A DNA stretch of 64,000 nucleotides, taken from assembly GCA_022181065.1 (NCBI GenBank), contig BQMY01000074.1, positions 186,001-250,000 of the forward strand, written 5' to 3'. Positions 1 to 64,000 of the stretch are shown here, one piece after another. The first letter of the stretch is position 1; each line of letters starts with the position of its first letter. A program made the position numbers and the translations under genes. The notes under the pieces are model-generated. The model saw only the letters and a list, made by a program, of their open reading frames with translations, searched no databases and had not been told where the DNA came from. The DNA comes from Melioribacteraceae bacterium (lineage in GTDB: Bacteria > Bacteroidota > Ignavibacteria > Ignavibacteriales > Melioribacteraceae).

Positions 1-175
1 GCACTTTCTCGAAAGTGTTTTTCCCCATTAACAATGCATCAACAGAATTGAAAAAATCCCCAAAACCGTGATCTTCGCTTTCTTCTGAATCATCCCCCGT
101 GAGCCAATCGATGTCGCCATCTTTACGCGCTATAAACCCATCGAGGGATATAGCTATAAATACAGATACCAGCAT
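1..175 (-). CDS. Dihydrofolate reductase/RibD C-terminal family protein (partial, N-terminal 58 aa)
   Basis: The gene runs off the left edge, so only the N-terminus is visible. It starts at an ATG at 175 behind a GAAGG ribosome-binding site and begins MLVSVFIAISLDGFIARKDG, then DIDWL and, near residue 50, LLMGKNTFEKV. The opening strand with S(L/M)DGFIA and the later MG(R/K)xTFE are hallmarks of the DHFR-like fold of RibD_C proteins, which are NADPH-dependent reductases of often unknown substrate. It lies 23 nt downstream of the acetyltransferase on the same strand and is probably co-transcribed. The family call is firm; the substrate is unknown. Confidence 0.8.
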   Translation of the reverse strand, partial: MLVSVFIAISLDGFIARKDGDIDWLTGDDSEESEDHGFGDFFNSVDALLMGKNTFEKV

Positions 176-198
176 AATACCTTCTTTCAGATAATCAT

Positions 199-723
199 TC
201 ACTCTTTGTTAGAGTACAGGAGTAGTTCCTCTTCCTCAATCGCGATCTTAGTTTTACCGATAAGATGTAAACCCGCTTTCTCGAGGAGGTATTGCGATAC
301 AATGTTATTTTCGTCTGTAACGCCCAATATTGTATTGAACTTCAGCACCTCATAACCATATCGCATTGTTGCTTCGAGTGCTTCCCAGGTATAACCGTGT
401 CTTTCAAACTGCGGAAGAATTGAATAGCCAACATCGGGAAATTCCAATTCATCGCGTTTAATAAAACCGCAAAAACCTATAGATTCTCCTGAACTTTTTA
501 GGATCATCTTATAGAAACCAAATCCATATTTTGAATAACCCGGTAGAAGCCTGTCTTTAATGAAATTTTCAGCGTCTTTTATCGTTCTGATTCCACGATC
601 CCCAATATTTTCCAACCAGTTTGGGGCAGTTAACAACTCAAAGACAAATTTTGCATCGGAAAGCTCAAATTTCTCAAGTGTGAGTCTTTTTGTTTCAAGA
701 ATACTCAAAATAAGCCTGATCAA
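199..723 (-). CDS. GNAT family N-acetyltransferase (RimJ/RimL type)
   Basis: The 174-aa protein starts LSILETKRLTLEKF, the typical opening of RimJ/RimL-like acetyltransferases. It carries GFCGFIKRDEL and DVGYSILPQFERHGYTWEAL, the acetyl-CoA region, then NNIVSQYLLEKAGL, the C-terminal helix motif of the family. The family transfers acetyl groups to amino groups of proteins or small molecules; the substrate here is unknown. The longest frame starts at a TTG at 723, but the TTG at 708, preceded by an AGG, fits the family N-terminus better. The A-site loop reads ERHGYTWEAL rather than the usual RGxGxA/G, a mild divergence. A DHFR-like gene follows by 23 nt. Confidence 0.8.
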   Translation of the reverse strand: MIRLILSILETKRLTLEKFELSDAKFVFELLTAPNWLENIGDRGIRTIKDAENFIKDRLLPGYSKYGFGFYKMILKSSGESIGFCGFIKRDELEFPDVGYSILPQFERHGYTWEALEATMRYGYEVLKFNTILGVTDENNIVSQYLLEKAGLHLIGKTKIAIEEEELLLYSNKE

Positions 724-773
724 CTTTTATGATAAATTTAATTTACGATTAAATTACGGAAATTAAAATAGCT

Positions 774-794
774 GACGGAGTGAAACACCCCGTC
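774..794 (-). terminator. Hairpin downstream of the 314-aa membrane protein gene
   Basis: A 9-bp inverted repeat with one mismatch around a 3-nt loop lies 6 nt beyond the stop codon at 801, followed on the minus strand by a short T-rich stretch. It is placed as an intrinsic terminator; the T-tract is weak. Confidence 0.5.
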
Positions 795-800
795 ATAAAA

Positions 801-1745
801 TCAGGTAATTGGTTTTGGTCCGAAATTTTGCATGTACCATTTTTCTTCATTTTGCATCGGGTTAAGGAATGAAGTGGAGTAGTTTATGAAGAAGTTAATA
901 ACTCCGAGGAAAGTTGCGAAAAACCCCAACACGAGGGCAACGAAAATCATAATTATCAACCCGAAAATTGCCATCTGACCTTCCGTTTCCCAATCTCGTT
1001 TCCACGGACCACCGCCATGTTTTACATAATATTTTGTTCCTTCACCCAGGAAGAGCGAGCTAAGGATTCTACCAAGCATTCCACCTCCGCTGCCAAAGTA
1101 TTTAAGTCTTTTTTCTATTCCATACATCGTAGTTCTGCTTGAAAGGACGTAGAAAACAAGTCCGAGAATGTGAATGAAAATAAATGTTGTTATTCCGGCT
1201 GTCATCAGCATCAAAACGCCAACCCCGATACTACAACCAATGATCCAGTTGGAACCGGTGAAAGCGCGTTGAGCCCTGTCTTCGTAAACTTCCTCAAATT
1301 CTTTTACCCGGTCGATTATTTCAGGGTCGGTTGGTTTAAGTTTTTTGTTGATATAATCGAGTCCGTATTTCATAAATCTTGCCTGAGAACCTTTAGTAAT
1401 GGTAATCATGTCCTCACCCTCTTCCGATTTAAACGGGGTAAGTTTTTCGCCGATTTTCTCCAATATTTCAATTGAGATATCGTTTCGTTCCTCTTCACTC
1501 ATATGTTTTACAACTTCTGATGAAGACTGACCACTTTCCTCCGGGTGGAACAAACCTTCCTTCATATTAGTGAATACAACAACAGGTAATAAAACAAAAA
1601 CACCCAAAAGGTAGCTACCGGCAAAAATCATTTGCACCCAGTCAATATCTCCTCCCGAAGAAGTACCGGTATTTGTGTCAGCGGCAAGTAGTGGAATAGT
1701 CAGAATAATCCAGAAAGCGAAGCGCGTGAAACTGCGTGATTTCAT
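801..1745 (-). CDS. Hypothetical multi-pass membrane protein
   Basis: This 314-aa protein was not recognised. It has a signal-peptide-like N-terminus (about residues 1-22, ending LLAAD), a transmembrane segment near 38-58 (GSYLLGVFVLLPVVVF), and an acidic soluble stretch (about 65-165) rich in E/D/K. Two further hydrophobic segments follow around 167-205, and a glycine-rich loop (YFGSGGGMLGRIL) precedes a C-terminal pair of membrane helices around 255-290. The start is well supported by an AAAGGAGGAAC ribosome-binding site directly upstream. It appears to be a single-gene unit with a hairpin behind it. No catalytic motif is visible. Confidence 0.75.
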   Translation of the reverse strand: MKSRSFTRFAFWIILTIPLLAADTNTGTSSGGDIDWVQMIFAGSYLLGVFVLLPVVVFTNMKEGLFHPEESGQSSSEVVKHMSEEERNDISIEILEKIGEKLTPFKSEEGEDMITITKGSQARFMKYGLDYINKKLKPTDPEIIDRVKEFEEVYEDRAQRAFTGSNWIIGCSIGVGVLMLMTAGITTFIFIHILGLVFYVLSSRTTMYGIEKRLKYFGSGGGMLGRILSSLFLGEGTKYYVKHGGGPWKRDWETEGQMAIFGLIIMIFVALVLGFFATFLGVINFFINYSTSFLNPMQNEEKWYMQNFGPKPIT

Positions 1746-1925
1746 AATGTTCCTCCTTTGTTTTCGTTTATTCTACCAAGAATCCCTGCTTAATAGCAGA
1801 TATATAGGTCTTATTATTCTCCATTATTTCGAGCTCGTATTTATTCAAAACGAATATATTTAACATACAATTAATTATTCAGATCGTCAATTGTCAGGAG
1901 AATTTTAGACAAATAATTCTGAGCC

Positions 1926-1933
1926 CAAATATA
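1926..1933 (-). promoter_or_regulatory. Candidate Bacteroidota -7 element (TATATTTG)
   Basis: On the minus strand the sequence reads TATATTTG, matching the Bacteroidota -7 consensus TAnnTTTG, about 180 nt upstream of the membrane-protein start at 1745. No convincing -33 TTG partner is visible, so this may be chance in AT-rich DNA. Confidence 0.25.
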
Positions 1934-1975
1934 AATTTTTCAGGCAGGGAACTGAGAACGGAGGGATAAAACTTA

Positions 1976-2653
1976 CTAGCTTTTCTTTCTGGCAAGAAAT
2001 GTATTCGCGACATGGGGGTTTTGTCTTCCCGCAATAATTTCAGTTCGAATGAATACAAAGTCAAAGTGTGCATTCAGTTGATCTTCCAGTTCGTTCAGGG
2101 AAGCGAAATAGAGTGTAGTTCCCATATGAGTCCTCCTGATTTTTCCTGTTCCGCCAGGGAACGGATCTTTTTCATTAAAACTAACGGAATAATAAAACCC
2201 ATGTTCATTTAGTAAATCTGCCACTTTTCTGAAATAATTACCCCTGTCGCCAAATCCAATGTGATGCAACACTTCCCAGTCAAAGATAAAATCAAATTTT
2301 TCACCTGATAATTCTTTGGTCTCCGGGAAACCACCTGTAATAAATCTACATTTGAGTTTATGATCTTTCGCTTTTTTCACGGCATTTTGAACAGCGATTG
2401 ATGATACATCAATTCCGGTTACATCAAACCCCTTTCCGGCTAACCAGAGTGAATAGTGCCCTAGTCCGCATCCAATTTCCAGGGTTTTACGGTCTTTTAT
2501 TTGGTAGTTTTTCAATAACGCGATTAGCTGTTCCGGTATTTCAGGGATATTCCAGGGTATTTTACTTTCATCAGTTTTGAGATAGATATCATTCATCACA
2601 TCTTCAAGCTCTGAAATTGAAAGCATCTTTAACGAATTAATTGCCATCTTCAA
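1976..2653 (-). CDS. Class I SAM-dependent methyltransferase
   Basis: The 225-aa protein shows a Rossmann-type SAM site: motif I LEIGCGLGHYSLWLA (about residues 57-71), then VTGIDVSSIAV for the acidic ribose-binding position, and DFIFDWEVLHHIG further on. Its layout, including a product-length domain with KIRRTHMGTTLYF near the C-terminus, resembles TehB/TPMT-like small-molecule methyltransferases. The substrate cannot be inferred. It overlaps the 3' end of the patatin gene by 17 nt and so is translationally coupled, the last gene of a four-gene operon. Confidence 0.85.
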   Translation of the reverse strand: MKMAINSLKMLSISELEDVMNDIYLKTDESKIPWNIPEIPEQLIALLKNYQIKDRKTLEIGCGLGHYSLWLAGKGFDVTGIDVSSIAVQNAVKKAKDHKLKCRFITGGFPETKELSGEKFDFIFDWEVLHHIGFGDRGNYFRKVADLLNEHGFYYSVSFNEKDPFPGGTGKIRRTHMGTTLYFASLNELEDQLNAHFDFVFIRTEIIAGRQNPHVANTFLARKKS

Positions 2654-3401
2654 TACTCTCTAATGATTTCATGGTTTCAAGATACCCTTTTTCGATAAGC
2701 TTTTGTATCTGTCGTGTATCAACCATATCAAAATTGGACAAATCAGGTTTTAAAATCAAAGCGGCTTCTTTTGTTTGCAGTTTAGTTGAGTTCAGAACAA
2801 GAAAGTCGAAGCTGTTTACCATTACTTCAATGATGTTTTCCGGTCTTTTGTTTTTATTCCCGGAATTAAGATCAACCGCAATAATGTTCTCGGCTCCCAT
2901 TTCAACAAGAGGTGAAACCGGAACGTTTTCGGTTATACCCCCGTCAACAAGCAGAGCACCATCAATTTCGACAGGAATAAATACTCCCGGAAGACAAGTG
3001 CTCGCCATAACGGCAGATTTGATATCACCCTCAGTTAATAATACTTTTTCACCCGACGTAATATTTGTTGCGACAATAGCGAGAGGGATTTTACTATCCC
3101 GAATGTTATCCCCCTTTACATTTTCGATCACTATATCACCGAGGTTCTCATTTGAAAGTAATCCGAATTGCGAGAGCGAAAGCTCGGAGATATCCATCCA
3201 CCTGAGTTTTAGCGCCAATTTTTCTATTTCTGATACCGACAAACCAAACGCATATAAAGCTGCTACAAATGCCCCGATGCTGGTTCCTGAAATATACTTT
3301 ATGTTATAATCATATTCTTCGAGGGCTTTTAGTACACCAATATGCGCTGCACCCAATACTGCGCCACCGCCAAGAGCCAAACCAATATTTTTATTTGCCA
3401 T
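2637..3401 (-). CDS. Patatin-like phospholipase (NTE/RssA family)
   Basis: The 254-aa protein has the complete patatin signature: the glycine-rich oxyanion loop GLALGGGAVLGAAHIGVL at residues 7-24, the nucleophile elbow GTSIG (about 39-43, Ser41), and the Asp of the Ser-Asp dyad in LLVDGGITENVPV (about 151-163). Patatin enzymes are cytosolic acyl hydrolases acting on phospholipids or lysophospholipids. It has the usual length for single-domain bacterial members and no cyclic-nucleotide-binding extension. It overlaps the upstream 95-aa gene by 11 nt and the downstream methyltransferase by 17 nt, which shows tight coupling. Confidence 0.9.
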   Translation of the reverse strand: MANKNIGLALGGGAVLGAAHIGVLKALEEYDYNIKYISGTSIGAFVAALYAFGLSVSEIEKLALKLRWMDISELSLSQFGLLSNENLGDIVIENVKGDNIRDSKIPLAIVATNITSGEKVLLTEGDIKSAVMASTCLPGVFIPVEIDGALLVDGGITENVPVSPLVEMGAENIIAVDLNSGNKNKRPENIIEVMVNSFDFLVLNSTKLQTKEAALILKPDLSNFDMVDTRQIQKLIEKGYLETMKSLESIEDGN

Positions 3402-3678
3402 CTACCATTCTCAATTTGTGCGGACTCGTTTTTGGAATTCGTTCTATGATATTACGCGCTTCCAGATCAAGTTTTACTGTAACCATATACCAGACTACTT
3501 TCCCCCCAAAGTTTGAGGTTAGCTCATCTATTGCCAAATCGGTTAATTTTTCAAAAGTAATTTCACCATGTTCGCTAATTTTTTCCAAAATAAATTGTTT
3601 AATAAAAGTGTATTTATCCAGCAGAATATTTACACCTTTTTTCCCCTGCGGGTGGAGTGTTAAAATTCGTTCATCCAT
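3391..3678 (-). CDS. DUF6958-like small protein (probable winged-helix fold)
   Basis: This 95-aa protein begins MDERILTLHPQGKKGVNILL and has EITFEKLTDLAIDEL followed by WYMVTVKLDLEARNIIERIP. I recall this arrangement from the small family DUF6958: LHPxGKKGVNI at the N-terminus, and a helix-turn ending in VKLDLEARGxIERIP near the C-terminus. The C-terminal part looks like a winged-helix recognition region. The function is unknown. It sits between an orphan 383-aa gene (10 nt upstream) and the patatin gene (11-nt overlap). The family assignment is from memory and should be treated as tentative. Confidence 0.7.
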   Translation of the reverse strand: MDERILTLHPQGKKGVNILLDKYTFIKQFILEKISEHGEITFEKLTDLAIDELTSNFGGKVVWYMVTVKLDLEARNIIERIPKTSPHKLRMVDGK

Positions 3679-3688
3679 GTAATTTCTT

Positions 3689-4840
3689 TTAACTATTGCT
3701 GATAATTTTCTTCTCTCTTACAAATAAAATGATTGATTGTGGTTTTCTTACTCCGAAAAAAGAGCGATAGAACCTTTCAACCAAATTTTCTTCGATATAT
3801 TCACTTCCAATCAAACCAAGATAATACATCTCGGAAAACATTTTCAATTTAATTGAGGTTATTTTTATTCTTTTCCTGTTGATATTGTTATTTTGTCCAA
3901 ACATTTCCATTATACCGCAATTTGGAATTAGCAAGCTGCTTGATACGAGTTTACTATCTTTATTCGGCAATTGGTCAGTAATTCTGAGAAATGAAGAACA
4001 ACAGGGGAAACGGTATCCTCTATTCTCTGCCCTGCAGATGTTTCGATTACATATCAATTCTTTCGTTAGCGTCAATCTTTTATACATATCATTATGATCT
4101 TCATCCGAAAAAGAACCACCGCTCCACGAAATATAACTGAATACAAAAAGTTTTGATCTATTTCTTGCTTCATCATATTTTTCATATACAAGTTCGACAC
4201 CTTTGTTGATCAGATTGAGTTCCGGAGTTAATAGTCTGACACGTATTACCCTTTTATTCGCAATCAGAAAGTCCCTGAAATTCTCGTCAAAACAGGATTC
4301 AAACAGGAAACTGTTTTTGTACTGTTCCAATAATAATGGAAGTGTAACATCCCGTGGAATATTTCCAACCGATTCCAGATTTTCCAACCCGGAGTTAAGC
4401 CACGCGACTCTTTGCAAGATATGTTTAATCTCATCATCAGGTATATTCGATTTATGTCTGAGGCGCTGCAATCTTTTAATTTCCTTTTTAATCAAATCCT
4501 CTGCTGTGACAACTTTTTTTCTTACAGCAGATTGAAGGTTTGCCTCTTCTCTGAAATATCCTATGATATCACTTTCGTTTCTGCTTTTTATAAAATACCT
4601 CGCTTCGGCATAAAGCTGCGGACTAATATGTTTCAGCAAATTGAAAGATTGTTCATAGCTTGGAGGGAATGGTTTTCTCAAAGCGATATATAGCATGTCG
4701 CGTATTGAGATTAGTAGCTGAAATGCAAGATTTCTGCTATGCTGTGGATCAAAAAACGGTGATTGTATTATACCCATTTGATTACTGATTAAATTTTCAA
4801 ATGGTCTATATATTAAAATAGCTGAATAAATCACAAACAC
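3689..4840 (-). CDS. Hypothetical protein, first gene of the patatin operon
   Basis: The 383-aa protein was not recognised. It is mostly soluble with no signal peptide. The longest frame begins at a GTG at 4840, but an ATG at 4777 (MGIIQSPFFDPQHSR) is an equally good start. A basic helical segment (residues about 110-140, KKEIKRLQRLRHKSNIP) is followed by a segment rich in paired strands. A cluster of cysteines around residues 263-278 (CNRNICRAE, then FPCCSS) may bind metal, with one further Cys in LIPNCGIMEMFG. It is divergent from the TonB receptor across a 130-nt gap and leads an operon with DUF6958-like, patatin and methyltransferase genes. Confidence 0.65.
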   Translation of the reverse strand: MFVIYSAILIYRPFENLISNQMGIIQSPFFDPQHSRNLAFQLLISIRDMLYIALRKPFPPSYEQSFNLLKHISPQLYAEARYFIKSRNESDIIGYFREEANLQSAVRKKVVTAEDLIKKEIKRLQRLRHKSNIPDDEIKHILQRVAWLNSGLENLESVGNIPRDVTLPLLLEQYKNSFLFESCFDENFRDFLIANKRVIRVRLLTPELNLINKGVELVYEKYDEARNRSKLFVFSYISWSGGSFSDEDHNDMYKRLTLTKELICNRNICRAENRGYRFPCCSSFLRITDQLPNKDSKLVSSSLLIPNCGIMEMFGQNNNINRKRIKITSIKLKMFSEMYYLGLIGSEYIEENLVERFYRSFFGVRKPQSIILFVREKKIISNS

Positions 4841-4906
4841 ATCTTATTTAATTCAGTGCATAAAAACACCATTTTTACACATTTTTCAACATTTTCAAGA
4901 AAAAAC

Positions 4907-4937
4907 TTGGCAAATCATTATTTACGAATTATATTTG
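4907..4937 (+). promoter_or_regulatory. Bacteroidota-type promoter of the TonB operon
   Basis: TTG at 4907-4909 is followed after 20 nt by TATATTTG at 4930-4937. This matches the primary-sigma promoter of Bacteroidota (TTTG-N17-23-TAnnTTTG). The expected transcript start near 4944 leaves a short leader before the GTG start at 4971. The match is visible in sequence; activity is inferred. Confidence 0.6.
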
Positions 4938-4970
4938 AGCTGTTATTTATATTTAGTCTAAATAAATATT

Positions 4971-7331
4971 GTGAGCGAATTGATTAAAAAACATATTATA
5001 GTAATTACGTTATTTCTGGTTTACTCTGTGGCAAACGCGCAGAATTTCTATGTGATTTCAGGAAGAGTTGTTGATGTTTCGGGGCATGGTATTCCCGGTG
5101 TAAACATAGTAGATTCATCGGGTTATTACGGCACCGCATCGGATATTCAGGGAAATTTTATCCTTTATAAGGTGCCTGAAGGGAATCATTTATTTGCTTT
5201 CAGCGCGATTGGCTATGAAAGTATTAAAAAAAGTATTTCGCTCTCTTCAGATTACGAGTTCAGCCAAAATATTGTATTGCGGGAAATGGCGATTTCTCTG
5301 GAGCAGATCACGGTCAGAACTAACTCGGAAGCTCAAGATATCAGACTCAAAGGTTATTCCGTTAGTGTGATCGAGAATAAGAGAACTCAAAATCTTCCGG
5401 ATGATATTAACAAAGTACTAAATCGTACGCCCGGAATTAACATCCGTGAAAGTGGTGGACTTGGTTCTGATTTCAATTTATCGCTAAACGGACTATCGGG
5501 GAATCAAATCCGATATTTTATTGATGGCGTGCCTATGGAAAACATGGGATCGTCCCTCAGCCTAAATAATTTTTCGGTAAACCTGATCCGGAATATTGAA
5601 GTCTATAAAGGCGTTGTTCCCGTAACTCTTGGAGCAGATGCTCTCGGGGGAGCTGTAAATATAGTAAGCGGATTCCGGCAGACAAGCTTTTTAGATGTCG
5701 CATCCTCTTATGGTTCATTCAATACACACCGTATTTCGTTGAACGGGCAGTATGCCGACAAGGAGAGCAAATATTATGTAAAATCTCTCCTCTTTTTTAA
5801 CCGTTCCGCAAATAGTTTCACGATGAAGAATGTACCTGTTTACGATCTGGAACTGGGCAATTTTCTTGGTAACCAGAGTGTTGAAAGATTTCATGATGAT
5901 TTTACTTCCGGCATGTTGCTTGCGGAATATGGCATTCTTGACCGTCAGTTGGCTGACAAATTATCGATCAAAATTATAGCCGCCGGAAATCGAAAAAATT
6001 ATCAGCACCCCAATAATAATATTAAACGAGTTTTTGGCGGGTTTCATACTAAAAATTCTACGGTACTCATCTCCTCTGATTATAATATCGAGTTTGACAG
6101 ATTTGATATTTCAGCGAATTTCACTTCGGGTACCATAAATGAAAGTGTTGTTGACACAAGCACAAAAAAGTACAACTGGACCGGTGATTTTGTATATAGA
6201 GAGCCAAATGATCCGAAGGGTGAATTGCTCGAGAGGCGTTCATTGATGAATATAGATGACTTCATCCTTCGGGGTGGAGTTGTAGTGCGCTACACATTGA
6301 ATCAGTTGCAGACTTTATCCGTGGCATTCAGTCAAAACTATCTTCACAGATCCGGTGAAGATGAAGTAGATATATTTAATCAGTCATATAAATCACCAAA
6401 CTTTATTAACAAAAGTATTTTGGGGCTGGAGTTTAATCAAAAAGTATTTGATAATTCGCTGGAAGCTCTGTTATTCGGGAAAGCATACTATTACAAAGGA
6501 AAAATTATCACAATTGATCTCGAAGATAATGAAGTTACAAATGAACCAACCCTTGATAACTACGGATTCGGCGCCGCAATTTCCTGGTATATTATAAACA
6601 ATATTACTATTAAATCTTCTTTTGAACTGGCATACAGGATACCGGAAAGTTTTGAGATACTTGGAGATGGTATCTATGTAAACCCTAACCCAATGTTGCA
6701 GCCCGAGAGGAGCAGCAATTTTAATTTCGGGGCTCGTTTTGACTATGATTCGGATATTCTTGGCATAAAGTCTGAATTAAACTATTTTTATCGTTTTTCT
6801 GAAGATTTCATCAGATTTAATCCCCTCGGACCGTTTGGAGAGTATGAAAACCTGAATAATGTAAAATCGGAAGGTCTCGAAGCCGGCGTAAATTTGAATT
6901 TCAAATCACTTGTTACATTCAATACAAACGTTACCTACCAGAATATTACAGATCAAACCGAGTTTGACGAAGGTTTTTACAATACCAACTATAAATCGCG
7001 TGTACCAAACATTCCATACTTCTTCGGAAACGCAGGAGCAGGATATCATCCGTTCGGAAACGAAGGTGAGTACGCTTTTCATTTTTATTACAAACTTCGC
7101 TTTGTAAATGATTTTTTCCTCACCTGGGAAAACCTCGGCAACAAGGAGGATAAGTACATAATTCCGACCCAGTTTGTACAGGATTTTCTTGTAGAATTCT
7201 CTTTCGAAAATGGCACGTACAACATATCAGCGGGCATTTTTAATCTTGCCGACGCCGAGGTTTACGACAATTTTCTCATCCAAAAACCTGGAAGATCGTT
7301 CAATGTTAAACTGAGATATTTTATCAAATAA
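4971..7331 (+). CDS. TonB-dependent receptor with N-terminal carboxypeptidase-regulatory-like domain
   Basis: The 786-aa protein starts at GTG and has a signal peptide (about 1-23, cut after VANA). A CarboxypepD_reg-like beta-sandwich spans about 27-105 (ISGRVVDVSGHGIPGVNIV). A plug domain spans about 120-235 (LNRTPGINIRESGGLGSDFN, then RYFIDGVPMENM and GVVPVTLGADALGGAVNIVSG). A 22-strand-type barrel fills the rest and ends FNVKLRYFIK. Such receptors import siderophores or other large ligands across the outer membrane using TonB energy. The DUF4374-like lipoprotein and PepSY protein downstream point to iron or siderophore uptake rather than glycan import. No SusD gene is present. Confidence 0.92.
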   Translation: MSELIKKHIIVITLFLVYSVANAQNFYVISGRVVDVSGHGIPGVNIVDSSGYYGTASDIQGNFILYKVPEGNHLFAFSAIGYESIKKSISLSSDYEFSQNIVLREMAISLEQITVRTNSEAQDIRLKGYSVSVIENKRTQNLPDDINKVLNRTPGINIRESGGLGSDFNLSLNGLSGNQIRYFIDGVPMENMGSSLSLNNFSVNLIRNIEVYKGVVPVTLGADALGGAVNIVSGFRQTSFLDVASSYGSFNTHRISLNGQYADKESKYYVKSLLFFNRSANSFTMKNVPVYDLELGNFLGNQSVERFHDDFTSGMLLAEYGILDRQLADKLSIKIIAAGNRKNYQHPNNNIKRVFGGFHTKNSTVLISSDYNIEFDRFDISANFTSGTINESVVDTSTKKYNWTGDFVYREPNDPKGELLERRSLMNIDDFILRGGVVVRYTLNQLQTLSVAFSQNYLHRSGEDEVDIFNQSYKSPNFINKSILGLEFNQKVFDNSLEALLFGKAYYYKGKIITIDLEDNEVTNEPTLDNYGFGAAISWYIINNITIKSSFELAYRIPESFEILGDGIYVNPNPMLQPERSSNFNFGARFDYDSDILGIKSELNYFYRFSEDFIRFNPLGPFGEYENLNNVKSEGLEAGVNLNFKSLVTFNTNVTYQNITDQTEFDEGFYNTNYKSRVPNIPYFFGNAGAGYHPFGNEGEYAFHFYYKLRFVNDFFLTWENLGNKEDKYIIPTQFVQDFLVEFSFENGTYNISAGIFNLADAEVYDNFLIQKPGRSFNVKLRYFIK

Positions 7332-7348
7332 TTCATCAAGGAGATACA

Positions 7349-8593
7349 ATGTTATACAAATATTCAATAAAATATATTGCTATTCTGATCGCAACTGTAC
7401 TGTTACTTTTTCTTCAGGCATGTTCTGATGATGAAAACCCGGCAGGTCCGGGAACTGAAACGGGCTCATCGGGAATAACCATGGCATTAAAGACAACTGG
7501 TGGCGATGAAACTGAATATATCGTTACAAAAGATAATATTATGGAAGGGGAAATCTCTGCCGAAGGAACCGGTATAGAAGTTACCGGCTGGAGATTTTTC
7601 TATAAAGTAAATTCAACTCTTTTCGCTTCCGGTTATAGTGACGATAACCAGTGTGCCGCTTATGTATCGAACGAAAGTGGCGAGATTGTAAGTAAAGGTG
7701 GCTTTATTTTCGAGAACGCTCTTGAAATGTTCGGTCATTCCGATGACGGTTCTACTCTTCTTGCAATGGAAATACCTCGCGCCGGTTTTAGTGAACGTAA
7801 ACTACATTTCGTAGATGTAGAAAGCGCGCAGGTTACAAAAATTACCGGGACCACAATCTTTGAATCCCGGGTTGATTCACTTGTGGCGTGGCCAACCGCT
7901 TTACAGGTAAGAGGCAATAAATTATTTATTCCTTTTCATAAATTTGATGCGCTCGGGTATTTCACAACACCGGCTGCGGATAATGCCTACATAGCTGTTT
8001 ACCCGTATCCCGATGTTACCGCCACACCAGAAAAAATAATCACAGATAGCAGGACATCCAATATTGGTGTTAATGGCAGCACTACTGGTCTGATAGAAAC
8101 AGATAGTGGCGATCTATATTCCTTTTCATGCGGCGCGGAAATGGCGGGATTTAGTCCGGCATCCACAAAACCATCAGGGATACTGCGAATTAAATCAGGC
8201 TCAACAGAATTTGATGCCGACTACTTCTTCAATGTTGAAGAAGCGACAAATGGGGGCAAATTGTTCTGGTTTGACTATGCGGGCGGAAACAAAGCCATTG
8301 CGCGAATACTTACCGACGACAATGGCGGCGCATGGGCGGCATACGGAAGAGACGTATTCAATCAGAAGCTGGTGATTATTGATTTGGTAAATCAAACTGT
8401 TACCGATGTACCGGATGTACCACTTCACGCAAAACGTTACTCATCTCCTGTTTTTGTGGAGAATGGCTATGCGTACGTAAGTATTGAGACCGCCACAGAA
8501 GCTTATGTTTACAAGGTTGATATCGAAAACGCGACAGCAGAAAAAGGGGCGAAGATCGCGGGGAAAACAGTAAAAGGTTTTTACAGGCTATAA
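7349..8593 (+). CDS. DUF4374-like lipoprotein
   Basis: The 414-aa protein has a lipoprotein signal with lipobox FLQAC (Cys25), followed by an acidic SDDENPAGPG linker. The body reads as a beta-propeller-like periplasmic or surface protein, with EYIVTKDNIMEGEISAEGTG near the start, AMEIPRAGFSERKLHFVDV, and GNKLFIPFHKFD in mid-sequence. These fit the DUF4374 family, which in Bacteroidota is regularly found beside siderophore-type TonB receptors and PepSY proteins. An AAGGAG site precedes the ATG, 17 nt after the receptor stop. The precise role (ligand capture or release) is not established. Confidence 0.75.
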   Translation: MLYKYSIKYIAILIATVLLLFLQACSDDENPAGPGTETGSSGITMALKTTGGDETEYIVTKDNIMEGEISAEGTGIEVTGWRFFYKVNSTLFASGYSDDNQCAAYVSNESGEIVSKGGFIFENALEMFGHSDDGSTLLAMEIPRAGFSERKLHFVDVESAQVTKITGTTIFESRVDSLVAWPTALQVRGNKLFIPFHKFDALGYFTTPAADNAYIAVYPYPDVTATPEKIITDSRTSNIGVNGSTTGLIETDSGDLYSFSCGAEMAGFSPASTKPSGILRIKSGSTEFDADYFFNVEEATNGGKLFWFDYAGGNKAIARILTDDNGGAWAAYGRDVFNQKLVIIDLVNQTVTDVPDVPLHAKRYSSPVFVENGYAYVSIETATEAYVYKVDIENATAEKGAKIAGKTVKGFYRL

Positions 8594-8611
8594 AGGGCCG
8601 ATTAAAAGGGG

Positions 8612-8643
8612 AATCCCGCACGGTTGTATGACTTTGCGGGATT
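8612..8643 (+). terminator. Intercistronic hairpin before the PepSY gene
   Basis: AATCCCGCA at 8612-8620 pairs perfectly with TGCGGGATT at 8635-8643 (9 bp, 14-nt loop) and is followed by a short T-rich run. It may be a weak terminator or attenuator lowering expression of the PepSY gene relative to the receptor, or an mRNA-stabilising stem. Confidence 0.5.
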
Positions 8644-8665
8644 TATTTTGCAAAAAAGGATTTTT

Positions 8666-9772
8666 ATGAAAAAGATTATACTTAAAATACATGGTTATCT
8701 TGGGCTTTTCACAGGATTTGTTGTTTTCATTGTTTCTGTTACCGGGTGTTTATGGGTATTCGAAAAGGAAATAAAATCAATTGTAGAAACAGAATATATT
8801 ATTTCCAAAGGGAGTGGAGAAGTAATCAACCCTGTAGCGGCAAAAGAACTTGCACAGAAAGTATTTCCAGAAAGAAACGTGCATGGCACATTGTATCACC
8901 GTGAAATCTCACCGATCGAAGTAATCTTTTACGAACCTGAGCCCGAGTTTTATCAATCTGTTATGCTGCACCCATATTCTGGTGAAGTTCTTGAAGTAAT
9001 AAATCATGAAAACGGGTTTTTCGCCTTTATTCTGGATGGTCATATGAACTTGTGGTTACCTGAAAAAGTGGGTTCCAACATAGTAGCGTTTTCAGTGTTG
9101 ACATTTCTAATAATACTGATTTCAGGGTTTTTCCTGTGGATGCCAAAAAGGAGAAATCTGAAACAGCGATTTTATTTTCAGTGGAAAGATTCAACAAGAT
9201 GGAAACGAAAAAACTTTGATCTCCATTCCATTATCGGGTTTTATGTGTTGCTTTTCGCGTTCGTTCTGGCATTCACAGGTAGTGTCATGGCATACGACTG
9301 GTTTTACTACTTGACATATAAAGCCGCGGGGGGTGAAAAAGCTCCACAATTTAGCATACCCGAAAATACAAGTGAACCCGATTCGTTAAAAAAAAGAAAC
9401 AACCTGGCTGATGTAATTAATATTGCAAGAATGGAGTTTCCTGACGCGGTATCTTACGAGATACATTACCCTCACGATGATAGCGCGAGTATATACGTGG
9501 AGGTGACATCTGCCGAGGGAGTTTATTACAGTTCGGATTATATATTTTATGATTCAAACACCCTGGACCATATAGAAACACCGGGCATCTACGGCCGATA
9601 CGAAGACGCGAATTTTGCTGATATGGTTATCAGAACTAATTATGATATCCATGTAGGAGCAATAGGTGGTTTGCCGGGAAAAATCATAGCATTTATGGCA
9701 AGTCTGGTAACCGCGACATTGCCGGTAACAGGCTTCTTATTGTGGTATGGAAGAAACAAGAAAAAAAATTAG
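8666..9772 (+). CDS. PepSY-associated transmembrane protein
   Basis: The product of 368 aa starts at the ATG at 8666, which follows an AAGGA site; a longer frame from 8624 would overlap the hairpin and lacks a ribosome-binding site. It shows the PepSY_TM pattern: KIHGYLGLFTGFVVFIVSVTG as the first helix with its conserved His, a periplasmic PepSY segment with FILDGHMNLWLP, a second helix followed by LWMPKRRNLKQRF, then FDLHSIIGFYVLL, and the C-terminal HVGAIGGLPGKIIAFMASL with LPVTGFLLWYGR. Members are thought to be inner-membrane ferrisiderophore reductases or accessory proteins. The position after the receptor and DUF4374 genes supports that. Confidence 0.88.
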   Translation: MKKIILKIHGYLGLFTGFVVFIVSVTGCLWVFEKEIKSIVETEYIISKGSGEVINPVAAKELAQKVFPERNVHGTLYHREISPIEVIFYEPEPEFYQSVMLHPYSGEVLEVINHENGFFAFILDGHMNLWLPEKVGSNIVAFSVLTFLIILISGFFLWMPKRRNLKQRFYFQWKDSTRWKRKNFDLHSIIGFYVLLFAFVLAFTGSVMAYDWFYYLTYKAAGGEKAPQFSIPENTSEPDSLKKRNNLADVINIARMEFPDAVSYEIHYPHDDSASIYVEVTSAEGVYYSSDYIFYDSNTLDHIETPGIYGRYEDANFADMVIRTNYDIHVGAIGGLPGKIIAFMASLVTATLPVTGFLLWYGRNKKKN

Positions 9773-10176
9773 ACCTGTTTTGAATCCAGCCAATTCATTG
9801 CTTTTTCAACGTCATGAAATAATTCGATAATTACTCCCCTGTCGCGAAAAGCTGAAATGATTTCCTGGAAGTTGACTTGAACTTTTATTTTATTTGATGG
9901 GAGAACTGCCCAATAGCGCCACCCGGAAGGGACTACGAACTCAAGCCATAGTTTTTCGGCCCATTCCATATCTGAAAAATGGATAACGCCATTATTCCGG
10001 TCATCGGAAAGCCATTTTTTACATTTGTGTTTAATATAAGCATCGGCTGCTGTTTGTAGCACTCGTCTGAAATTCTCACCCTTCACCGGCTGATGGAATG
10101 TGTGGTGTATGATACTTTTCTCGGGGTAAACAAGTATTGTTGCAAATTCATCATTAAGTATGCTAATCATCATCAC
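9769..10176 (-). CDS. STAS/SpoIIAA-like protein, copy 1
   Basis: The 135-aa protein has FATILVYPEKSIIHHTFH at its N-terminus, KKWLSDDRNNGVI in mid-sequence, WRYWAVLPSN, and GVIIELFHDVEKAMNWL at the end. That alternation of strands and helices fits a SpoIIAA-like/STAS fold. It is a clear paralogue of the 131-aa gene just upstream. The start may be any of three tandem codons (GTG ATG ATG). It overlaps the end of the convergent PepSY gene by 4 nt. A role in stress or partner-switch signalling is possible, but no kinase or phosphatase partner lies nearby. Confidence 0.7.
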   Translation of the reverse strand: MMMISILNDEFATILVYPEKSIIHHTFHQPVKGENFRRVLQTAADAYIKHKCKKWLSDDRNNGVIHFSDMEWAEKLWLEFVVPSGWRYWAVLPSNKIKVQVNFQEIISAFRDRGVIIELFHDVEKAMNWLDSKQV

Positions 10177-10290
10177 AATAAAATAAATATCATAAACACA
10201 CGTTTGTTTTAATATAAATATTAAATATCAATATTAAAATAATAAAATAATTGTTAATGCTGATTATATAATGTGATTTATTTACTGGAA

Positions 10291-10312
10291 TGGGCAGATT
10301 GGTATCTGCCCA
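10291..10312. terminator. Perfect 9-bp hairpin between the STAS paralogues
   Basis: TGGGCAGAT and ATCTGCCCA flank a 4-nt loop (10300-10303). It lies 11 nt downstream of the stop of the 131-aa gene on the minus strand. It probably ends or processes that transcript, although no strong T-tract follows on the minus strand. Confidence 0.5.
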
Positions 10313-10322
10313 GAAAAATATT

Positions 10323-10718
10323 CTACTTCGATTCTAACCACTTTAATGCAGAATCCAAATTATCAAAGATTTCCACAACCACACCTTTCGACTTGTAACG
10401 CTCTATAAACGCTTTAATGTTCAATTTACCAATCGCTTTTACTGGTGGTATAACAGCCCAGTACTTCCAGCCCGCACCTAGAATCCGGTTTTCCCAAAAT
10501 TCGCGTCCCCATTCAGCATCCTGCTGACGTAGTGCTGCATTTCCACGATCGTCAGATAACCACTTGCTGCAATTATTAGCGACAAATGCATCCGCACCTT
10601 TTGTCATGGCTTCCTGAAAATGTTCACCAAATATAAACTTGTGAAAAGTGTGATGAATAATACCCTTTTCAGGATAAATAACTAAAGTAGCAAAATCATT
10701 TTCCAATATTTTTTTCAT
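10323..10718 (-). CDS. STAS/SpoIIAA-like protein, copy 2
   Basis: The 131-aa protein is a paralogue of the neighbouring 135-aa gene. It shares NDFATLVIYPEKGIIHHTFH, KWLSDDRGN, WKYWAVIPP and VEIFDNLDSALKWL. Its ATG has a GAGGTG ribosome-binding site. The shared core suggests a recent tandem duplication, while the middle helices have diverged. STAS-like domains usually bind nucleotides or lipids or act as anti-anti-sigma factors; the conserved Ser/Thr phosphosite could not be assigned. A strong inverted repeat lies about 120-145 nt upstream. Confidence 0.7.
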   Translation of the reverse strand: MKKILENDFATLVIYPEKGIIHHTFHKFIFGEHFQEAMTKGADAFVANNCSKWLSDDRGNAALRQQDAEWGREFWENRILGAGWKYWAVIPPVKAIGKLNIKAFIERYKSKGVVVEIFDNLDSALKWLESK

Positions 10719-10835
10719 AAATACACCTCATGAGTGAAAAGAGAACAATAGTCTAACATTTTAGAATTTTGACTGATAAATTTATAGTCGTAAAAACCAT
10801 CAACGATTTGAGTAAATTTCCAGGATTTCACCAAA

Positions 10836-10862
10836 TTTAATCATGATTATTTCATGATTAAA
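10836..10862. promoter_or_regulatory. Perfect 11-bp inverted repeat upstream of the STAS gene
   Basis: TTTAATCATGA at 10836-10846 and TCATGATTAAA at 10852-10862 flank a 5-nt loop. It sits in the 248-nt gap between the hydrolase remnant and the STAS gene and could be an operator or a hairpin. Nothing else was recognised in that gap. Confidence 0.4.
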
Positions 10863-10966
10863 GGAGCTGTTTATCGATTATTTAAGTGGGTTATTGCTTT
10901 AGTTTAGTATATCAGCAGAAACAAATTTTTGCAATCAATCGCTAATTTCCTGCAGATTTCCCACCC

Positions 10967-11218
10967 CTACTTTTCATTAACTGTGATTGCATTATCAAAA
11001 TAGAAATTCAGACGTTCGAATGCTTCTTTTTGCATATCCTCTGTGAATTCGTGCTTCTTTCCCTCCCGGATTTTCGAATAAAAAAGGTCCCCATAACCAG
11101 CCTCTGTGTAAACTTTTGATATCTTTTCAAAAGCCTGTTTCACTCCAGCCAGTGGGAAAAGTTTGTCTTGATCACCCGCGAATGATGATTCAAGATAAAA
11201 AAGATTTGATGCTGGCAA
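10967..11218 (-). pseudogene. Remnant of an alpha/beta hydrolase (C-terminal 83 aa)
   Basis: The readable frame begins only at a TTG at 11218, just after an in-frame TAG at 11227-11225. It covers the last part of a dienelactone/acetyl-esterase-type hydrolase: FAGDQDKLFPLAGVKQAFEK, with the family's acidic triad residue, then GKKHEFTEDMQKEAF with the catalytic His. The nucleophile elbow and the whole N-terminal two-thirds are missing, and no homologous sequence could be read in the roughly 130 nt upstream. It is therefore annotated as a decayed gene rather than a functional small protein. Confidence 0.6.
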
Positions 11219-11352
11219 CTGTTGCTAGTATTCTTAAGTCTGAGTGTATGATATCTGACTTAAAGAGAGTGTTATAAAATTAATTCATAAACAGGTATGA
11301 GAATCGAATCATCTGATAATCCAGGATTTTTCGATAAATCATGTTTAATGAA

Positions 11353-11547
11353 CTATTTTTCCGTTTTCTTTTTAGCCCCTGAATCCAGAGATATGCCTAA
11401 TCCGGCGCCAATTGATACTCCAAGGGCTATCCAAAGACCTATATCATCGGTAAGTAGCCCAATGGTAACACCGAGTGTTGTGCCTGCCAACATACCAATC
11501 ACCAAATATTTTTCACTTTTTCTTTTATTTTTCTCTTTTTTAATCAT
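11353..11547 (-). CDS. Small glycine-zipper membrane protein
   Basis: The 64-aa protein has a basic N-terminus (MIKKEKNKRKSEKY), then two short hydrophobic segments rich in Gly: IGMLAGTTLGVTIGLL and WIALGVSIGAGLGISL. A charged tail follows. The GxxxG spacing suggests helix packing in a membrane. It starts 12 nt after the stop of the 1019-aa T9SS protein. No clear ribosome-binding site is seen. Function unknown. Confidence 0.55.
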   Translation of the reverse strand: MIKKEKNKRKSEKYLVIGMLAGTTLGVTIGLLTDDIGLWIALGVSIGAGLGISLDSGAKKKTEK

Positions 11548-11559
11548 GTCGTGACCAAT

Positions 11560-14500
11560 TTATTTCATCAGTATCATTTTATTATTTGCGCTGAATATTA
11601 TTCTGCCGGCGGAATCCAATACTTGTACTCTGTAAAAATAGACACCGCTCGCGAGATTATTCGCGTTAAATTTAACATTATGTTTACCGCCACTCTGCAT
11701 CGAATTCACCAAAGTTTTAACCTTTTCCCCCTTAACATCAAAAACATCAATATTGACCAGCCCCTCCTCTTTCAAGCTGTATTCAATTGTTGTTACGGGA
11801 TTGAAGGGATTTGGATAATTTTGACCAAGAGAAAACTCAGTTGGGATATCATCATTATTCGGGGTTAAATCAGTTACATCATCAAACCAGTTGAGGATAT
11901 TTTCCATTATTTGAAATCTAACCGATTCCGGATAGACAGTTTCAAAAGGAACTCCAAATATTATCAGACTTCCGGGTTGGGTTCCGCTGGGGAACGTACC
12001 ATGGTAATGAACCGATGCAACTCCATTAGTTGTATTAAAGCCTGTATAGACCATATTCGCTACTCCACCATTAACGGGTGTGAATACATCCGGCCAGTCA
12101 ACATCATAAGTACCATGTGCACCGTTATCAAATGAAAATGGAGATAAACTTGAGAATATTGAGGTTGCAACTGGTGTGATACCATAGTAAGTACCTGATA
12201 CACCTGCCGGTGCATCGGTATAATATTGCACTTTAAGATAGTTGGTAATAAAAGATTTATCAGCAGTTGAGCCTTTGTAGTCAAGGTCCCAGGCTATCTC
12301 ACTACCGGAAACAAATAAGTTTCCTCCGTTTTTCAGATAGGTTGAGATAATATTTTGTTCCCCGGTACTGAATGTTTCGTCAGCCGTACTCTCCTCACCC
12401 AGGATGTAAATTACAGTATGATAATCGTTGAGATCAAACAGACCACTAGTAACCGCATCATTACTGGTTGTTTCAAACCATGCACCATAATTTTTTATCG
12501 CCTCACCATACTGCGCCACAAAATTGTAGGTATTCCCGGTTGATCCACGATCAAAGCCGTTAACGACCAACACCTTTTTTAACGGGGCTACCCCCGGTAA
12601 GCCCGCAAGTACTTCTGATTCCGGTGATGATCCTGCATCATTATTTGCCTGTAACTTGAAATAATATATCAGGTTTTCATCAAGATCATTAAACTCAATA
12701 GTTGAGCCTGAAAAATCATCAACATACGCAAGAGAATTAGCATTGGTGCCCATATATAATTTGTAGCTGTTTACATCCGGATCGGGTGTGATCATCAGTT
12801 CAATACTTCCAGCCCCCTTGGACTTAACACCAAAAGAAGCCGGTTTGTCGGGAAGAGTGTTATCGGAAATATAGGTCGGCTGAACCATAACTCCGGATTC
12901 ATTACTTAAAACTTTATATAACGTGGGGTCTTTTAACAAATCAGTTATATTCGCGACTTCACCATCAAGCAATATTTTATTATTGAGATATCTTATACCA
13001 TGACTGTAATCTGTATATGTATCAATATGGATATTGGTAAGGGGTTGTATCGGTTGCCCGTTTAACTGGTGCCATCCGTAGATGACAACATGATTCGGGC
13101 GGTTCGGATCGATAATAAGATTACTTAACACAACATCCTTTTTAGTACCACCTACCAAATCACCCAATACACCATTTGCATTATTAAACTGGTTTGTGAT
13201 GGCAGTATTATGTTGTATAAATTTCGGAACCAGCTCGTTCTGATTGCCAACAGGTGTATAAGTAACCGGTGCAAGCTTGATGTCGGAATTTGTATAAATG
13301 TTATCAACCAGTTTTCTTGTAGGCATAACAGCACCAAACAGATCAGCAATTTTTTGTGCTGTTATTGGTCCGGTTGGAATTCTGCAAAAATCTTCATTTG
13401 AGCCAATTGCGAGGTAATCGGGCATAACCTGATACTCAACCGTATGATTGTTACCGTTTATATCCTGGAAATTTGCATTAATTGTTACAAGTTCCCGCAT
13501 AAAATCAGGAATATTACCGGAGGAAACCTCCTCAAATATTTGATCTTCACGTGCTGCAAAACTCATGTTTGTTACATCCTGCATGAACTGGGAACCTGTT
13601 CGTGCATCAGTTGGACGTGGAGGAATTGTAAGATCATTGGGGTTGGTTATTTCAGATTGAATCAAATCAGAATAGGCTCGGTCACTATAATACTCGTAAT
13701 TAACGCCCTCATCTGAGGTTCCTGATACCATTCCCTGAATGTGGCCATTTTTTTCAACCTGAACAGTATGCAGAATTACCTGATCAGGATTTTTTTTGAG
13801 GATAAACTTTATTCTCCCTTCAAGCGCGGTATATCTTATAAAATCGTCATCTTCCTCGTTTGTAAACTCGAAGGCAGAAGACATATAAGTTTTCATTATC
13901 CTGCTCCGATACCATGTTCCGCCCGTGGGTGAGACGATCGGGTTGCCGTTGTAAAGAGCTACGCTGTCATTATATGCGATCACACTAAGATAATGATCTT
14001 CCGATGCATTCAGCCAGTTGATTATTTTATCACCGTACGAATGCTCATAACCATAATTACTGTCGAGAAATGATATTCTTTTCACGGATGAAGGTATTTC
14101 GGCAACTCCATCGAGGAAACTAAATGTGAATCTTCCTCCACCACTATGCCCGGTAAGTATAATGTATGGATCATAGTTTTCAAATAAACCGGTAAGATAT
14201 GAGGTCAGTTCCTGAATAATTGCGGCATGGTTTGAGTGTGCGGCTTTCCATGCAGGCCATGATTTTTGTTCCGCTTCGAGATAAATGCTTATGATGTTAG
14301 CATCTTCCACATTCTGTCTTAAAAAGCGCGTCTGCGCACCAATATGCTGGATGTCGAAATGCCAGTCATCTCCCGTTTCCAGTACTTTCCCAACTGTGTG
14401 CTCGATTGTATTTCCATTTGGTAGCGCGTAGAATGCGAGAGCGGTTGGTTTAGATACATCAAAATCATCCACTGATGGCGCGTTGATGTGGACACGTATT

Positions 14501-14619
14501 TCAGGCTGGTAATAAAAAGTTATAACCTGTTCACCATAAAACGGACTTTCATTAAATCCGGAAAGTTGCGCTAAAACTGATGACGCAAAAAGGAGTGCAA
14601 CAAATAGAGTGTTTTTCAT
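11560..14619 (-). CDS. Secreted multidomain alpha/beta-hydrolase with FnIII, GATase-like and T9SS sorting domains
   Basis: The protein (1019 aa from the ATG at 14619, which follows an AGCAGGAAA site) has a signal peptide ending SSVLAQ. An N-terminal alpha/beta-hydrolase-like region has the nucleophile elbow GHSGGGR (Ser near 159). A long middle region was not assigned. An FnIII-like domain spans about 590-670 (YYFKLQANNDAGSSPESE). A flavodoxin/GATase-like fold spans about 685-895 (KVLVVNGFDRGSTGNTYNF, then YLKNGGNLFVSGSEIAWDL). The C-terminal T9SS domain is signalled by LGQNYPNPFNPVTTIEYSL. The product should be exported and anchored or released at the surface. Proteins with the GATase-like part are often annotated xanthan lyase by similarity; no lyase motif is seen here. 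Confidence 0.8.
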   Translation of the reverse strand: MKNTLFVALLFASSVLAQLSGFNESPFYGEQVITFYYQPEIRVHINAPSVDDFDVSKPTALAFYALPNGNTIEHTVGKVLETGDDWHFDIQHIGAQTRFLRQNVEDANIISIYLEAEQKSWPAWKAAHSNHAAIIQELTSYLTGLFENYDPYIILTGHSGGGRFTFSFLDGVAEIPSSVKRISFLDSNYGYEHSYGDKIINWLNASEDHYLSVIAYNDSVALYNGNPIVSPTGGTWYRSRIMKTYMSSAFEFTNEEDDDFIRYTALEGRIKFILKKNPDQVILHTVQVEKNGHIQGMVSGTSDEGVNYEYYSDRAYSDLIQSEITNPNDLTIPPRPTDARTGSQFMQDVTNMSFAAREDQIFEEVSSGNIPDFMRELVTINANFQDINGNNHTVEYQVMPDYLAIGSNEDFCRIPTGPITAQKIADLFGAVMPTRKLVDNIYTNSDIKLAPVTYTPVGNQNELVPKFIQHNTAITNQFNNANGVLGDLVGGTKKDVVLSNLIIDPNRPNHVVIYGWHQLNGQPIQPLTNIHIDTYTDYSHGIRYLNNKILLDGEVANITDLLKDPTLYKVLSNESGVMVQPTYISDNTLPDKPASFGVKSKGAGSIELMITPDPDVNSYKLYMGTNANSLAYVDDFSGSTIEFNDLDENLIYYFKLQANNDAGSSPESEVLAGLPGVAPLKKVLVVNGFDRGSTGNTYNFVAQYGEAIKNYGAWFETTSNDAVTSGLFDLNDYHTVIYILGEESTADETFSTGEQNIISTYLKNGGNLFVSGSEIAWDLDYKGSTADKSFITNYLKVQYYTDAPAGVSGTYYGITPVATSIFSSLSPFSFDNGAHGTYDVDWPDVFTPVNGGVANMVYTGFNTTNGVASVHYHGTFPSGTQPGSLIIFGVPFETVYPESVRFQIMENILNWFDDVTDLTPNNDDIPTEFSLGQNYPNPFNPVTTIEYSLKEEGLVNIDVFDVKGEKVKTLVNSMQSGGKHNVKFNANNLASGVYFYRVQVLDSAGRIIFSANNKMILMK

Positions 14620-14663
14620 TTTCCTGCTCAACTATTTTAAGAATAACGGTCTGTTTCAAAATT

Positions 14664-15626
14664 TTATTGTAAAGCGAGTACAACATTTCCAGTCTTTTTA
14701 CCGGAAGCTACATAGTTAAATGCTTCGACTATTTCTTCAAGCTGGTAAACTCTGTCGATCACCGGTTTGAACTTCCCCTCCTCAAGTAACTGTCTGATCA
14801 GGGCGATTGATCGGGGGACATCAGAAGGGAATGGGAAGATAACTTTCTTCTTACCATAAATTTTGGATCTTAAAGCCAGAAAAATATTCTCGGATTTGTC
14901 CCCTAATTCTGATGAAAGGTATATCCCCCTTTCTTTCAGGATTGGCTTACAACTATCGAAAGAACTTTTACCAACGGCATCAAAAACATAGTCATATTTT
15001 TTTGAAGTTTTTGTGAAATCGTGTTGGGTGAAATCAATAACTTCATCGGCACCGAGAGATTTTACCAGAGCAACATTTTTGGTTTCTGTCACAGCAGTTA
15101 CATATGCGCCAAAATACTTCAGGAGCTGCAACCCTGCAGAGCCAATAGCACCGGAGGCACCATTGAGTAGTACTTCATCTCCCTCACGCAGATTGAATTT
15201 CGTGATAAAATTGTAAGCATAGTGAGCCCCTTCAATCGAAGCTGCGGCCTGTTCAAAAGAAACTTTTTCGGGTATTGTCGCAATACCTTTTGCTGATTTG
15301 ATCACCATATATTGAGCATGCGATAAAACACAAGTATCATCGAATCCGAATACTCTGTCACCAACCTTAAAGTTAGATATCTCTTTTCCGGTTTCCTCCA
15401 CAATCCCGGCAAAATCAGTTCCAGTAATGGGGTATTTTGGTTTCAGCAAACCGGCAAAAAGCCTGATAATAGGCGGTTCACCGAAAAGCCATCCACAATC
15501 AGTGCGATTAACCGTCGCGGCATAAACTTTTATGAGTAACTCATCCTTTGCCGGCACCGGTTTTTCGACATCTTTTATTGATATTACTTCCGGGGGACCA
15601 TACTTGTAGTGTACCGCTGCTTGCAT
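14664..15626 (-). CDS. Zinc-independent medium-chain dehydrogenase/quinone reductase
   Basis: The 320-aa protein has the MDR layout: N-terminal GroES-like domain (YGPPEVISIKDVEKPVPAKD, ATVNRTDCGW, then GTDFAGIVEETG), and a Rossmann domain with NGASGAIGSAGLQLLKYFGA (about 155-174) for NADPH binding. It lacks the structural-zinc cysteine loop, matching the quinone oxidoreductase/NAD(P)-dependent alcohol dehydrogenase branch. The expected reaction is reduction of quinones or enones in the cytosol. It appears to be a single gene on the minus strand, 44 nt upstream of the T9SS hydrolase gene. Confidence 0.88.
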   Translation of the reverse strand: MQAAVHYKYGPPEVISIKDVEKPVPAKDELLIKVYAATVNRTDCGWLFGEPPIIRLFAGLLKPKYPITGTDFAGIVEETGKEISNFKVGDRVFGFDDTCVLSHAQYMVIKSAKGIATIPEKVSFEQAAASIEGAHYAYNFITKFNLREGDEVLLNGASGAIGSAGLQLLKYFGAYVTAVTETKNVALVKSLGADEVIDFTQHDFTKTSKKYDYVFDAVGKSSFDSCKPILKERGIYLSSELGDKSENIFLALRSKIYGKKKVIFPFPSDVPRSIALIRQLLEEGKFKPVIDRVYQLEEIVEAFNYVASGKKTGNVVLALQ

Positions 15627-15727
15627 AAATATTCCGATTTACTGGATTAAATCTGACTTAATAATAATCCCGATATACACATAATCAATATAGTATTAAC
15701 CTGACAAAAATACTCTTATGGAACAAT

Positions 15728-16339
15728 TTATTTCATTTTATTGGTCAAATAGTCAAGGTTTTGGGTAATTTTTTCAATCGACCAATTCCACCACTCAAGC
15801 TCTAAAAGTTCATCGATTTTCTCCTGAGAAAATCTCTTCCTGATTATTTTCGCCGGATTGCCTCCAACAACAGTGTAAGGTTCAACATCTTTGCTAACCA
15901 CACTTTTGGATGCGATAATTGCCCCGTCACCAATTTTAACTCCCGGCATAATGGTCGCTTCAGTTCCTATCCATACATCGTTGCCTACTTCTGTATCCCC
16001 CTTGTATGGTAATTCACCGGCTACCGGTGCTGAATCGGCCCAATCTTCTCCGAAGATATAGAAAGGGTAAGCGGTGATACCATCATTTTTATGATTTGCT
16101 CCATTCATAATAAATGTTACTCCTGAGGCGATCATACAAAACTTCCCGATGATCAGCTTGTCTCCAATAAAATCGAAATGGTATTTTACATTTTTCTCGA
16201 AGTTATGAACATCTTCAAAATCATCGTAATAAGTGTAATCACCCACAATAATATCTGGATTACGAATTATATTTTTAAGAAAACATAAACGAGTGTAATG
16301 TTCGAGAGGGAATTTTTGATTTTTATCGGGTATGTTCAT
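15728..16339 (-). CDS. CatB/Vat-related O-acetyltransferase (hexapeptide repeat)
   Basis: The protein (203 aa from the ATG at 16339) matches xenobiotic acetyltransferases: YTYYDDFEDVHNFEKNVKYH, then IGKFCMIASGVTFIMNGANH with the catalytic His, the loop FGEDWADSAP, and left-handed beta-helix repeats VGNDVWIGTEATIMPGVKIG with GAIIASKSVVSKDVEPYTVV, ending with the EWWNW segment. Relatives acetylate chloramphenicol or streptogramin A using acetyl-CoA. Chromosomal members are common in environmental bacteria, so resistance cannot be assumed. The gene stands alone with an AAGGTG site upstream. Confidence 0.88.
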   Translation of the reverse strand: MNIPDKNQKFPLEHYTRLCFLKNIIRNPDIIVGDYTYYDDFEDVHNFEKNVKYHFDFIGDKLIIGKFCMIASGVTFIMNGANHKNDGITAYPFYIFGEDWADSAPVAGELPYKGDTEVGNDVWIGTEATIMPGVKIGDGAIIASKSVVSKDVEPYTVVGGNPAKIIRKRFSQEKIDELLELEWWNWSIEKITQNLDYLTNKMK

Positions 16340-16443
16340 ATTTATCCGCACCTTGTCTAATAGAATTAAAGAAGCAAAATAAAAAACCTTTTATCAAAAG
16401 CATAAAACACAGGAAGGGAGAGCTAAATTAAATAGAGAATACC

Positions 16444-16462
16444 CCCCGCAGAAAATGCGGGG
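16444..16462 (-). terminator. GC-rich terminator hairpin after the VCBS gene
   Basis: CCCCGCA and TGCGGGG (7 bp, GAAAA loop on the plus strand) lie 12 nt beyond the stop at 16475, with a T-rich stretch following on the minus strand. Confidence 0.65.
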
Positions 16463-16474
16463 AGCAATCGCAAA

Positions 16475-17713
16475 CTAATCGATCTCTGAAATGTATGTCT
16501 GGAAAAGTTGGGATTCTTTAAAGTAATTCCACACATTAACAATATCAGTTTTACCGTCACCGTTAACATCCTGAAGTTTCCAATCACCACCGGGGTCTTT
16601 ACCTGTATTATAATCCGAAATATTATTCCAGGTACCATTACCATTAGAGAGGTACATTGAAAACCGTTGTGTCCCTTCGTAGTCCCAGAAATTCACAATA
16701 TCAGTTTTCCCATCACCATTTACATCTGCGGGAACCCATGATCCGGATTCATCTCTTCCGGAATGCCAGTTTTCGGAAAGATTCCATGATCCATTACCAA
16801 GAGAGAAATAAGTCGTAAAAACTTCATCTCCATCAAGTGTCCAAAAATTCACAATATCCATTTTACCGTCTCCATTTACATCAAGAGGTGACCACCTGCC
16901 GCTTTCATCCTTACCAGTATGATAATCACTCACTCTTCGGTAAGTACCATCTCCATTAGCAAAATACATGGTGAAGATTTCTTTACTGTCAAGGTCCCAC
17001 AAATTGGCAACGTCTGTTTTGCCATCATCATCAATATCAATCGAAAGCCACTCGCCGGTTGTATTTCTATTCGTATCCCACACAACTTCAGGCTGGTAAG
17101 AACCATCACCGTTAGAAATAAAGGTTCCAAAAGACATATCTCCACCTTTGTTGAAATATCGCACAAGGTCATCTTTACTGTCATTATTAACATCGGTTAC
17201 GAACCAGTAATAATCGCCAAAATCAAGTTTTGTACCGTTCCAGAGTGGTATCTTTTTCCATGTACCATCACCCTGATTTATGTATGTTTGTATCCTGAAA
17301 GTGCTATTGGAGTTTGACAAATTATATATCACATCGGCGATACCATCACCATTTACATCCCCAAATTCAGGTTTGATATTCTGAGTCTGGTATGTTGGCC
17401 AGAAGTTCTTCTTATCGTATGTACCATCGCCATTTGAAATATATGCCTGAAACACAACCTGATTCCCGGTTTTACTATTAACGTTTATTGAGAAAATATT
17501 GAGGTAATCCATCTTTTTGTCAGGCGAGAGTTGCAGAGGTGTCCATGAACCGTCAACCAGTTGCCTGGTATCCCAGTTTGGTGTCATCTTCCATTCGGGT
17601 TCAGCTCCCTCTTTTTCCTGAGCGGTAATGAGATTTGCGGTAAGAAAAACGCAAAAGATCAACACTTTAAGACACCCCATCTTATTTGAGGGCGTTAATT
17701 TATACTTAGTCAT
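16475..17713 (-). CDS. Secreted FG-GAP/VCBS seven-repeat beta-propeller protein
   Basis: The 412-aa protein has a signal peptide (about 1-32, ending NLITAQ) and then about seven repeats of roughly 52 residues. Each repeat carries a DVNGDGKTDIVNFW-type calcium-binding loop and a YxSNGDGTY/W-type strand. The loops become closer to consensus toward the C-terminus; the first (LSPDKKMDYLNIF) is degenerate. This predicts a seven-bladed propeller like integrin-alpha or FG-GAP lectins, acting outside the cell in binding or adhesion. There is no T9SS domain, so export would stop in the periplasm or use another route. The ATG has a GGAG site. A terminator follows the gene. Confidence 0.85.
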   Translation of the reverse strand: MTKYKLTPSNKMGCLKVLIFCVFLTANLITAQEKEGAEPEWKMTPNWDTRQLVDGSWTPLQLSPDKKMDYLNIFSINVNSKTGNQVVFQAYISNGDGTYDKKNFWPTYQTQNIKPEFGDVNGDGIADVIYNLSNSNSTFRIQTYINQGDGTWKKIPLWNGTKLDFGDYYWFVTDVNNDSKDDLVRYFNKGGDMSFGTFISNGDGSYQPEVVWDTNRNTTGEWLSIDIDDDGKTDVANLWDLDSKEIFTMYFANGDGTYRRVSDYHTGKDESGRWSPLDVNGDGKMDIVNFWTLDGDEVFTTYFSLGNGSWNLSENWHSGRDESGSWVPADVNGDGKTDIVNFWDYEGTQRFSMYLSNGNGTWNNISDYNTGKDPGGDWKLQDVNGDGKTDIVNVWNYFKESQLFQTYISEID

Positions 17714-17912
17714 TCTTGACTCCGTTAATTGTTGGATTATAGTTTTATTATTCCCCGTAGAACAATTAAAGCTAAAAATCCTGCTTCTCGAACAACTAAA
17801 AGTTAACTTGCAGGATTACTGTTTACAATAGTGATTAATAATCATTTTTTAGAGAAATGGATTAAATTCGGATATTATAAAGGTTGGCTTCTAAAGGAGT
17901 GAACATAAAAAT

Positions 17913-17929
17913 GCCCTCCAGCGGAGGGC
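17913..17929 (-). terminator. Terminator of the YHS-domain gene
   Basis: GCCCTCC and GGAGGGC surround a 3-nt loop and are followed on the minus strand by ATTTTTATG. It lies 26 nt after the stop at 17955. Confidence 0.7.
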
Positions 17930-17954
17930 TAAATAATGGTAATGACGATAAAGA

Positions 17955-18377
17955 TTACATTTTACCTTTTGCGTCTTTTTTGCCGATAAACTTTTTACCA
18001 TCTTCGGAAAGATTTTTTAGATACTTTTCAGGATTTTTCATGAAGCTGATATCGCATCCGGGGCAGCAAAATCCTATTGTTTTACCTTTGTACTGTATTG
18101 TTGCTGTCGCGACATCAACTTTTCCGCCTTCAACCGGGCAGTAAGCGTTCCAGATTTTTGTTGTTTTCGGATGTTTCATCTTGTCAGCACTATTTTTTTT
18201 GCCCATCTTTTCTTTCTCCATTTTTGCGGGCATATGTTTGGCGTGTGTGGTATCCTCAGTCATTTTATTTGAGGTCTGACCCTGTTTAAGTTTGGTTGAG
18301 TCAGCATCAACTGAAGCAAAAAGAGTTCCTCCCAGTGCTAAAAACAGTAGAATGAATAATGTATGTGTAAATCGCAT
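17955..18377 (-). CDS. Secreted YHS/TRASH-domain metal-binding protein
   Basis: The 140-aa protein has a signal peptide (about 1-22) and a lysine- and methionine-rich linker (HMPAKMEKEKMGKKNSADKM). A C-terminal YHS-type domain follows: YCPVEGGKVDVATATIQYKG, then IGFCCPGCDISFMKNPEKYL. The CxxxG and FCCPGC cysteines are the metal ligands of this family, usually associated with copper or other heavy metals. It is exported to the periplasm. The ATG has a very good AGGAGATCAC site, and a terminator follows, so the gene is monocistronic. Confidence 0.85.
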   Translation of the reverse strand: MRFTHTLFILLFLALGGTLFASVDADSTKLKQGQTSNKMTEDTTHAKHMPAKMEKEKMGKKNSADKMKHPKTTKIWNAYCPVEGGKVDVATATIQYKGKTIGFCCPGCDISFMKNPEKYLKNLSEDGKKFIGKKDAKGKM

Positions 18378-18405
18378 GTGATCTCCTATTTATTAAAACT
18401 TGTTA

Positions 18406-18413
18406 CAAATATA
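18406..18413 (-). promoter_or_regulatory. Candidate -7 element for the YHS gene
   Basis: The minus strand reads TATATTTG, matching TAnnTTTG, 28 nt upstream of the ATG at 18377. The -33 element is not evident. Confidence 0.3.
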
Positions 18414-18513
18414 ATATAAAATTGATTGTAAAAAATGTATATAACAATACATTCCTTATTATTGGAAGTGAAAACCGATTTATGTTCGGTAGGATTGAGT
18501 GCTATTCGATAAG

Positions 18514-18691
18514 TCAGATTATTACAATTAGAAAAATTATCAGATAAATCCCAAACCCGATATAAGTATTTCGCCAAAGAGATCTGCGTTGTTCAGTATC
18601 TTTTTCATCATGCAGAAAAGGGGCATAAACAAAATATATCGGTAACACTATCGAAAATAGATTCAACCAGAAATTATATAGCTTTTTCATA
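18514..18691 (-). pseudogene. Frameshifted small two-helix membrane protein
   Basis: An ATG at 18691 opens MKKLYNFWLN, then the frame runs out. Skipping one G in the GG at 18660-18661 restores a continuous reading of about 58 residues, with two hydrophobic helices around a charged loop (APFLHDEKDTEQRRSLWRN) and a TGA at 18516-18514. This looks like a recently frameshifted gene or a base-call error. If not an error, the second part could start from the GTG just after the shift. No family was recognised. Confidence 0.45.
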
Positions 18692-18755
18692 TGCCTACCC
18701 CATTATTACCCATAAATTAGCAATTCTGAATAAATAATCAATCACAAATTACTCT

Positions 18756-19418
18756 CTAATTTGATTTTTCCTTGAGCACCATATCAATGCACATTACCGA
18801 CCCGATAATCAGACCTCTGAGCGGGCTGTTTTCGGGCACCAGATCAGTGATCTGGATGATGTAATTGTCGGCTGTTGTAAAAAGTTCCTGACCTATCCCT
18901 GCCCATTTTTTTGTTATTTTGGCAAGTAGTTTTCCTTCATATTCAAACTTGAACTCCCAACCTGTCCATTTACCTTTGAGGGTCATCACCGGTTTTCCGT
19001 TTTCATCAAGAATATCAAAACTGCCTCCAATCGAAAAAAGCTTTTGCTTAAGCAAACCGAGTACTTCCCCATTTTCATCGCGAATTGTAACATCGGAAAG
19101 AAAAAAAGCTATTCCGCGTTGCACGGTAACTAAAGTTTTTCCACCCGGCTCCCTGATCTCGATATAAAATGGTGTTACAGTTTTAAATCCGGTAAATCGT
19201 AGAATTTTGGATGCTGTTGAAAGATTTTCCTCCCTGCACTCAAGGAGAATCCCGCCTGTTTCAGGATCAAGAATGTCATAGTTATTCGCCGCTTTAAAAA
19301 CACCATAATGTTCTTTCACGAAAAAGAGATTTTTATTCAAGATTTGGTTCACAATATTTACCGTAGTAGTTTTTAATATTATAATTTTTTGAGGAGTCGA
19401 TTTTATAACCCATTTCAA
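18756..19418 (-). CDS. Scramblase/LURP1-like protein
   Basis: The 220-aa protein consists of repeated beta-strand pairs of the tubby-like/scramblase fold: YDILDPETGGILLECREEN, FYIEIREPGGKTLVTVQRG, VTIRDENGEVLGLLKQK, FDILDENGKPVMTLKGKW and TKKWAGIGQELFTTADNYII. This matches the phospholipid-scramblase-like/LURP1-related family of small bacterial proteins. The function in bacteria is unclear; membrane association is plausible. The N-terminus before NQILNKNLFF is poorly conserved in type and lacks a ribosome-binding site, so the true start may be further in. No operon partner is seen. Confidence 0.75.
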   Translation of the reverse strand: MKWVIKSTPQKIIILKTTTVNIVNQILNKNLFFVKEHYGVFKAANNYDILDPETGGILLECREENLSTASKILRFTGFKTVTPFYIEIREPGGKTLVTVQRGIAFFLSDVTIRDENGEVLGLLKQKLFSIGGSFDILDENGKPVMTLKGKWTGWEFKFEYEGKLLAKITKKWAGIGQELFTTADNYIIQITDLVPENSPLRGLIIGSVMCIDMVLKEKSN

Positions 19419-19599
19419 CTTAATTCAGATAAAAACCAGATGCAACCAAATTTTGCATTTAGCATATGAGATTATATCGCCTGAAATAAACTCTACACTT
19501 CATTAATCCATTTCGTGCGGGATATCATCTGTTACTATTTTTTTCCGAGGACAATTTGGGAGTGATGACAGATTTTATGGAAAACAAAAAAATAAAAGT

Positions 19600-19627
19600 G
19601 GGAGAACCTGCTTCAGCAAGTCCTCCC
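19600..19627 (-). terminator. Terminator of the GH30-GH5-DUF418 transcript
   Basis: An inverted repeat GGGAG...CTCCC extended by a 7-bp inner stem with one mismatch is followed on the minus strand by a T-rich run (positions 19597-19581). It lies downstream of the DUF418 remnant, which suggests the remnant was once the last gene of this operon. Confidence 0.6.
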
Positions 19628-19966
19628 AGCAGGGGATTGGTGCTATTCATCAACCTGAGAGTCGATAAAGCAAAACTTTATTCATGGGAGAGGTAATTGC
19701 ATTATAACTTAAGATTTTAAGAAAACACAAAAGTTTTGCTTTCCTGTATTTAGACAAAATTAATCGCAAGCGAGTTTAAAGATTCTTTTTTTTGCAGTGA
19801 ACATTTTTAAACCGATCATCGGAGGTTTAACGACCAGAAATGCTGCTGAGAGGTATTCGTGACAATTCAACATCCTCTTTGTTGGAGCGTAACCTATATA
19901 GAGATAATCTTCCCGGATCACACTTTCAGGGTAGCTGTAGCCGACTCTTTTGTATTTCCCTTGGAA

Positions 19967-20176
19967 CTAGCTCACACCAAACAGCATCGCGAAAACAGCG
20001 TATGCTTTTCCACCGAACAGAAAAAAAGTGATATCATTAAATATGCTCTGCTCGGGATTATACCAGTAAAGTTCAAAATATTCAACCATGCGGACCATAA
20101 TCAATCCCATCAACGCGAAACCACGCTATGCATCGAGGAGCACTATTCTTTCATTGGATTTCTCCACTTCCACCAT
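19967..20176 (-). pseudogene. DUF418-type membrane protein pseudogene
   Basis: An ATG at 20176, 12 nt after the GH5 stop, opens MVEVEKSNERIVLLDA. It hits an in-frame TAG (20128-20126) exactly where Leu stands in the family motif DALRGFALMG, then reads RGFALMGLIMVRMVEYFELY and FFLFGGKAYAVFAMLFGVS before a second TAG (19969-19967). DUF418 proteins are polytopic membrane proteins with LDALRGFALxGI at the start and GKxYxxFSxLFG in a later helix, which both appear here. Beyond the second stop the sequence no longer resembles the family. Two stops and a missing C-terminus indicate decay. The family name is from memory; a related acyltransferase family is the alternative. Confidence 0.7.
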
Positions 20177-20187
20177 TGTAAAGCCTA

Positions 20188-21462
20188 TTACGGGATTACA
20201 ATTTTGACCGGATTAGAATATTTATCCGGTGAGCCCTCCTGTCGCAGAATAATTCTGTAATATAAAATGCCGCTGTCATAGTATTTCTCATGAAACTGAA
20301 TTACATCCGGATTCAGTACTTCCAAATCAGTAAACTCACCAAATTCAGTTTTTCTCTGGATGATAATTTGACCGGTCGATTCAGTTCTGTTGCTCCATGC
20401 AAGATAGACATTATTACCGTTGGCATAGTAGCCCCGAAGATCAAAGGGACCGTCAATATAAGTATTAATGAGTATATCCTTCACATCACTCCAGGTTCGG
20501 TTTTCACGATCATAAATTGAAAAATCTCCGCCATCATCCCAAACCATAAACGGAATGTTACACTGAAGTGAATAATCAACATAGGCATAATAATGCAACA
20601 TACGGGAATTGTAGTCACAACGAGTAACAGCTCCGAATTCACTGATCATGACAGGAATATTGTAAGTATCTGCCCATTGTTTTACCTGACTGAATTTAAT
20701 CCTGACCGCTTCACGCTGATCAAAATTTCCCCAGGTACCATTTCCCACTCCGGCAAAATCCCAGGGATCATATGAATGGTAATATGCCATTAAATAATCA
20801 TCATCAGGCACAGCAGCAGTAAACAACTGTTCAGCATTCGACCAGCTGTTACCTCCGAAAATAACAATACGTTGAGGATTTGCTTCACGGATTATTGCCA
20901 AAACGTCACGGTTTACTTCATCAACTTCCCCGACGGTTAATCCCTCGGGCTCATTGATCATTTCGAACATCAATTTGCCCGATTTGTCCTTGAAATTCTC
21001 CGAGATTTGTCGCCAAATCGCGTGAAATCTCTCTTTAACTCCGGGCTCATTATAGTTTTCTTTGAGCCAGCCCTCGTGGTGCGCGTTTACAATAAGATAT
21101 AATCCTCTTGCGAGTCCCCAGTCCACAACCTGTTCTACTCTACTCATCCATTCTTCATCAATATCGTATGGAGCTGATTCAGACGTATGTTTATCCCATC
21201 TGACTGGAATTCTTACACACGTAAAACCCGCGGTTTTAATATCATCAAAATAATACTCCCGCAAAGGTTGGGGATACCATTCTCCTTCAAAAGGAGCTTC
21301 GAGGGTATTCCCTATATTTATACCACGGGTGATTTTCGGTACAATCTGTTCAGGAGTTTGAAATCCTGTTTCGTCTTCAACCGGAGTTGAAACAGAATCC
21401 TCTGTACAAGCAATTAAAACAGAAAGTAAAACTACAGTAAAAAAACCTTTCAATATTTTCAT
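20188..21462 (-). CDS. GH5 family glycoside hydrolase lipoprotein (endoglucanase-like)
   Basis: The product (424 aa from the ATG at 21462) has a lipobox SVLIAC. The catalytic domain shows ITRGINIGNTLEAPFEGEW, GFTCVRIPVRWDKH, the acid/base Glu in MFEMINEPEGL and the nucleophile Glu in PVMISEFGAVTRCDYN. This is the pattern of GH5 cellulase-type enzymes, which hydrolyse beta-1,4-glucans or related mannans or xyloglucans. A C-terminal FnIII-like region (about 345-424) follows. It is anchored to a membrane lipid, periplasmic or surface-exposed. It starts 10 nt after the GH30 stop, so the two are co-transcribed and probably act on the same polysaccharide. Confidence 0.9.
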   Translation of the reverse strand: MKILKGFFTVVLLSVLIACTEDSVSTPVEDETGFQTPEQIVPKITRGINIGNTLEAPFEGEWYPQPLREYYFDDIKTAGFTCVRIPVRWDKHTSESAPYDIDEEWMSRVEQVVDWGLARGLYLIVNAHHEGWLKENYNEPGVKERFHAIWRQISENFKDKSGKLMFEMINEPEGLTVGEVDEVNRDVLAIIREANPQRIVIFGGNSWSNAEQLFTAAVPDDDYLMAYYHSYDPWDFAGVGNGTWGNFDQREAVRIKFSQVKQWADTYNIPVMISEFGAVTRCDYNSRMLHYYAYVDYSLQCNIPFMVWDDGGDFSIYDRENRTWSDVKDILINTYIDGPFDLRGYYANGNNVYLAWSNRTESTGQIIIQRKTEFGEFTDLEVLNPDVIQFHEKYYDSGILYYRIILRQEGSPDKYSNPVKIVIP

Positions 21463-21472
21463 AACCAACTAC

Positions 21473-22924
21473 CTAATAGATCAAAGTCTGCATTGAATGA
21501 GGTGTCAAGGTTTCAGTAACTCGTTTGTTATTAAAATATAGTTTATACTCAATTTCAATATCGCTTTGATTCATAATAACTGTTACAATTGAACCATCGG
21601 TATTTTCGAAAGTTGTAGCAAGAAGATGGCTTCTGCTGCTGGCTGTGCTTACCATTTTAGCACCGGGACGAATATATTTTGAGAAGTGACCGATATAGTA
21701 GTATGAAGGGGTATAAATCAATTCACCTGTTTCGGTATTTGCGTGAACAGGGGCAAAACAGAAATTTCCTACGTGATTTGGTCCTCCGCGCTGATCGAGC
21801 AATATATTCCAGTCTGTCCAGCCAACTGCTCCGTAGTTAAAATCGTTAATCATTGAACGTCCGTAACGTTCAGCATTCTTCCAGCTTTCGTAGCCATCGG
21901 GTCTGAAGCTCTCCGCGCATCCTTCAGTGAAGAGTAATTTTTTATCAGGATAATTATTCTGGACAATACCGATATTTTCGTACATTTCTCTTCCGCCTGC
22001 CCACGATTCGTACCAGTGGAAGCCAACTCCCCACGCGTATTTTGCGGCTTCCGGATCATCGAGAATAGTGTTTGCTCTGTTGACTATCAGGTCGCGGTTG
22101 TGATCCCAGACAACAATATTTTTATCACCAAGTCCTTCGCGCTTCATAGTGGGACCAAGATGATTTTTAAGGAAATCACGTTCTTCTTCCGCCGTGTAAA
22201 TGCATGACTCCCAGGTTTGTGTTGCCATCGGTTCATTTTGTACTGTGATCCCCCAAACAGGGATGCCAAGTTTTTCATATTCCTTAATAAATTTGGTGTA
22301 ATAGAGTGCCCATGAGTCATAATATTCAGGAAGGAGTTTACCACCCTGGAGCATATGATTGTTGCTTTTCATAAATGGGGGCGGACTCCAGGGACTGGCA
22401 TAAAATGTGAGACCCCCTCCTGCATACTCAATCGCCTTTTTTATCAAAGGAATTCGATATTCCAGATCATGCTCGATGTTAAAGGTGCCAAGTTTTTTAT
22501 CTTCATCAGTTACATAAGTAAAACTGCCAGAGCTGAAATCACAACTATGAATTGAGGTTCTCGCGAGTGTGTACCCTATTCCAACATCAACGTTGTAATA
22601 AGATTTGAGAAATTTTTCCTTTTGCTCATCGGGCAGGGTAGCGAATACTTCAGCTGAAGCATCTGTTATCGCGCCTCCAATGCCGAGGAAAGTCTGGTAT
22701 TTTTTATTCGGATTAACGAAAATGGAAACTTCCGTTTCAACGGGTTGAATCGCGTTCTCGAAAGTTTTTGTACCGGTTTCTGTAAGACGCAGATCTGTGT
22801 CCATTGACGAGGTAACAACTCTTGCGTTTTCAGGTATTTTTGTTGGTACAACTTCCACTTTTTCAACACAACCGGAAAAAAGTACTATAATAAAAAGTAA
22901 TACGAGGATTAGATATTTATTCAT
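21473..22924 (-). CDS. GH30 family glycoside hydrolase lipoprotein
   Basis: The product (483 aa from the ATG at 22924) carries lipobox LFSGC. GH30 landmarks are FLGIGGAITDASAEVFATLP, YTLARTSIHSCDFS, TFYASPWSPPPFMKSN, the acid/base Glu in GITVQNEPMATQTWESC and the nucleophile Glu in LLFTEGCAESF. A C-terminal beta-sandwich ends the chain. Known activities in this branch include glucosylceramidase, beta-1,6-glucanase and beta-glucosidase; no choice is possible from sequence alone. It is the first gene of the GH30-GH5-DUF418 remnant unit. The longer frame to 22954 adds a non-signal-like extension and was not used. Confidence 0.92.
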   Translation of the reverse strand: MNKYLILVLLFIIVLFSGCVEKVEVVPTKIPENARVVTSSMDTDLRLTETGTKTFENAIQPVETEVSIFVNPNKKYQTFLGIGGAITDASAEVFATLPDEQKEKFLKSYYNVDVGIGYTLARTSIHSCDFSSGSFTYVTDEDKKLGTFNIEHDLEYRIPLIKKAIEYAGGGLTFYASPWSPPPFMKSNNHMLQGGKLLPEYYDSWALYYTKFIKEYEKLGIPVWGITVQNEPMATQTWESCIYTAEEERDFLKNHLGPTMKREGLGDKNIVVWDHNRDLIVNRANTILDDPEAAKYAWGVGFHWYESWAGGREMYENIGIVQNNYPDKKLLFTEGCAESFRPDGYESWKNAERYGRSMINDFNYGAVGWTDWNILLDQRGGPNHVGNFCFAPVHANTETGELIYTPSYYYIGHFSKYIRPGAKMVSTASSRSHLLATTFENTDGSIVTVIMNQSDIEIEYKLYFNNKRVTETLTPHSMQTLIY

Positions 22925-22954
22925 AACTGATTCCGTTAAATTATTTATAATCAC

Positions 22955-23298
22955 TATCAGGTTTTTTTCTTATAAATAAGCCAAAACATGACACATATAT
23001 ATCTTATCAATCTCTGTACCACTTTTTAGTGCTTATATTAAACCAATCTTTGGTATCTACCGAGGTTTTATTATTAAAATGATAACAGAGTATTATTTTT
23101 TTGATAAACGACACAAATGAAAACCTCGTGCTGGAAGTATTAAAACGACATTGAAATATCTTGATATTTGAGAAATAATAATGTACTTTGGCTCTCAACA
23201 TCAAAAGTGAGACCGACGATGGGTAACAATTTCATTTCTCTTCATCAGCCATAATAAACTCTATTTTCTGTTTTTTTACCCTTAGACCAGAGGTACAA
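22955..23298. promoter_or_regulatory. 344-nt divergent intergenic region between GH30 and the PAS kinase
   Basis: No gene is visible. The region should hold promoters for both the glycosidase operon (minus) and the kinase operon (plus). It contains the inverted repeat listed at 23061-23128 and a short ACCAA-TCT-TTGGT dyad at 23042-23054. No clear TAnnTTTG element was identified. Confidence 0.5.
23061..23128. repeat. Widely spaced 9-bp inverted repeat
   Basis: CGAGGTTTT at 23061-23069 and AAAACCTCG at 23120-23128 are perfect inverted copies separated by 50 nt, in the divergent control region between GH30 and the kinase. They could be two sites for one regulator or a long-looped stem. Confidence 0.35.
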
Positions 23299-25503
23299 AT
23301 GGACAGAGCAATTAATCGCTTGAAGCAATTAACAAATTCATCGATGGATGGATTATGGGTCGTAGATAACACCGGAACACTGGTTGAAGTGAATGATACC
23401 TATTGCAAGATGACAGGCTATAAAAAAGATGATTTAATTAATCTGAAAGTTTATGACCTTGATGTTATGGAAAGTAGCGAGGATACTGAGAGGAGGATGG
23501 CTGCTATCAGGGAAAGAGGATACGATCGTTTCACAACTCGGCATAAAACAAGAACCGGCAAAACCATTGAAGTTGAAATTACCGCCGTGCTGGAAGGCGA
23601 CGAGTACATGCTCGCGTTTATCAAAAATATCACTTGGGGGGAAGATGACGGACTTAAACGATATGACGAATATCAGTCGGATATATTGACAATTCTGGAT
23701 AATCTTGAAGATATCATTTATGTGGCTGATCCCGATAGCTATGAGTTGCTTTACGTGAATAAAAGTTTCACCAAATTCTGGGGAACCGATGTTATCGGTG
23801 AAAAATGTTATAACGTACTTCAGCAGAGAGAAAATCCTTGTCCGTTCTGTACCAATAACAAAATATTCGGCAATAAAATCGGAGAAACATATATATGGGA
23901 ATTCAGGAACGAGATAACGGGTAGGTGGTACAGATGTTCAGACAAGGCAATAAGATGGAAGAGTGGTGATTATGTTAGAATGGAACTGGCGACGGATATC
24001 ACAGCTCAGAAAGAGCTGCAATTTAAATTAAATGAGAGGTTAAAGGAACTTAATTTCGCATACAAATCTCTTGATTATTTAACTGATGACTCGATTACTG
24101 AAGATGAAAAATTCAGTTTAATATCTAATGAATTACCTCCGGCTTTCCAATATCCCGAGTTGACTTGCTCAAAGATAGTCTTCGATAACAAAGAGTTTTG
24201 TTCAACCAACTGTACAAATCCTGAAATCGCGTATGAGTTGAAACTTGATATTCCGCAGTTTAAATCTGCAATTATAAGGATCGGGACTCTTGATCAAAAT
24301 GTAAAAGATACCTCTAAATGGTTGATCCCGGAAGAGCTCGATATGCTCAATGGTCTAAAACGAAATATAGAAAATTATTTCCTGTTCAAAACATCCGGTC
24401 AGAAATTGTTAGAGAGCGAAAATAAGTTCCGCTCCTTTTTCGAGAATTCTGTTATAGGTAAATCAGTCACAGGAATTGACGGGAGTCTTATGGTTAATCA
24501 GGCATTCGCCGATATGTTGGGATACACCAAAGATGAAATGGGAAAACTTAATTGGCTGGAGGTAACGTATCCTGATGATATTGAAGAATCCGGAGTACTG
24601 GTAAAAGAAATGATTGCCGGGAAAAGGGATTCCGCCCAATTTGATAAAAGATATTTGCACAAAAACGGAAAGATTGTATGGACAACTGTTTCTTCCCGAC
24701 TGCATAGAAACAAAGAGGGGGAACCGCAATATTTCATAACGGCAATCAGTAATATTAGTGAGAAAAAGATTGCTGAAAAAAAACTGCGTGAAGTTATGGG
24801 AAAGCTACAAGAATCAAATCGTGAACTGGAACAATTTGCTTATGTAGCATCTCATGATCTTCAGGAACCGCTGAGGATGGTTTCAAGCTATACGCAATTA
24901 TTGGCAAAAAGATATCATGGAAACCTTGACGACAAGGCAGATACATACATTTACTATGCCGTGGATGGCGCAAAAAGGATGCAGATACTGATTAACGATT
25001 TGCTTGAGTACTCTCGAATTTCGAGCAGAGGACAGGCATTCGTTAAAGTAGATATGCACAGAGTGCTTGGCAGTATTTTGATTCAGTTTAAAAACAGAAT
25101 TGAAGAAAAAAGAGCAATAATAACCAACGATCCTTTACCCTCCTTAAACGCGGACGCGTCTCAGATAGATCGATTATTTACAAATCTTCTTTCCAACGCT
25201 CTTAAATTCAACAACAAGAAAACACCCGAGATTCATATCGCCTGCAACGATAAGGATGGATTTTACGAATTTTCAATTTCTGATAACGGGGTTGGTATTC
25301 AGCCCGAATATTTCGAAAAAATCTTCACCATATTTCAGCGGCTTCATTCGCGTGACAAATACGAAGGAACCGGCATTGGACTTTCAATCTGCAAAAGGAT
25401 AGTTCAAAGGCATGATGGTACAATATGGGTCAACTCGGAATTTGGGAAAGGAACTACATTTTATTTCACGATTTCAAAGAATTTAGAGGTGAGTGATGAG
25501 TGA
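23299..25503 (+). CDS. Cytosolic multi-PAS sensor histidine kinase
   Basis: The 734-aa protein lacks membrane segments. PAS domains occur at about 5-115 (DGLWVVDNTGTLVEVNDTYC), 128-235 (with a CysxxCxxC-like LQQRENPCPFCTN loop) and 375-500 (FFENSVIGKSVTGIDGSLMV). A HisKA domain has H519 in FAYVASHDLQEPLRM. The HATPase domain shows NLLSNALKFN, DNGVGI and GTGIGLSICKRI. The DLQEPLR H-box is typical of bacteriophytochrome-related kinases that pair with Rcp1-type regulators, and just such a gene overlaps its end. The signal is unknown; the cysteine loop in PAS2 may sense redox or bind metal. Confidence 0.92.
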   Translation: MDRAINRLKQLTNSSMDGLWVVDNTGTLVEVNDTYCKMTGYKKDDLINLKVYDLDVMESSEDTERRMAAIRERGYDRFTTRHKTRTGKTIEVEITAVLEGDEYMLAFIKNITWGEDDGLKRYDEYQSDILTILDNLEDIIYVADPDSYELLYVNKSFTKFWGTDVIGEKCYNVLQQRENPCPFCTNNKIFGNKIGETYIWEFRNEITGRWYRCSDKAIRWKSGDYVRMELATDITAQKELQFKLNERLKELNFAYKSLDYLTDDSITEDEKFSLISNELPPAFQYPELTCSKIVFDNKEFCSTNCTNPEIAYELKLDIPQFKSAIIRIGTLDQNVKDTSKWLIPEELDMLNGLKRNIENYFLFKTSGQKLLESENKFRSFFENSVIGKSVTGIDGSLMVNQAFADMLGYTKDEMGKLNWLEVTYPDDIEESGVLVKEMIAGKRDSAQFDKRYLHKNGKIVWTTVSSRLHRNKEGEPQYFITAISNISEKKIAEKKLREVMGKLQESNRELEQFAYVASHDLQEPLRMVSSYTQLLAKRYHGNLDDKADTYIYYAVDGAKRMQILINDLLEYSRISSRGQAFVKVDMHRVLGSILIQFKNRIEEKRAIITNDPLPSLNADASQIDRLFTNLLSNALKFNNKKTPEIHIACNDKDGFYEFSISDNGVGIQPEYFEKIFTIFQRLHSRDKYEGTGIGLSICKRIVQRHDGTIWVNSEFGKGTTFYFTISKNLEVSDE

Positions 25504-25957
25504 ATTTACGGTTAAACCGGCCCAGATATTACTGGTTGAAGATAATCCGGGCGATGTTCAGTTAACAAAAGAAGCGCTTGAAAATTGCAAGATGCTTAAC
25601 ACCCTGCATGTAGTTATGGATGGTGAAGAAGCAATGGAGTTTTTGTATAATAAAGGGAAATATCAGGAAGCGCCTGTACCTGATATAATAATTCTCGATT
25701 TGAACCTTCCAAAGATTGATGGCAGAGAAGTTCTCAGAAGGGTAAAAAATGATGATAAATTCAAAACCATCCCGATTGTAATATTAACTACATCGAAAGC
25801 AGAAGAGGATATAATTAAATCTTATGAATATCATGCAAACTGCTACATAACAAAACCACTGGATCTTGAAAACTTCATCGAAGTGGTTAAAGCGATAGAA
25901 AACTTCTGGATGGGCATTGTGGTTCTTCCTCAGGGAAGTGGAGAAAAAGATGGGTAA
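25496..25957 (+). CDS. Rcp1-type single-domain response regulator
   Basis: The protein (153 aa from the ATG at 25496) is a stand-alone receiver: ILLVEDNPGDVQLTKEAL with the acidic pocket, phosphoacceptor Asp68 in DIIILDLNLPKIDG, Thr in VILTTSKAEED and Lys in YITKPLDLENF. The long insertion before the Asp (YNKGKYQEAPVP) is typical of Rcp1-like regulators that receive phosphate from phytochrome-type kinases. It overlaps the kinase by 8 nt and the hybrid kinase by 8 nt, which implies a phosphorelay of three co-translated proteins. No output domain is present. Confidence 0.93.
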   Translation: MSEFTVKPAQILLVEDNPGDVQLTKEALENCKMLNTLHVVMDGEEAMEFLYNKGKYQEAPVPDIIILDLNLPKIDGREVLRRVKNDDKFKTIPIVILTTSKAEEDIIKSYEYHANCYITKPLDLENFIEVVKAIENFWMGIVVLPQGSGEKDG

Positions 25958-28445
25958 TACCATCAAAATATTGGTGGTCGAGGATAACCCGGGTGATCTT
26001 CTTCTCCTGAAAGAAATTATTTTTGACACAATGTTCAATGGAAGTGACATCGCTGAAGCAACTAATCTTTCCGAGGCTGTAAATCGAATTAGCGAAAAAT
26101 CTTACGACGTTATTTTCCTTGATTTAGTGCTCCCGGATAGTCAACCGGAGCATACTATTTCAACTATATTCTCACTAAATCCTGCCGGCGCGATTATTAT
26201 GATGACAGGAGTTGACGATATTCATTTTGGTGAAGACGCTGTGAGGCGAGGAGCGCAGGATTATATAGTAAAAAACCAATTAAATCCAAAATTACTTGAA
26301 AGAGCTATTTGCTATTCAGTTACAAGAAAAAAAGATAAAGACAAACTAAAAAATCTTTACCGGCTTCTTACTTCGATCAGAGCAATAAATAAACTCATCA
26401 CACATGAGGAGGATCGAACCAAACTGATTGAAAAAAGTTGTGAAATAATTGTTGATTCCAACATAGAATATAAGGTATGGATAGCACTTACAGATAACAA
26501 TCTAAATCTGCTTCATTACAAATACAAAGGTTTTAACAATGGAATAAAGAAATTTTTTCAAGGAATAAAATCACAAAATCATCCTCCTTGTGTTGTTGAA
26601 GCGAGAAAGCAACAAAACAACTACTCTACCCGATGTATAAACCGGGAATGTGCATCTTGTCCGCTAATAAGTGTCCTTGACGGGAAAAACGCCTATACGG
26701 GGATGCTAAACCATAAAGGGAATTGTTACGGTTTTATTGGTATATCTCACCCGGGAGATTTGGAAAAAAATCATGAAGAGTTAAGTTTATTTAATGAATT
26801 AAAGGAAGACCTCTCTTTCGCGCTCTACAATATCCATCTTCAGGAACAGGAGAAACAACTTCATGAGAGGATAAGTGAAAATGAAAAAAAATTCAGATTT
26901 ATAGCAGAAAATAGTATTGATATCATTTGGCACATGGATCGACGATTAAAATTTACCTATTTAAGTCCTTCACTTTATGATATATCGGGCTATAAACCCG
27001 AAGAGTGGGTTGGTACCCATCTCTGGGAACATGCAAGCCGGAAAGAATTCTTTAAAATGGCAAGAGAAGCTGTGAAAATGTTTGCCAATTTTAAAAAAGA
27101 AAAACAGGCTACATTTGAAACAAAAATGTATGGTAAAAACAAAGTTGAAATACCTCTGGAAATAAAAATAAAACCTTTACTCGGGGATAATGGGGAGCTT
27201 TCAGGCTTACAGGGCACAACTCGTGAAATATGGGAAAGAGAAAAAGCACGTTCACAAATTGAAAAGATAAATCAGGAGTTAAGCAATCAAAACGAGGAGT
27301 ATGTAAAAATCAATAAAATGCTGAAAGAGAGTGAAAAAAGGTTTCAGCTTGCTATGTACGCCTCTACCGATGGTATTTTTGACTGGAACCTCTCAACCCG
27401 GAGTTTATACTGTTCACCAGGATGGAAAAAGATGCTTGGTTATAACGAAGATGACCTTGAGGATGACCTTGGTTTAATTGAACGGATGCTGCATCCCGAT
27501 GACAAGGACAGGGTAAAGCAATTATTTGTACATCTGCTTGCTGGTAAAACAACCCGCGTTGAGATGGATTTTAAAATGAAACATAAAAAGGGATATTGGG
27601 TTGATATATTATCGAGAACAAATTCTTTATTTGATCATACAGGTAAGGTAGTTCGTATAATAGGTACACATCAGAATATTACCGCAAGGAAAAAAGCTGA
27701 GCAGGAATTGCGAGACGCCAAAACCCGGGCAGAAGCCGCAAGTAAAACTAAAGATATTTTCCTGGCAAATATGAGTCACGAACTAAGAACCCCCTTGATT
27801 GGTGTTCTTGGTTATTCTGACCTCCTGGTAACCGAACTTTCGGATCCGGAGCACGTGGATATGGTACGAAGTATAAATAAAGGTGGCAAAAGATTGCTTG
27901 ATATTCTCAGTTCTATACTTGACCTTACCCGTGTTCAATCCGGGAAGCATGATTTTCAAATCATAAGTTTTGATTTGAAATCGAAATTAAATGAACTTTT
28001 AGAATTATTTTATGGTGCCGCAGAGAAAAAAAATCTAAAATTATCACCAGTTTTCAATCACGAAATATTTTATATCGAAACCGACGAACATTTGTTTTTT
28101 ACGATCATAACCAATCTGCTAAATAACGCTATAAAATTCACACATGAAGGTTCAATTATACTTGAAACTCGAAACGTTCAAAAAAGTGGGAAAGAGTGTA
28201 TTTCAATTTGTGTATCAGATACCGGTATTGGAATAAGAAAAGATTGCATCTCTCAAATATTTGATGAGTTCAGGCAGCTGAGTGAAGGAACGACGAAAGA
28301 ATACCCCGGTACCGGGTTAGGTTTGAGTATTACAAAAAAATATGTTGAAATTTTATGTGGCGAAATACATGTTGAGAGCAAACCGGGCAAGGGCAGCAAA
28401 TTTACAGTTATTCTACCGGTAAAAGGCAAGATTAACGGGGAATAA
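25950..28445 (+). CDS. Hybrid histidine kinase: receiver-GAF-PAS-PAS-HisKA-HATPase
   Basis: The protein (831 aa from the ATG at 25950, behind a GGAG site) begins with a receiver (about 5-125, Asp58 in VIFLDLVLPDS). A GAF-like region of about 140-300 contains a cysteine group (CINRECASCP). PAS domains lie at about 310-430 and 450-575. HisKA has H610 in FLANMSHELRTPLIGVL. HATPase has NLLNNAIKFTHEG, DTGIGI and GTGLGLSITKKYV. The receiver lies at the N-terminus, so it may accept phosphate from the upstream kinase and gate this kinase. No DNA-binding output is encoded in the cluster. Confidence 0.92.
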   Translation: MGNTIKILVVEDNPGDLLLLKEIIFDTMFNGSDIAEATNLSEAVNRISEKSYDVIFLDLVLPDSQPEHTISTIFSLNPAGAIIMMTGVDDIHFGEDAVRRGAQDYIVKNQLNPKLLERAICYSVTRKKDKDKLKNLYRLLTSIRAINKLITHEEDRTKLIEKSCEIIVDSNIEYKVWIALTDNNLNLLHYKYKGFNNGIKKFFQGIKSQNHPPCVVEARKQQNNYSTRCINRECASCPLISVLDGKNAYTGMLNHKGNCYGFIGISHPGDLEKNHEELSLFNELKEDLSFALYNIHLQEQEKQLHERISENEKKFRFIAENSIDIIWHMDRRLKFTYLSPSLYDISGYKPEEWVGTHLWEHASRKEFFKMAREAVKMFANFKKEKQATFETKMYGKNKVEIPLEIKIKPLLGDNGELSGLQGTTREIWEREKARSQIEKINQELSNQNEEYVKINKMLKESEKRFQLAMYASTDGIFDWNLSTRSLYCSPGWKKMLGYNEDDLEDDLGLIERMLHPDDKDRVKQLFVHLLAGKTTRVEMDFKMKHKKGYWVDILSRTNSLFDHTGKVVRIIGTHQNITARKKAEQELRDAKTRAEAASKTKDIFLANMSHELRTPLIGVLGYSDLLVTELSDPEHVDMVRSINKGGKRLLDILSSILDLTRVQSGKHDFQIISFDLKSKLNELLELFYGAAEKKNLKLSPVFNHEIFYIETDEHLFFTIITNLLNNAIKFTHEGSIILETRNVQKSGKECISICVSDTGIGIRKDCISQIFDEFRQLSEGTTKEYPGTGLGLSITKKYVEILCGEIHVESKPGKGSKFTVILPVKGKINGE

Positions 28446-28517
28446 TTACTCACCAAAATATCGAAAATCTATCAGCTAAAGCATAGTTGAAAAATACTAA
28501 TGAATTATTAAATCACC

Positions 28518-29123
28518 TCAAAAATTCAGCATAAATCCAATGTTCAAGACGATTTCGGTGAAGGTAAAATCTTCATCGGTAACGAGCGGGGATAACCGGC
28601 CCTGTGTTTGTAATAGTTCATAATAAATGGGTATCACCCTGAAATTAAGTTCCGCATAAGGTTCAAACATTTCATTTCGATAGAGAGAAGCTCCGGTAAA
28701 TAAATTTATAACGAAGGAGTTATCGTAACTGTAAACAGAGAATGACCTATTATCTCCTTTCACAGCATTTCCATTTTTCTCAAGTGACAAGGAAACATAG
28801 CCCAATCCTACCCCGAAATATGGTCTGGCTGTGCCTTCTATTGCAGTATACAAAAGTGATATTTCATAACTGATTGCATTAAGATCATGTTTTAGAAATT
28901 CAGAGTTTATCTGTGAAAAAAAAGGTCTGAGTGATACCCGATATGAAAGATTTGAAGAATCGGATAAAAACTGTGCATTGATTCCATAACCAAAACCTGT
29001 GTTACCACTATTTGTTTCATTGCTAAAAGAAGCATTTAAACCATACCCGACTCGCTGAGCGGAAATACTTTGTGAAGCAATGACGAGTAATATGATAATA
29101 GAAAATAAACGTAAAGTTTTCAT
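28518..29123 (-). CDS. Outer-membrane beta-barrel protein
   Basis: The protein (201 aa from the ATG at 29123) has a signal peptide ending SQSISAQ and then alternating amphipathic strands, for example VGYGLNASFS, YRVSLRPFFSQINSEF, ISYEISLLYTAI, YFGVGLGYVSLSLEK and VINLFTGASLYRN. It ends IVLNIGFMLNF with the C-terminal aromatic residue preferred by outer-membrane assembly. This resembles eight-stranded OmpA/OmpW-like barrels, with no peptidoglycan-binding domain. It is convergent with the hybrid kinase and downstream of GH2 on the same strand. Function unknown. Confidence 0.8.
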   Translation of the reverse strand: MKTLRLFSIIILLVIASQSISAQRVGYGLNASFSNETNSGNTGFGYGINAQFLSDSSNLSYRVSLRPFFSQINSEFLKHDLNAISYEISLLYTAIEGTARPYFGVGLGYVSLSLEKNGNAVKGDNRSFSVYSYDNSFVINLFTGASLYRNEMFEPYAELNFRVIPIYYELLQTQGRLSPLVTDEDFTFTEIVLNIGFMLNF

Positions 29124-29240
29124 AAATATGCCCACTTTAATATTAAGATTGAATAGAGGATATCAATTAGAACTCACCTAAACAAAACCGCTCGTCTGAT
29201 AGCAAACAATCGGATTATGACGATTTTTTTGACAAAATCT

Positions 29241-31064
29241 TTATTTACTTCTATAAAACTCTTGCAGAACCGAAAACGCTTTCTTCTTCTCTCCCTTTTC
29301 TGAAAGCAAACCTTTACGGTTATAATCATCCTGTATTTCCGGGAGAACACGACGAGGTGAGCGGAAATCAACAAGTATCCAGGGTGACATTCCTCTCAGG
29401 TCTTTGATTCGCTTTAACATTTCAAGATTTTTAATATATATCTCCTCCTGAAATTCTTCGGTCCAGATTTCATCTTTATAACCGTGTAAACCATATTTCG
29501 CGCCACCACCAAACTCGGAAATTATCACCGGCTTATTCTGATCGATCTGCCAGCTTATTTTGTCACATTTATCGGGTCTTCCGTCATACCACCCTATGTA
29601 AACATTAAAACTGAGTACATCCACAACTTTTGCGAAAGGGTCATCAATCGTTCTTACATTGGGTTGACCATCCAGACTTCTCTGCTCGAGCGCAGCGCTT
29701 ATAAGTCGGGTTGGGTCAAGCCTCCTTGCCTTAGTTGCAAGATTATTAAGAAATATATTACGTGCCTCACTGTGGGGGGTTTCGTTTGCCATTGACCAGA
29801 TAATAACAGATGCCCTGTTTTTATCACGGGTGATCACTTCAGCAAGCTGGGTTTCGGCATTTTGGTATGTTTCGGGATTCTCCCAGTCTATTGTCCAGTA
29901 AACCGGTATTTCCTCCCACACAAGGATGCCCATTTCATCAGCCACTCTCACCATAAACTCGTTGTGGGGATAATGCGCAAGCCGAACAAAATTGCACCCT
30001 AATTCCTTCGCCCATCCCAACAGTTTTTTGGCATCTTCACGTGAATTAGCCCTTCCTCCTGAAATGGGACTCTCTTCATGTATCGAAATTCCTTTTAAGA
30101 AAACTGGCGCTTCATTCAGTAGAACGTCTGGTCCATTTGTGGTAATACTTCGGAAACCAATTTTGTCTCCTATAGTTTCATTCTGAAAAATGATCTCAAT
30201 ATCGTAAAGTTTCGGGTTATCCGGGGACCAGTATGTAATTTCATTATGTTTAAACTCAAATGCCGCAATTCCATTTTCATTTGAAACGATTTTTTGTTCA
30301 ATGCTAAGCTCTGGTATACGGATAATTATTGATTTATTAGTAATGTCACTCCCGTTTAGCGATACCATTCCCTTAATAGTCTCGGAATTTTCTTTGCTAA
30401 GTTGGATAGTATAATCCTGAACAAAAGTAAAGTTAGTCTCGACAAGTTTAACATCTCGTGTTATCCCGCCGTAATTCCACCAGTCGGTGTTAAGTGTTGG
30501 AACTCCCTCCTTCGCCCTTTTATTATCCACTTTCACAACGACGAAATTATCTTTCTCTTTTACAATACTTGTAATTTCGAAGTTGAAGGGAGTAAATCCC
30601 CCAATATGTGTCCCGAGTTTTTTACCGTTTAAGTAAACTTCTGCCTTGTAGTTTACAGCACCAAAGTAAAGGAACAACCGCTTATCCTCAGCGAGGGTAT
30701 AATCAAATGACTTTTTATACCAAACCGTCCCTTCATAATAGTAGAGTTTTTCCTTTTGAGTATTCCAGTCGCCCGGAACAATGATATCATCACTCTTGTC
30801 AAAATCATACTCTATTCTGTCCTGTTTATCGAGTGCGCGGGAGTTCATGAAAAACGCGCTTCGCGAAGGGTTTTCCTGTTCATCAAATGGTTGATACCTG
30901 TAATTATAATATCCGTTTTCGTAAGGATCAACAATGTATTTCCAGGTACCGTTCAGACTTACAACCTCTCTGCTTTGCGTATTCGTAATTAAGGTACTCT
31001 GCGCACAAAAAGTAGTGGTCATGGTAAACAGAATTATCGCGAAGGAAATGGCGCGTGATTTCAT
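29241..31064 (-). CDS. GH2 family glycoside hydrolase (beta-glucuronidase/galactosidase type)
   Basis: The 607-aa protein has a signal peptide (about 1-23). Domains in order are a sugar-binding jelly roll (about 30-215, with WYKKSFDY and LYFGAVNYKAEVYLNG), an Ig-like middle domain, and a TIM barrel starting at FRSITTNGPDVLLNEAPVFL. It has LKGISIHEESPI, the acid/base Glu in IIWSMANETPHSE and the nucleophile Glu in PVIISEFGGGAKYG. At about 600 residues it is close to beta-glucuronidase size rather than the 1000-residue LacZ. It is periplasmic. It starts 2 nt after the esterase stop, so the pair probably acts on one substituted glycan. Confidence 0.92.
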   Translation of the reverse strand: MKSRAISFAIILFTMTTTFCAQSTLITNTQSREVVSLNGTWKYIVDPYENGYYNYRYQPFDEQENPSRSAFFMNSRALDKQDRIEYDFDKSDDIIVPGDWNTQKEKLYYYEGTVWYKKSFDYTLAEDKRLFLYFGAVNYKAEVYLNGKKLGTHIGGFTPFNFEITSIVKEKDNFVVVKVDNKRAKEGVPTLNTDWWNYGGITRDVKLVETNFTFVQDYTIQLSKENSETIKGMVSLNGSDITNKSIIIRIPELSIEQKIVSNENGIAAFEFKHNEITYWSPDNPKLYDIEIIFQNETIGDKIGFRSITTNGPDVLLNEAPVFLKGISIHEESPISGGRANSREDAKKLLGWAKELGCNFVRLAHYPHNEFMVRVADEMGILVWEEIPVYWTIDWENPETYQNAETQLAEVITRDKNRASVIIWSMANETPHSEARNIFLNNLATKARRLDPTRLISAALEQRSLDGQPNVRTIDDPFAKVVDVLSFNVYIGWYDGRPDKCDKISWQIDQNKPVIISEFGGGAKYGLHGYKDEIWTEEFQEEIYIKNLEMLKRIKDLRGMSPWILVDFRSPRRVLPEIQDDYNRKGLLSEKGEKKKAFSVLQEFYRSK

Positions 31065-31066
31065 TG

Positions 31067-32128
31067 TTATTTCACCTGATTGATATAGAAAATGTTATTC
31101 AGGAATTCCAGCATGACATCAAGTGCTGGAGGAGCATCTTTTTCAAAACTGATTTTCAGGAAGTCATTTGAGCCTGAGTCGAGAAACGCGTGGGGTCTGC
31201 CTTCGTGTATCCAGTATTCCAGGTCTGTATGACCTTCAGCTTTTAGTCTGGTTATAAAATCCTCGATTGATGTCGGAGTTGTAAGATTATCGTTTTCACC
31301 AACAGTAAATAGCATGGGAGGTAGAGTCATTTCCTCGGAGGATGGTATATTGTATATTGGAGATACCTTTTTATAAAATTCCGGATTATCGTTGTAATTG
31401 ATGGTATCGCCAAATAAGCCTCTGGCTGATGCCATTCCCAAAGCCCAGAAAATATTAGTCGGTTTTTCCATCCCGGATTTAGCGCTCTCGAGGATATCAA
31501 AAGCACCATAACTGATCATCGCGGCTTGAACTTCTAGTCCGTTTTCCGACGCAATATCCTCTGCTGTTTTTCCTTCAGGAAGCCAGGTTGGATTAAATCC
31601 ATAAGGCTCATCACTAAATCCTTCGGAGGATAAATCCCTGCCCTGAAGAGTTACTATTGTAGCGAGATGACCTCCGGCGCTATCACCGGTTAGAATAATC
31701 TTTTCGGGATCACCGTTGTAATTTGCAATATGTTTTTTAATCCAGAGTACTGCACCCATCGCGTCTTCAACAATCTCGTTCATTTTTACGGTATTATTCA
31801 AATCGCCAAGTAATCTGTAATTTACATTACAAACAACATATTCCCCTTTTGAAGCGAGATACTCGGATGTCTGGCGCATAATACTTTTATTGTTTATCAG
31901 CCATCCCCCGCCATGAAAAATTACGATAACCGGATAATTTTCTTTTCCCGTGTCCGGAGTATAAATATCCATGGTGAGATCAAATCCTTTTGGAGACGCC
32001 CAAACAATATCCGAGTTTAGTTCGTAAGAATGCTCTTCCGATGGGATATTTTCATTAGAATGTGTACAACTAACAATAGAAGTAGCAAATAAAAAAAGGT
32101 AGGTGAACACAACAACTCTATTCAGCAT
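31067..32128 (-). CDS. Alpha/beta-hydrolase lipoprotein (HSL/acetyl-esterase type)
   Basis: The 353-aa protein has a lipobox SIVSC and an esterase core: the oxyanion motif FHGGGWLINN, the nucleophile Ser in LTGDSAGGHLATIV, an acidic residue in TVGENDNLTTP, and the catalytic His in EGRPHAFLDSG. The fold and HGGGW/GDSAGG combination mark the hormone-sensitive-lipase family, whose members include carbohydrate acetyl esterases. It precedes the GH2 gene by 2 nt and may remove acyl groups from the same polysaccharide. The intergenic region upstream (32129-32306) shows no gene. Confidence 0.88.
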   Translation of the reverse strand: MLNRVVVFTYLFLFATSIVSCTHSNENIPSEEHSYELNSDIVWASPKGFDLTMDIYTPDTGKENYPVIVIFHGGGWLINNKSIMRQTSEYLASKGEYVVCNVNYRLLGDLNNTVKMNEIVEDAMGAVLWIKKHIANYNGDPEKIILTGDSAGGHLATIVTLQGRDLSSEGFSDEPYGFNPTWLPEGKTAEDIASENGLEVQAAMISYGAFDILESAKSGMEKPTNIFWALGMASARGLFGDTINYNDNPEFYKKVSPIYNIPSSEEMTLPPMLFTVGENDNLTTPTSIEDFITRLKAEGHTDLEYWIHEGRPHAFLDSGSNDFLKISFEKDAPPALDVMLEFLNNIFYINQVK

Positions 32129-32306
32129 AATTTTAAAAACTCCAATATCAAAAAGTAAAATAGCAAAGACAAATTACCATTTTTCCTGAAAAAATGGAGT
32201 TAATTTTAAAGTGCTGTAAATCCGTTGTAGAACACCAATTCATTACAACAATTACCACATGCGCTTTATTACCTGAGTTGAGAAAATGCGGCTTAGTGCT
32301 TTAAAG

Positions 32307-32891
32307 CTATAACTTATTTAGCAAACGAGAATCAATATCCTGCAAATCTTCAGTGGATGTGAGTAACTTATAAACACCCATACCATTCATATCAGCAAAA
32401 ATAAAAGATTGCTCCCCGGTAAATGTTTTGTCAAGTCTGCTTCCGGCAACAAAAAGTTTGGGTGGATTATTATAATACCAAACTTCGAGAGCTTTTACGG
32501 ATGAGAACATACCAACTTTTTGATCTGTAAACTCTTCACGATCGATATAATCGGGTTCGCCATATATAAGATAAATGCGCTTGCGGTCTGATCTTCCCCA
32601 ACCTCTACGGTCTTTATATTTACGGTTGGCGTATTCAAGTCTTTTGGTGTACTCTTCTTCAAGTTCATTGACTGATGTAGTAGTATCGGGGTCCATGTGT
32701 GACCAGAATTCCTCGACAAAAGATTTTATCTCTGCATCACTGTTGAGTGATTTCAGATCATTATACTCATCTTCTGAAAGCAGGGGATAAATATTATCAA
32801 GAGTCTGTTCTTTGAAAGTTTTTGGAGTGGTTCCACATGCAGAAATTAAAGTGATGACAACAATAACTATAAAAATTCGCCCGATTTTCAT
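32307..32891 (-). CDS. GWxTD-domain lipoprotein
   Basis: The 194-aa protein has a lipobox TLISAC. Its core contains FVEEFWSHMDPD, ANRKYKDRRGWGRSDRKRIY and LIYGEPDYIDREEF. This is the GWxTD domain: R-GW-x-(T/S)-D followed by RIYIxYGPPD, common in Ignavibacteria, Acidobacteria and Bacteroidota surface proteins of unknown function. Here the motif reads GWGRSD, a one-residue-expanded variant. Members are usually longer; this copy holds only the domain. It stands alone on the minus strand. Confidence 0.8.
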   Translation of the reverse strand: MKIGRIFIVIVVITLISACGTTPKTFKEQTLDNIYPLLSEDEYNDLKSLNSDAEIKSFVEEFWSHMDPDTTTSVNELEEEYTKRLEYANRKYKDRRGWGRSDRKRIYLIYGEPDYIDREEFTDQKVGMFSSVKALEVWYYNNPPKLFVAGSRLDKTFTGEQSFIFADMNGMGVYKLLTSTEDLQDIDSRLLNKL

Positions 32892-32976
32892 ATTTCCCTC
32901 TAATAAAAGTGTGTCGTATGTTTTAAGTAAAAATCATTTTTAATATAACCATATCCTGTTATAAAATAAAGGAAAA

Positions 32977-33004
32977 ATCCCGGCTATAAGCCTAAATTCG
33001 GGAT
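32977..33004 (-). terminator. Terminator overlapping the end of the DUF1801 gene
   Basis: ATCCCG and CGGGAT pair around a 16-nt loop that includes the stop codon, with a TTTTT run following on the minus strand. Confidence 0.45.
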
Positions 33005-33412
33005 ATTTTTTACTTTATGGTAAGTGAGAGCAGCAGCGATACAACTTTTCAATTCCTTTTCCGGCACTGTTTCATCAAGTTTGAATAGTATCGCGCGTGT
33101 ACCTTCGTATCTGAACATATCGCCAAATACCTCTTTGAAAGTAATGACCAGCTTGCTTGTACATTTGAAGTAAATAGCATAATATTCCGGATTTTTTTCT
33201 TTCCAGTCTATGCGAATTGTGCTCCCTGTTTTTGTAAGAAAGCTGGGTTCACCCCATTTTAGTGTTTCCTCGAGAGAGTTGATTCCATCAGTTTCTTTAG
33301 CTGATTCTATAATAAGTCTTCGCAGGTTATATAATTTCTCCTGAATATTTTCAGGATACCTCTTAATAACATCTTCAACTTCCGAATTGGAATTCAGGAT
33401 TAGATTTCCCAT
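32984..33412 (-). CDS. DUF1801-family protein
   Basis: The 142-aa protein has the DUF1801 pattern: YPENIQEKLYNLRRLIIESA, ETLKWGEPSFLTKTGSTIRI, YAIYFKCTSKLVITFKEVFG and KELKSCIAAALTYH. The family is small and soluble, of unknown function, with a YdhG-like fold. It overlaps the DNA methyltransferase gene by 38 nt in a different frame, so it is translationally coupled to it. That overlap is long for this genome, and the coupling may be fortuitous. Confidence 0.8.
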   Translation of the reverse strand: MGNLILNSNSEVEDVIKRYPENIQEKLYNLRRLIIESAKETDGINSLEETLKWGEPSFLTKTGSTIRIDWKEKNPEYYAIYFKCTSKLVITFKEVFGDMFRYEGTRAILFKLDETVPEKELKSCIAAALTYHKVKNIPNLGL

Positions 33413-34355
33413 CTACTTTCTCTTTCTTTTGTGCTGATAGCGTATTTCGTTCCCAGAAAACCCCGTCAAAATAGCCCTGGATTGAAGTATCATTTTCTGC
33501 CATCTCCAGGCGCTTATAACTGAGCATATTATACTCCTCGGAAAGCTCAACTCCATAGTAACGGCGATTCAATTTTTTAGCCACAACCGCTGTTGTCCCC
33601 GAACCAAGGAAAGGATCGAAAACAACATCATTTTCATTGGTACTTGCCAGAATTAGTTTTGCGACCAATTTTTCAGGTTTTTGCGTCGGGTGATCAGTAT
33701 TTTCGGGCATACTCCAGAATGGTACGCTTATGTCATTCCAGAAATTACTCGGGTGCGTGAGTCGAAAATTCCCATCAGCAGATTCGTCCCAATCTTTCGG
33801 TTTTCCATTTTCCCGATAGGGCGCCAACACCTTACGTTTCATCTTGATATCATCCAGATTAAAGGTATAGTTATCACTTTTCGTTGCGAACCAGATATCC
33901 TCATGAGAGTTCTTGAAATTTGTTTTTGCGCCGCGCCCCTTTTCCCTTTCCCATGTAATTCTGTTTCTAACTTTGAGGTAATTTTTGATCACCTGATAAA
34001 TAGAAATGGAAGTCTTCCAGTCCCCGCATACATATACCGATGCATCATCTTTAAGTGAGGGCATTAATAGTTTGAACCATGAATCAAACCATTCCGTATA
34101 TTTTTCTTCAGTAGTTTTGTTAAAAACATTACTCTCGAACTTCCTGCTTAGATTATAGGGGGGATCAAGAAAAAGGAGGTCTACTGAATTTTCGGGTACA
34201 AATTTTATTGCCTCGAAAATATCACCACATAATATTGTATCCGGTTTGATTTTATTTTTCAAGGATTCGGTGTGGATTATTTTGGGGGATAAGGTTTTGA
34301 TCTCATCCTCTGATAATACTATGGTTCTGTTTCCTGGCGCTCTGCTTTTGCTCAT
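33375..34355 (-). CDS. Beta-class DNA N6-adenine methyltransferase (orphan)
   Basis: The 326-aa protein has catalytic motif IV DPPY at 64-67 (LLFLDPPYNLS), a target-recognition stretch (about 110-225), then motif X-like TDHPTQKPEKLVAKLI and motif I FDPFLGSGTTAVVAKKL (about 246-262). The order IV-TRD-I defines the beta class (as in CcrM and HinfI), and DPPY favours N6-adenine. No restriction endonuclease is visible on either side, so it is probably a solitary regulatory or epigenetic methyltransferase. The C-terminal tail after residue 300 is lysine-rich. Confidence 0.9.
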   Translation of the reverse strand: MSKSRAPGNRTIVLSEDEIKTLSPKIIHTESLKNKIKPDTILCGDIFEAIKFVPENSVDLLFLDPPYNLSRKFESNVFNKTTEEKYTEWFDSWFKLLMPSLKDDASVYVCGDWKTSISIYQVIKNYLKVRNRITWEREKGRGAKTNFKNSHEDIWFATKSDNYTFNLDDIKMKRKVLAPYRENGKPKDWDESADGNFRLTHPSNFWNDISVPFWSMPENTDHPTQKPEKLVAKLILASTNENDVVFDPFLGSGTTAVVAKKLNRRYYGVELSEEYNMLSYKRLEMAENDTSIQGYFDGVFWERNTLSAQKKEKVDGKSNPEFQFGS

Positions 34356-34398
34356 ACAATAATTTTCAATAAGATACTTTTTACAAGTTGGTTAATTA

Positions 34399-34908
34399 TC
34401 ATTCATATATCCTCACACCTCTTGAAGTAAATGACAACCCTTGCTGACCATAAGTTGAGATCATTATCGCTTCAAAGAGAGGGGCGTTTTTCATGTTTTC
34501 AGCGGCCCATTCAAAGACAAAATTTGCTCCTGAACCTCCGGGGTTATCCTTTTCGGGGATCACGATTTCAATTGTTTCCATTGGCATAACGAACACAGGA
34601 TAAGGAACATAGTTCTGGATTTTGTCTCCTTCTGTGTTGTAATAATCTCCCATCAGAACATATACCGTATCTGTCTGAGAAATATTTCTGATACTTACCG
34701 TTACAGCGAGAAGATAGTTTTGTTTGTCTTCTATATGATAAATATGCGAGTAAATTGGGAGGTAAGTTTTTCCTCGTTCAAAATTTTCGTATTGAGCCGG
34801 AAGCACTTTTTTAGTGTGCCATTCGGGGCGATCAAAATCAAAATTACTCTTCTTCTCTGAACAACCGAATAACAAAGTGACAAATATTAGTATAATTATT
34901 TTTCTCAT
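34399..34908 (-). CDS. DUF3124-family lipoprotein
   Basis: The protein (169 aa from the ATG at 34908, chosen because it gives a proper lipobox, TLLFGC) contains GKTYLPIYSHIYHIEDKQNY, VSIRNISQTDTVYV, NPGGSGANFVFEWAAEN and ISTYGQQGLSFTSRGVRI. These match DUF3124, a periplasmic beta-sandwich family of unknown function found in Bacteroidota and Proteobacteria. The longer frame to 34986 adds a hydrophobic but non-lipobox extension. It is a single gene 43 nt upstream of the DNA methyltransferase. Confidence 0.82.
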   Translation of the reverse strand: MRKIIILIFVTLLFGCSEKKSNFDFDRPEWHTKKVLPAQYENFERGKTYLPIYSHIYHIEDKQNYLLAVTVSIRNISQTDTVYVLMGDYYNTEGDKIQNYVPYPVFVMPMETIEIVIPEKDNPGGSGANFVFEWAAENMKNAPLFEAIMISTYGQQGLSFTSRGVRIYE

Positions 34909-35016
34909 ATTCGTACGCGATTTTATTTCAAAGATACTCAATCTTAAAGACAAAATAACATAGAATAACAAAATAATTAAACTCAATTATTCTCACTCAA
35001 ACATATCCTGAAAATT

Positions 35017-35865
35017 TTAGTCACTAATCCTTGTCAGATTATAAACTCTTTTAGTATGTCCCGGCTGAAAAATCATATTATATTCAGCTATACCCTTTTC
35101 TTCTGAAAGAGAAAGATCATACTGGAAATATTCTTCAATATAACCGGTGAGATTTATCACCCCTGATTGGCTGCGCGGATTGTAATTTGAAAACTCAAGG
35201 TACAAAAATAACGGCCCCACAAGAACGTAAGGTTGATCAAAGACGATACGGTCGGCATATTCATAGACAGTGAACGAAAGCGTAGTGTCGATATCCGTTT
35301 CGGAATAGATTTCCCAGACAAAGCTGCCGTCATTATATATAAGTTCTGTACGAATTCCGGTAATTACCTCCGTTATAAGATACTCATTCCTCTGGTCTGT
35401 TGTTTCAACTAATTCAATATTCCAGACAATGTCACAACTATCCCGGGTTTCCTCGTTTGCATAAGTTTCAACCTGCTGGAAATTATAGAATTGAACATCA
35501 CCATCAGAAAGAGGGAAATAATTGATGATCTTAACCAATTCTACATCAAATACCAAATCGCTAAATACAATTACTGTTGTGTCCAGTCTTTGATATCCAT
35601 CAATCTCAAACGCAATCTTGCGAGTTCCTTCTCCTTCAAGTTCAATGATATATTTCCCATCGGCATCGCTGGAGGCAGCGAGTGTGTCTCCGATAAATAT
35701 ATCCACTCCTGACAATAAATCAGTCCCATCTGATACACTTCCGGAGACAGTTAGTTTTACTATTTCCGGAGTTATCTCTGGTTCAGTCTCAACGGGAACA
35801 CTCTCATCAGAGCAGGATATCCCTATCAGCGCAAATATTACAATTAGATATTTAACTTTTTTCAT
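35017..35865 (-). CDS. Lipoprotein with carboxypeptidase-regulatory-like domain fused to a shared C-terminal domain
   Basis: The 282-aa protein has a lipobox GISC and a short acidic linker (VPVETEPEITPE). A CarboxypepD_reg-like domain spans about 38-112 (VSGSVSDGTDLLSGVDIFIG). A C-terminal domain of about 165 residues begins INYFPLSDGDVQFYNFQQVE. The second domain matches almost the whole of the next gene (197 aa), with the same SCDIVWNIE, YNDGSFVWE, DTTLSF, PYVLVGPLF and PGHTKRVYNLTRI landmarks. Surface or periplasmic location is expected. No function is known for this domain. Confidence 0.72.
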   Translation of the reverse strand: MKKVKYLIVIFALIGISCSDESVPVETEPEITPEIVKLTVSGSVSDGTDLLSGVDIFIGDTLAASSDADGKYIIELEGEGTRKIAFEIDGYQRLDTTVIVFSDLVFDVELVKIINYFPLSDGDVQFYNFQQVETYANEETRDSCDIVWNIELVETTDQRNEYLITEVITGIRTELIYNDGSFVWEIYSETDIDTTLSFTVYEYADRIVFDQPYVLVGPLFLYLEFSNYNPRSQSGVINLTGYIEEYFQYDLSLSEEKGIAEYNMIFQPGHTKRVYNLTRISD

Positions 35866-35916
35866 AATGCCCTCATATAGTAATTACGTCTGTTTATTAC
35901 TTTGTTTCAAACGGAC

Positions 35917-36510
35917 TTAATAACCGACTCGAGTCAGATAATAAAATCGCTTGTGATGCCCTGGCTCGTACGATATTACTAAATCGACTATCCCAATTTC
36001 CTTTTCAAGGGTGATCTCATAAGTTAAATATTCATCGAGAACGCCGGATAGCTTAACTTGCGTCTCCTCGCCCAATGATCTTAAATGTTCGAATTCCAGC
36101 CCCCAAAAGATCGGTCCAACATATACAATAGGCTGCTCAAACTGGATCAGGTTTGAAGATTCACGAATATTAAATGAAAGAGTGGTGTCGATCTGATGAA
36201 TTCCAACAGTTTCCCAAACCCCTGCTCCATCGTTATAAATTTGTTCTGTACTGACCCCGGAAATAATCTGGGTGACACGGGAAATGGTTATCCCATCAAT
36301 ATCTCCTTGCGATTCAATATTCCATATCACATCGCAACTGTCTGTTTTCAGTTCATTCTGATATTGATCGATCTGCTTGAATTTATAATTTTGCACATCA
36401 CCATCGACCAAAGGAAAATAATTTAATGTATCAGATTCGGTGATGTTTGACTCGCTATCACATCCAACCAAAAAGATGATAAGTAGGCTAAAAAGATATA
36501 TTGATTTCAT
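35917..36510 (-). CDS. Lipoprotein, single-domain paralogue of the neighbouring gene
   Basis: The 197-aa protein has a lipobox FLVGC. Its body matches the C-terminal domain of the 282-aa gene downstream: NYFPLVDGDVQNYKFKQID, SCDVIWNIE, IYNDGAGVWE, HQIDTTLSF, IVYVGPIFWGLEF and YEPGHHKRFYYLTRVGY. A short lipoprotein linker leads directly into this domain. The pair arose by tandem duplication. The fused domain was gained by one copy or lost by the other. No function known. Confidence 0.72.
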   Translation of the reverse strand: MKSIYLFSLLIIFLVGCDSESNITESDTLNYFPLVDGDVQNYKFKQIDQYQNELKTDSCDVIWNIESQGDIDGITISRVTQIISGVSTEQIYNDGAGVWETVGIHQIDTTLSFNIRESSNLIQFEQPIVYVGPIFWGLEFEHLRSLGEETQVKLSGVLDEYLTYEITLEKEIGIVDLVISYEPGHHKRFYYLTRVGY

Positions 36511-36661
36511 ATAACCCTCAGGATAGAAAAATGCCGCCTTTATAAATATAAAATAATCTTAATATACTTTTGTATCAACTATGGCTTGTAAAACTATTGT
36601 GAAGAGTTGATATATATCACATTGTATCAGGATTAGAAGACACCTTTTGCGGAATCAGCAT

Positions 36662-37087
36662 TTAACGGTCAAATATCGTGGGCGCATTTTGACACGAGAG
36701 AAAGAGAACAGTATCTATAACTTCAATTTCAATTAGATAGATTCCTTCACTAATGGTGATTTTTTCAGTTCCGCACCAGTAACCTCTATGATGATTTGTG
36801 TATAACTTACCACCAATAAAGGCGCTTGCGTCTTCATCGGGCATGCCGGTATCAAAAGTGAAGGACGTGAATCCATATCGTTTCGAGATATTTTCTGGAG
36901 CCAGGTCTCCAATCACAATATCTCCTACCAGAAGGTTTTGAAGGGACGATGAACTGCTATTTTTAAAACTAATCTGCAGCGGTGAATCATCCTGAGCAAC
37001 GGAATTTTCACACCCGCTCAAAAGTGATGATATAAAAACAGCAGACATCAATAAAAATCTATTCAGACTCTTCTTTGTTTGTATCAT
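36662..37087 (-). CDS. Hypothetical lipoprotein
   Basis: The 141-aa protein has an N-terminal hydrophobic stretch with lipobox SLLSGC and then a beta-rich domain containing LQISFKNSSSSSLQNLLVGD and GKLYTNHHRGYWCGTEKITI. It was not recognised. It overlaps the upstream 74-aa membrane-protein gene by 29 nt, so the two are probably co-translated. Two further cysteines (in YWCGTE and FLSCQNA) could form a disulfide in the periplasm. Confidence 0.6.
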   Translation of the reverse strand: MIQTKKSLNRFLLMSAVFISSLLSGCENSVAQDDSPLQISFKNSSSSSLQNLLVGDIVIGDLAPENISKRYGFTSFTFDTGMPDEDASAFIGGKLYTNHHRGYWCGTEKITISEGIYLIEIEVIDTVLFLSCQNAPTIFDR

Positions 37088-37283
37088 CTGATTTTTCTCT
37101 ACTAAAAAAATTTTTGATTAATCCAACAATTTCGGCTGCAACCAGAATAAGAAAGAAGTAGCCAAGATATTCTTTGTAAGTTCCTGCGTCTTCAGGCTTA
37201 ATAAAAACTGTGTTAAATAACCCCATTATTAAAAAGAGTAACGTTCTGATTATTTGCCAGGTGACTTTCCCGTCAAATTTCAT
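37059..37283 (-). CDS. Small membrane protein
   Basis: The product (74 aa from the ATG at 37283) is MKFDGKVTWQ followed by a hydrophobic helix (TLLFLIMGLFNTVFI), a short loop, a second helix (YLGYFFLILVAAEIVGLI) and a strongly charged tail (SREKSDDTNKEESE). It was not recognised. It is co-transcribed with the overlapping lipoprotein gene. The longer frame to 37328 is unlikely because it adds a non-signal-like, cysteine-containing stretch. Confidence 0.55.
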   Translation of the reverse strand: MKFDGKVTWQIIRTLLFLIMGLFNTVFIKPEDAGTYKEYLGYFFLILVAAEIVGLIKNFFSREKSDDTNKEESE

Positions 37284-37492
37284 ATTGCACCAAAAATAAA
37301 TTACAATTTTACCATTAAAAGAAACCATTTCAAGTTACAAATCCTTGCACTAAATCGAAATTAGAATTTCTCTTACAAACTAATATTTTCGATTATTAAA
37401 CCTTATTCTCTTATTACTGGAATAATTTGTTCAATTTATGAAATAGTAAGGGTTCCCGATAAGTGACCATTTTTTAGTATTTGCCTATTGCG

Positions 37493-37514
37493 TTTAAGAT
37501 GCCAATATCTTAAA
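37493..37514. promoter_or_regulatory. 8-bp inverted repeat upstream of the carbamoyltransferase operon
   Basis: TTTAAGAT and ATCTTAAA flank a 6-nt centre, about 53 nt before the TTG start at 37568. This is a suitable place for an operator or a leader stem in the 239-nt divergent region; nothing else was recognised there. Confidence 0.35.
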
Positions 37515-37567
37515 TTAATAATCAAGCGGGGGTCGCCCAAAGAAAGAATAAGTTACCGGTAGGATAG

Positions 37568-38245
37568 TTGAAAACAATTTTCAAAATTTATTCCGCAATC
37601 ATTCTTTTAATAAGAAAGAACAAGTTTATTTGCCGGGTTCTGTTTGGTATTAAACCGGGTGTAAGCAATTTCGAAAATTATTGGGACTGGACAACACTCC
37701 GGTTGAAATCGGTATTAAGAACGCTGGATCTTTCAAATAAAAATATACTTGATATGGGTACCGGACCTTATGCCCTTCTGTCCGTTTATTTAAAAAATCG
37801 TTTTCAGATTCAATCCGTTACAGCTGCTGATTATCTTGATAGTATTATTTTCAATGCTGCACTGCAGCCCGGAGCAAAAGGGATAGAATTTATAAAGACC
37901 AATCTGTTTGATAATCTGGATGCTAAATTTGATATCATTCTATTCAATGCGCCTTATATTTCTGACAGAGCTGGTAGCCAATTGGGGATTTATGACACAG
38001 AACTCTCGCGGGAAAGATGGTCGGGAGGAGAAGACGGGGTGAAAACAATAAGCCGATTCTTATCCGAACTACACAATTTTCTCACTACGGATGGAGTATG
38101 TCTGCTTGGAATAAACCATTTCTATCTCAAAGATCAATCTTTAAGGAAAGAGCTTAAAAAATTCCCTCAACTTAATTTATTTTCATATAGTAAAAATCGA
38201 GTGACTCACTCAGGAGTATATATTTTGCGAAGGTCAGACTTATGA
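37568..38245 (+). CDS. Class I methyltransferase with NAPY motif
   Basis: The 225-aa protein starts at TTG with an AGGA ribosome-binding site 4 nt upstream. It shows SAM motif I NILDMGTGPYALLSVYL and a catalytic NAPY in DIILFNAPYISDRAGS. These are features of HemK/PrmC- and RsmC-like methyltransferases (N/DPPY) that methylate amide or exocyclic amine nitrogens. It begins an operon: its stop overlaps the PP-loop gene by 4 nt (ATGA). The substrate is unknown and probably linked to the product of the next two genes. Confidence 0.82.
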   Translation: MKTIFKIYSAIILLIRKNKFICRVLFGIKPGVSNFENYWDWTTLRLKSVLRTLDLSNKNILDMGTGPYALLSVYLKNRFQIQSVTAADYLDSIIFNAALQPGAKGIEFIKTNLFDNLDAKFDIILFNAPYISDRAGSQLGIYDTELSRERWSGGEDGVKTISRFLSELHNFLTTDGVCLLGINHFYLKDQSLRKELKKFPQLNLFSYSKNRVTHSGVYILRRSDL

Positions 38246-39327
38246 GGTGTACACGTTGTATTTTACCCGACTCAATTCCGGGTATTTCATTTGATGAAAA
38301 AGGCGTATGCAATTTTTGTAATGACAATTTCCCGAATTACAATCCGAAAGGAGATGATTTTCTACAGAAAATCCTGCGTGAAGGATTGCGCGAAAATTCC
38401 GGAGCTGATTGTCTTGTAGGTTTAAGCGGGGGGAAAGATAGTACCTACACTTTGCTGAAATTAAAAGAACAATTTGGTATGCGGGTTGAAGCATTCACAT
38501 ATATTCATGAAGGGACTACCGGATTTTCCCTGGAAAACGCGAAAAAAGTCTGCAATCAATTTAGCATTAAACATCATATCGTTTCGCTGAAAAATGAAGC
38601 ACATCTCAAAACTTTTCACGGATATTTCAAAGCATTCAGTAAATCTCCTTCATCTACTACTGCCGGAATGACATGTGTAGCATGTAAAAACCTGCACATA
38701 CTTGGATATGATATTGCAGCAGAACGAAATATCCCATTTATCGTTTGGTCTACAAGTCCGCTCGAATACTCACCATTTTTGGCTCTTAAATACAACGGAG
38801 GTGAAAAGGAACAATTTAAACGTGAGGGAAATGTTAAAGGAGCGTACTTGCTTCTGAAAGAGATGGTAAATTCGTTTGATTTCCCCAAAACCTTTCTGAC
38901 AAATTTGAAAACCAGCCTGAACGGATGCCTCGCTGCTTTTCCAACATCGGGATATCTGCTGAAAAAATATCCTGATATAAGTCCGTTATTCTTCTACGAA
39001 TATCACAACTGGGTTCCTGACGACATAATCGAATATATTACTCAAAATTCCGATTGGCGAGTTCCCGAGGAGATTGATGACTGGCATTCAGATTGTCTTT
39101 TTAACTTTTTCAAGGAATATATGTTCCTTCATCTTTATAAAGCAAGCTACACCGATGCTTTCCTCAGTAATCAAATAAGATACGGATTGATTTCAAGGGA
39201 GGAGGCTATTATTAAATTGAACAAAAATAAAAAACAGAATAAAGAGGGGATTTTCAGAGCAATTGAATCTCTCGGACTAAATGATTTGCAAAAAAGGATT
39301 GATTCTACAGTTTTTACGGAATATTAA
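38242..39327 (+). CDS. Zinc-ribbon PP-loop ATPase (N-acetyl sugar amidotransferase-like)
   Basis: The 361-aa protein has an N-terminal zinc ribbon (Cys3, Cys6, Cys23, Cys26 in MRCTRCILPD and VCNFCND) and the PP-loop motif SGGKDS at 62-67. A further CVACKN pair follows near 150. PP-loop enzymes adenylate a carbonyl or hydroxyl before attack by a nitrogen or sulfur nucleophile. The nearest named family is WbpG/PseA-like N-acetyl sugar amidotransferase, but those normally need a HisH/HisF-like ammonia source that is absent here. It sits between a methyltransferase (4-nt overlap) and a carbamoyltransferase (2-nt gap). Confidence 0.82.
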   Translation: MRCTRCILPDSIPGISFDEKGVCNFCNDNFPNYNPKGDDFLQKILREGLRENSGADCLVGLSGGKDSTYTLLKLKEQFGMRVEAFTYIHEGTTGFSLENAKKVCNQFSIKHHIVSLKNEAHLKTFHGYFKAFSKSPSSTTAGMTCVACKNLHILGYDIAAERNIPFIVWSTSPLEYSPFLALKYNGGEKEQFKREGNVKGAYLLLKEMVNSFDFPKTFLTNLKTSLNGCLAAFPTSGYLLKKYPDISPLFFYEYHNWVPDDIIEYITQNSDWRVPEEIDDWHSDCLFNFFKEYMFLHLYKASYTDAFLSNQIRYGLISREEAIIKLNKNKKQNKEGIFRAIESLGLNDLQKRIDSTVFTEY

Positions 39328-39329
39328 AA

Positions 39330-41132
39330 TTGAAGATACTAGGAATTAACGCTTTCGGACAAAATCCTTCAGCAGCACTGGTGATTGATGGTGAATTGAC
39401 AGGTTTTTCCCACGAGGAAAGATTTAACCGCCTTAAAAACTCGCATAACCTATTTCCATCCTATACAATTACCTGGCTTCTCAATTCGAACAATCTGTTG
39501 TTGGAGGATGTCGATTATATCGCTTTTAACTGGGATTGCACAAAGTACCCCTGGAAAAGGGCAAAGCAACTCCTTTCCACCAAAATCAATCTGAGCGGCA
39601 CAAAAAACAACTACGGGAAATCGGACAACTCTTCCAATGTTTATTCTGCCCTCGAATATCTGCTGAATTATACTCCGGGTAATGTTATAAATAAAATAAA
39701 ACGTGAATTAAGAAGAAGTGGTCATAAAGGGAAAATTCCTAAAATAGAGTTTGTTGATCACCACCTTTCACACGCCTTTCAAGCGTACTATCACTCACCA
39801 TTTTCAGATTGTCTGGTTCTTGTGGCCGATGGTCACGGTGAAGAAAATTGTGTTAGCGGCTATTTTGTGGAAGATGGGAGTTTTAAGAAAATCACCAACT
39901 ATAAAGTACCTTACTCGTTGGGATGGTTTTATGGTGGAATGTCGGCATATCTTGGATTTTATCCTGACAGGGATGAAGGTAAACTAATGGGTCTTGCTGC
40001 TTATGGCAAAAAAAGAGCGGCGGAGAATCCTTATCTTGAAGTTATTGATGAGATGATCAAAATTTCTGATAAAGAGTTCGAGTTAAATCCATTCTTTTTC
40101 AAAATCGGCGCGAAAGATTATAATTACAGTTACACAAATTCTCTGGTAAAATTTCTTACAGCCATTGATCCTGAACTTCAGCCTATCAGTGTAAATGAAA
40201 AAGTGATAAAAGATGGCAATGTAATTAATAAGTATTTACAGGAAAAATATATAGACCTGGCATTTGCAGTTCAGTCAAAACTTGAAGGAGCTCTTAATGC
40301 TGTAATCTCGCAAATGGTAGATAGTGCTCCGTTCAGAAACCTTGCTTATGCCGGTGGTGTCGCGATGAATTGCAAAGCAAACCGTGTCATAGCTGATCAT
40401 CCCGGGATCGACCGACTGTTCGTACACCCCGCCTCATCAGATGATGGTAGCGCGATTGGTGCCGCATTCTATATCGCTAAACACTTCGATTCTCTCCGAC
40501 ATGTGCCCCTAACTCACACACAATATGGAGCTGGTTTTAACAATGACGAGATACAAAAAATCCTAGATAACTGCGGTGTGAATTACCAGAAAACCAACTA
40601 TATTTCTACTGATGCAGCCAAACTGCTAACCGAGGGTAAAATAATCGGATGGTTTCAGGGTAATGCCGAGATGGGAGCGAGAGCTCTGGGCGGAAGAAGT
40701 ATTTTAGCCAATCCATTCGAATCCGAAATAAAAAACAAAATTAACTCAAATGTAAAATACCGTGAAATCTGGCGCCCCTACTGCCCTTCGATCCTGAAAG
40801 GGAACAGTAAACGATATCTCAATGATTCGGAAGATGCGCGTTTTATGATAGTCGCGGATGAGGCTACGAAAGAATTTGCAGATACAGCACCCGCTGTAGT
40901 GCATGTCGATAATACAGTTCGCCCTCAATTAGTGGATAAAGAGGTTCTGCCTGAATATGGTAATTTGATTGAAGATTTTGGTCATCTGACAGGTCATCCG
41001 GTAGTTCTCAACACCTCATTCAACGTAAGAGGTGAGCCGATTACAAACAACCCGTACGACGCGATAAGAACATTTTACTCCACAGGGCTGGACGCGTTGG
41101 CAATAGGGGATTTCATAGTAAAAAAGAGATAA
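39330..41132 (+). CDS. NodU/CmcH/TobZ-type O-carbamoyltransferase
   Basis: The 600-aa protein starts at TTG. The N-terminal Kae1-like half has LGINAFGQNPSAALVIDGE, metal-binding His144 and His148 in FVDHHLSHAFQAYYHS, and VLVADGHGEEN. It continues with LAYAGGVAMNCKANRVI and HPASSDDGSAIGAAF. The C-terminal half has IIGWFQGNAEMGARALGGRS and VVLNTSFNVRGEPI, typical of the family's second domain. These enzymes use carbamoyl phosphate and ATP to put a carbamoyl group on a sugar or other hydroxyl. The full family length is present. It ends the triad, with nothing co-directional for several kilobases. Confidence 0.93.
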   Translation: MKILGINAFGQNPSAALVIDGELTGFSHEERFNRLKNSHNLFPSYTITWLLNSNNLLLEDVDYIAFNWDCTKYPWKRAKQLLSTKINLSGTKNNYGKSDNSSNVYSALEYLLNYTPGNVINKIKRELRRSGHKGKIPKIEFVDHHLSHAFQAYYHSPFSDCLVLVADGHGEENCVSGYFVEDGSFKKITNYKVPYSLGWFYGGMSAYLGFYPDRDEGKLMGLAAYGKKRAAENPYLEVIDEMIKISDKEFELNPFFFKIGAKDYNYSYTNSLVKFLTAIDPELQPISVNEKVIKDGNVINKYLQEKYIDLAFAVQSKLEGALNAVISQMVDSAPFRNLAYAGGVAMNCKANRVIADHPGIDRLFVHPASSDDGSAIGAAFYIAKHFDSLRHVPLTHTQYGAGFNNDEIQKILDNCGVNYQKTNYISTDAAKLLTEGKIIGWFQGNAEMGARALGGRSILANPFESEIKNKINSNVKYREIWRPYCPSILKGNSKRYLNDSEDARFMIVADEATKEFADTAPAVVHVDNTVRPQLVDKEVLPEYGNLIEDFGHLTGHPVVLNTSFNVRGEPITNNPYDAIRTFYSTGLDALAIGDFIVKKR

Positions 41133-41181
41133 CGAACCCGATTCAGAATTATTGTATCCAGGTTATTATCAGCATTTTCTT

Positions 41182-41625
41182 TTACAAAGTTTCAATACGG
41201 AATTTTGATTCTCTGGTACCTTCTTCATTATAAAGTTGCACAAGGGCGGGATCGTTGTTATATAATCTCCAGAAATACGTTATTTTATCGTAACCATCAC
41301 CACGCGCCAGCTTAAAACTTTCACATCTCCCATCCTGATAGAAAATCAGCTTGTGCCGATATCTGGTTCGCGGCAGGTTTGATAAATCACCCCCAAAATA
41401 AATTTTCTTCCCATCATTCACTTCCTGCTCAAAAGCGTTATGCCATGTGCCATATAAATACCTTAACCAAACCGAACCATAAGCTGAACCGGGTGCGGGC
41501 TGAAAAGTATCCTTGTCACTGATTCTTACAGCCGAAACATCCTCCCTGAAACTATTGGCGGAACAACTAATTAAAAGCCAAATTACAACAAGAATAATTA
41601 TATACTTCAACCTCACACCCTCCAT
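41182..41625 (-). CDS. Hypothetical lipoprotein
   Basis: The protein (147 aa from the ATG at 41625) has a lipobox WLLISC. The mature part contains GSVWLRYLYGTWHNAFEQEV and GRCESFKLARGDGYDKITYF, suggesting a small beta-barrel or lipocalin-like shape, but no family was recognised. The longer frame to 41661 adds charged residues before the signal and is less likely. It is convergent with the carbamoyltransferase. Confidence 0.6.
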   Translation of the reverse strand: MEGVRLKYIIILVVIWLLISCSANSFREDVSAVRISDKDTFQPAPGSAYGSVWLRYLYGTWHNAFEQEVNDGKKIYFGGDLSNLPRTRYRHKLIFYQDGRCESFKLARGDGYDKITYFWRLYNNDPALVQLYNEEGTRESKFRIETL

Positions 41626-41745
41626 AAAATGTTTCTTTCCTCTTTTTAGGTATAAAAGCAAAGTGCCTGGTAGTTCCTGTGGATTCCAATAAATTATTGT
41701 AATTTTTAAAGAAATATTAAGATTCTTTATTTTTAATTGTAGTTT

Positions 41746-41963
41746 TTGCCGGTAGATACGACTAACCTTTCAGAATACAATAAAATACCAAGCAGCAAAA
41801 GTACAGATGTGAAAGAGGAATTTCCGGAAGAGTTAATAACTGATCAAGACATCCTCCGCAAATCTGCTTTATTTGTTGCGATAATAAAGATGACAAGGAA
41901 GATTTGTACAAGGAAATGGTTTACCAGTTGTGGAAGTTGTACGGAACTTTAATTTCGGAATAG
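41746..41963 (+). pseudogene. ECF sigma factor remnant (region 2 only, frameshifted)
   Basis: A frame opening near 41746 reads EEFPEELITDQDILRK, then a shift near 41860 leads into ICFICCDNKDDKEDLYKEMV and YQLWKLYGTLISE before a TAG at 41961-41963. The joined text matches the start of region 2 of Bacteroidota ECF sigma factors (xxHKICxxYCxDxxDxEDLYQEIxxQLW). The remainder, including the DNA-binding region 4, is missing. The 68-aa frame ending at 41952 is an artefact of the shift. Confidence 0.65.
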
Positions 41964-42119
41964 ATCAACATCAAAGATTTCCTGGAATGATAAACGAGGA
42001 CAATTTTACCGAAATAGAAGCCGGGATGAAGAAAAAAAAGTACGTAAAAACATTATTGTGCTGCTGTTAGCATTGGGGATGGCACTATTAACCATTTTTT
42101 TTTACAATGTATTATTTAT
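41964..42119 (+). pseudogene. Remnant of a small membrane protein after the ECF remnant
   Basis: Frames in this stretch jump between INEDNFTEIEAG and RDEEKKVRKNIIVLLLALG followed by MALLTIFFYNVLFIKRV. Joined by a shift near 42022 they resemble a sigma-operon membrane partner with one transmembrane helix. There is no ribosome-binding site or continuous frame, so it is annotated as decayed. Weak evidence. Confidence 0.45.
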
Positions 42120-42145
42120 AAAGCGAGTTTCAGGAGTAAAACAGA

Positions 42146-42778
42146 TTATCTGTCATGAATTCCGTTACCGGCAAGAATTTTGTCTACATTTTTTTCAATT
42201 CGTGAAATGCGGGTTTTAGATTGTTTCGGCGCTGTAAAGAAGAGCGTATAACCACGTTGTCTGCCCGGTGTGAGAGAATAAAATGCTTTTTTGAATTTGC
42301 TGTCTGATTCAAAAAAATCGAGTAATTCCTGTGGAAATTCCAACTCGTTTTTCTGTTTGAAGTCTACCTGTTTACCCGTCCGTTCATTTTTAATCGCTTC
42401 AGAAATATATTGTATGATTGTCTCCCTGCTGCTTTCGACTTCCTCAACAGTATGAAATTTCATATATCTTGCCGACTGCGAATTTTCTCCGGGACTCACA
42501 AGCAATTTGTGTGAATCATTTATCAAAACCCCTTTTAGAAAATTTAACGTTGCGCAATCCTTCAAGGTACTGAGCAGGACAATATTCTTGCCGGAATCAG
42601 TATAACAAGCCACACCCCATTTCCTCTCTTCAACAAGTTCAGTTTGGTGAAGTATATCTCTCAGGCGGAGCATTACTTTACGCCAGTCATTCACTTTACA
42701 TTGTGGGGTGTTATAATAATCACATCTGCCGCAACCTGCCTGCAGATATAGGTCAACTTCTGGATTTTGTTTTGCCAT
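42146..42778 (-). CDS. YdeI/OmpD-associated family protein with DUF1801 region
   Basis: The 210-aa protein begins MAKQNPEVDLYLQ, then GCGRCDYYNTPQCKVNDWRK. It continues with a DUF1801-like core (RDILHQTELVEERKWGVACY, LSTLKDCATLNFLKGVLIND) and a YdeI-like C-terminus (LEFPQELLDFFESDSKFKKA, SLTPGRQRGYTLFFTAPKQS, KTRISRIEKNVDKIL). The extra N-terminal CGRC...C cysteine group is an unusual addition that could bind metal. Cytosolic, function unknown. It is the second DUF1801-type gene in the window. Confidence 0.85.
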   Translation of the reverse strand: MAKQNPEVDLYLQAGCGRCDYYNTPQCKVNDWRKVMLRLRDILHQTELVEERKWGVACYTDSGKNIVLLSTLKDCATLNFLKGVLINDSHKLLVSPGENSQSARYMKFHTVEEVESSRETIIQYISEAIKNERTGKQVDFKQKNELEFPQELLDFFESDSKFKKAFYSLTPGRQRGYTLFFTAPKQSKTRISRIEKNVDKILAGNGIHDR

Positions 42779-42873
42779 TTTATTATCTCATCAAAAAAAT
42801 ACGAGTTAGTTTCATGGCAAAATAAGACTTTACATACATTTATAAAATTAAAAAGTCTTAATGACCGCTAAAA

Positions 42874-45279
42874 CTATTTTAGAAGAATAATTTTCCTTAT
42901 GAGAGAATTGCGATTATTTTTCGTATCCGTCATCACGAGTCGAACAATGTAAATCCCGGATGTATTCCCAAGAGAATTGTATTTATAATAATGGATGCCT
43001 CTTTCCATCTCGCCCAGATTTTCCTGATATATATTTTCGCCTAAAACATTGTAAACCGCAACCTCAACATCAGCGTTTTCAGGAAGTGTATATTTGAATG
43101 TAGTTGTGCCATTAAACGGATTCGGGAAATTTTGAGCAAGGGCAAAAACCAATGGTGGATCGCTGCTAATAGATGTTGGACCCGCGTAGGTTAATTTCCG
43201 AACCTCACTATAAATACTTTCACTTGCAAAATTTACTGCTTTCAATCTCCAATGGAAATCACCGGAAAAACTAAAGGAACTATACTCAAGTGTATCTGAA
43301 AATACTTGCAGGATTTCCGGATTTTCAAACTGGTCTGATTCTGAAATCTCAAATTGGTAGTACATGTTGTACGGGATACTTTTTTCCCAACTGAAAACAA
43401 CACTTGAATCAACAATCACCGCATTGTTTTGAGGATATAATGATTCCGGTGCTGAAGGAGATGCGTTAAACGCAAGTGGTGATTGAGTAACGTACAATTC
43501 TCCATAAGGATTTGCGGCATATAAATAGTTCTCGGAATCAAAATAACATAACTCTACTCCCTCAGGAATTTGGGAACCGATGTCCTGCCAAATATCATCC
43601 TCTCCAAGCAACCATAGTGTGGTACCGTTTATGACAGCTAACTGATTATCACCACTAAATTGAATATCCTTTATTTCGGTAAAACTTTCGTTAAGTGGAT
43701 GCCAATGATTTATTGAGAGATTATTATACAACAATCCCTCGCTATTAGCTGCAAGAATATTCTCGAAGTTATCAACACAGAGCTTAACAATTAAGGAATC
43801 TGAAAGTCCATCATTTAGCTTTGAAAAATGTTGTGTGCTTGCCGGATAATGGAATACACCAAAATCATTACCATACCCGTCTGAAAAAGTAGTGAATACT
43901 CTTTCTCCTTTTGATATAACCATATCGGATCCAATATTTCTCGGCGCACCTGTATAGTACGGTCCAGCTTTCCATGTTGAGCCAAAATTATCAGTGTACC
44001 AGTAGCCGTCAATCCAATTGGAGGCAAACGGTTCATACCGGCATATCGAGACCCTATTGTTCCTTGCAGCTATAACCATACCGTAAGCGAATCCATCAAA
44101 AAAACCCCTTCCGCTCCAGGTTTCACCTCTATCACTGGAAAAATAATAAATCCTGCCGCAGCCTTGCGCAAACATCATGGAATCCTTCAATATAAAACTT
44201 CCTGAACCGGCGCAGAATATTTCCGGATCAAGCTGTGACCACTCCCTGGTTTGAAAATTTTGCTTGAAAAACCCTTTTGATGTGTTATAAAATATATCAC
44301 CGTCATTATTAAGCAATATCTTTCCCGGTGAAGCTTCCATGATCCCTTTACCGGATATATTTGCAGAGTTCACATCCAACTCATACAATATTTGTGAAGT
44401 ACCACATAATATTTTATCAGATACAAATTCTACACATTTTGTAGAGATCCCCTCGAGAGCGGTATTGTATAGCTGCCAGGCCCAAGTAGCTTCATTAAAA
44501 TAATAGAGTCCCAGTTTAGTTGTCATGTAAAGAACTGATTCGAAAGAATAAAATTTTACACGCCCCAGGTTTTCCACATCGACACCATTATTCAGGGGCT
44601 GCCACTCTTCTCCTCCATCCGTTGAATAGTAAAAGGAATTAAAGGATTGAACCAATAAAGTATCAGCCGATTTAGCAAAAATAGTATATAGATAGGTATC
44701 ATGAAAACGGGCACTATCAATCTCGGACCACGTCTCGCCCAGATCGTCCGAGTGATAAAAGCCATAGTATCCTGAAATAAAAAGCTCGTCTCCAGCAGAA
44801 TCTATGCTTTCTACAAAAATGTGAGCGGGTGGGTCTAAAATATTTACATACACCCAACTTAAACCATTATCTGTGGAACGTAAAAGATGGCTACCATACG
44901 CTTTAAAGATATCACCTGATGACAGTAAAGTTACATGGGATCCTCCCTCATCTGAAATGTAATTCCACGAAAGCCCGTTATCTGTGCTTGAATAAAGCGC
45001 ACCCATTAAATTTAGTAAAATTTCACCATCATGAGTTTTAAGAATATACCGGGTTCCATTATTTCCAGAAGAATTTGTTCCGTAAATAACGGGAGTCCAT
45101 GTTTGCCCCGAGTTTTCAGATCGGAAGAGAGAACCCCTTTTTGTCCCCGCTAAAATGATACTATCGTTGATGGATAAAATTTCAACTACTTCCGCACGGG
45201 ATGGAGGATTTAATTTTTCCCATACAACTTGTGGAAATATTAATGCATTGAGTAGTAAAAAAAGTAAAACAGATTTCAT
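42874..45279 (-). CDS. Secreted Asp-box beta-propeller protein with T9SS sorting domain, copy 1
   Basis: The 801-aa protein has a signal peptide (about 1-17) followed by some 600 residues of Asp-box repeats (SxDxGxTW): for example SENSGQTWTPV, STDNGLSWNYI, STDGGEEWQPL and SSDRGETWSG. These predict one or two propellers of the sialidase/sortilin or YCF48 type. An FnIII-like domain spans about 610-705. The T9SS domain (FALAQNFPNPFNGTTTFKYT) ends the chain. The protein should be exported to the surface. It is a tandem paralogue of the next gene, with the C-terminal 90 residues nearly identical. Confidence 0.85.
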   Translation of the reverse strand: MKSVLLFLLLNALIFPQVVWEKLNPPSRAEVVEILSINDSIILAGTKRGSLFRSENSGQTWTPVIYGTNSSGNNGTRYILKTHDGEILLNLMGALYSSTDNGLSWNYISDEGGSHVTLLSSGDIFKAYGSHLLRSTDNGLSWVYVNILDPPAHIFVESIDSAGDELFISGYYGFYHSDDLGETWSEIDSARFHDTYLYTIFAKSADTLLVQSFNSFYYSTDGGEEWQPLNNGVDVENLGRVKFYSFESVLYMTTKLGLYYFNEATWAWQLYNTALEGISTKCVEFVSDKILCGTSQILYELDVNSANISGKGIMEASPGKILLNNDGDIFYNTSKGFFKQNFQTREWSQLDPEIFCAGSGSFILKDSMMFAQGCGRIYYFSSDRGETWSGRGFFDGFAYGMVIAARNNRVSICRYEPFASNWIDGYWYTDNFGSTWKAGPYYTGAPRNIGSDMVISKGERVFTTFSDGYGNDFGVFHYPASTQHFSKLNDGLSDSLIVKLCVDNFENILAANSEGLLYNNLSINHWHPLNESFTEIKDIQFSGDNQLAVINGTTLWLLGEDDIWQDIGSQIPEGVELCYFDSENYLYAANPYGELYVTQSPLAFNASPSAPESLYPQNNAVIVDSSVVFSWEKSIPYNMYYQFEISESDQFENPEILQVFSDTLEYSSFSFSGDFHWRLKAVNFASESIYSEVRKLTYAGPTSISSDPPLVFALAQNFPNPFNGTTTFKYTLPENADVEVAVYNVLGENIYQENLGEMERGIHYYKYNSLGNTSGIYIVRLVMTDTKNNRNSLIRKIILLK
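42975..43146 (-). repeat. Direct repeat within the T9SS domain, copy 1
   Basis: This approximately 172-nt stretch encodes most of the sorting domain of the 801-aa protein. It is nearly identical at nucleotide level to 45503-45673, far more similar than the rest of the two genes. Confidence 0.8.
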
Positions 45280-45406
45280 AACATTGCCCTATTTTCTAAT
45301 GCTTGTCTGCAAGATTTTCTTGAAATTGATAACCTGGAAGACACGGTGACAATTTAATTTTCAACTCTGTAAAGTGAAACGGGTAGTTCTATGAAAGATA
45401 TTTAGT

Positions 45407-47815
45407 CTACTTCAATAGAATAATTTTTTTCGTTAATGTTTGTTTTTCCTGTCCTGATATCGTCAACCGGAATATAAAAATACCTGAGCTATTTCCTACC
45501 GAGTTGTATTTATAGTAATGGATGCCTCTTTCCATCTCGCCCAGATTTTCCTGATAAATAATTTCACCTAAAACATTATAAACCGCAACTTCTACACCAG
45601 CGTTTTCAGGAAGTGTATACTTGAATGTGGTTGTGCCATTAAAAGGATTGGGGAAATTCTGCGCAAGGGCAAACTCCAAAGGCATGTGATCATCCACTGT
45701 AGTAGTTTCAAAATACTTAAATTTTCTAACATCACTATATTGGCTTTCCCCGGCAAAATTTTCACCTTTTACACGCCAGTAATATGTAGTGTATTCTTCA
45801 AAAAAATCGAGTTTCATGCTATCACGGAATGTGGTAAACACCATTTTATCCGTGAAATCCTCAGATGTTGATATTTCAAGGGTATTGTTGGTCACATAAC
45901 CCAGATTATTCGTCCATTTAAAGATAATTTCAGGATTAAAAATCTCTTCGTTAACGCTCGGGTAATCAAGAGTAGGTGAGATTGTTGTTTCCTCAACCCT
46001 CAATGGCGTCTCACCGCGATATACCTCACCCCTGTTATTGATAATATTCGGGTAATTTTCTTCATCCAGTTTGATATGAACGATTGGTCCTAAATCTTCG
46101 GTATCGATTTGCTGCCACAGTTTATTGTTGTCGTAGGTGTATAGTTTATTATCGCTCACTACTGCAAGAAGGTTTCCGTTACTTGACTGGATATCAGTAA
46201 CAGCGGTTAACTCCGGATTGATGATTTTCCACGGATCCGCCTCCACACTACCTTCCCATAATCCTTCCGGTGTTCCCGCAAAAATGTTCCGTTTGTTATC
46301 GACACCAAGTTTGATACTGGAAATATCTGTTAAATTTGTATTGAAAACATGTACATTTTTTTCTGCAGGTTTCTGCCAAAATATCCCCATTTTTTCATGA
46401 TGAGCCCAATCAAAAACTGAAATAACAAACGTGTCATCTCCAAGATTTACAATATCATTGAAATCAAACAGTCCAAAATCAGAATACTCTTGTTCTACTC
46501 TGCTCCAGGTTGCACCATTGTTTTCAGAAAAAAAGAATCCATCCACCCATATTTCAGAATATGGATCAAATCTCGACATATAAAACCCGGAGTTGATTGC
46601 TGATGGTATAATTGATGTAACATATCCGTCATTGGTACTTTTTTCAATCCAGCTTGCGCCATTATCTTCAGAGGCGTAAAAGACTTTTGATTTGCTCTGA
46701 GCGATTATAACGGTTTCATTTAGGGAAAAGTCGGTTGCGCCTTCGGGGAAAATTTCCTCTCCGAGTAATTCGGCATTAAAGGTTTCCAGATCATATCTGA
46801 AGAAGCCTTGGTCACTGTTCACAAATAGATATCTATCATTTTTAAGTAACGATTTTCGGGGGAAATAATCTGAGACTCCTTTACCAAGTCTTACCGATCC
46901 TGATTCATCCCCGACAAACAAACCGTAGTTTGTCGTATAGCAAATTTTGTCTTTAACAAAAACGAGTTTCTTGATATTCACATTCTTTACATCTTCGTTT
47001 AGGAGGTTCCAGGCACCTGCTAAATTATCGGAGTAATATATTCCGGTCAATGTTGAAAGATAGGCTCTTGATCCATCGAAAAATGTTAGAATTCTTACAT
47101 ATGTATTCGGTGCGAGTCCAGATTTATTTTCTGTCCAGTTTATACCGTCATCAGTCGAATAAAACACACTTTTGTATGTTGTAAGGAGTAGAGTTGATCC
47201 GCCCAATGATGAGATATCGACAAGGGTAGTGTTTGATAATTCCGGGGTGGGAACTGGGACCCAACTTTGACCCCCGTCTGAAGAATAATTAAGAAACTTA
47301 TCTCCCCATAAAAATAATCTGTCTTCAAACGATTTCAGTCCGGTAATAGTATTATCGAAATGTTTTAGCAATTGCCATGTATTACCCTGATCTGTGGATT
47401 TGTATAACACTTTATCACTAATGGCAAATAAATCAGAATTGACTGACGTAAATCGATCGCAGTATATATCCGAAGGGACATAATTCCACGAATGACCATT
47501 ATCCTCACTCTCGAACAGTCCATTCATATGCACAGAGTTTATGACAGCAAATATTTTACCATCAGGAGTGCGGGTAAAACCTGAAACACCCTTATATGTA
47601 TCGGGTGAATATTTAACCGATTTAACTGTTTTCCAATTTTTACCGGCATCCTCGGAGAGAAAAATTGAGCCTTTTTTTGAACCAGCCAGTAGCGTGGTTT
47701 CATTGACAGCAAAAAGCGCACTGATATTTGATATGAATGGAGATTCAATTTTCACCCAGTTATTCTGTGAAAAAAAAGAAAAAATGAAGAGCAGAAAAAG
47801 AAAAATAGATTTCAT
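45407..47815 (-). CDS. Secreted Asp-box beta-propeller protein with T9SS sorting domain, copy 2
   Basis: The 802-aa protein has a signal peptide (about 1-17, ending FFSQ) and then Asp-box repeats such as SEDAGKNWKTV, SEDNGHSWNYV, STDQGNTWQLL, SSDGGQSWVPV and STDDGINWTEN. An Ig/FnIII-like segment follows at about 605-705, then the T9SS domain. Gene length, domain order and spacing match the neighbouring copy, but the propeller sequence has diverged strongly. Such proteins are cell-surface binding or scaffolding modules; no sialidase catalytic residues (RIP motif) were found. Confidence 0.85.
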   Translation of the reverse strand: MKSIFLFLLFIFSFFSQNNWVKIESPFISNISALFAVNETTLLAGSKKGSIFLSEDAGKNWKTVKSVKYSPDTYKGVSGFTRTPDGKIFAVINSVHMNGLFESEDNGHSWNYVPSDIYCDRFTSVNSDLFAISDKVLYKSTDQGNTWQLLKHFDNTITGLKSFEDRLFLWGDKFLNYSSDGGQSWVPVPTPELSNTTLVDISSLGGSTLLLTTYKSVFYSTDDGINWTENKSGLAPNTYVRILTFFDGSRAYLSTLTGIYYSDNLAGAWNLLNEDVKNVNIKKLVFVKDKICYTTNYGLFVGDESGSVRLGKGVSDYFPRKSLLKNDRYLFVNSDQGFFRYDLETFNAELLGEEIFPEGATDFSLNETVIIAQSKSKVFYASEDNGASWIEKSTNDGYVTSIIPSAINSGFYMSRFDPYSEIWVDGFFFSENNGATWSRVEQEYSDFGLFDFNDIVNLGDDTFVISVFDWAHHEKMGIFWQKPAEKNVHVFNTNLTDISSIKLGVDNKRNIFAGTPEGLWEGSVEADPWKIINPELTAVTDIQSSNGNLLAVVSDNKLYTYDNNKLWQQIDTEDLGPIVHIKLDEENYPNIINNRGEVYRGETPLRVEETTISPTLDYPSVNEEIFNPEIIFKWTNNLGYVTNNTLEISTSEDFTDKMVFTTFRDSMKLDFFEEYTTYYWRVKGENFAGESQYSDVRKFKYFETTTVDDHMPLEFALAQNFPNPFNGTTTFKYTLPENAGVEVAVYNVLGEIIYQENLGEMERGIHYYKYNSVGNSSGIFIFRLTISGQEKQTLTKKIILLK
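45503..45673 (-). repeat. Direct repeat within the T9SS domain, copy 2
   Basis: Partner of the repeat at 42975-43146. The preserved similarity suggests gene conversion or selection on the sorting domain. Confidence 0.8.
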
Positions 47816-47986
47816 AACATCCCCTCTAAAAAACCTGCTATATTATAACGTATTCAAAGGTAAATAGCACTAAAAAAAAGAGGTCGAAATCTTGTCAACT
47901 CACTATTTTGGAAATATTTTTTAATTACAACATTTAAGTGTAACTTTTCCTGCGCAAAAGCATATTATGGTTAAAACAGTTAGTTA

Positions 47987-48466
47987 ATGACAGATTTTCA
48001 AAAAATATATAAGCTCTATTCCGCAGATATTTATCGTTTCGCGTATTATCTGTGTAAGGATGTACATGAAGCGGAGGATATAACCGCTGAAACTTTCGCG
48101 AGAATTATATCGGGTAAGTCCCCCTTAAAATCCGAGACAGTTAAAAGCTATCTTTTTACCATCGCGAGGAACTTATTTCTCGAAGGACTCAGGCGTAAGA
48201 AGCGTGAACAGAATGCTGATCGCAAGAATTCAGTTGACATGGTTGATCCTGAAACCTCACTAAACGAAAAGGATGAACTGAATGCGCTGCAAAGATATCT
48301 CGATATTTTTGCCGAATCAGATAGAACAGCGCTTCTGCTTAGAGCGGAGGGGTTCAGTTATCAGGAAATCGCGCAGACACTTTCTTTATCGCTCGCGTCA
48401 GCAAAGGTAAAAGTACACAGAATGCGACTAAAACTCGCGGAATGGAGAGCTAATCGTGAAAAATAA
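47987..48466 (+). CDS. ECF sigma factor
   Basis: The 159-aa protein has region 2 (YSADIYRFAYYLCKDVHEAE, DITAETFARIISG, SYLFTIARNLFLEGLRRKKR) and region 4 (LLLRAEGFSYQEIAQTLSLS, LASAKVKVHRMRLKLAEW). It is full-length for a group-IV sigma factor. It lies 15 nt upstream of a membrane protein with an anti-sigma-like N-terminus, the usual arrangement for autoregulated extracytoplasmic signalling. No Shine-Dalgarno is visible; the upstream DNA has a TGTAAC-N-CATATT arrangement that could be an ECF-type promoter, but this is only an inference. Confidence 0.9.
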   Translation: MTDFQKIYKLYSADIYRFAYYLCKDVHEAEDITAETFARIISGKSPLKSETVKSYLFTIARNLFLEGLRRKKREQNADRKNSVDMVDPETSLNEKDELNALQRYLDIFAESDRTALLLRAEGFSYQEIAQTLSLSLASAKVKVHRMRLKLAEWRANREK

Positions 48467-48481
48467 TAACAGGTAAAATAA

Positions 48482-49249
48482 ATGGAACAGATTTCAAAAG
48501 AAGTTATAATCGATCTTCTGCCGGTGTACATTTCGGGGGAAGCCAGCAATGACACAAAAAAACTCGTTGAAGAATACGCGAAATCGGATAGCAGCATAGC
48601 AAAAATTATTACTACCGGTGAAATACCTTTCGAACAAATAGCACCCGAAAGAAAAGAGAGTGATGATTTGGAAAAGAAGACTATTCAAAAAATTCAACGA
48701 AATATTAAAAAGAAAATTGGCCTGGTGATTTCCGGGACTGCATTACTTCTTATGATACCATTTATCGCGATGCAATTCGATTCAGGTGTGAATTGGAGTG
48801 TCTTTGATTTTCTGGTGATGGGTACGCTCGTTTCAGTTACTGGTTTTGTGTATGTGTTCATATCGGGACTTTCGGATGACAGGTTGTATCAGATTGCAAC
48901 GGCAATCGCTTTTCTTACCGGCTTTCTTTTGATTTGGGTAAATCTGGCTGTAGGATTTATCGGCTCGGAAAGCAATCCGGTAAACTTGTTGTATCTCGGT
49001 GTACTTGCGACAGGAATAGCAGGCGCAGGTATGGCAAAATTTAAACCTGCCGGGATGTCGCTGGCACTTTTCTCGACCGCATTTGCTCAAATGCTTGTAC
49101 CGGTATTTGCTTTACTTGTTTCACCGGCAGCACTGAATGAACCGCCGGGAATAGCAGGTATAATACTCTTAAGCGGTTTTTTCGCCGGATTGTTTGCCAT
49201 TTCAGGATTATTATACAGGAAATCACTCAGGCAGGATTTGTTGAAGTAG
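48482..49249 (+). CDS. Anti-sigma-like membrane protein
   Basis: The 255-aa protein has an N-terminal cytoplasmic domain (about 1-75, VIIDLLPVYISGEASNDTKK, LVEEYAKSDSS). It resembles the anti-sigma zinc-finger domain in shape (LLPxYxxGE-N-EEH), but the zinc-binding His/Cys residues are absent. Six hydrophobic helices follow from about 78. The likely role is sequestering the sigma factor encoded just upstream. Its last 23 nt overlap the end of the convergent DUF4386 gene. Confidence 0.72.
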   Translation: MEQISKEVIIDLLPVYISGEASNDTKKLVEEYAKSDSSIAKIITTGEIPFEQIAPERKESDDLEKKTIQKIQRNIKKKIGLVISGTALLLMIPFIAMQFDSGVNWSVFDFLVMGTLVSVTGFVYVFISGLSDDRLYQIATAIAFLTGFLLIWVNLAVGFIGSESNPVNLLYLGVLATGIAGAGMAKFKPAGMSLALFSTAFAQMLVPVFALLVSPAALNEPPGIAGIILLSGFFAGLFAISGLLYRKSLRQDLLK

Positions 49250-49916
49250 AATTGATACCCTTGAATATAAACCAGAAACCGATTACAAGTTCGAAGAGTG
49301 CGCCTGATGCAAAAAGTACCGATTCGAGGGTTATCAACTTCTCCGGTAGTAAAATATTTAGAAGCGAAATAAAGATCATGGAAACATAGGTAATTATCCC
49401 CCACACAGATAAAGAAACGGGAATCAGACGAGCGATTAGAAACAGGATAAAAAACAAAACGCCACCCACGCCTACGAAGAAAAGGATAATATCAAGACCG
49501 GCAACACGTAATTCGAATAATACAGTTAATATTTGCTGAAACTCCATCATTGCAGTAAGTTCTTGCCGCTTTATCAAGTATATCGGGAGCAGTCCTCCGA
49601 ACATTGTGACAACAACTCCCAGAATTGCTTCGCCAAATCTGAACAAGAAAGCCAAAGAGGCAATGTTTTTATTTACATCTTTAACAATCCTAAAAAGTGA
49701 GTATGAAAGCAGGATAACCAGAGAATACATCAACAAATCACTTATAATCCCCAGGTTATAGATCAATTGTTGAGCGTTGATGTTAACGATAGTTTCGGAT
49801 GTATTGTCTGAAACGATTAGCCGGGTATCAACCAACACAACTTTCACCATCCCGAGGAGAATAATTATGATGTAGGTAAACCCTGCAGTTTTAACGCTAT
49901 TTTTATTTTGTACCAT
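49227..49916 (-). CDS. DUF4386-family membrane protein
   Basis: The 229-aa protein has six or more hydrophobic helices. Its opening KTAGFTYIIIILLGMVKVVL, the loop LIVSDNTSETIVNI, SLFRIVKDVNKNIASLAFLF and the last helices LIARLIPVSLSVWGIIT match DUF4386, an integral-membrane family of unknown function. It overlaps the anti-sigma-like gene tail to tail by 23 nt. Upstream there is a perfect 22-nt palindrome in a 32-nt gap, which could be its operator. Confidence 0.8.
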   Translation of the reverse strand: MVQNKNSVKTAGFTYIIIILLGMVKVVLVDTRLIVSDNTSETIVNINAQQLIYNLGIISDLLMYSLVILLSYSLFRIVKDVNKNIASLAFLFRFGEAILGVVVTMFGGLLPIYLIKRQELTAMMEFQQILTVLFELRVAGLDIILFFVGVGGVLFFILFLIARLIPVSLSVWGIITYVSMIFISLLNILLPEKLITLESVLFASGALFELVIGFWFIFKGINSTSTNPA

Positions 49917-49925
49917 ACCCCTAAG

Positions 49926-49947
49926 ATAGTTATAATTTTATAACTAT
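49926..49947. promoter_or_regulatory. Perfect 10-bp palindrome upstream of the DUF4386 gene
   Basis: ATAGTTATAA and TTATAACTAT flank a 2-nt centre. It occupies most of the 32-nt gap between the zinc-ribbon gene and the DUF4386 gene. It could be a repressor site controlling the latter; it is AT-only with no T-tract, so a terminator is less likely. Confidence 0.45.
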
Positions 49948-49948
49948 A

Positions 49949-50590
49949 TCAGTCTGACTCAAATAAAAAAACTCCTCTGTTTTTTGCCAAACATTCTTTT
50001 CTGATTTGTTCAACTACATCCTGATGAAACTCATCTTCTATACTTTCAAGAATATTATTGCACATTTCAAATTCACCCAAATTACGGTGAAGCTCGGCTT
50101 TTAGTAAAATCAAATCAATGCTCGTTTTGTTTTCAAGGAGTTTGATCAGCCTATGTCTGTTCTGGATGTTGTACTCAATAATATCTTCATTGAGTTTTTG
50201 TTCTTGTCCCCAACGAATAAAGTCGTTGATTTCCCACAATAGTTTTTTTCTGATGAATATCTCTTCATCCCCGGAGGTAAAAAGAGAATCAGCAATAACT
50301 TCCATATAAACAGAAAGATCGGGTTGTTCTGCCTGTGGAACGGATAAGAATTCAGGCGGGCGGGGTTGTCCGATTTCAAATTCGCCGATCGGTTTTTGAT
50401 GCTCAAAACAGTATATTTTTCCACAATATGTACATTTCGTAAGAAGGGGATACTCGGGAAGCATTGGGGCGTAACATCTTCCATCAGAAAAAAAATCAGC
50501 ACCAAATGTATTGCCGCTTAATAAGCTTAGCACATAAACTTTTGTTTTACAATCAGGACACTCATAATAAATATCAGGACCGGGGAGCAT
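49949..50590 (-). CDS. Hypothetical zinc-ribbon protein
   Basis: The 213-aa protein has an N-terminal zinc ribbon with YYECPDCKTKVYVL and LTKCTYCGKIYCFEHQ (about 10-65). A helical C-terminal part follows from about 105 to the end (RKKLLWEINDFIRWGQEQKL, LIKLLENKTSIDLILLKAEL). It was not recognised; a function in protein-protein or nucleic-acid contact is possible. No signal peptide, so cytosolic. It lies between the GDSL-hydrolase gene (40 nt upstream) and the palindrome. Confidence 0.6.
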   Translation of the reverse strand: MLPGPDIYYECPDCKTKVYVLSLLSGNTFGADFFSDGRCYAPMLPEYPLLTKCTYCGKIYCFEHQKPIGEFEIGQPRPPEFLSVPQAEQPDLSVYMEVIADSLFTSGDEEIFIRKKLLWEINDFIRWGQEQKLNEDIIEYNIQNRHRLIKLLENKTSIDLILLKAELHRNLGEFEMCNNILESIEDEFHQDVVEQIRKECLAKNRGVFLFESD

Positions 50591-50630
50591 AAATCTTCCA
50601 TTTAACTAAAAAAAAGGGTACCTTAAAATA

Positions 50631-51365
50631 CTAATCCTCAACAACATATTTTTCGACAATATTCTTCCAAACTAAATAACCTTCTCCATTCAGATGTAAA
50701 CCGTCAAAAGAGTATTTCATATCCAAACTATGCGATGAATCAATAAAATGCTTATGCAAATCGATGTATAGTATTTTATATTTTGCAGCAAGTATTTTTA
50801 ACCTCTCGTTTAGTGTTTGGATTGAATTGTTGTTTCGTTCCGGACGGCTATTAGTTGGAAGAACACTTTGAATATATATTTTAGTTGAAGGTGAAGTCTG
50901 TTTTATCTGCATCACTATTGCCTCATAATTGCGACAAATATTTTCAATACTCGTTCCCAATGCGATATCATTAATTCCGATATTGATAAAAATTTTTTCC
51001 GGTGAAGATTCAGTTACTTCATCCAATCTTTCGAGTAATCCTTCAGTATTATCTCCTCCAATTCCACGATTTTTAACATATGGATTTGAGAAAAGTTCTC
51101 CCCAATTACCACCTTCAGTTATACTGTCACCGAGGAATATGATTTCATTTTCATCATCAGGAGAAACTAAGAACAATGATACCCGTTCTTTCCAGGGTCT
51201 ATAATTTTTATAGTACCAGCTCGTTGAAGCTTTTATTGCTTCTTCATCCGCTAGACCCGTTTTATTAAGCAAATAGTCCAGACCACCTTTTTCACTTATA
51301 ATATATACGAAGAAAAGTAAAATAATTGTATTTGTTGCAAAAAGTACTGATTGAAAAATTTTCAT
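50631..51365 (-). CDS. SGNH/GDSL-type esterase
   Basis: The 244-aa protein has an N-terminal hydrophobic helix (signal anchor) and then the SGNH blocks: block I IIFLGDSITEGGNWGELFS, block II RGIGGDNTEGLLERL, block III INIGINDIALG, and block V DGLHLNGEGYLVW with the Asp-His pair. The enzyme is probably an acyl hydrolase acting on acetylated glycans or lipids outside the cytoplasm. The family is common next to polysaccharide genes. No co-transcribed partner is certain; the zinc-ribbon gene follows by 40 nt. Confidence 0.88.
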   Translation of the reverse strand: MKIFQSVLFATNTIILLFFVYIISEKGGLDYLLNKTGLADEEAIKASTSWYYKNYRPWKERVSLFLVSPDDENEIIFLGDSITEGGNWGELFSNPYVKNRGIGGDNTEGLLERLDEVTESSPEKIFINIGINDIALGTSIENICRNYEAIVMQIKQTSPSTKIYIQSVLPTNSRPERNNNSIQTLNERLKILAAKYKILYIDLHKHFIDSSHSLDMKYSFDGLHLNGEGYLVWKNIVEKYVVED

Positions 51366-51477
51366 GGAATGATCGTCATTAAGAGTTCAACAATAGATGG
51401 AATAATAATTTTAGTTTTCTTTGTACCCTCAATATTGAGGAACAGCTTAAAGTTCCTTCAACTATTTTAGTTTAGAA

Positions 51478-52701
51478 TTATTTAATTAAAACCATTTTTC
51501 TACCAAGCGAGGTCAGCTCCATACCATTATTATCGAATACCTGCAGCTTTGTGAAATATATACCGCTTGAGAGATTATGGCCATCAAATTCTACTGAATG
51601 GACACCCCGAGAAAGGTTTTTTTCACATAAAGTCGCTACTTTTTCTCCTCTTATATTAAAAACCTGAAGCCGAATAAATGATGAGGTCTTTAATTCAAAC
51701 TTAATTCTGGTAACAGGATTAAAAGGATTGGGATAATTTTGAAACAACTTGTAGCCAAGATCAGACTGCTGATCGTTATCCAAACTTGTAGGTCCAGCGA
51801 TAATGGGGATTGATTTGTAGTACCCGTTTGGGTAATAAAATGTTGTATCAGTAAGACTTAATTCACGCATACCAACTCTAAAAAAAAGAGTATCACCCGG
51901 AAACATATTTTCCGGTTCGGGCAGCTCAATAGTCAGACGTAAATTTACGAGGTCGAAACTGCAGGTTTCAATAACTGTAGAGTCACCGGTAGATTTTTTT
52001 ATAAATACATCGGCCCAAATTTTATTGAGAAGAGGTTCCCAGACTACTGGTTTCAATACAAATTCAAATTCAATCTCTTCATCAAGTCCAATTCTTATTG
52101 GATCGTAATAAAAAGTTTTTGGCTCCAGACTAACCAGACTTGCAGGTTTTACTACATCATCAACCTTCATTTGCACCAGTGAATAAATGTTTCCACCTCC
52201 CGAATAGATACTGTAATCGGCATAAGAATCATTAATGTAAGTTACGCCAATTCCATCTGTAAAATCGACATAATAGGTATAGTATTGCCACGGATCAGGT
52301 GTCATGTAAAAGAGGTTCTTATATACGCGCATACCATACCATTGTGAAGCATTTGACTGTTTCGTTTTCATAGTAAAATCAGCTTCGACAAGATATTTGA
52401 AGTTTATTACAGAATTATTGGGCAGATTAAAATCGAGTGAGTCATTCGGATACATATGTAAAACATTCGCTTCATTATCGTAATAGTAGTATTCACCCCA
52501 CTGCTGTAAATACTGCTTACCATTATACTCTTTTACATAAATTAAATGCTTTTGCAGATAGGAGTAATCATGATATGTGTAATTTTGAGTAAGCGTGTAT
52601 TCATCCAATAAAAATAAAAGTCTATCCCCTTCGGAATGGGGGTAGAAGTTTTGCGCAGAAACTATAACCGGAAATATGATCAAAATTAGCAGGAATTTCA
52701 T
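51478..52701 (-). CDS. Secreted T9SS-sorted protein of unknown function
   Basis: The protein (407 aa from the ATG at 52701, with a GAGGG site) has a signal peptide ending VIVSAQ, a beta-rich body of about 280 residues (YFYDPIRIGLDEEIEFEFVL-like strands) and a T9SS domain at the end (LFQNYPNPFNPVTRIKFELK). The body was not recognised. It should be exported through the T9SS and attached to or released from the surface. It is a single gene with a short AT-rich gap on each side. Confidence 0.78.
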   Translation of the reverse strand: MKFLLILIIFPVIVSAQNFYPHSEGDRLLFLLDEYTLTQNYTYHDYSYLQKHLIYVKEYNGKQYLQQWGEYYYYDNEANVLHMYPNDSLDFNLPNNSVINFKYLVEADFTMKTKQSNASQWYGMRVYKNLFYMTPDPWQYYTYYVDFTDGIGVTYINDSYADYSIYSGGGNIYSLVQMKVDDVVKPASLVSLEPKTFYYDPIRIGLDEEIEFEFVLKPVVWEPLLNKIWADVFIKKSTGDSTVIETCSFDLVNLRLTIELPEPENMFPGDTLFFRVGMRELSLTDTTFYYPNGYYKSIPIIAGPTSLDNDQQSDLGYKLFQNYPNPFNPVTRIKFELKTSSFIRLQVFNIRGEKVATLCEKNLSRGVHSVEFDGHNLSSGIYFTKLQVFDNNGMELTSLGRKMVLIK

Positions 52702-52786
52702 GATAGCCCTCACCGTGATTTTATCAGGTTGTACTAAAATAAATCTTTTTTAACTCAAATTACAGGTCATTAATTTGATGATAATT

Positions 52787-53323
52787 TCACAAAAAATCAC
52801 CTTTTATATTCACATCTGTTTGTTTGAATAACTTACCGACAGAGTTTAATGCTCCATGCGAAAGTCCGGTCAGGAAATGTTTCCGGGATAAGTATTCGGC
52901 TTCGCTTTTTAACTCGGGATATTTTTTCACCATCCGCAGTACAAATTTGAGCGCGTTCACCTTCACCGATGCCTGCTTATCCGGTTGCTGAAAAAGCTTA
53001 TAGCAGATATCATAAAACTCCCCTTCCTGCTCATCATTGAGATTCATATTTGATAGAATCTTGATTATTTCTCTCTGGTGACCATCTTTTTTTTCGGGTA
53101 AGACCGAAATAAAACTATTGATACTTTCTCTCAGTCTTTCGTCATTACGCTTCATGCCGCTTGCGATAAGATACGCGGATCGCCAACTTATGGGTTCAAC
53201 ATCACCAAGAGCCAAATGAATCAACTGACTTAAAGAGCCGGGGTTCTTTTTGATATATTTAACCTGATCTCCCTGATAAGAGTTGATCAGGATTTCTTCT
53301 ATTTCTCTTACCACATTTGTCAC
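52787..53323 (-). CDS. Hypothetical helical-repeat protein
   Basis: The 178-aa protein is predominantly helical: QGDQVKYIKKNPGSLSQLIH, WRSAYLIASGMKRNDERLRE, INSFISVLPEKKDGHQREI, KVNALKFVLRMVKKYPELKS. The paired helices suggest HEAT-like repeats, similar to small DNA-glycosylase-like or Armadillo proteins, but no catalytic residue is visible. Cytosolic. Separated by about 70 nt from the aldo/keto reductase gene upstream. Confidence 0.55.
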   Translation of the reverse strand: MTNVVREIEEILINSYQGDQVKYIKKNPGSLSQLIHLALGDVEPISWRSAYLIASGMKRNDERLRESINSFISVLPEKKDGHQREIIKILSNMNLNDEQEGEFYDICYKLFQQPDKQASVKVNALKFVLRMVKKYPELKSEAEYLSRKHFLTGLSHGALNSVGKLFKQTDVNIKGDFL

Positions 53324-53345
53324 GTTTTTACCTGATAATCAGAAA

Positions 53346-53373
53346 ACCACTGCGGGATTATTCCCGCAATGGT
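53346..53373 (-). terminator. Terminator after the aldo/keto reductase gene
   Basis: A 12-bp stem with one mismatch (ACCA...TGCGGGA pairing with TCCCGCA...TGGT) around a 4-nt loop lies 23 nt beyond the stop and is followed on the minus strand by GGTTTTC. Confidence 0.65.
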
Positions 53374-53395
53374 ATTAAGAAAATTCAACTTCGTT

Positions 53396-54352
53396 TTAGT
53401 ATCTGTTTCCAGCGGCTGAATCTACCGGAAACGCTTCGTTGATCAGAGCAATATCGCTTTCGGATAAAATGATATTTGCGGCACCAACGTTCTCTTCAAG
53501 ATATTTGATCCGCTTCGTACCCGGTATGCTTACAATATCTTCACCCTGCGCCAACACCCACGCAAGCGCGAGTTGAGCCGGGGCAACTCCTTTGTCTTTA
53601 GCGATCTCTTCAATTTTTTCCACAAGTTTGAGATTTTTAGCGAAGTTTTCTCCCTGAAATCGCGGGTTGCTTCTTCTCCAGTCACCTTCGGGTAAATCTT
53701 CAAACTTTTTAAACTGTCCGGATAAAAATCCTCGACCAAGAGGACTGTACGCTACAAAACTGATTCCCAATTCTCTTGTTGCTGCCAGAATTTCTTTTTC
53801 AGGTTCCCTGCTCCATAATGAATATTCGGTCTGCAATGCGGTGACAGGATGAATTTTCGAAGCGCGGTTTATCTGATCCGGATCAGCCTCCGACAACCCG
53901 ATATATCTTACTTTACCCGCTTCAACTAATTCAGCCATAGCACCTACTGTCTCCTCAATCGGCACCTGCGGATCGACTCTGTGCTGATAATAGAGATCAA
54001 TAAAATCAACACCAAGTCTTTTCAGGGAAGCGTCGCAAGATGTGCGGACATATTCGGGTTTACCGCTCAAACCCAGAAAATCACCTTTTTCGTTACGTTG
54101 AACACCAAATTTGGTAGCGATGATCGCTTTGTCTCTTCTATCTGAAAGTGCCTTACCAACTAAAATCTCGTTTGTAAAAGGACCATACATATCCGCGGTG
54201 TCGAAAAAATTCACGCCCAAATCAATCGCTTTATGAATAGTCGCGATCGATTCTTTATCATCCTGACTTCCATAAAAATCGGACATTCCCATGCAACCCA
54301 ACCCGATAACGGAAACATTTAATTCACTTTTGCCTAAGACGCGATACTTCAT
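53396..54352 (-). CDS. Aldo/keto reductase
   Basis: The 318-aa protein shows the AKR core: [20 protein letters not shown], the catalytic Asp-Tyr in [15 protein letters not shown], the Lys in [11 protein letters not shown], the His in [16 protein letters not shown], and the NADPH segments [14 protein letters not shown] and [20 protein letters not shown]. It matches the AKR13-type/YajO-like branch that reduces aldehydes and ketones in the cytosol. Complete length. Upstream the gap contains no partner gene; a terminator follows. Confidence 0.95.
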
Positions 54353-54415
54353 CCATTAACTCCTTATTTATGGTTTTTATGGAAAATACGAAATTATATT
54401 TATGAAAGACTTTAA

Positions 54416-55444
54416 TTAATATTTTTTATTAAATAGCTTTGATATCCCAAAATCACCAATATCTTCCAGAATAATTTCTATGCTCTCAATTTTCCGAAAT
54501 TTTTCATGATTCAGGGAAAGATTCAAATAGTTAAATCCCGCGCTACTCGTTTTACTAATAGTACCATCAACTTTACTGATTGTAAGTCCTTCACCCTTAT
54601 CATTGACCGCGGTTACGAATTCTTCCGATTGATCATTTTTGAACATATAATTTGCATCCCGCCCAGACATAAATCCTATTGTCCGGGAAGAATCGAAATA
54701 GTCAAGAATATTATAGAACATATAGGGATGAATAGCTGGAAGGAATTCGAGTAAAAAAGTGTGATTATTCTTATGTATATCGACCATCACTTTAATGCTC
54801 TTTCTTTCCGGATGCCCTTGCATTAATGATTCAAATTCTTTGATACCTTTGATGATGTCAGGCAATTGGGAATCATGACAGATAATTCTTGGTGTTTCAA
54901 ATTTTGTCGCATTGGATGTATCGTTAATATCAATTATTGACAGACTTTTGCTTAAATCTGAAGACCGTGAATCCTCACTATTCTTAGCCCGATTTTCGAT
55001 CAGCTCATTCTCATCTGTTGTCTTTATCCCCAAACCATTTTTATCCGGAAAAGGGAATCCTGATTTAAATTCTATCAGAATGTTAAGCAACCTGAATAAC
55101 CCCCAGCCCCCCAATGCGGCAATTAAAAACAGGTACATTATCAGGTCATTCATATCTTTGATATTATAAATTTTTTCAGAGTTGAAGTAGAAAATTGAAA
55201 CTGCCCCGAAAATGAGGAAGAGACCATAAGTTACTTCTCTGGTAAATTTAGAGAAGTTCTTTCTTCTTTCGGCCTCCAGATTGTCGAGGTGTTTTTGGTA
55301 GCACTCATGTGAACAGAACCCTATTTTAGTTTTTCCCTGCTTAGTCTGCAAACTGTTAAAACAGAGTGAACAAATCGGACTATTACAAGTTTTACATCTG
55401 TATATAGCTTTATTGTTTTTATGATTTACACATGACTCCATCAA
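54416..55444 (-). CDS. B-box-like zinc-finger membrane protein
   Basis: The 342-aa protein begins MMESCVNHKNNKAIYRCKTC, then NSPICSLCFNSL and IGFCSHECYQKHLDNLE, a B-box/zinc-finger arrangement of Cys and His (about 5-55). Two hydrophobic helices follow (about 70-115), then an acidic linker and a C-terminal beta-alpha domain (about 185-342) with ESLMQGHPERKSIKVMVDIH. The zinc-finger-plus-membrane layout is common in Bacteroidota and Acidobacteria with no known role. It belongs to a run of five membrane-related genes on the minus strand. Confidence 0.62.
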   Translation of the reverse strand: MMESCVNHKNNKAIYRCKTCNSPICSLCFNSLQTKQGKTKIGFCSHECYQKHLDNLEAERRKNFSKFTREVTYGLFLIFGAVSIFYFNSEKIYNIKDMNDLIMYLFLIAALGGWGLFRLLNILIEFKSGFPFPDKNGLGIKTTDENELIENRAKNSEDSRSSDLSKSLSIIDINDTSNATKFETPRIICHDSQLPDIIKGIKEFESLMQGHPERKSIKVMVDIHKNNHTFLLEFLPAIHPYMFYNILDYFDSSRTIGFMSGRDANYMFKNDQSEEFVTAVNDKGEGLTISKVDGTISKTSSAGFNYLNLSLNHEKFRKIESIEIILEDIGDFGISKLFNKKY

Positions 55445-55532
55445 AAATACCCACCACTGAATAATGGTTCATTATAGTAAAAAAATGATTTATATATCAA
55501 CAGAACTTTATTTCTTTCAACAGGCATTATTT

Positions 55533-55625
55533 CTAATTATGAATTAAATAAGAAAAAGCAGCACTAATGATACCAAAAATAAAGCCGGCAATATGAGATA
55601 AATCTACAAATTGTTGAACATGTCA
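55533..55625 (-). pseudogene. Possible C-terminal fragment of a rhomboid-type protease
   Basis: In the gap and the last bases of the 274-aa gene, a different minus-strand frame reads HVQQFVDLSHIAGFIFGIIS then AAFSYLIHN and a TAG at 55535-55533. The SHxxGFxxG pattern resembles the last catalytic helix of rhomboid proteases, but upstream bases carry a stop. This is a weak observation from a single motif. Confidence 0.35.
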
Positions 55626-56428
55626 TAAAAGTTTATTGTACCATTAGCCGATATATATATCTCATTATGAATCTCATCGAGAAAAACAACTCTATCTTCA
55701 TCTTCAAGTAAATATATCACCGGGATTTGCTCCTGTGAATCGAGTTCATCACGCAATTCTGACTCAAATTGGAATATCCTGTCAATCCTGGAGAAGTCCT
55801 TGAACTTAACCGTGTAGAGATAGTATGAAATTTTATTTTTATCATTTCTTACAAACTTTTTGTCAATGAGAGCGGCAAAAGAGAGATAACCAAATTGTAA
55901 AAACAAAATCTCCTTATATCGTTTATAGAGAAACCTTATCTGCGTTCCCGAGAGTCCAAGAAACAAGGCTAGTATATAATAAATCACAAGATTTAGGTTG
56001 TGTGCCTGATATCCACTGATCCTTGCCCGAAATGGTTTGCCGATGACAAATTCAACAGTTACATCACTACCCAACTCGGGAGACTCGTTAAAACCGAAGC
56101 AGACTGCATTTAATAAGCCTAGTTCAGGGTGCTCGTAGGTAAACTCTATTTCGTAGATTTCTGTATATTCCCCTCCGTAAAATGTTGGTTCAACGAGTGT
56201 TACTCTACCATAAGCGTAGTCTAACGCACCGGTAAAATCATACGCTTTTTTTATATTGGAAGGAACGTCAAAAATTAAGAGTGCCGTAATTACAGCAATT
56301 AAAGCTGTAAAATTAATCTGAACTGCTTTATCAGCAAAATAGAAATAGAGCTTTACTCCGATATTGGCTCCCCTCGGAGGCAGCGAGAAGTTGTTTATTA
56401 TTGAGTCTCTTCTTTCAAGTTTTTTCAT
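55604..56428 (-). CDS. Hypothetical membrane protein
   Basis: The 274-aa protein has two N-terminal hydrophobic helices (about 22-55, KLYFYFADKAVQINFTALIA), a periplasmic stretch with GGEYTEIYEIEFTYEHPELG, another helical pair (about 148-185) and a cytosolic tail (RNDKNKISYYLYTVKFKDFS). The outer stretch resembles small DUF3592-type segments, but I do not assign it. It is 54 nt downstream of the CPBP protease gene and probably part of the same unit. Confidence 0.55.
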   Translation of the reverse strand: MKKLERRDSIINNFSLPPRGANIGVKLYFYFADKAVQINFTALIAVITALLIFDVPSNIKKAYDFTGALDYAYGRVTLVEPTFYGGEYTEIYEIEFTYEHPELGLLNAVCFGFNESPELGSDVTVEFVIGKPFRARISGYQAHNLNLVIYYILALFLGLSGTQIRFLYKRYKEILFLQFGYLSFAALIDKKFVRNDKNKISYYLYTVKFKDFSRIDRIFQFESELRDELDSQEQIPVIYLLEDEDRVVFLDEIHNEIYISANGTINFYDMFNNL

Positions 56429-56482
56429 ATGATAAATTATATAACTAATTCTATAATTATAGCCAGTGAATTTTACTTAATT

Positions 56483-57289
56483 CTATCTAACCAACTCCGG
56501 CGAAAGATAAACCATGACCAGGTTCATTATAAGATGAACTATAAATGTGCTTTCAAAGCCATATTTTTTATACAAATAACCTAATATTATTCCGATCGGG
56601 AAGACCTGCAGTGCCTTTACCCATACCGGTTCTAACGAAAGTAAATGTCCCATTGTCCATACCGCGGAAGTAATTAAAACAGCTATCAGATATTTCTGCT
56701 TGCTTTTCAGGAAAAACGCAAGTGTGTTCTGCATCGCGAGCCTGAAAACTATTTCCTCCAATAAGGATATTCCAATCAGACTGCACAATAATGGAATTGT
56801 AAACTGACTCGAGAAAGACATGTTTTCTGCTGTAACCTCCAGGTCTTTCAAGATTGAGGAGAGTTCTGGTCCGGTAATTTTAAACAGAAGAAAAGAATAA
56901 ACAACTACAACTATTGATGCGATAAGAATGGATAAAGCAAAACTTCTAAGAAAGTTCGGTTCAATATTAGCTGTTTTGCCTCTGAAGTAACGAATTAAAG
57001 GAAAATTGGTAATTCCAAGTCTTGCGGTCATTGTCATTCCAACAACAACAAAAACTATAATTTTCAGGAAATTGAGCAGATCAATAATAATCGCAAGTAC
57101 AACATTCAATGGACTTAGCCCAACAGAGAACAGAAGCATGGTAATTTCAACAAGAACAAAAAATATTGCGATAGCCGCACCAAAACGAATGTATAATTTA
57201 CGTTTTGGCTCCCTGAAATAAAGTACGACGCACCAAATTAAAAAGGCAACCGTCATCAAGGAATAAAATCCGGTTAGTAAATGTGCCAT
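56483..57289 (-). CDS. CPBP-family intramembrane metalloprotease
   Basis: The 268-aa protein has eight hydrophobic helices and the three CPBP (Abi/CAAX-type) motifs: EE at 178-179 with Arg183 (LLEEIVFRLA), His215 (WTMGHLLSL), and HxxxN at 252-256 (IVHLIMNLVMVYL). These residues form the catalytic glutamates and histidines of intramembrane glutamic/metallo-endopeptidases. It is 12 nt after the stop of an unknown membrane gene and 54 nt before another. The substrate could be a neighbour. Confidence 0.88.
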   Translation of the reverse strand: MAHLLTGFYSLMTVAFLIWCVVLYFREPKRKLYIRFGAAIAIFFVLVEITMLLFSVGLSPLNVVLAIIIDLLNFLKIIVFVVVGMTMTARLGITNFPLIRYFRGKTANIEPNFLRSFALSILIASIVVVVYSFLLFKITGPELSSILKDLEVTAENMSFSSQFTIPLLCSLIGISLLEEIVFRLAMQNTLAFFLKSKQKYLIAVLITSAVWTMGHLLSLEPVWVKALQVFPIGIILGYLYKKYGFESTFIVHLIMNLVMVYLSPELVR

Positions 57290-57301
57290 TCAGCCCCCAA
57301 A

Positions 57302-58030
57302 TTATTCAACTAATTTTTCAAATCGATTATGATCGATATAATCAAACATAAATATCTGCACCTTCTTCCCAAGTACATTTTTCTCAAGGAATAAACGGAA
57401 ACTTCTCAGTTCCACCAGTGTTGATTCCTCTTCCCAAAATTCATTGGGGATTGGCAAAAATAACACCAGACTATTATCCATTATCGCAAGTTCACCATAT
57501 CTGGGTTCATCTCCCTCAAAATAGCCGAGCAATTCGAGCGAATTTCCGAAGACCTTTACCAGTTCATGAGACATTCCATCCTGATAATAGAGTTCATGAG
57601 GAGCATCACCGAAATACATCACATTCATCGTAAATTCATCTTTTACAATATGGATTCCGTACCCTATCACAAATAATTGTAGAAATCCAGCGAACCCGAA
57701 GATAATTGCCTTTTTTCCCGTAATAAACTCCATCCCTTTTTTACGGATTTTCTCCAAAGAATCTCCAATCAATACTTCGGTAAGGACAAATCCGTTTATC
57801 CCGAAAACAACCGGAAATAAAAAGAACAAAAACGATGGAATAAACTCCACTCTGAAAAACAATGGGATTGCCAACAATAATAGATTTACTATCAGCGATA
57901 AAAATAGGATTATTCTGGCTTGAACATCCTTTTTGAAAAAGGTAAGATTCTCATAGAGCAGAATCCCGGTAGCCAATGGACCTCCCAGAAAGGAAGCCCA
58001 AAATATCGACTTCGAAGTGTAAACTTTCAT
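57302..58030 (-). CDS. Hypothetical membrane protein
   Basis: The 242-aa protein has three hydrophobic segments (about 5-22, 40-85 and 110-130) and a periplasmic or cytosolic tail beginning NVMYFGDAPHELYYQDGMSH and ending FMFDYIDHNRFEKLVE. It was not recognised. It follows the zinc-ribbon coiled-coil gene by 78 nt and precedes the CPBP protease by 12 nt, so a shared transcript is likely. Confidence 0.55.
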   Translation of the reverse strand: MKVYTSKSIFWASFLGGPLATGILLYENLTFFKKDVQARIILFLSLIVNLLLLAIPLFFRVEFIPSFLFFLFPVVFGINGFVLTEVLIGDSLEKIRKKGMEFITGKKAIIFGFAGFLQLFVIGYGIHIVKDEFTMNVMYFGDAPHELYYQDGMSHELVKVFGNSLELLGYFEGDEPRYGELAIMDNSLVLFLPIPNEFWEEESTLVELRSFRLFLEKNVLGKKVQIFMFDYIDHNRFEKLVE

Positions 58031-58108
58031 TTTAGCATTGCCCTCTGTAATACTTTATTAAATATCACCTCTTTTGAACATTTTTTACGTCAATAAAAAC
58101 AATGAATA

Positions 58109-59176
58109 TTATTCATCTTTCTTACTCTTTAATTCTACACCGCAAGAGGAACAATATTCAAAATGAGCATAATTTCTCTGACCGCACGCCGAACAATTTT
58201 TAAAAAGTAATAATCCGCAGTGTATGCAGAAGTTAGGTTTATTATCGGTATCCTTGATCAGGTGATAATCTTTTTCGCACGACGGGCAGGAGTGCAACTG
58301 ATACGACTTAAATGCAGTACTATACTGAATTGTATCAACACGTTCTTCCATCGATTTCTGTAATTCAGCTTTTTTTCTATCGAAATAGATTGTAATCTGC
58401 TTAATGAGATAATATCCCACTACAACGGTAACAACAATTCCAACAATATATCGCACATATCCGCCATAGCTTGGAAGATAAGGTACCAGACCAATAAAGA
58501 ATAGATAGAGTGAGAAGAATACAACGCCCCAAACAAACGCTTTAAATTTAGTGTCCCGATACTTCATGAAAAGGAACAGACCCAATACCAGGATTGGAAG
58601 TGTAAATACAAGTCTGATTAAAAATATTTTGAGTCGGTAGGTTCTTAAATCAGCGTTAAACTTTTCTTCGGCGATCTCTACTTGCGCATTTAATTCTGCG
58701 TAAATAAGTTTTTCCTGCTGCCTGAGTGACGCAAGGGAATCACCAAGCGTGTTAATTTGCGTCTGCCATGATGAACTGATTTCATTGAGTTCATCAAGTT
58801 TTTTTAATTTGGCTTTTATTTCGGGGTCCTGATTAGGATCGCCAATAGTTTCTCTGGTCTTGACCCAATTATTAAAACTTTCTTTTTCAGAGTTATAGTT
58901 GCTAACCGCAGAGGCGAGACCGGATTCCAGTTGACTCAGTTTTTCCTTCAATTCCAATCGTCTGGAATCGATTGCCGAGCTTCTGTTTTTAATAATTTCA
59001 ATCTTTCCTGTGTCTTCATAATCTGTATAAACCGGAGAAACATACCAGTTATCGAGATCATCAAGAACCTTATTCCCGAGAGCACTGAGAAATCCGCCCA
59101 AAATAAGCGCTATAAAAAAGTGAACAATACGGGAAAAATTTTCTATTCTTCTGCTGGAACCCTGAATAGACTTCAT
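58109..59176 (-). CDS. Membrane-anchored coiled-coil protein with C-terminal double zinc ribbon
   Basis: The 355-aa protein has an N-terminal hydrophobic segment (HFFIALILGGFLSALGNKVL), a coiled coil of about 100 residues (RLELKEKLSQLESGLASAVS, ASLRQQEKLIYAELNAQVEI), and three more membrane helices (about 185-265). Tandem zinc ribbons at the C-terminus carry four CxxC motifs: HSCPSCEKDYH, FCIHCGLLLFKNCSACGQ and YCSSCGVELKSKKD. It was not recognised. It is the first gene of the five-gene run; a 269-nt gap precedes it. Confidence 0.62.
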   Translation of the reverse strand: MKSIQGSSRRIENFSRIVHFFIALILGGFLSALGNKVLDDLDNWYVSPVYTDYEDTGKIEIIKNRSSAIDSRRLELKEKLSQLESGLASAVSNYNSEKESFNNWVKTRETIGDPNQDPEIKAKLKKLDELNEISSSWQTQINTLGDSLASLRQQEKLIYAELNAQVEIAEEKFNADLRTYRLKIFLIRLVFTLPILVLGLFLFMKYRDTKFKAFVWGVVFFSLYLFFIGLVPYLPSYGGYVRYIVGIVVTVVVGYYLIKQITIYFDRKKAELQKSMEERVDTIQYSTAFKSYQLHSCPSCEKDYHLIKDTDNKPNFCIHCGLLLFKNCSACGQRNYAHFEYCSSCGVELKSKKDE

Positions 59177-59331
59177 AAAGACCCTCTTAGATTATTTTTG
59201 ACTTTAAGCAACATGTCACTTGAAAAACCGGGGAAAATAAATAATCGCCCAAAAAAAAGACCGGCATGCCCTATAATATAATAATTTTAATTCAAATCCG
59301 CATTATCCTTGCCGTGCAAATGTATCAGGCT

Positions 59332-59348
59332 AGTATTTAAAAAATACT
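59332..59348. promoter_or_regulatory. Palindrome AGTATTT-AAA-AAATACT
   Basis: A 7-bp perfect inverted repeat with a 3-nt centre lies 25 nt before the small frame at 59373, in the gap between the SDR gene end and the zinc-ribbon gene. A promoter or operator role is possible. Confidence 0.3.
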
Positions 59349-59372
59349 GTTTTTTAACAAAGGAGTAAAACA

Positions 59373-59483
59373 ATGGGAAATGATGCAACAGAAAACATTT
59401 TAATAAAACTCTTTTTAGTTATGTATACTCAATTTTCACAGGTAGTTATTTTGTTAAATGACCAATTAAACCCCGAAATATAA
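59373..59483 (+). CDS. Candidate 36-aa protein overlapping the SDR gene tail
   Basis: An ATG at 59373 follows a perfect AAAGGAG site and opens MGNDATENILIKLFLVMYTQ, then FSQVVILLNDQLNPEI, ending at a TAA. It overlaps the end of the convergent SDR gene by 38 nt. The sequence resembles no family and may be a small membrane-interacting peptide or the 5' relic of a lost gene. The strong ribosome-binding site is the only real support. Confidence 0.35.
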   Translation: MGNDATENILIKLFLVMYTQFSQVVILLNDQLNPEI

Positions 59484-60876
59484 TACCATGAAAAGGCAGT
59501 ACCGAATACCAGTAAAGTCTCCCCATAATGCCTCTGGGTCGGAAAGTAGCAGATTGAATTAATATATTATCAACAATCTTAAACTCCAGCCAGGCTTCTC
59601 CGGGCAATTTCATTTCCGCGAACAGTAGGAGCCGTTTTTCTTTTTTGCTGGAATAAAGAACACGCCAGAAATCGAGTGTATCACCGGCTTGTATAAAGTT
59701 TTTATTGGTTCGACCTCTTCTTAAACCCACACCGCCAAAAACTTTATCAATGAAGCCTCTGATTTCCCAAAGCCAGTTTGCGTAATACCAACCGGTCTCA
59801 CCTCCAATCTCCCAAATTTTATTTAGACAGGCGATTTCATCGGCAACATGTTTTTTACGAATATCCTTAAAACATCCCATATCCGGGACTTTAATATATT
59901 CCGATATTTTGAAGTTCATCCTGCCGCTTATCATAGAATCCTTCCAGCTGGAGACTATTTCATTTTGTTCAATCTTACTAAAAGCTCTTTGAATGCTTTC
60001 TCTATAGGAGAGTGGCTTTATATCAAGCTGTTTGATCAGGTCATTATTTTCCGCAACAACCTCAATTTTCATACTGTCAACTAATGAAACCGCGAGTTTA
60101 AAAGTTGTAGAGGTTATAAAGTACAACCAGTAAGACGATAATTTTGGTGTCATTACAGGTACTGTAAAAACAAATCGTTTAAGACCACGGGCAGCAGCGA
60201 ATTCCAGAAGCATTTCTCTGTAAGTAAGAATTTCGTTTCCTGCAATATCATAACTTTTGTTAAAGAAATTTTTATTATTTAATATTTCGCTCAATATCCT
60301 GATCACGTCAGAAATACCAATAGGTTGGCATTTGGTATTTAACCAGCTTGGCGCTATCATAACAGGTAATTTTTCAACAAGATCGCGTATTATTTCGAAT
60401 GAAGCACTGCCGGAACCTATTATTATCCCGGCTCTTACAGAGGTTAAAGCATAATTCCCCTTACTTAATTCGATCTCTACATTTTTTCGTGAATCAAGGT
60501 GTTTCGAAAGATTTTTAGAGTTCGCAATACCACCAAGATAAATCACCTGCTTTACAGTGGTGTCGGAGAGAGCTTCTCTGAAATTAACAGCGGATATCTT
60601 TTCCAACTCCGCGAAATCCCTTGAAGTCGACATCGAGTGGACGAGGTAAAACGCAAATTCGAGATCAACAGGAATATTTTTTAGAGTTTCCGGATTGATT
60701 AAATCGACTTCAATTACCTCAATATTATTTTTAAGGTTTTCCTCCGGATGAAATTTGTTTTTATCCCTTACCGCGCATACCACATGGTAGCCCATATCAA
60801 CCAGCACTGGCAATAATCTTTTACCAATGTACCCTGTGGCACCTGTTAGCAATACTTTTAACTTAGAGTTTTCCAC
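59446..60876 (-). CDS. SDR-type NAD(P)-binding protein with DUF2867 domain
   Basis: The 476-aa protein starts at GTG. Its N-terminal Rossmann domain has VLLTGATGYIGKRLLPVLVD (about 8-27), YLVHSM, VKQVIYLGGIANS and ALTSVRAGIIIGSGS, as in extended/atypical SDR proteins of the YwnB/NmrA type. The C-terminal 160 residues (from about 320) match DUF2867: SAVRD-like helices, WANWLWEIRGFIDKVFGGVG, RGRTNKNFIQAGDTLDFWRV and FRPRGIMGRLYWYSVLPFH. The SDR-DUF2867 fusion is common and its substrate unknown. The DUF2200 gene precedes it by 29 nt. Confidence 0.88.
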   Translation of the reverse strand: MENSKLKVLLTGATGYIGKRLLPVLVDMGYHVVCAVRDKNKFHPEENLKNNIEVIEVDLINPETLKNIPVDLEFAFYLVHSMSTSRDFAELEKISAVNFREALSDTTVKQVIYLGGIANSKNLSKHLDSRKNVEIELSKGNYALTSVRAGIIIGSGSASFEIIRDLVEKLPVMIAPSWLNTKCQPIGISDVIRILSEILNNKNFFNKSYDIAGNEILTYREMLLEFAAARGLKRFVFTVPVMTPKLSSYWLYFITSTTFKLAVSLVDSMKIEVVAENNDLIKQLDIKPLSYRESIQRAFSKIEQNEIVSSWKDSMISGRMNFKISEYIKVPDMGCFKDIRKKHVADEIACLNKIWEIGGETGWYYANWLWEIRGFIDKVFGGVGLRRGRTNKNFIQAGDTLDFWRVLYSSKKEKRLLLFAEMKLPGEAWLEFKIVDNILIQSATFRPRGIMGRLYWYSVLPFHGIIFRGLIGHLTK

Positions 60877-60905
60877 ATTATTTCAGCTGATTAAAATTGA
60901 ATTCA

Positions 60906-61280
60906 CTATTTATTTTTCGGCTCACGTAAAATCTTTTCCATTTTTTTGCCTTTCGCAAGCTCATCAACCAGTTTATCGAGATACCTCGTTTTTCGGGTAA
61001 GTTGATTTTCTATCTCTTCAACCCGGTATCCGCATATCACTCCGGTAATAAGATCTGCGTTTGGATTCAAATTTGCCTCATCAAAAAAGACCTCAAAAGT
61101 AACTTTTCTTTCAATCAGCTCTTCAAGCTTTTCCTTATCAAAGCCGGTCAGCCATTCTATTACCTGATATAATTCATCTATTGTGCGTCCCTTTTTTTCA
61201 ACTTTCGTAACATAGTGGGGCCAGACTGATGAAAACGTCATTTTTGCAATACGGGCATCATGTTCGGGAGTAGTTGTCAT
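60906..61280 (-). CDS. DUF2200-family protein
   Basis: The 124-aa protein has the DUF2200 pattern: [58 protein letters not shown] and [20 protein letters not shown]. It is a small cytosolic family of unknown function, typical of Gram-negative bacteria. The ATG has a GAGAT-like site. It is co-directional with the SDR gene (29-nt gap), and a structured leader lies upstream. Confidence 0.88.
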
Positions 61281-61302
61281 AAATATCTCGATTCTGTTTA
61301 TA

Positions 61303-61372
61303 TTGATTTTTCCCTATTGGTTCAGGAATATAAATAAAATGTACCAAAATTCCACTATAGGGTAAAAATCAA
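61303..61372. promoter_or_regulatory. Long inverted repeat in the DUF2200 leader
   Basis: TTGATTTTTCCCTAT at 61303-61317 pairs with ATAGGG-T-AAAAATCAA at 61357-61372 (15 bp with one bulged base, 39-nt loop). It lies between the stop of the 59-aa membrane gene and the start of the DUF2200 gene on the minus strand. It could end the first transcript or act as a leader structure of the second. Confidence 0.4.
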
Positions 61373-61387
61373 TCCCCGCGATTTATA

Positions 61388-61567
61388 TCATGCATTATCG
61401 TTTGTTTTATCCGAGAGTTTGGAAAGCCATGTACCCAGAAGCATTCCGGCAATTATAAGGATTATCGCGTAATCTTTTATGAATGTACTCGTTGTAAATT
61501 CATTAACAAGTACCAAAATAACAGTAACTGCAATGATACCCACCGCAGGATATAAATAGTTTTTCAT
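61388..61567 (-). CDS. 59-aa two-helix membrane protein
   Basis: An ATG at 61567 behind a GGAGAAATT site opens MKNYLYPAVGIIAVTVILVL, then VNEFTTSTFIKDYAIILIIA and GMLLGTWLSKLSDKTNDNA before a TGA. It has two hydrophobic helices separated by a short polar loop and a charged tail, the form of a typical small membrane protein. It was not recognised. It stands alone upstream of the DUF2200 gene. Confidence 0.65.
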   Translation of the reverse strand: MKNYLYPAVGIIAVTVILVLVNEFTTSTFIKDYAIILIIAGMLLGTWLSKLSDKTNDNA

Positions 61568-61849
61568 AATTTCTCCGAAATATTGTTGAACATCAAGATT
61601 ATAATCATTTGATAAGATAAAAGGACAATCAAAATGGCTTCATCCTTATTGATTAATTCATTATTAAATAAATAGCATATCTGTTATAAATACACAGAAA
61701 ATTTCATTTTATTCAATTAGTACCTTTATTATATATCTAAATAATTAATCAGAATAGTTCCTTAACACTTAAGCAGAATATTTTTTAATATAGTGTGTAA
61801 AATTTTTAAGATTTATAAAGGGAATCGGTTTTAAGAGAATTCACCTGCT

Positions 61850-63634
61850 ATGTACGAGTCAGATATCTATGATAAAGAAATAACATCAGAGAATTTTCCT
61901 GATATAATGCTTGATAAAATTATGAGGCTTCGGGAAATCTTATCCGGCAGGAGTCTGATCCGTTGGTCTGAGCACTGCACAGAATGCGCTTATCCTGAAT
62001 GTTATAAAAGTTGTTCGTTATATTCCCCCCGTGAAGATGGTAAATGCGCCAGATTTACCAATGGATTTGAAAAGTTACAGTTTGGAAAAAAATTCTCCGA
62101 TTATTTCTTAAAGATTGGGTTTAAAAGGTGGGGAAAACTTTCGGGTGTATTTTCCGGTGAGTTGTTTGGAGGAGAAAAAGCTGAAACCTATGAATATAAA
62201 AACCTGAAAAGATCGCGATTTATTAAATCGTTTTCGAAAGATGTTTTCAGAAAACAGTTGCAGATAGGCTATGCTTCCTATTTTCATCTCAATGAACAAA
62301 AAAATTCTTTCAGAGAAGATTTGGTGCCCGATTATTTTCTAACTGAGTACTACTATCCCGGTGATAAACTAATTGACTTCACTCTTTCAATTTATCCGGA
62401 GAATAAAAAACAAAGAACCGCTATATACAACAAAAGAATCATTTTCACTCCGGGATACAATCTCTCTATTACAAATTATAGCGAGATAAAAAATGTAATT
62501 GACAAACGTTTTCCGCTACGTGTATCGCTAACACCAAACAATACATCGCCAGAAGATGAAATTTATTTTGGAATAATGGAATTTATCAAGGCACCTCCCG
62601 ATTTACTCAGGTTAGAGAAGAGACTGAAATGCGTAGTGTTTGATTTGGACAACACACTTTGGGATGGGACTATAGTTGAAATGAATGATGAAGGACCGAC
62701 TATATCCGATAAAACAAAATCTATACTCAAACAACTTGATGATTCCGGGGTTTTACTTTCCATAGCGAGTAAAAACAGTTATGAAAGAATTCTTCCAATA
62801 CTGGAAAGAGAAAAAGTAAAAGATTATTTCCTGCATCCCCGGATCAATTGGAATCCCAAAAGTGCCTCCATAAAATCCATTTCTGAAGAGCTTAATTTAA
62901 ATCCCGATTCATTTCTTTTCGTCGATGACTCTGAATTTGAGCGGAAAGAAGTAAAAAATATTTTCCCTGCTATCACCACAATTGATTCTCAATATATCGA
63001 GTTAATACCTTTTATTTTTGGACAGAAAGAGGAACAAGGCACAAAACTCAACAGAAGAAAATACTACCTTGAAGAAAAATCGAGAAAAGATTCTGTACTT
63101 TCTTTTGATGGGGATTATTTTGATTTTCTCAAAAGTTGCGGACTTGTAGTTACAATCGAAGACCTTAATGAGAATAACTACGATCGGGTTTTTGAGCTAA
63201 CACAGCGTACTAACCAGCTAAATTACTCTGGTAATATTTACGATAAAAACCGTCTCGACTCGATTCAAAACGAGAAAAGTTTATTAAAATTCGTGATTTC
63301 CGCGTATGACAAATTCGGTGATTATGGTATAGTAGGGTTCATTCTTTTTGAATCAAAGAATAATACTATCATAGATATGATGTTCAGTTGCCGCATTATG
63401 GGGAAAAAATTGGAGTCTGAAGTAATAGCGTTTATCAGAAATAATGTTAGCGATCTTACAAAAGAGTTCAGTATTTCTTTCATCCCCACAAAAAAAAATA
63501 CTCCGGCAAAAATGGTTCTTGATGAAATGAACCTCTTACAACGTACACTACGAGAGGGGACAATTAACTATTATATTGAAAAGAATTCATCGCTTAAACC
63601 GCCTGAGATTGCAAAAATTATTAATTCAGGATAA
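61850..63634 (+). CDS. FkbH-type HAD protein with cysteine-rich N-terminal domain
   Basis: The 594-aa protein has an N-terminal domain (about 1-235) with a cysteine group HCTECAYPECYKSCSLY, a HAD-IIIC phosphatase domain (DLDNTLWDG, catalytic Asp265 and Asp267; FLFVDDSEFERKEV) and a C-terminal GNAT-like domain (about 430-580, QRTNQLNYSGNIYDKNRL). FkbH proteins load phosphoglyceryl groups onto carrier proteins in polyketide or surface-glycan pathways; the cysteine-rich N-terminus is not part of the classical family. The polysaccharide deacetylase gene starts 8 nt after it, suggesting a glycan-biosynthesis operon. Confidence 0.85.
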   Translation: MYESDIYDKEITSENFPDIMLDKIMRLREILSGRSLIRWSEHCTECAYPECYKSCSLYSPREDGKCARFTNGFEKLQFGKKFSDYFLKIGFKRWGKLSGVFSGELFGGEKAETYEYKNLKRSRFIKSFSKDVFRKQLQIGYASYFHLNEQKNSFREDLVPDYFLTEYYYPGDKLIDFTLSIYPENKKQRTAIYNKRIIFTPGYNLSITNYSEIKNVIDKRFPLRVSLTPNNTSPEDEIYFGIMEFIKAPPDLLRLEKRLKCVVFDLDNTLWDGTIVEMNDEGPTISDKTKSILKQLDDSGVLLSIASKNSYERILPILEREKVKDYFLHPRINWNPKSASIKSISEELNLNPDSFLFVDDSEFERKEVKNIFPAITTIDSQYIELIPFIFGQKEEQGTKLNRRKYYLEEKSRKDSVLSFDGDYFDFLKSCGLVVTIEDLNENNYDRVFELTQRTNQLNYSGNIYDKNRLDSIQNEKSLLKFVISAYDKFGDYGIVGFILFESKNNTIIDMMFSCRIMGKKLESEVIAFIRNNVSDLTKEFSISFIPTKKNTPAKMVLDEMNLLQRTLREGTINYYIEKNSSLKPPEIAKIINSG

Positions 63635-63641
63635 AATTTTA

Positions 63642-64000
63642 ATGTCGATAAAAAAGGAACTGAATAATTCCAAACCGATAATATCGTTTACATTTGATGA
63701 CTTTCCATCTTCAGCAATGTATGGAGCAGAACTTCTGGCTGATTCAAATCTTTCGGCGACGTTCTATATCGCCATGCACCTGATGGAGAGTTCGCGTTTT
63801 TTTACCGCGGAAGATATAAGATGGTTAGTCGCGAACAATCACGAGCTTGGATGTCACACTTATGATCATAAATCGATGCGTTTTCAAACAGCAAAGTCAA
63901 TAAATTTTAGTCTGGCGAATAATCAGATCGCGTTGAATAGAGTAATTCCCGGCTATAAATTTCAAAATTTCGCGTACCCCTTTGGAGTTTTGCCATTTTT
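63642..64000 (+). CDS. Polysaccharide deacetylase (NodB family), partial
   Basis: The gene runs off the right edge. An ATG at 63642 opens MSIKKELNNSKPIISFTFDD, with the metal-binding Asp pair in the first motif. Further on are LSATFYIAMHL, the HxxxH metal motif in LGCHTYDHKSM, and the catalytic FAYPFGV near the cut. It is a metal-dependent N- or O-deacetylase of the CE4 type acting on glycans. It follows the FkbH gene by 8 nt. The ribosome-binding site is weak, consistent with translational coupling. Confidence 0.88.
   Translation, partial: MSIKKELNNSKPIISFTFDDFPSSAMYGAELLADSNLSATFYIAMHLMESSRFFTAEDIRWLVANNHELGCHTYDHKSMRFQTAKSINFSLANNQIALNRVIPGYKFQNFAYPFGVLPF

Follow-up and report, generated by a model that had tools for sequence, protein, structure and literature searches.

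PP-loop enzymes usually begin by adenylating their substrate, and in TtuA and NcsA an N-terminal CxxC...CxxC forms a zinc site. Members that act as N-acetyl sugar amidotransferases carry the combined signature CXXCXn[GN]XCXXC and SGGXDS (PMC10607449). In members that act as sulfur transferases, such as TtuA, NcsA and LarE of the T. maritima type, SGGxDS is followed by CxxC and then by a distant cysteine. The cluster of NcsA is held by Cys142, Cys145 and Cys233 only (PMC10067955, in part), the CXXC-C motif of T. maritima LarE holds a [4Fe-4S] cluster, and the sulfur donor LarE Cys176 lies one residue from the third cysteine of that motif (PMC9283937, in part).

Several of the enzyme activities considered here are known from the decoration of amino sugars. 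In Nod factor synthesis, NodB, NodS and NodU serve as deacetylase, SAM methyltransferase and carbamoyltransferase on one amino sugar (PMC5080398, in part), and in Legionella and Campylobacter ORF 8/PtmH N-methylate an amidotransferase product, acetimidoyl legionaminic acid (PMC3766260, in part). The Nod factor set resembles the module described below, a methyltransferase (MT), a PP-loop ATPase (PP) and a carbamoyltransferase (CT), in combining a deacetylase, a SAM methyltransferase and a NodU-type carbamoyltransferase, but the MT of the module is HemK-like and a deacetylase accompanies only two module copies. To our knowledge, the NodB/NodS/NodU set includes no PP-loop enzyme. The legionaminic acid system offers a methyltransferase that acts on an amidotransferase product; it differs in belonging to a large LPS cluster with NeuB, and the word "carbamoyl" is absent from the main text of its description (PMC3766260, in part).

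The MT-PP-CT locus and its enzymes

The locus (37568-41132 of the window, the whole 64,000-nt stretch that was analysed) consists of three tightly packed genes on the plus strand, between flanking genes on the minus strand. MT and PP overlap by 4 nt and a 2-nt gap separates PP from CT; both spacings, together with the NAPY methyltransferase, the zinc-ribbon SGGKDS ATPase and the full-length carbamoyltransferase of the original prediction, were confirmed on the sequence (Table 1). Promoter and terminator scans gave no excess over shuffles.

Table 1. Features of the MT-PP-CT locus (window positions)
Feature	Position	Strand	Remarks
MT, class I SAM-dependent methyltransferase, HemK-like, module marker	37568..38245	+	225 aa, TTG start
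MT N127-A-P-Y130 motif	37946..37957	+	alignment of members
PP, zinc-ribbon PP-loop ATPase with CxxC...C motif	38242..39327	+	361 aa
PP tetracysteine zinc-ribbon span C3xxC6...C23xxC26	38248..38319	+	alignments
PP-loop S62GGKDS67	38425..38442	+	alignments
PP C145xxC148-K149, putative Fe-S ligands one and two	38674..38688	+	3/3 type A triads
PP D284-C285, putative third Fe-S ligand, place of LarE Cys176	39091..39096	+	alignments, LarE range ends
CT, O-carbamoyltransferase, TobZ/NodU type	39330..41132	+	600 aa, TTG start; Carbam_trans_N and Carbam_trans_C both complete
CT H144...H148	39759..39773	+	aligned to TobZ; invariant
CT D167	39828..39830	+	aligned to TobZ; invariant
CT D371	40440..40442	+	aligned to TobZ; invariant

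MT exceeds the cut-off of Pfam MTS (26.6 vs 23 bits) and falls under those of the HemK/PrmC models (PrmC, 41.7 of 199.1 bits; HemK2, 60.7 of 87 bits). HemK/PrmC glutamine methyltransferases have NPPY at the place of the window NAPY; N-x-x-Y was found in eight of nine aligned members, the exception being L115 with NPPA. In a tree, 10 MTs of this subfamily were separated from 5 PrmC-like proteins at 100/100. MT matches in 12 genomes (E-values: 8.4e-15 to 9.0e-13) were left out as PrmC-like based on size and score, as were those in G815, G794 and G873 (frames of 283-322 aa).

CT matches the structures of TobZ, the tobramycin O-carbamoyltransferase, with an E-value of 2.2e-88; it is likewise full length and keeps H144, H148, D167 and D371, which we take to be the four TobZ-type metal ligands. 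Its score with the NodU equivalog NF041651 was 120.5 bits, under the cut-off of 1000.

PP is above the Pfam cut-offs for QueC (26.2/22 bits), NAD_synthase (22.7/21) and the tRNA_Me_trans HUP domain (22.1/20.6). With the WbuX model TIGR03573 it reached 118.3 bits (cut-off 203.2), and the PP of G462 reached 106.9 bits; the cut-offs of the NcsA, TtuA and LarE models were missed (23.7 of 500, 23.5 of 450 and 17.4 of 150 bits, respectively). The protein carries both the N-acetyl sugar amidotransferase signature (C3, C6, G21-V-C23 and C26, with S62-S67) and the sulfur transferase signature, SGGXDS plus CXXC-C (C145xxC148 and C285). No ammonia partner was found within the protein or on its contig: PP is unfused, and Pfam GATase (class I glutaminase) had no match on C74, the contig of the window, its six matches in this genome lying elsewhere.

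The best full-length fold match of the PP model (m93db7c4577c6, pLDDT 87.8) was the N-acetyl sugar amidotransferase 8wex (LpNASAT; Z 23.0, 310 residues, rmsd 4.0), against lower scores for argininosuccinate synthases (Z 14.5), the nitrile synthetase ArtA (14.0), NcsA (13.3) and LarE (13.1). The tetracysteine zinc site, PP-loop and overall fold are common to PP and WbuX/WbpG/PseA/8wex, but the window protein has no HisH/HisF or fused glutaminase and has CxxCK and DC. With TtuA and NcsA it shares the N-terminal CxxC...CxxC, a zinc site in both of those enzymes (PMC10067955, in part). Identity to TtuA, NcsA and LarE is 14-18%, and type A PP proteins such as that of the window (see below) have a long insertion between the second and third cysteines.

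Recurrence and surroundings of the module

The MT subfamily is present in 10 genomes from three phyla, and in eight of these MT, PP and CT occur together. Four of the ten (window, G462, G706 and G707) came via the PP search, which favours triads; among genomes found by MT alone, the triad was present in four of six. In G706 the triad is split across two overlapping contigs and has a stop codon inside CT. Members of different triads are as little as 24% identical, gaps range from -8 to 22 nt and the gene order is changed (seven triads measured). As seven genomes besides that of the window carry the trio, its adjacency is more than chance, and MT, PP and CT are conserved together. This recurrence rules out a set unique to this genome and supports the self-contained three-enzyme module that had been predicted. 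The 97 nearest genomes yielded no second copy of the window PP or MT, and the operon is therefore patchy.

Two enzyme families supply the PP of the module (types A and B), whereas the MTs group together. In unrooted trees the CTs form three groups, namely type A with G024 and G986, type B, and household CTs. The first tree took in two of ten listed further CTs and the second the other eight without those two; the second also omitted a phage CT, and the interrupted G706 CT was in neither. These trees show no more than that types A and B use distant CTs. The stronger claim that they prove two separate assemblies was dropped, because an unrooted three-group tree fits either history.

No result was obtained from single-protein scans with PP (genome contigs and viral contigs) or CT (viral contigs), from MT and type B PP alignments against viral contigs, or from both PP types against phage records, and the ORF lists of two viral CT loci contained CTs and no triad. 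Among plasmids, type A PP matched 11 records, and of the three surroundings read, two held a protein of ~600-650 aa in a sugar cluster and the third an NRPS. The G462 PP matched six plasmid records (two shared with the type A search and read there), and MT searches gave two and six records, with neither CT nor PP in the two surroundings read. Type B PP matched four records, of which three were read. The genome of L124, a locus with the type B motif and no adjoining CT or MT, gave no MT.

No glycosyltransferase or acyl carrier was noticed near the window triad (ORF lists by eye and Pfam, seven proteins), nor were other pointers to glycans, and a place in an O-antigen cluster was rejected from the ORF lists. 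The absence of a glycan link that had been noted for this locus is weakened by other copies: two of them include a deacetylase (G711 a PIG-L, G707 a polysaccharide deacetylase), a GT2 follows CT in G564, and NeuB, PIG-L and CTP_transf_3 surround the related CT of G024. The G711 copy sits between phage tail genes. A phage or defence origin was considered unlikely for the window copy: no phage genes were noticed, and a PADLOC search matched only MT (mad2, 37.5 bits, residues 48-221) and neither PP nor CT.

Cysteine motif and glutaminase partners

A fused or nearby glutaminase was found for 27 of 28 PP relatives without CxxC...C and was in view for none of the seven PP proteins with it, these being related proteins from perhaps three or four lineages and not 35 independent cases, with four of the seven on contigs between 3 and 8.4 kb long. 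The survey drew on 31 loci; duplicates of longer loci were omitted (L002-L004, L009, L010, L074, L077, L079, L081 and others). The glutaminase at L086, a 96-aa fragment, was spotted by eye and not by phmmer, no partner lies within the 15 kb of L141, and L145 was placed in the CxxC...C group from the letters FCWHC and VDC, its alignment being gapped there. C145xxC148K149 with C285 was present in 3/3 type A triads, and the corresponding C95xxC98K99 with C190 in 6/6 type B PP proteins, five of them from triads. The 28 partner-type relatives lack this pattern and have MAGDK/GDG or PTD/HES at the positions of CxxCK/DC. At the level of sequence, these comparisons show a link between the motif and the absence of a glutaminase. 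The generalization that such PP-loop enzymes work with HisH/HisF or fused glutaminase thus applies to most relatives and fails for the triads.

In comparisons with L. plantarum LarE, 8 of 16 rows for the window model end with an offset that sets C285 on Cys176 (three at 286/177, four at 289/180 and one at 287/178), six deviate by one or two residues, and two extend further. For the type B model, 8 of 16 rows end exactly at C190/Cys176. Judged from the aligned range ends of half the rows, C285 of the predicted structure would coincide with LarE Cys176.

Type B PP matches 9kq6 (YcfA, a 6-thioguanine enzyme) with an E-value of 1.2e-19, and its model matches the YcfA fold with Z 21.5 (207 aligned, rmsd 2.6); the next family is 4-thiouridine synthetase (Z 15.2). 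Around its match on an S. chromogenes plasmid, the gene order is that of tgsA-F, the 6-thioguanine operon. YcfA/TgsB is the closest solved relative of type B PP and is also among its plasmid relatives. A cysteine desulfurase lies beside TgsB, where the triads have CT and MT; no desulfurase was noticed by eye in the ORF lists beside the triads, and neither NUDIX nor desulfurase neighbours in those of L113, L114, L116, L121 and L123. A small ORF ending in GG was absent beside seven of eight loci, and the one at L084 seems fortuitous. CxxC...C is absent from YcfA and from the PP of S. chromogenes and is therefore not needed for thionation.

The cysteine pattern of the middle enzyme suggests that sulfur is inserted instead of nitrogen; this would account for the absence of an ammonia-supplying partner. 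That absence, correctly noted in the original prediction, thus probably does not mean that the pathway is incomplete, as triad PPs carry the CxxC...C of Fe-S-dependent sulfur transferases. What appeared to be an amidotransferase without ammonia becomes a sequence rule, by which CxxC...C marks the relatives that stand alone and its absence those with a glutaminase. If the rule holds more widely, genes annotated as "N-acetyl sugar amidotransferase" and "QueC-like" could be split into nitrogen and sulfur candidates.

Proposed reactions and alternatives

We tentatively favour, at what we would call slightly less than even chances, a self-contained cassette in which one substrate is thionated, carbamoylated and methylated. 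This substrate would most likely be an amino sugar, N-acetylated or free, that belongs to a glycan or glycolipid. PP would use ATP to adenylate a carbonyl oxygen of the N-acetyl or newly added carbamoyl group, and sulfur on a [4Fe-4S] cluster (C145, C148 and C285) would replace ammonia and displace AMP to give C=S. CT would make carbamoyl-adenylate and then carbamoylate a hydroxyl, and MT would methylate a nitrogen or sulfur. We infer the Fe-S cluster, the nucleophilic role of sulfur, the sequence in which the steps occur and the class of substrate; the three cysteines may be ligands of zinc rather than of Fe-S. The narrower proposal of a sulfur-sugar cassette, with type A PP as an amidotransferase relative in which Fe-S-bound sulfur has taken the place of ammonia, converting the N-acetyl or carbamoyl group on an amino sugar to a thioamide or thiocarbamate that CT and MT then decorate, we regard as unlikely. 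We know of no thioacetamido or thiocarbamoyl sugars made by such a route, and a literature search found no paper joining these three enzymes. If the sulfur reading is true, bacteria would contain overlooked thionated, carbamoylated sugars or small molecules, and 6-thioguanine is proof that such products can be potent antimetabolites.

In a somewhat unlikely alternative, PP works as an N-acetyl sugar amidotransferase and takes free ammonia, or ammonia from a distant glutaminase, to form an acetamidino sugar, with MT N-methylating the amidine and CT carbamoylating. This would fit the best fold match (8wex, Z 23.0), the WbuX profile (118 bits), the deacetylases and NeuB near some copies and the precedent of N-methylated acetimidoyl groups in Legionella and Campylobacter (PMC3766260, in part). 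It is at odds with the distribution of glutaminases (27/28 partner-type relatives vs 0/7 proteins with CxxC...C), with MAGDK/GDG or PTD/HES in partner types where triads have CxxCK/DC, and with the type B triads, whose PP is YcfA-like and no sugar amidotransferase. PP might otherwise use neither ammonia nor sulfur, and join an amine of its substrate to an activated carbonyl in the style of argininosuccinate synthase or TilS, or make a nitrile from an amide by dehydration in that of QueC or ArtA. Argininosuccinate synthases (Z 14.5) and ArtA (Z 14.0) do score just above the sulfur transferases, and a CT-made carbamoyl group would be a natural acceptor, but we find this distinctly unlikely, since it leaves unexplained both the CxxC...C of the two PP types and the type B match to YcfA (Z 21.5 vs 15.2 for 4-thiouridine synthetase).

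Modification of a nucleoside or nucleic acid, as by TtuA, NcsA, QueC and HemK-like enzymes, seems highly improbable. The PP-loop folds of tRNA thiolases match, PP exceeds the Pfam cut-offs for the tRNA_Me_trans HUP domain and QueC, type B relatives make 6-thioguanine and the G711 copy has phage tail genes on both sides. Apart from the PP-loop domain, however, the three proteins have no nucleic-acid-binding domain over cut-off, and no base-modification genes were noticed beside the copies read, several of which have sugar-related genes. That the three genes are adjacent by chance or hitch-hiking, with no common pathway, is scarcely conceivable: the operon is patchy, with no other PP or MT copy in the 97 nearest genomes, but the same three families meet in eight genomes from three phyla with identities as low as 24%, and the seven triads measured keep gaps of -8 to 22 nt in altered gene orders.

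The three-gene cluster of the window and its relatives

The original prediction had described three tightly packed genes, encoding a NAPY-type methyltransferase, a zinc-ribbon SGGKDS ATPase and a NodU/CmcH-type carbamoyltransferase, and the gene calls, spacing and domains of all three were confirmed. They are classed here as a HemK-like methyltransferase (MT), a zinc-ribbon PP-loop ATPase (PP) and a TobZ/NodU-type carbamoyltransferase (CT). The triad is surrounded by genes of the opposite strand; MT and PP overlap by 4 nt, and a 2-nt gap separates PP from CT.

Genes of the triad in the window
Gene	Coordinates	Strand	Location
MT	37568-38245	+	window
PP	38242-39327	+	window
CT	39330-41132	+	window

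MT has a NAPY motif and scores below every HemK/PrmC model cut-off. PP carries a tetracysteine zinc ribbon and an SGGKDS motif, and exceeds the Pfam cut-offs for QueC, NAD_synthase and the tRNA_Me_trans HUP domain; the sugar amidotransferase model gave 118.3 bits, under its cut-off of 203.2. CT contains both carbamoyltransferase domains and aligns to TobZ with H144, H148, D167 and D371 kept, residues that correspond to the TobZ metal ligands.

Counting its own genome each time, window PP matches 17 of the 97 nearest genomes at 1e-10 (the others at 24-39% identity, the longest mostly of ~670-680 aa with a glutaminase part) and has seven matches at 1e-25 among 395 genomes of the phylum. MT matches five of the 97, its own included, the remaining four being weak and PrmC-sized. 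CT relatives are common (79/97), the closest being that of genome G024 (42%). On viral contigs, L093 (1710-5202) encodes a CT that is full and a second one whose N- and C-terminal parts are separate genes, and L094 (1938-5583) encodes several CTs, all split.

Elsewhere in the window, two adjacent related proteins of ~800 aa (42874-47815) share a C-terminal sorting-like stretch, FALAQNFPNPFNGTTTFKYTLPENA. Judged from letters, two adjacent, similar lipoprotein-like genes lie at 35017-36510 (-) and, one gene beyond them, an adenine-specific-like DNA methyltransferase gene at 33375-34355 (-).

Recurrence of the module

When 391 genomes of the class were searched with PP, there were 20 matches at 1e-20, which pointed to G462, a genome in which MT, CT and PP lie side by side. 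An MT profile built from the window and G462 sequences matched 18 of 391 genomes at 1e-12, six of them at 3.5e-29 or better: the window, G462, G564, G491, G458 and G641. G564, G491 and G458 have the order MT-PP-CT with a shorter, different PP, and in G641 MT shares a 6.3-kb contig with genes for a radical SAM protein and a sugar transferase. The short PP, used to scan genome contigs, matched five loci, those of G564 and G491 and three new ones: L121 (Zixibacteriota), L123 (Planctomycetia) and L124 (Zipacnadia). L123, from genome G707, has the order MT-PP-polysaccharide deacetylase-CT. L121, from G706, begins inside PP and continues into a CT with one in-frame stop codon; the G706 MT lies at the end of a second contig, which carries the PP start and overlaps L121 by exactly 99 bases. 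The stop is a single TAA (L121 1869-1871), which may be a genuine interruption or an artefact of the assembly.

MT was found at 1e-22 in 2 of 39 genomes of the Zixibacteriota phylum, G706 and G711. The G711 order is CT-PIG-L-MT-PP, with a PP 45-46% identical to that of the window. This cassette (L133 1248-7135; G711:C220) is flanked by a baseplate-hub-like gene and a tail tape measure gene and runs antisense to them, which places one module copy inside a phage-like tail region. In the Planctomycetia phylum (392 genomes), MT was found in G707 and G986; three weaker, PrmC-size matches were left out of the count. In G986 a CT-MT pair (L138 8806-11250, 3 nt apart) was present and PP was not found; no other MT of the group has as long a branch. 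Of the 12 genomes in the family of G462, three have MT, all of them already among those found above.

The module is genuine and extends further than the original prediction could tell, recurring as a unit: all three genes occur together in eight of the ten genomes with this MT, one of the eight having an interrupted CT. Four of the ten (window, G462, G706 and G707) were reached via PP, which biases the count toward triads; the six that turned up through MT alone comprise four with the triad, G986 with its CT-MT pair and G641 with a lone MT. Intergenic gaps range from -8 to 22 nt across the seven triads measured, and gene order varies. Among open-licence PubMed Central papers, none was found on a module of carbamoyltransferase, N-acetyl sugar amidotransferase and methyltransferase, and no module paper was found for carbamoyltransferase with PP-loop/gene cluster or with thiocarbamate, or for thioamide with methyltransferase and PP-loop.

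Two PP families and the probable substrate

In type A triads (window, G462, G711) PP is 361-373 aa in length, and the best fold for the window model is the sugar amidotransferase 8wex (Z 23.0, 310 residues, rmsd 4.0). In type B triads (G564, G491, G458, G706, G707) PP is ~240-265 aa and most closely resembles YcfA, an enzyme of 6-thioguanine synthesis (E 1.2e-19; fold Z 21.5). The two PP profiles match weakly (hhalign probability 79%). The CT tree places type A with G024 and G986 in one group and type B in another (100/98 and 100/100); being unrooted, it is compatible with a module assembled twice or with a swap of PP. The MTs form one group versus PrmC at 100/100, with a poorly resolved interior and three long branches. 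In either history PP changed family, yet the same MT stayed with a PP-loop enzyme and a carbamoyltransferase; we regard this as good evidence that the three proteins share a pathway.

An amino sugar is the probable substrate, since type A PP folds like enzymes that act on the N-acetyl groups of sugars (passages of PMC10607449), two module copies include a deacetylase, another (G564) is followed by a glycosyltransferase, and the G024 CT lies with NeuB, PIG-L and cytidylyltransferase genes. In Nod factor synthesis, deacetylation, N-methylation and carbamoylation all occur on one sugar (passages of PMC5080398). The target may instead be a small molecule, as no sugar gene was noticed close to the window triad.

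The missing ammonia partner and proposed sulfur insertion

The original prediction had also remarked that the triad lacks an ammonia-supplying partner. That observation stands, with no glutaminase in view for the triad PP; as a puzzle, it has a likely chemical answer in a CxxC...C motif (C145xxC148-K149 and D284-C285 in the window). We aligned 35 relatives of window PP, itself counted, and checked their neighbours. Eighteen have MAGDK/GDG-type letters at the CxxCK and DC sites, with a class II glutaminase fused (16), adjacent (one) or present as an adjacent fragment (one). Ten are of the PTD/HES type, nine with HisH and HisF within 3.4 kb and the other with neither in its 15 kb. CxxCK and DC are present in six more, and the PP at locus L145, the seventh of this group, has its own version; no glutaminase is in view for any of these seven, the contigs of L145, L085, L133 and L084 being only 3 to 8.4 kb. 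As the proteins are interrelated, this split stands for a few lineages and not for 35 cases. CxxCK and the distant cysteine are kept in all six type B PPs.

Solo sugar-amidotransferase-like PPs with CxxCK and DC occur at L053 (7180-8256), L054 (7304-8419) and L085 (2165-3256), where glutaminase was not found and no CT or MT was noticed beside them. L124 (10001-10786) encodes a type B-like PP with the three cysteines in what appears by eye to be a Zipacnadia exosortase/exopolysaccharide cluster; CT and MT were not found there.

The favoured reading is that PP inserts sulfur, which would explain the absent ammonia partner. Parts of PMC9283937 describe a CXXC-C set in T. maritima LarE holding a [4Fe-4S] cluster required for sulfur transfer, and parts of PMC10067955 a [4Fe-4S] cluster held by Cys142, Cys145 and Cys233 of NcsA. 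Of the 16 L. plantarum LarE rows for the window PP model, eight end at the offset placing C285 on Cys176 (six are off by one or two and two extend further); of the 16 for the type B model, eight stop exactly at C190/Cys176. Where aligned ranges end is weak alignment evidence, but the two separate models agree. An amidotransferase is nonetheless the nearest fold of the window PP model, and argininosuccinate synthases fit it slightly better than sulfur transferases do. It is also possible that the cysteines hold zinc, and YcfA and the S. chromogenes PP, which lie in thioguanine operons yet do not have these cysteines, count against the sulfur reading of the motif. Sulfur insertion as the answer to the ammonia question is testable with one protein.

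Relatives of the type B PP also occur on plasmids. Vibrio coralliilyticus plasmid pSNUTY1 carries a gene for a YcfA-like PP (L119 7004-7663), with three hypothetical genes after it. An Alicyclobacillus acidoterrestris plasmid carries PP, NUDIX, DMT transporter and HAD genes (L117 6989-9699) in an order resembling the staphylococcal 6-thioguanine operon, although without an adjacent desulfurase, and its carrier is possibly a 6-thioguanine producer.
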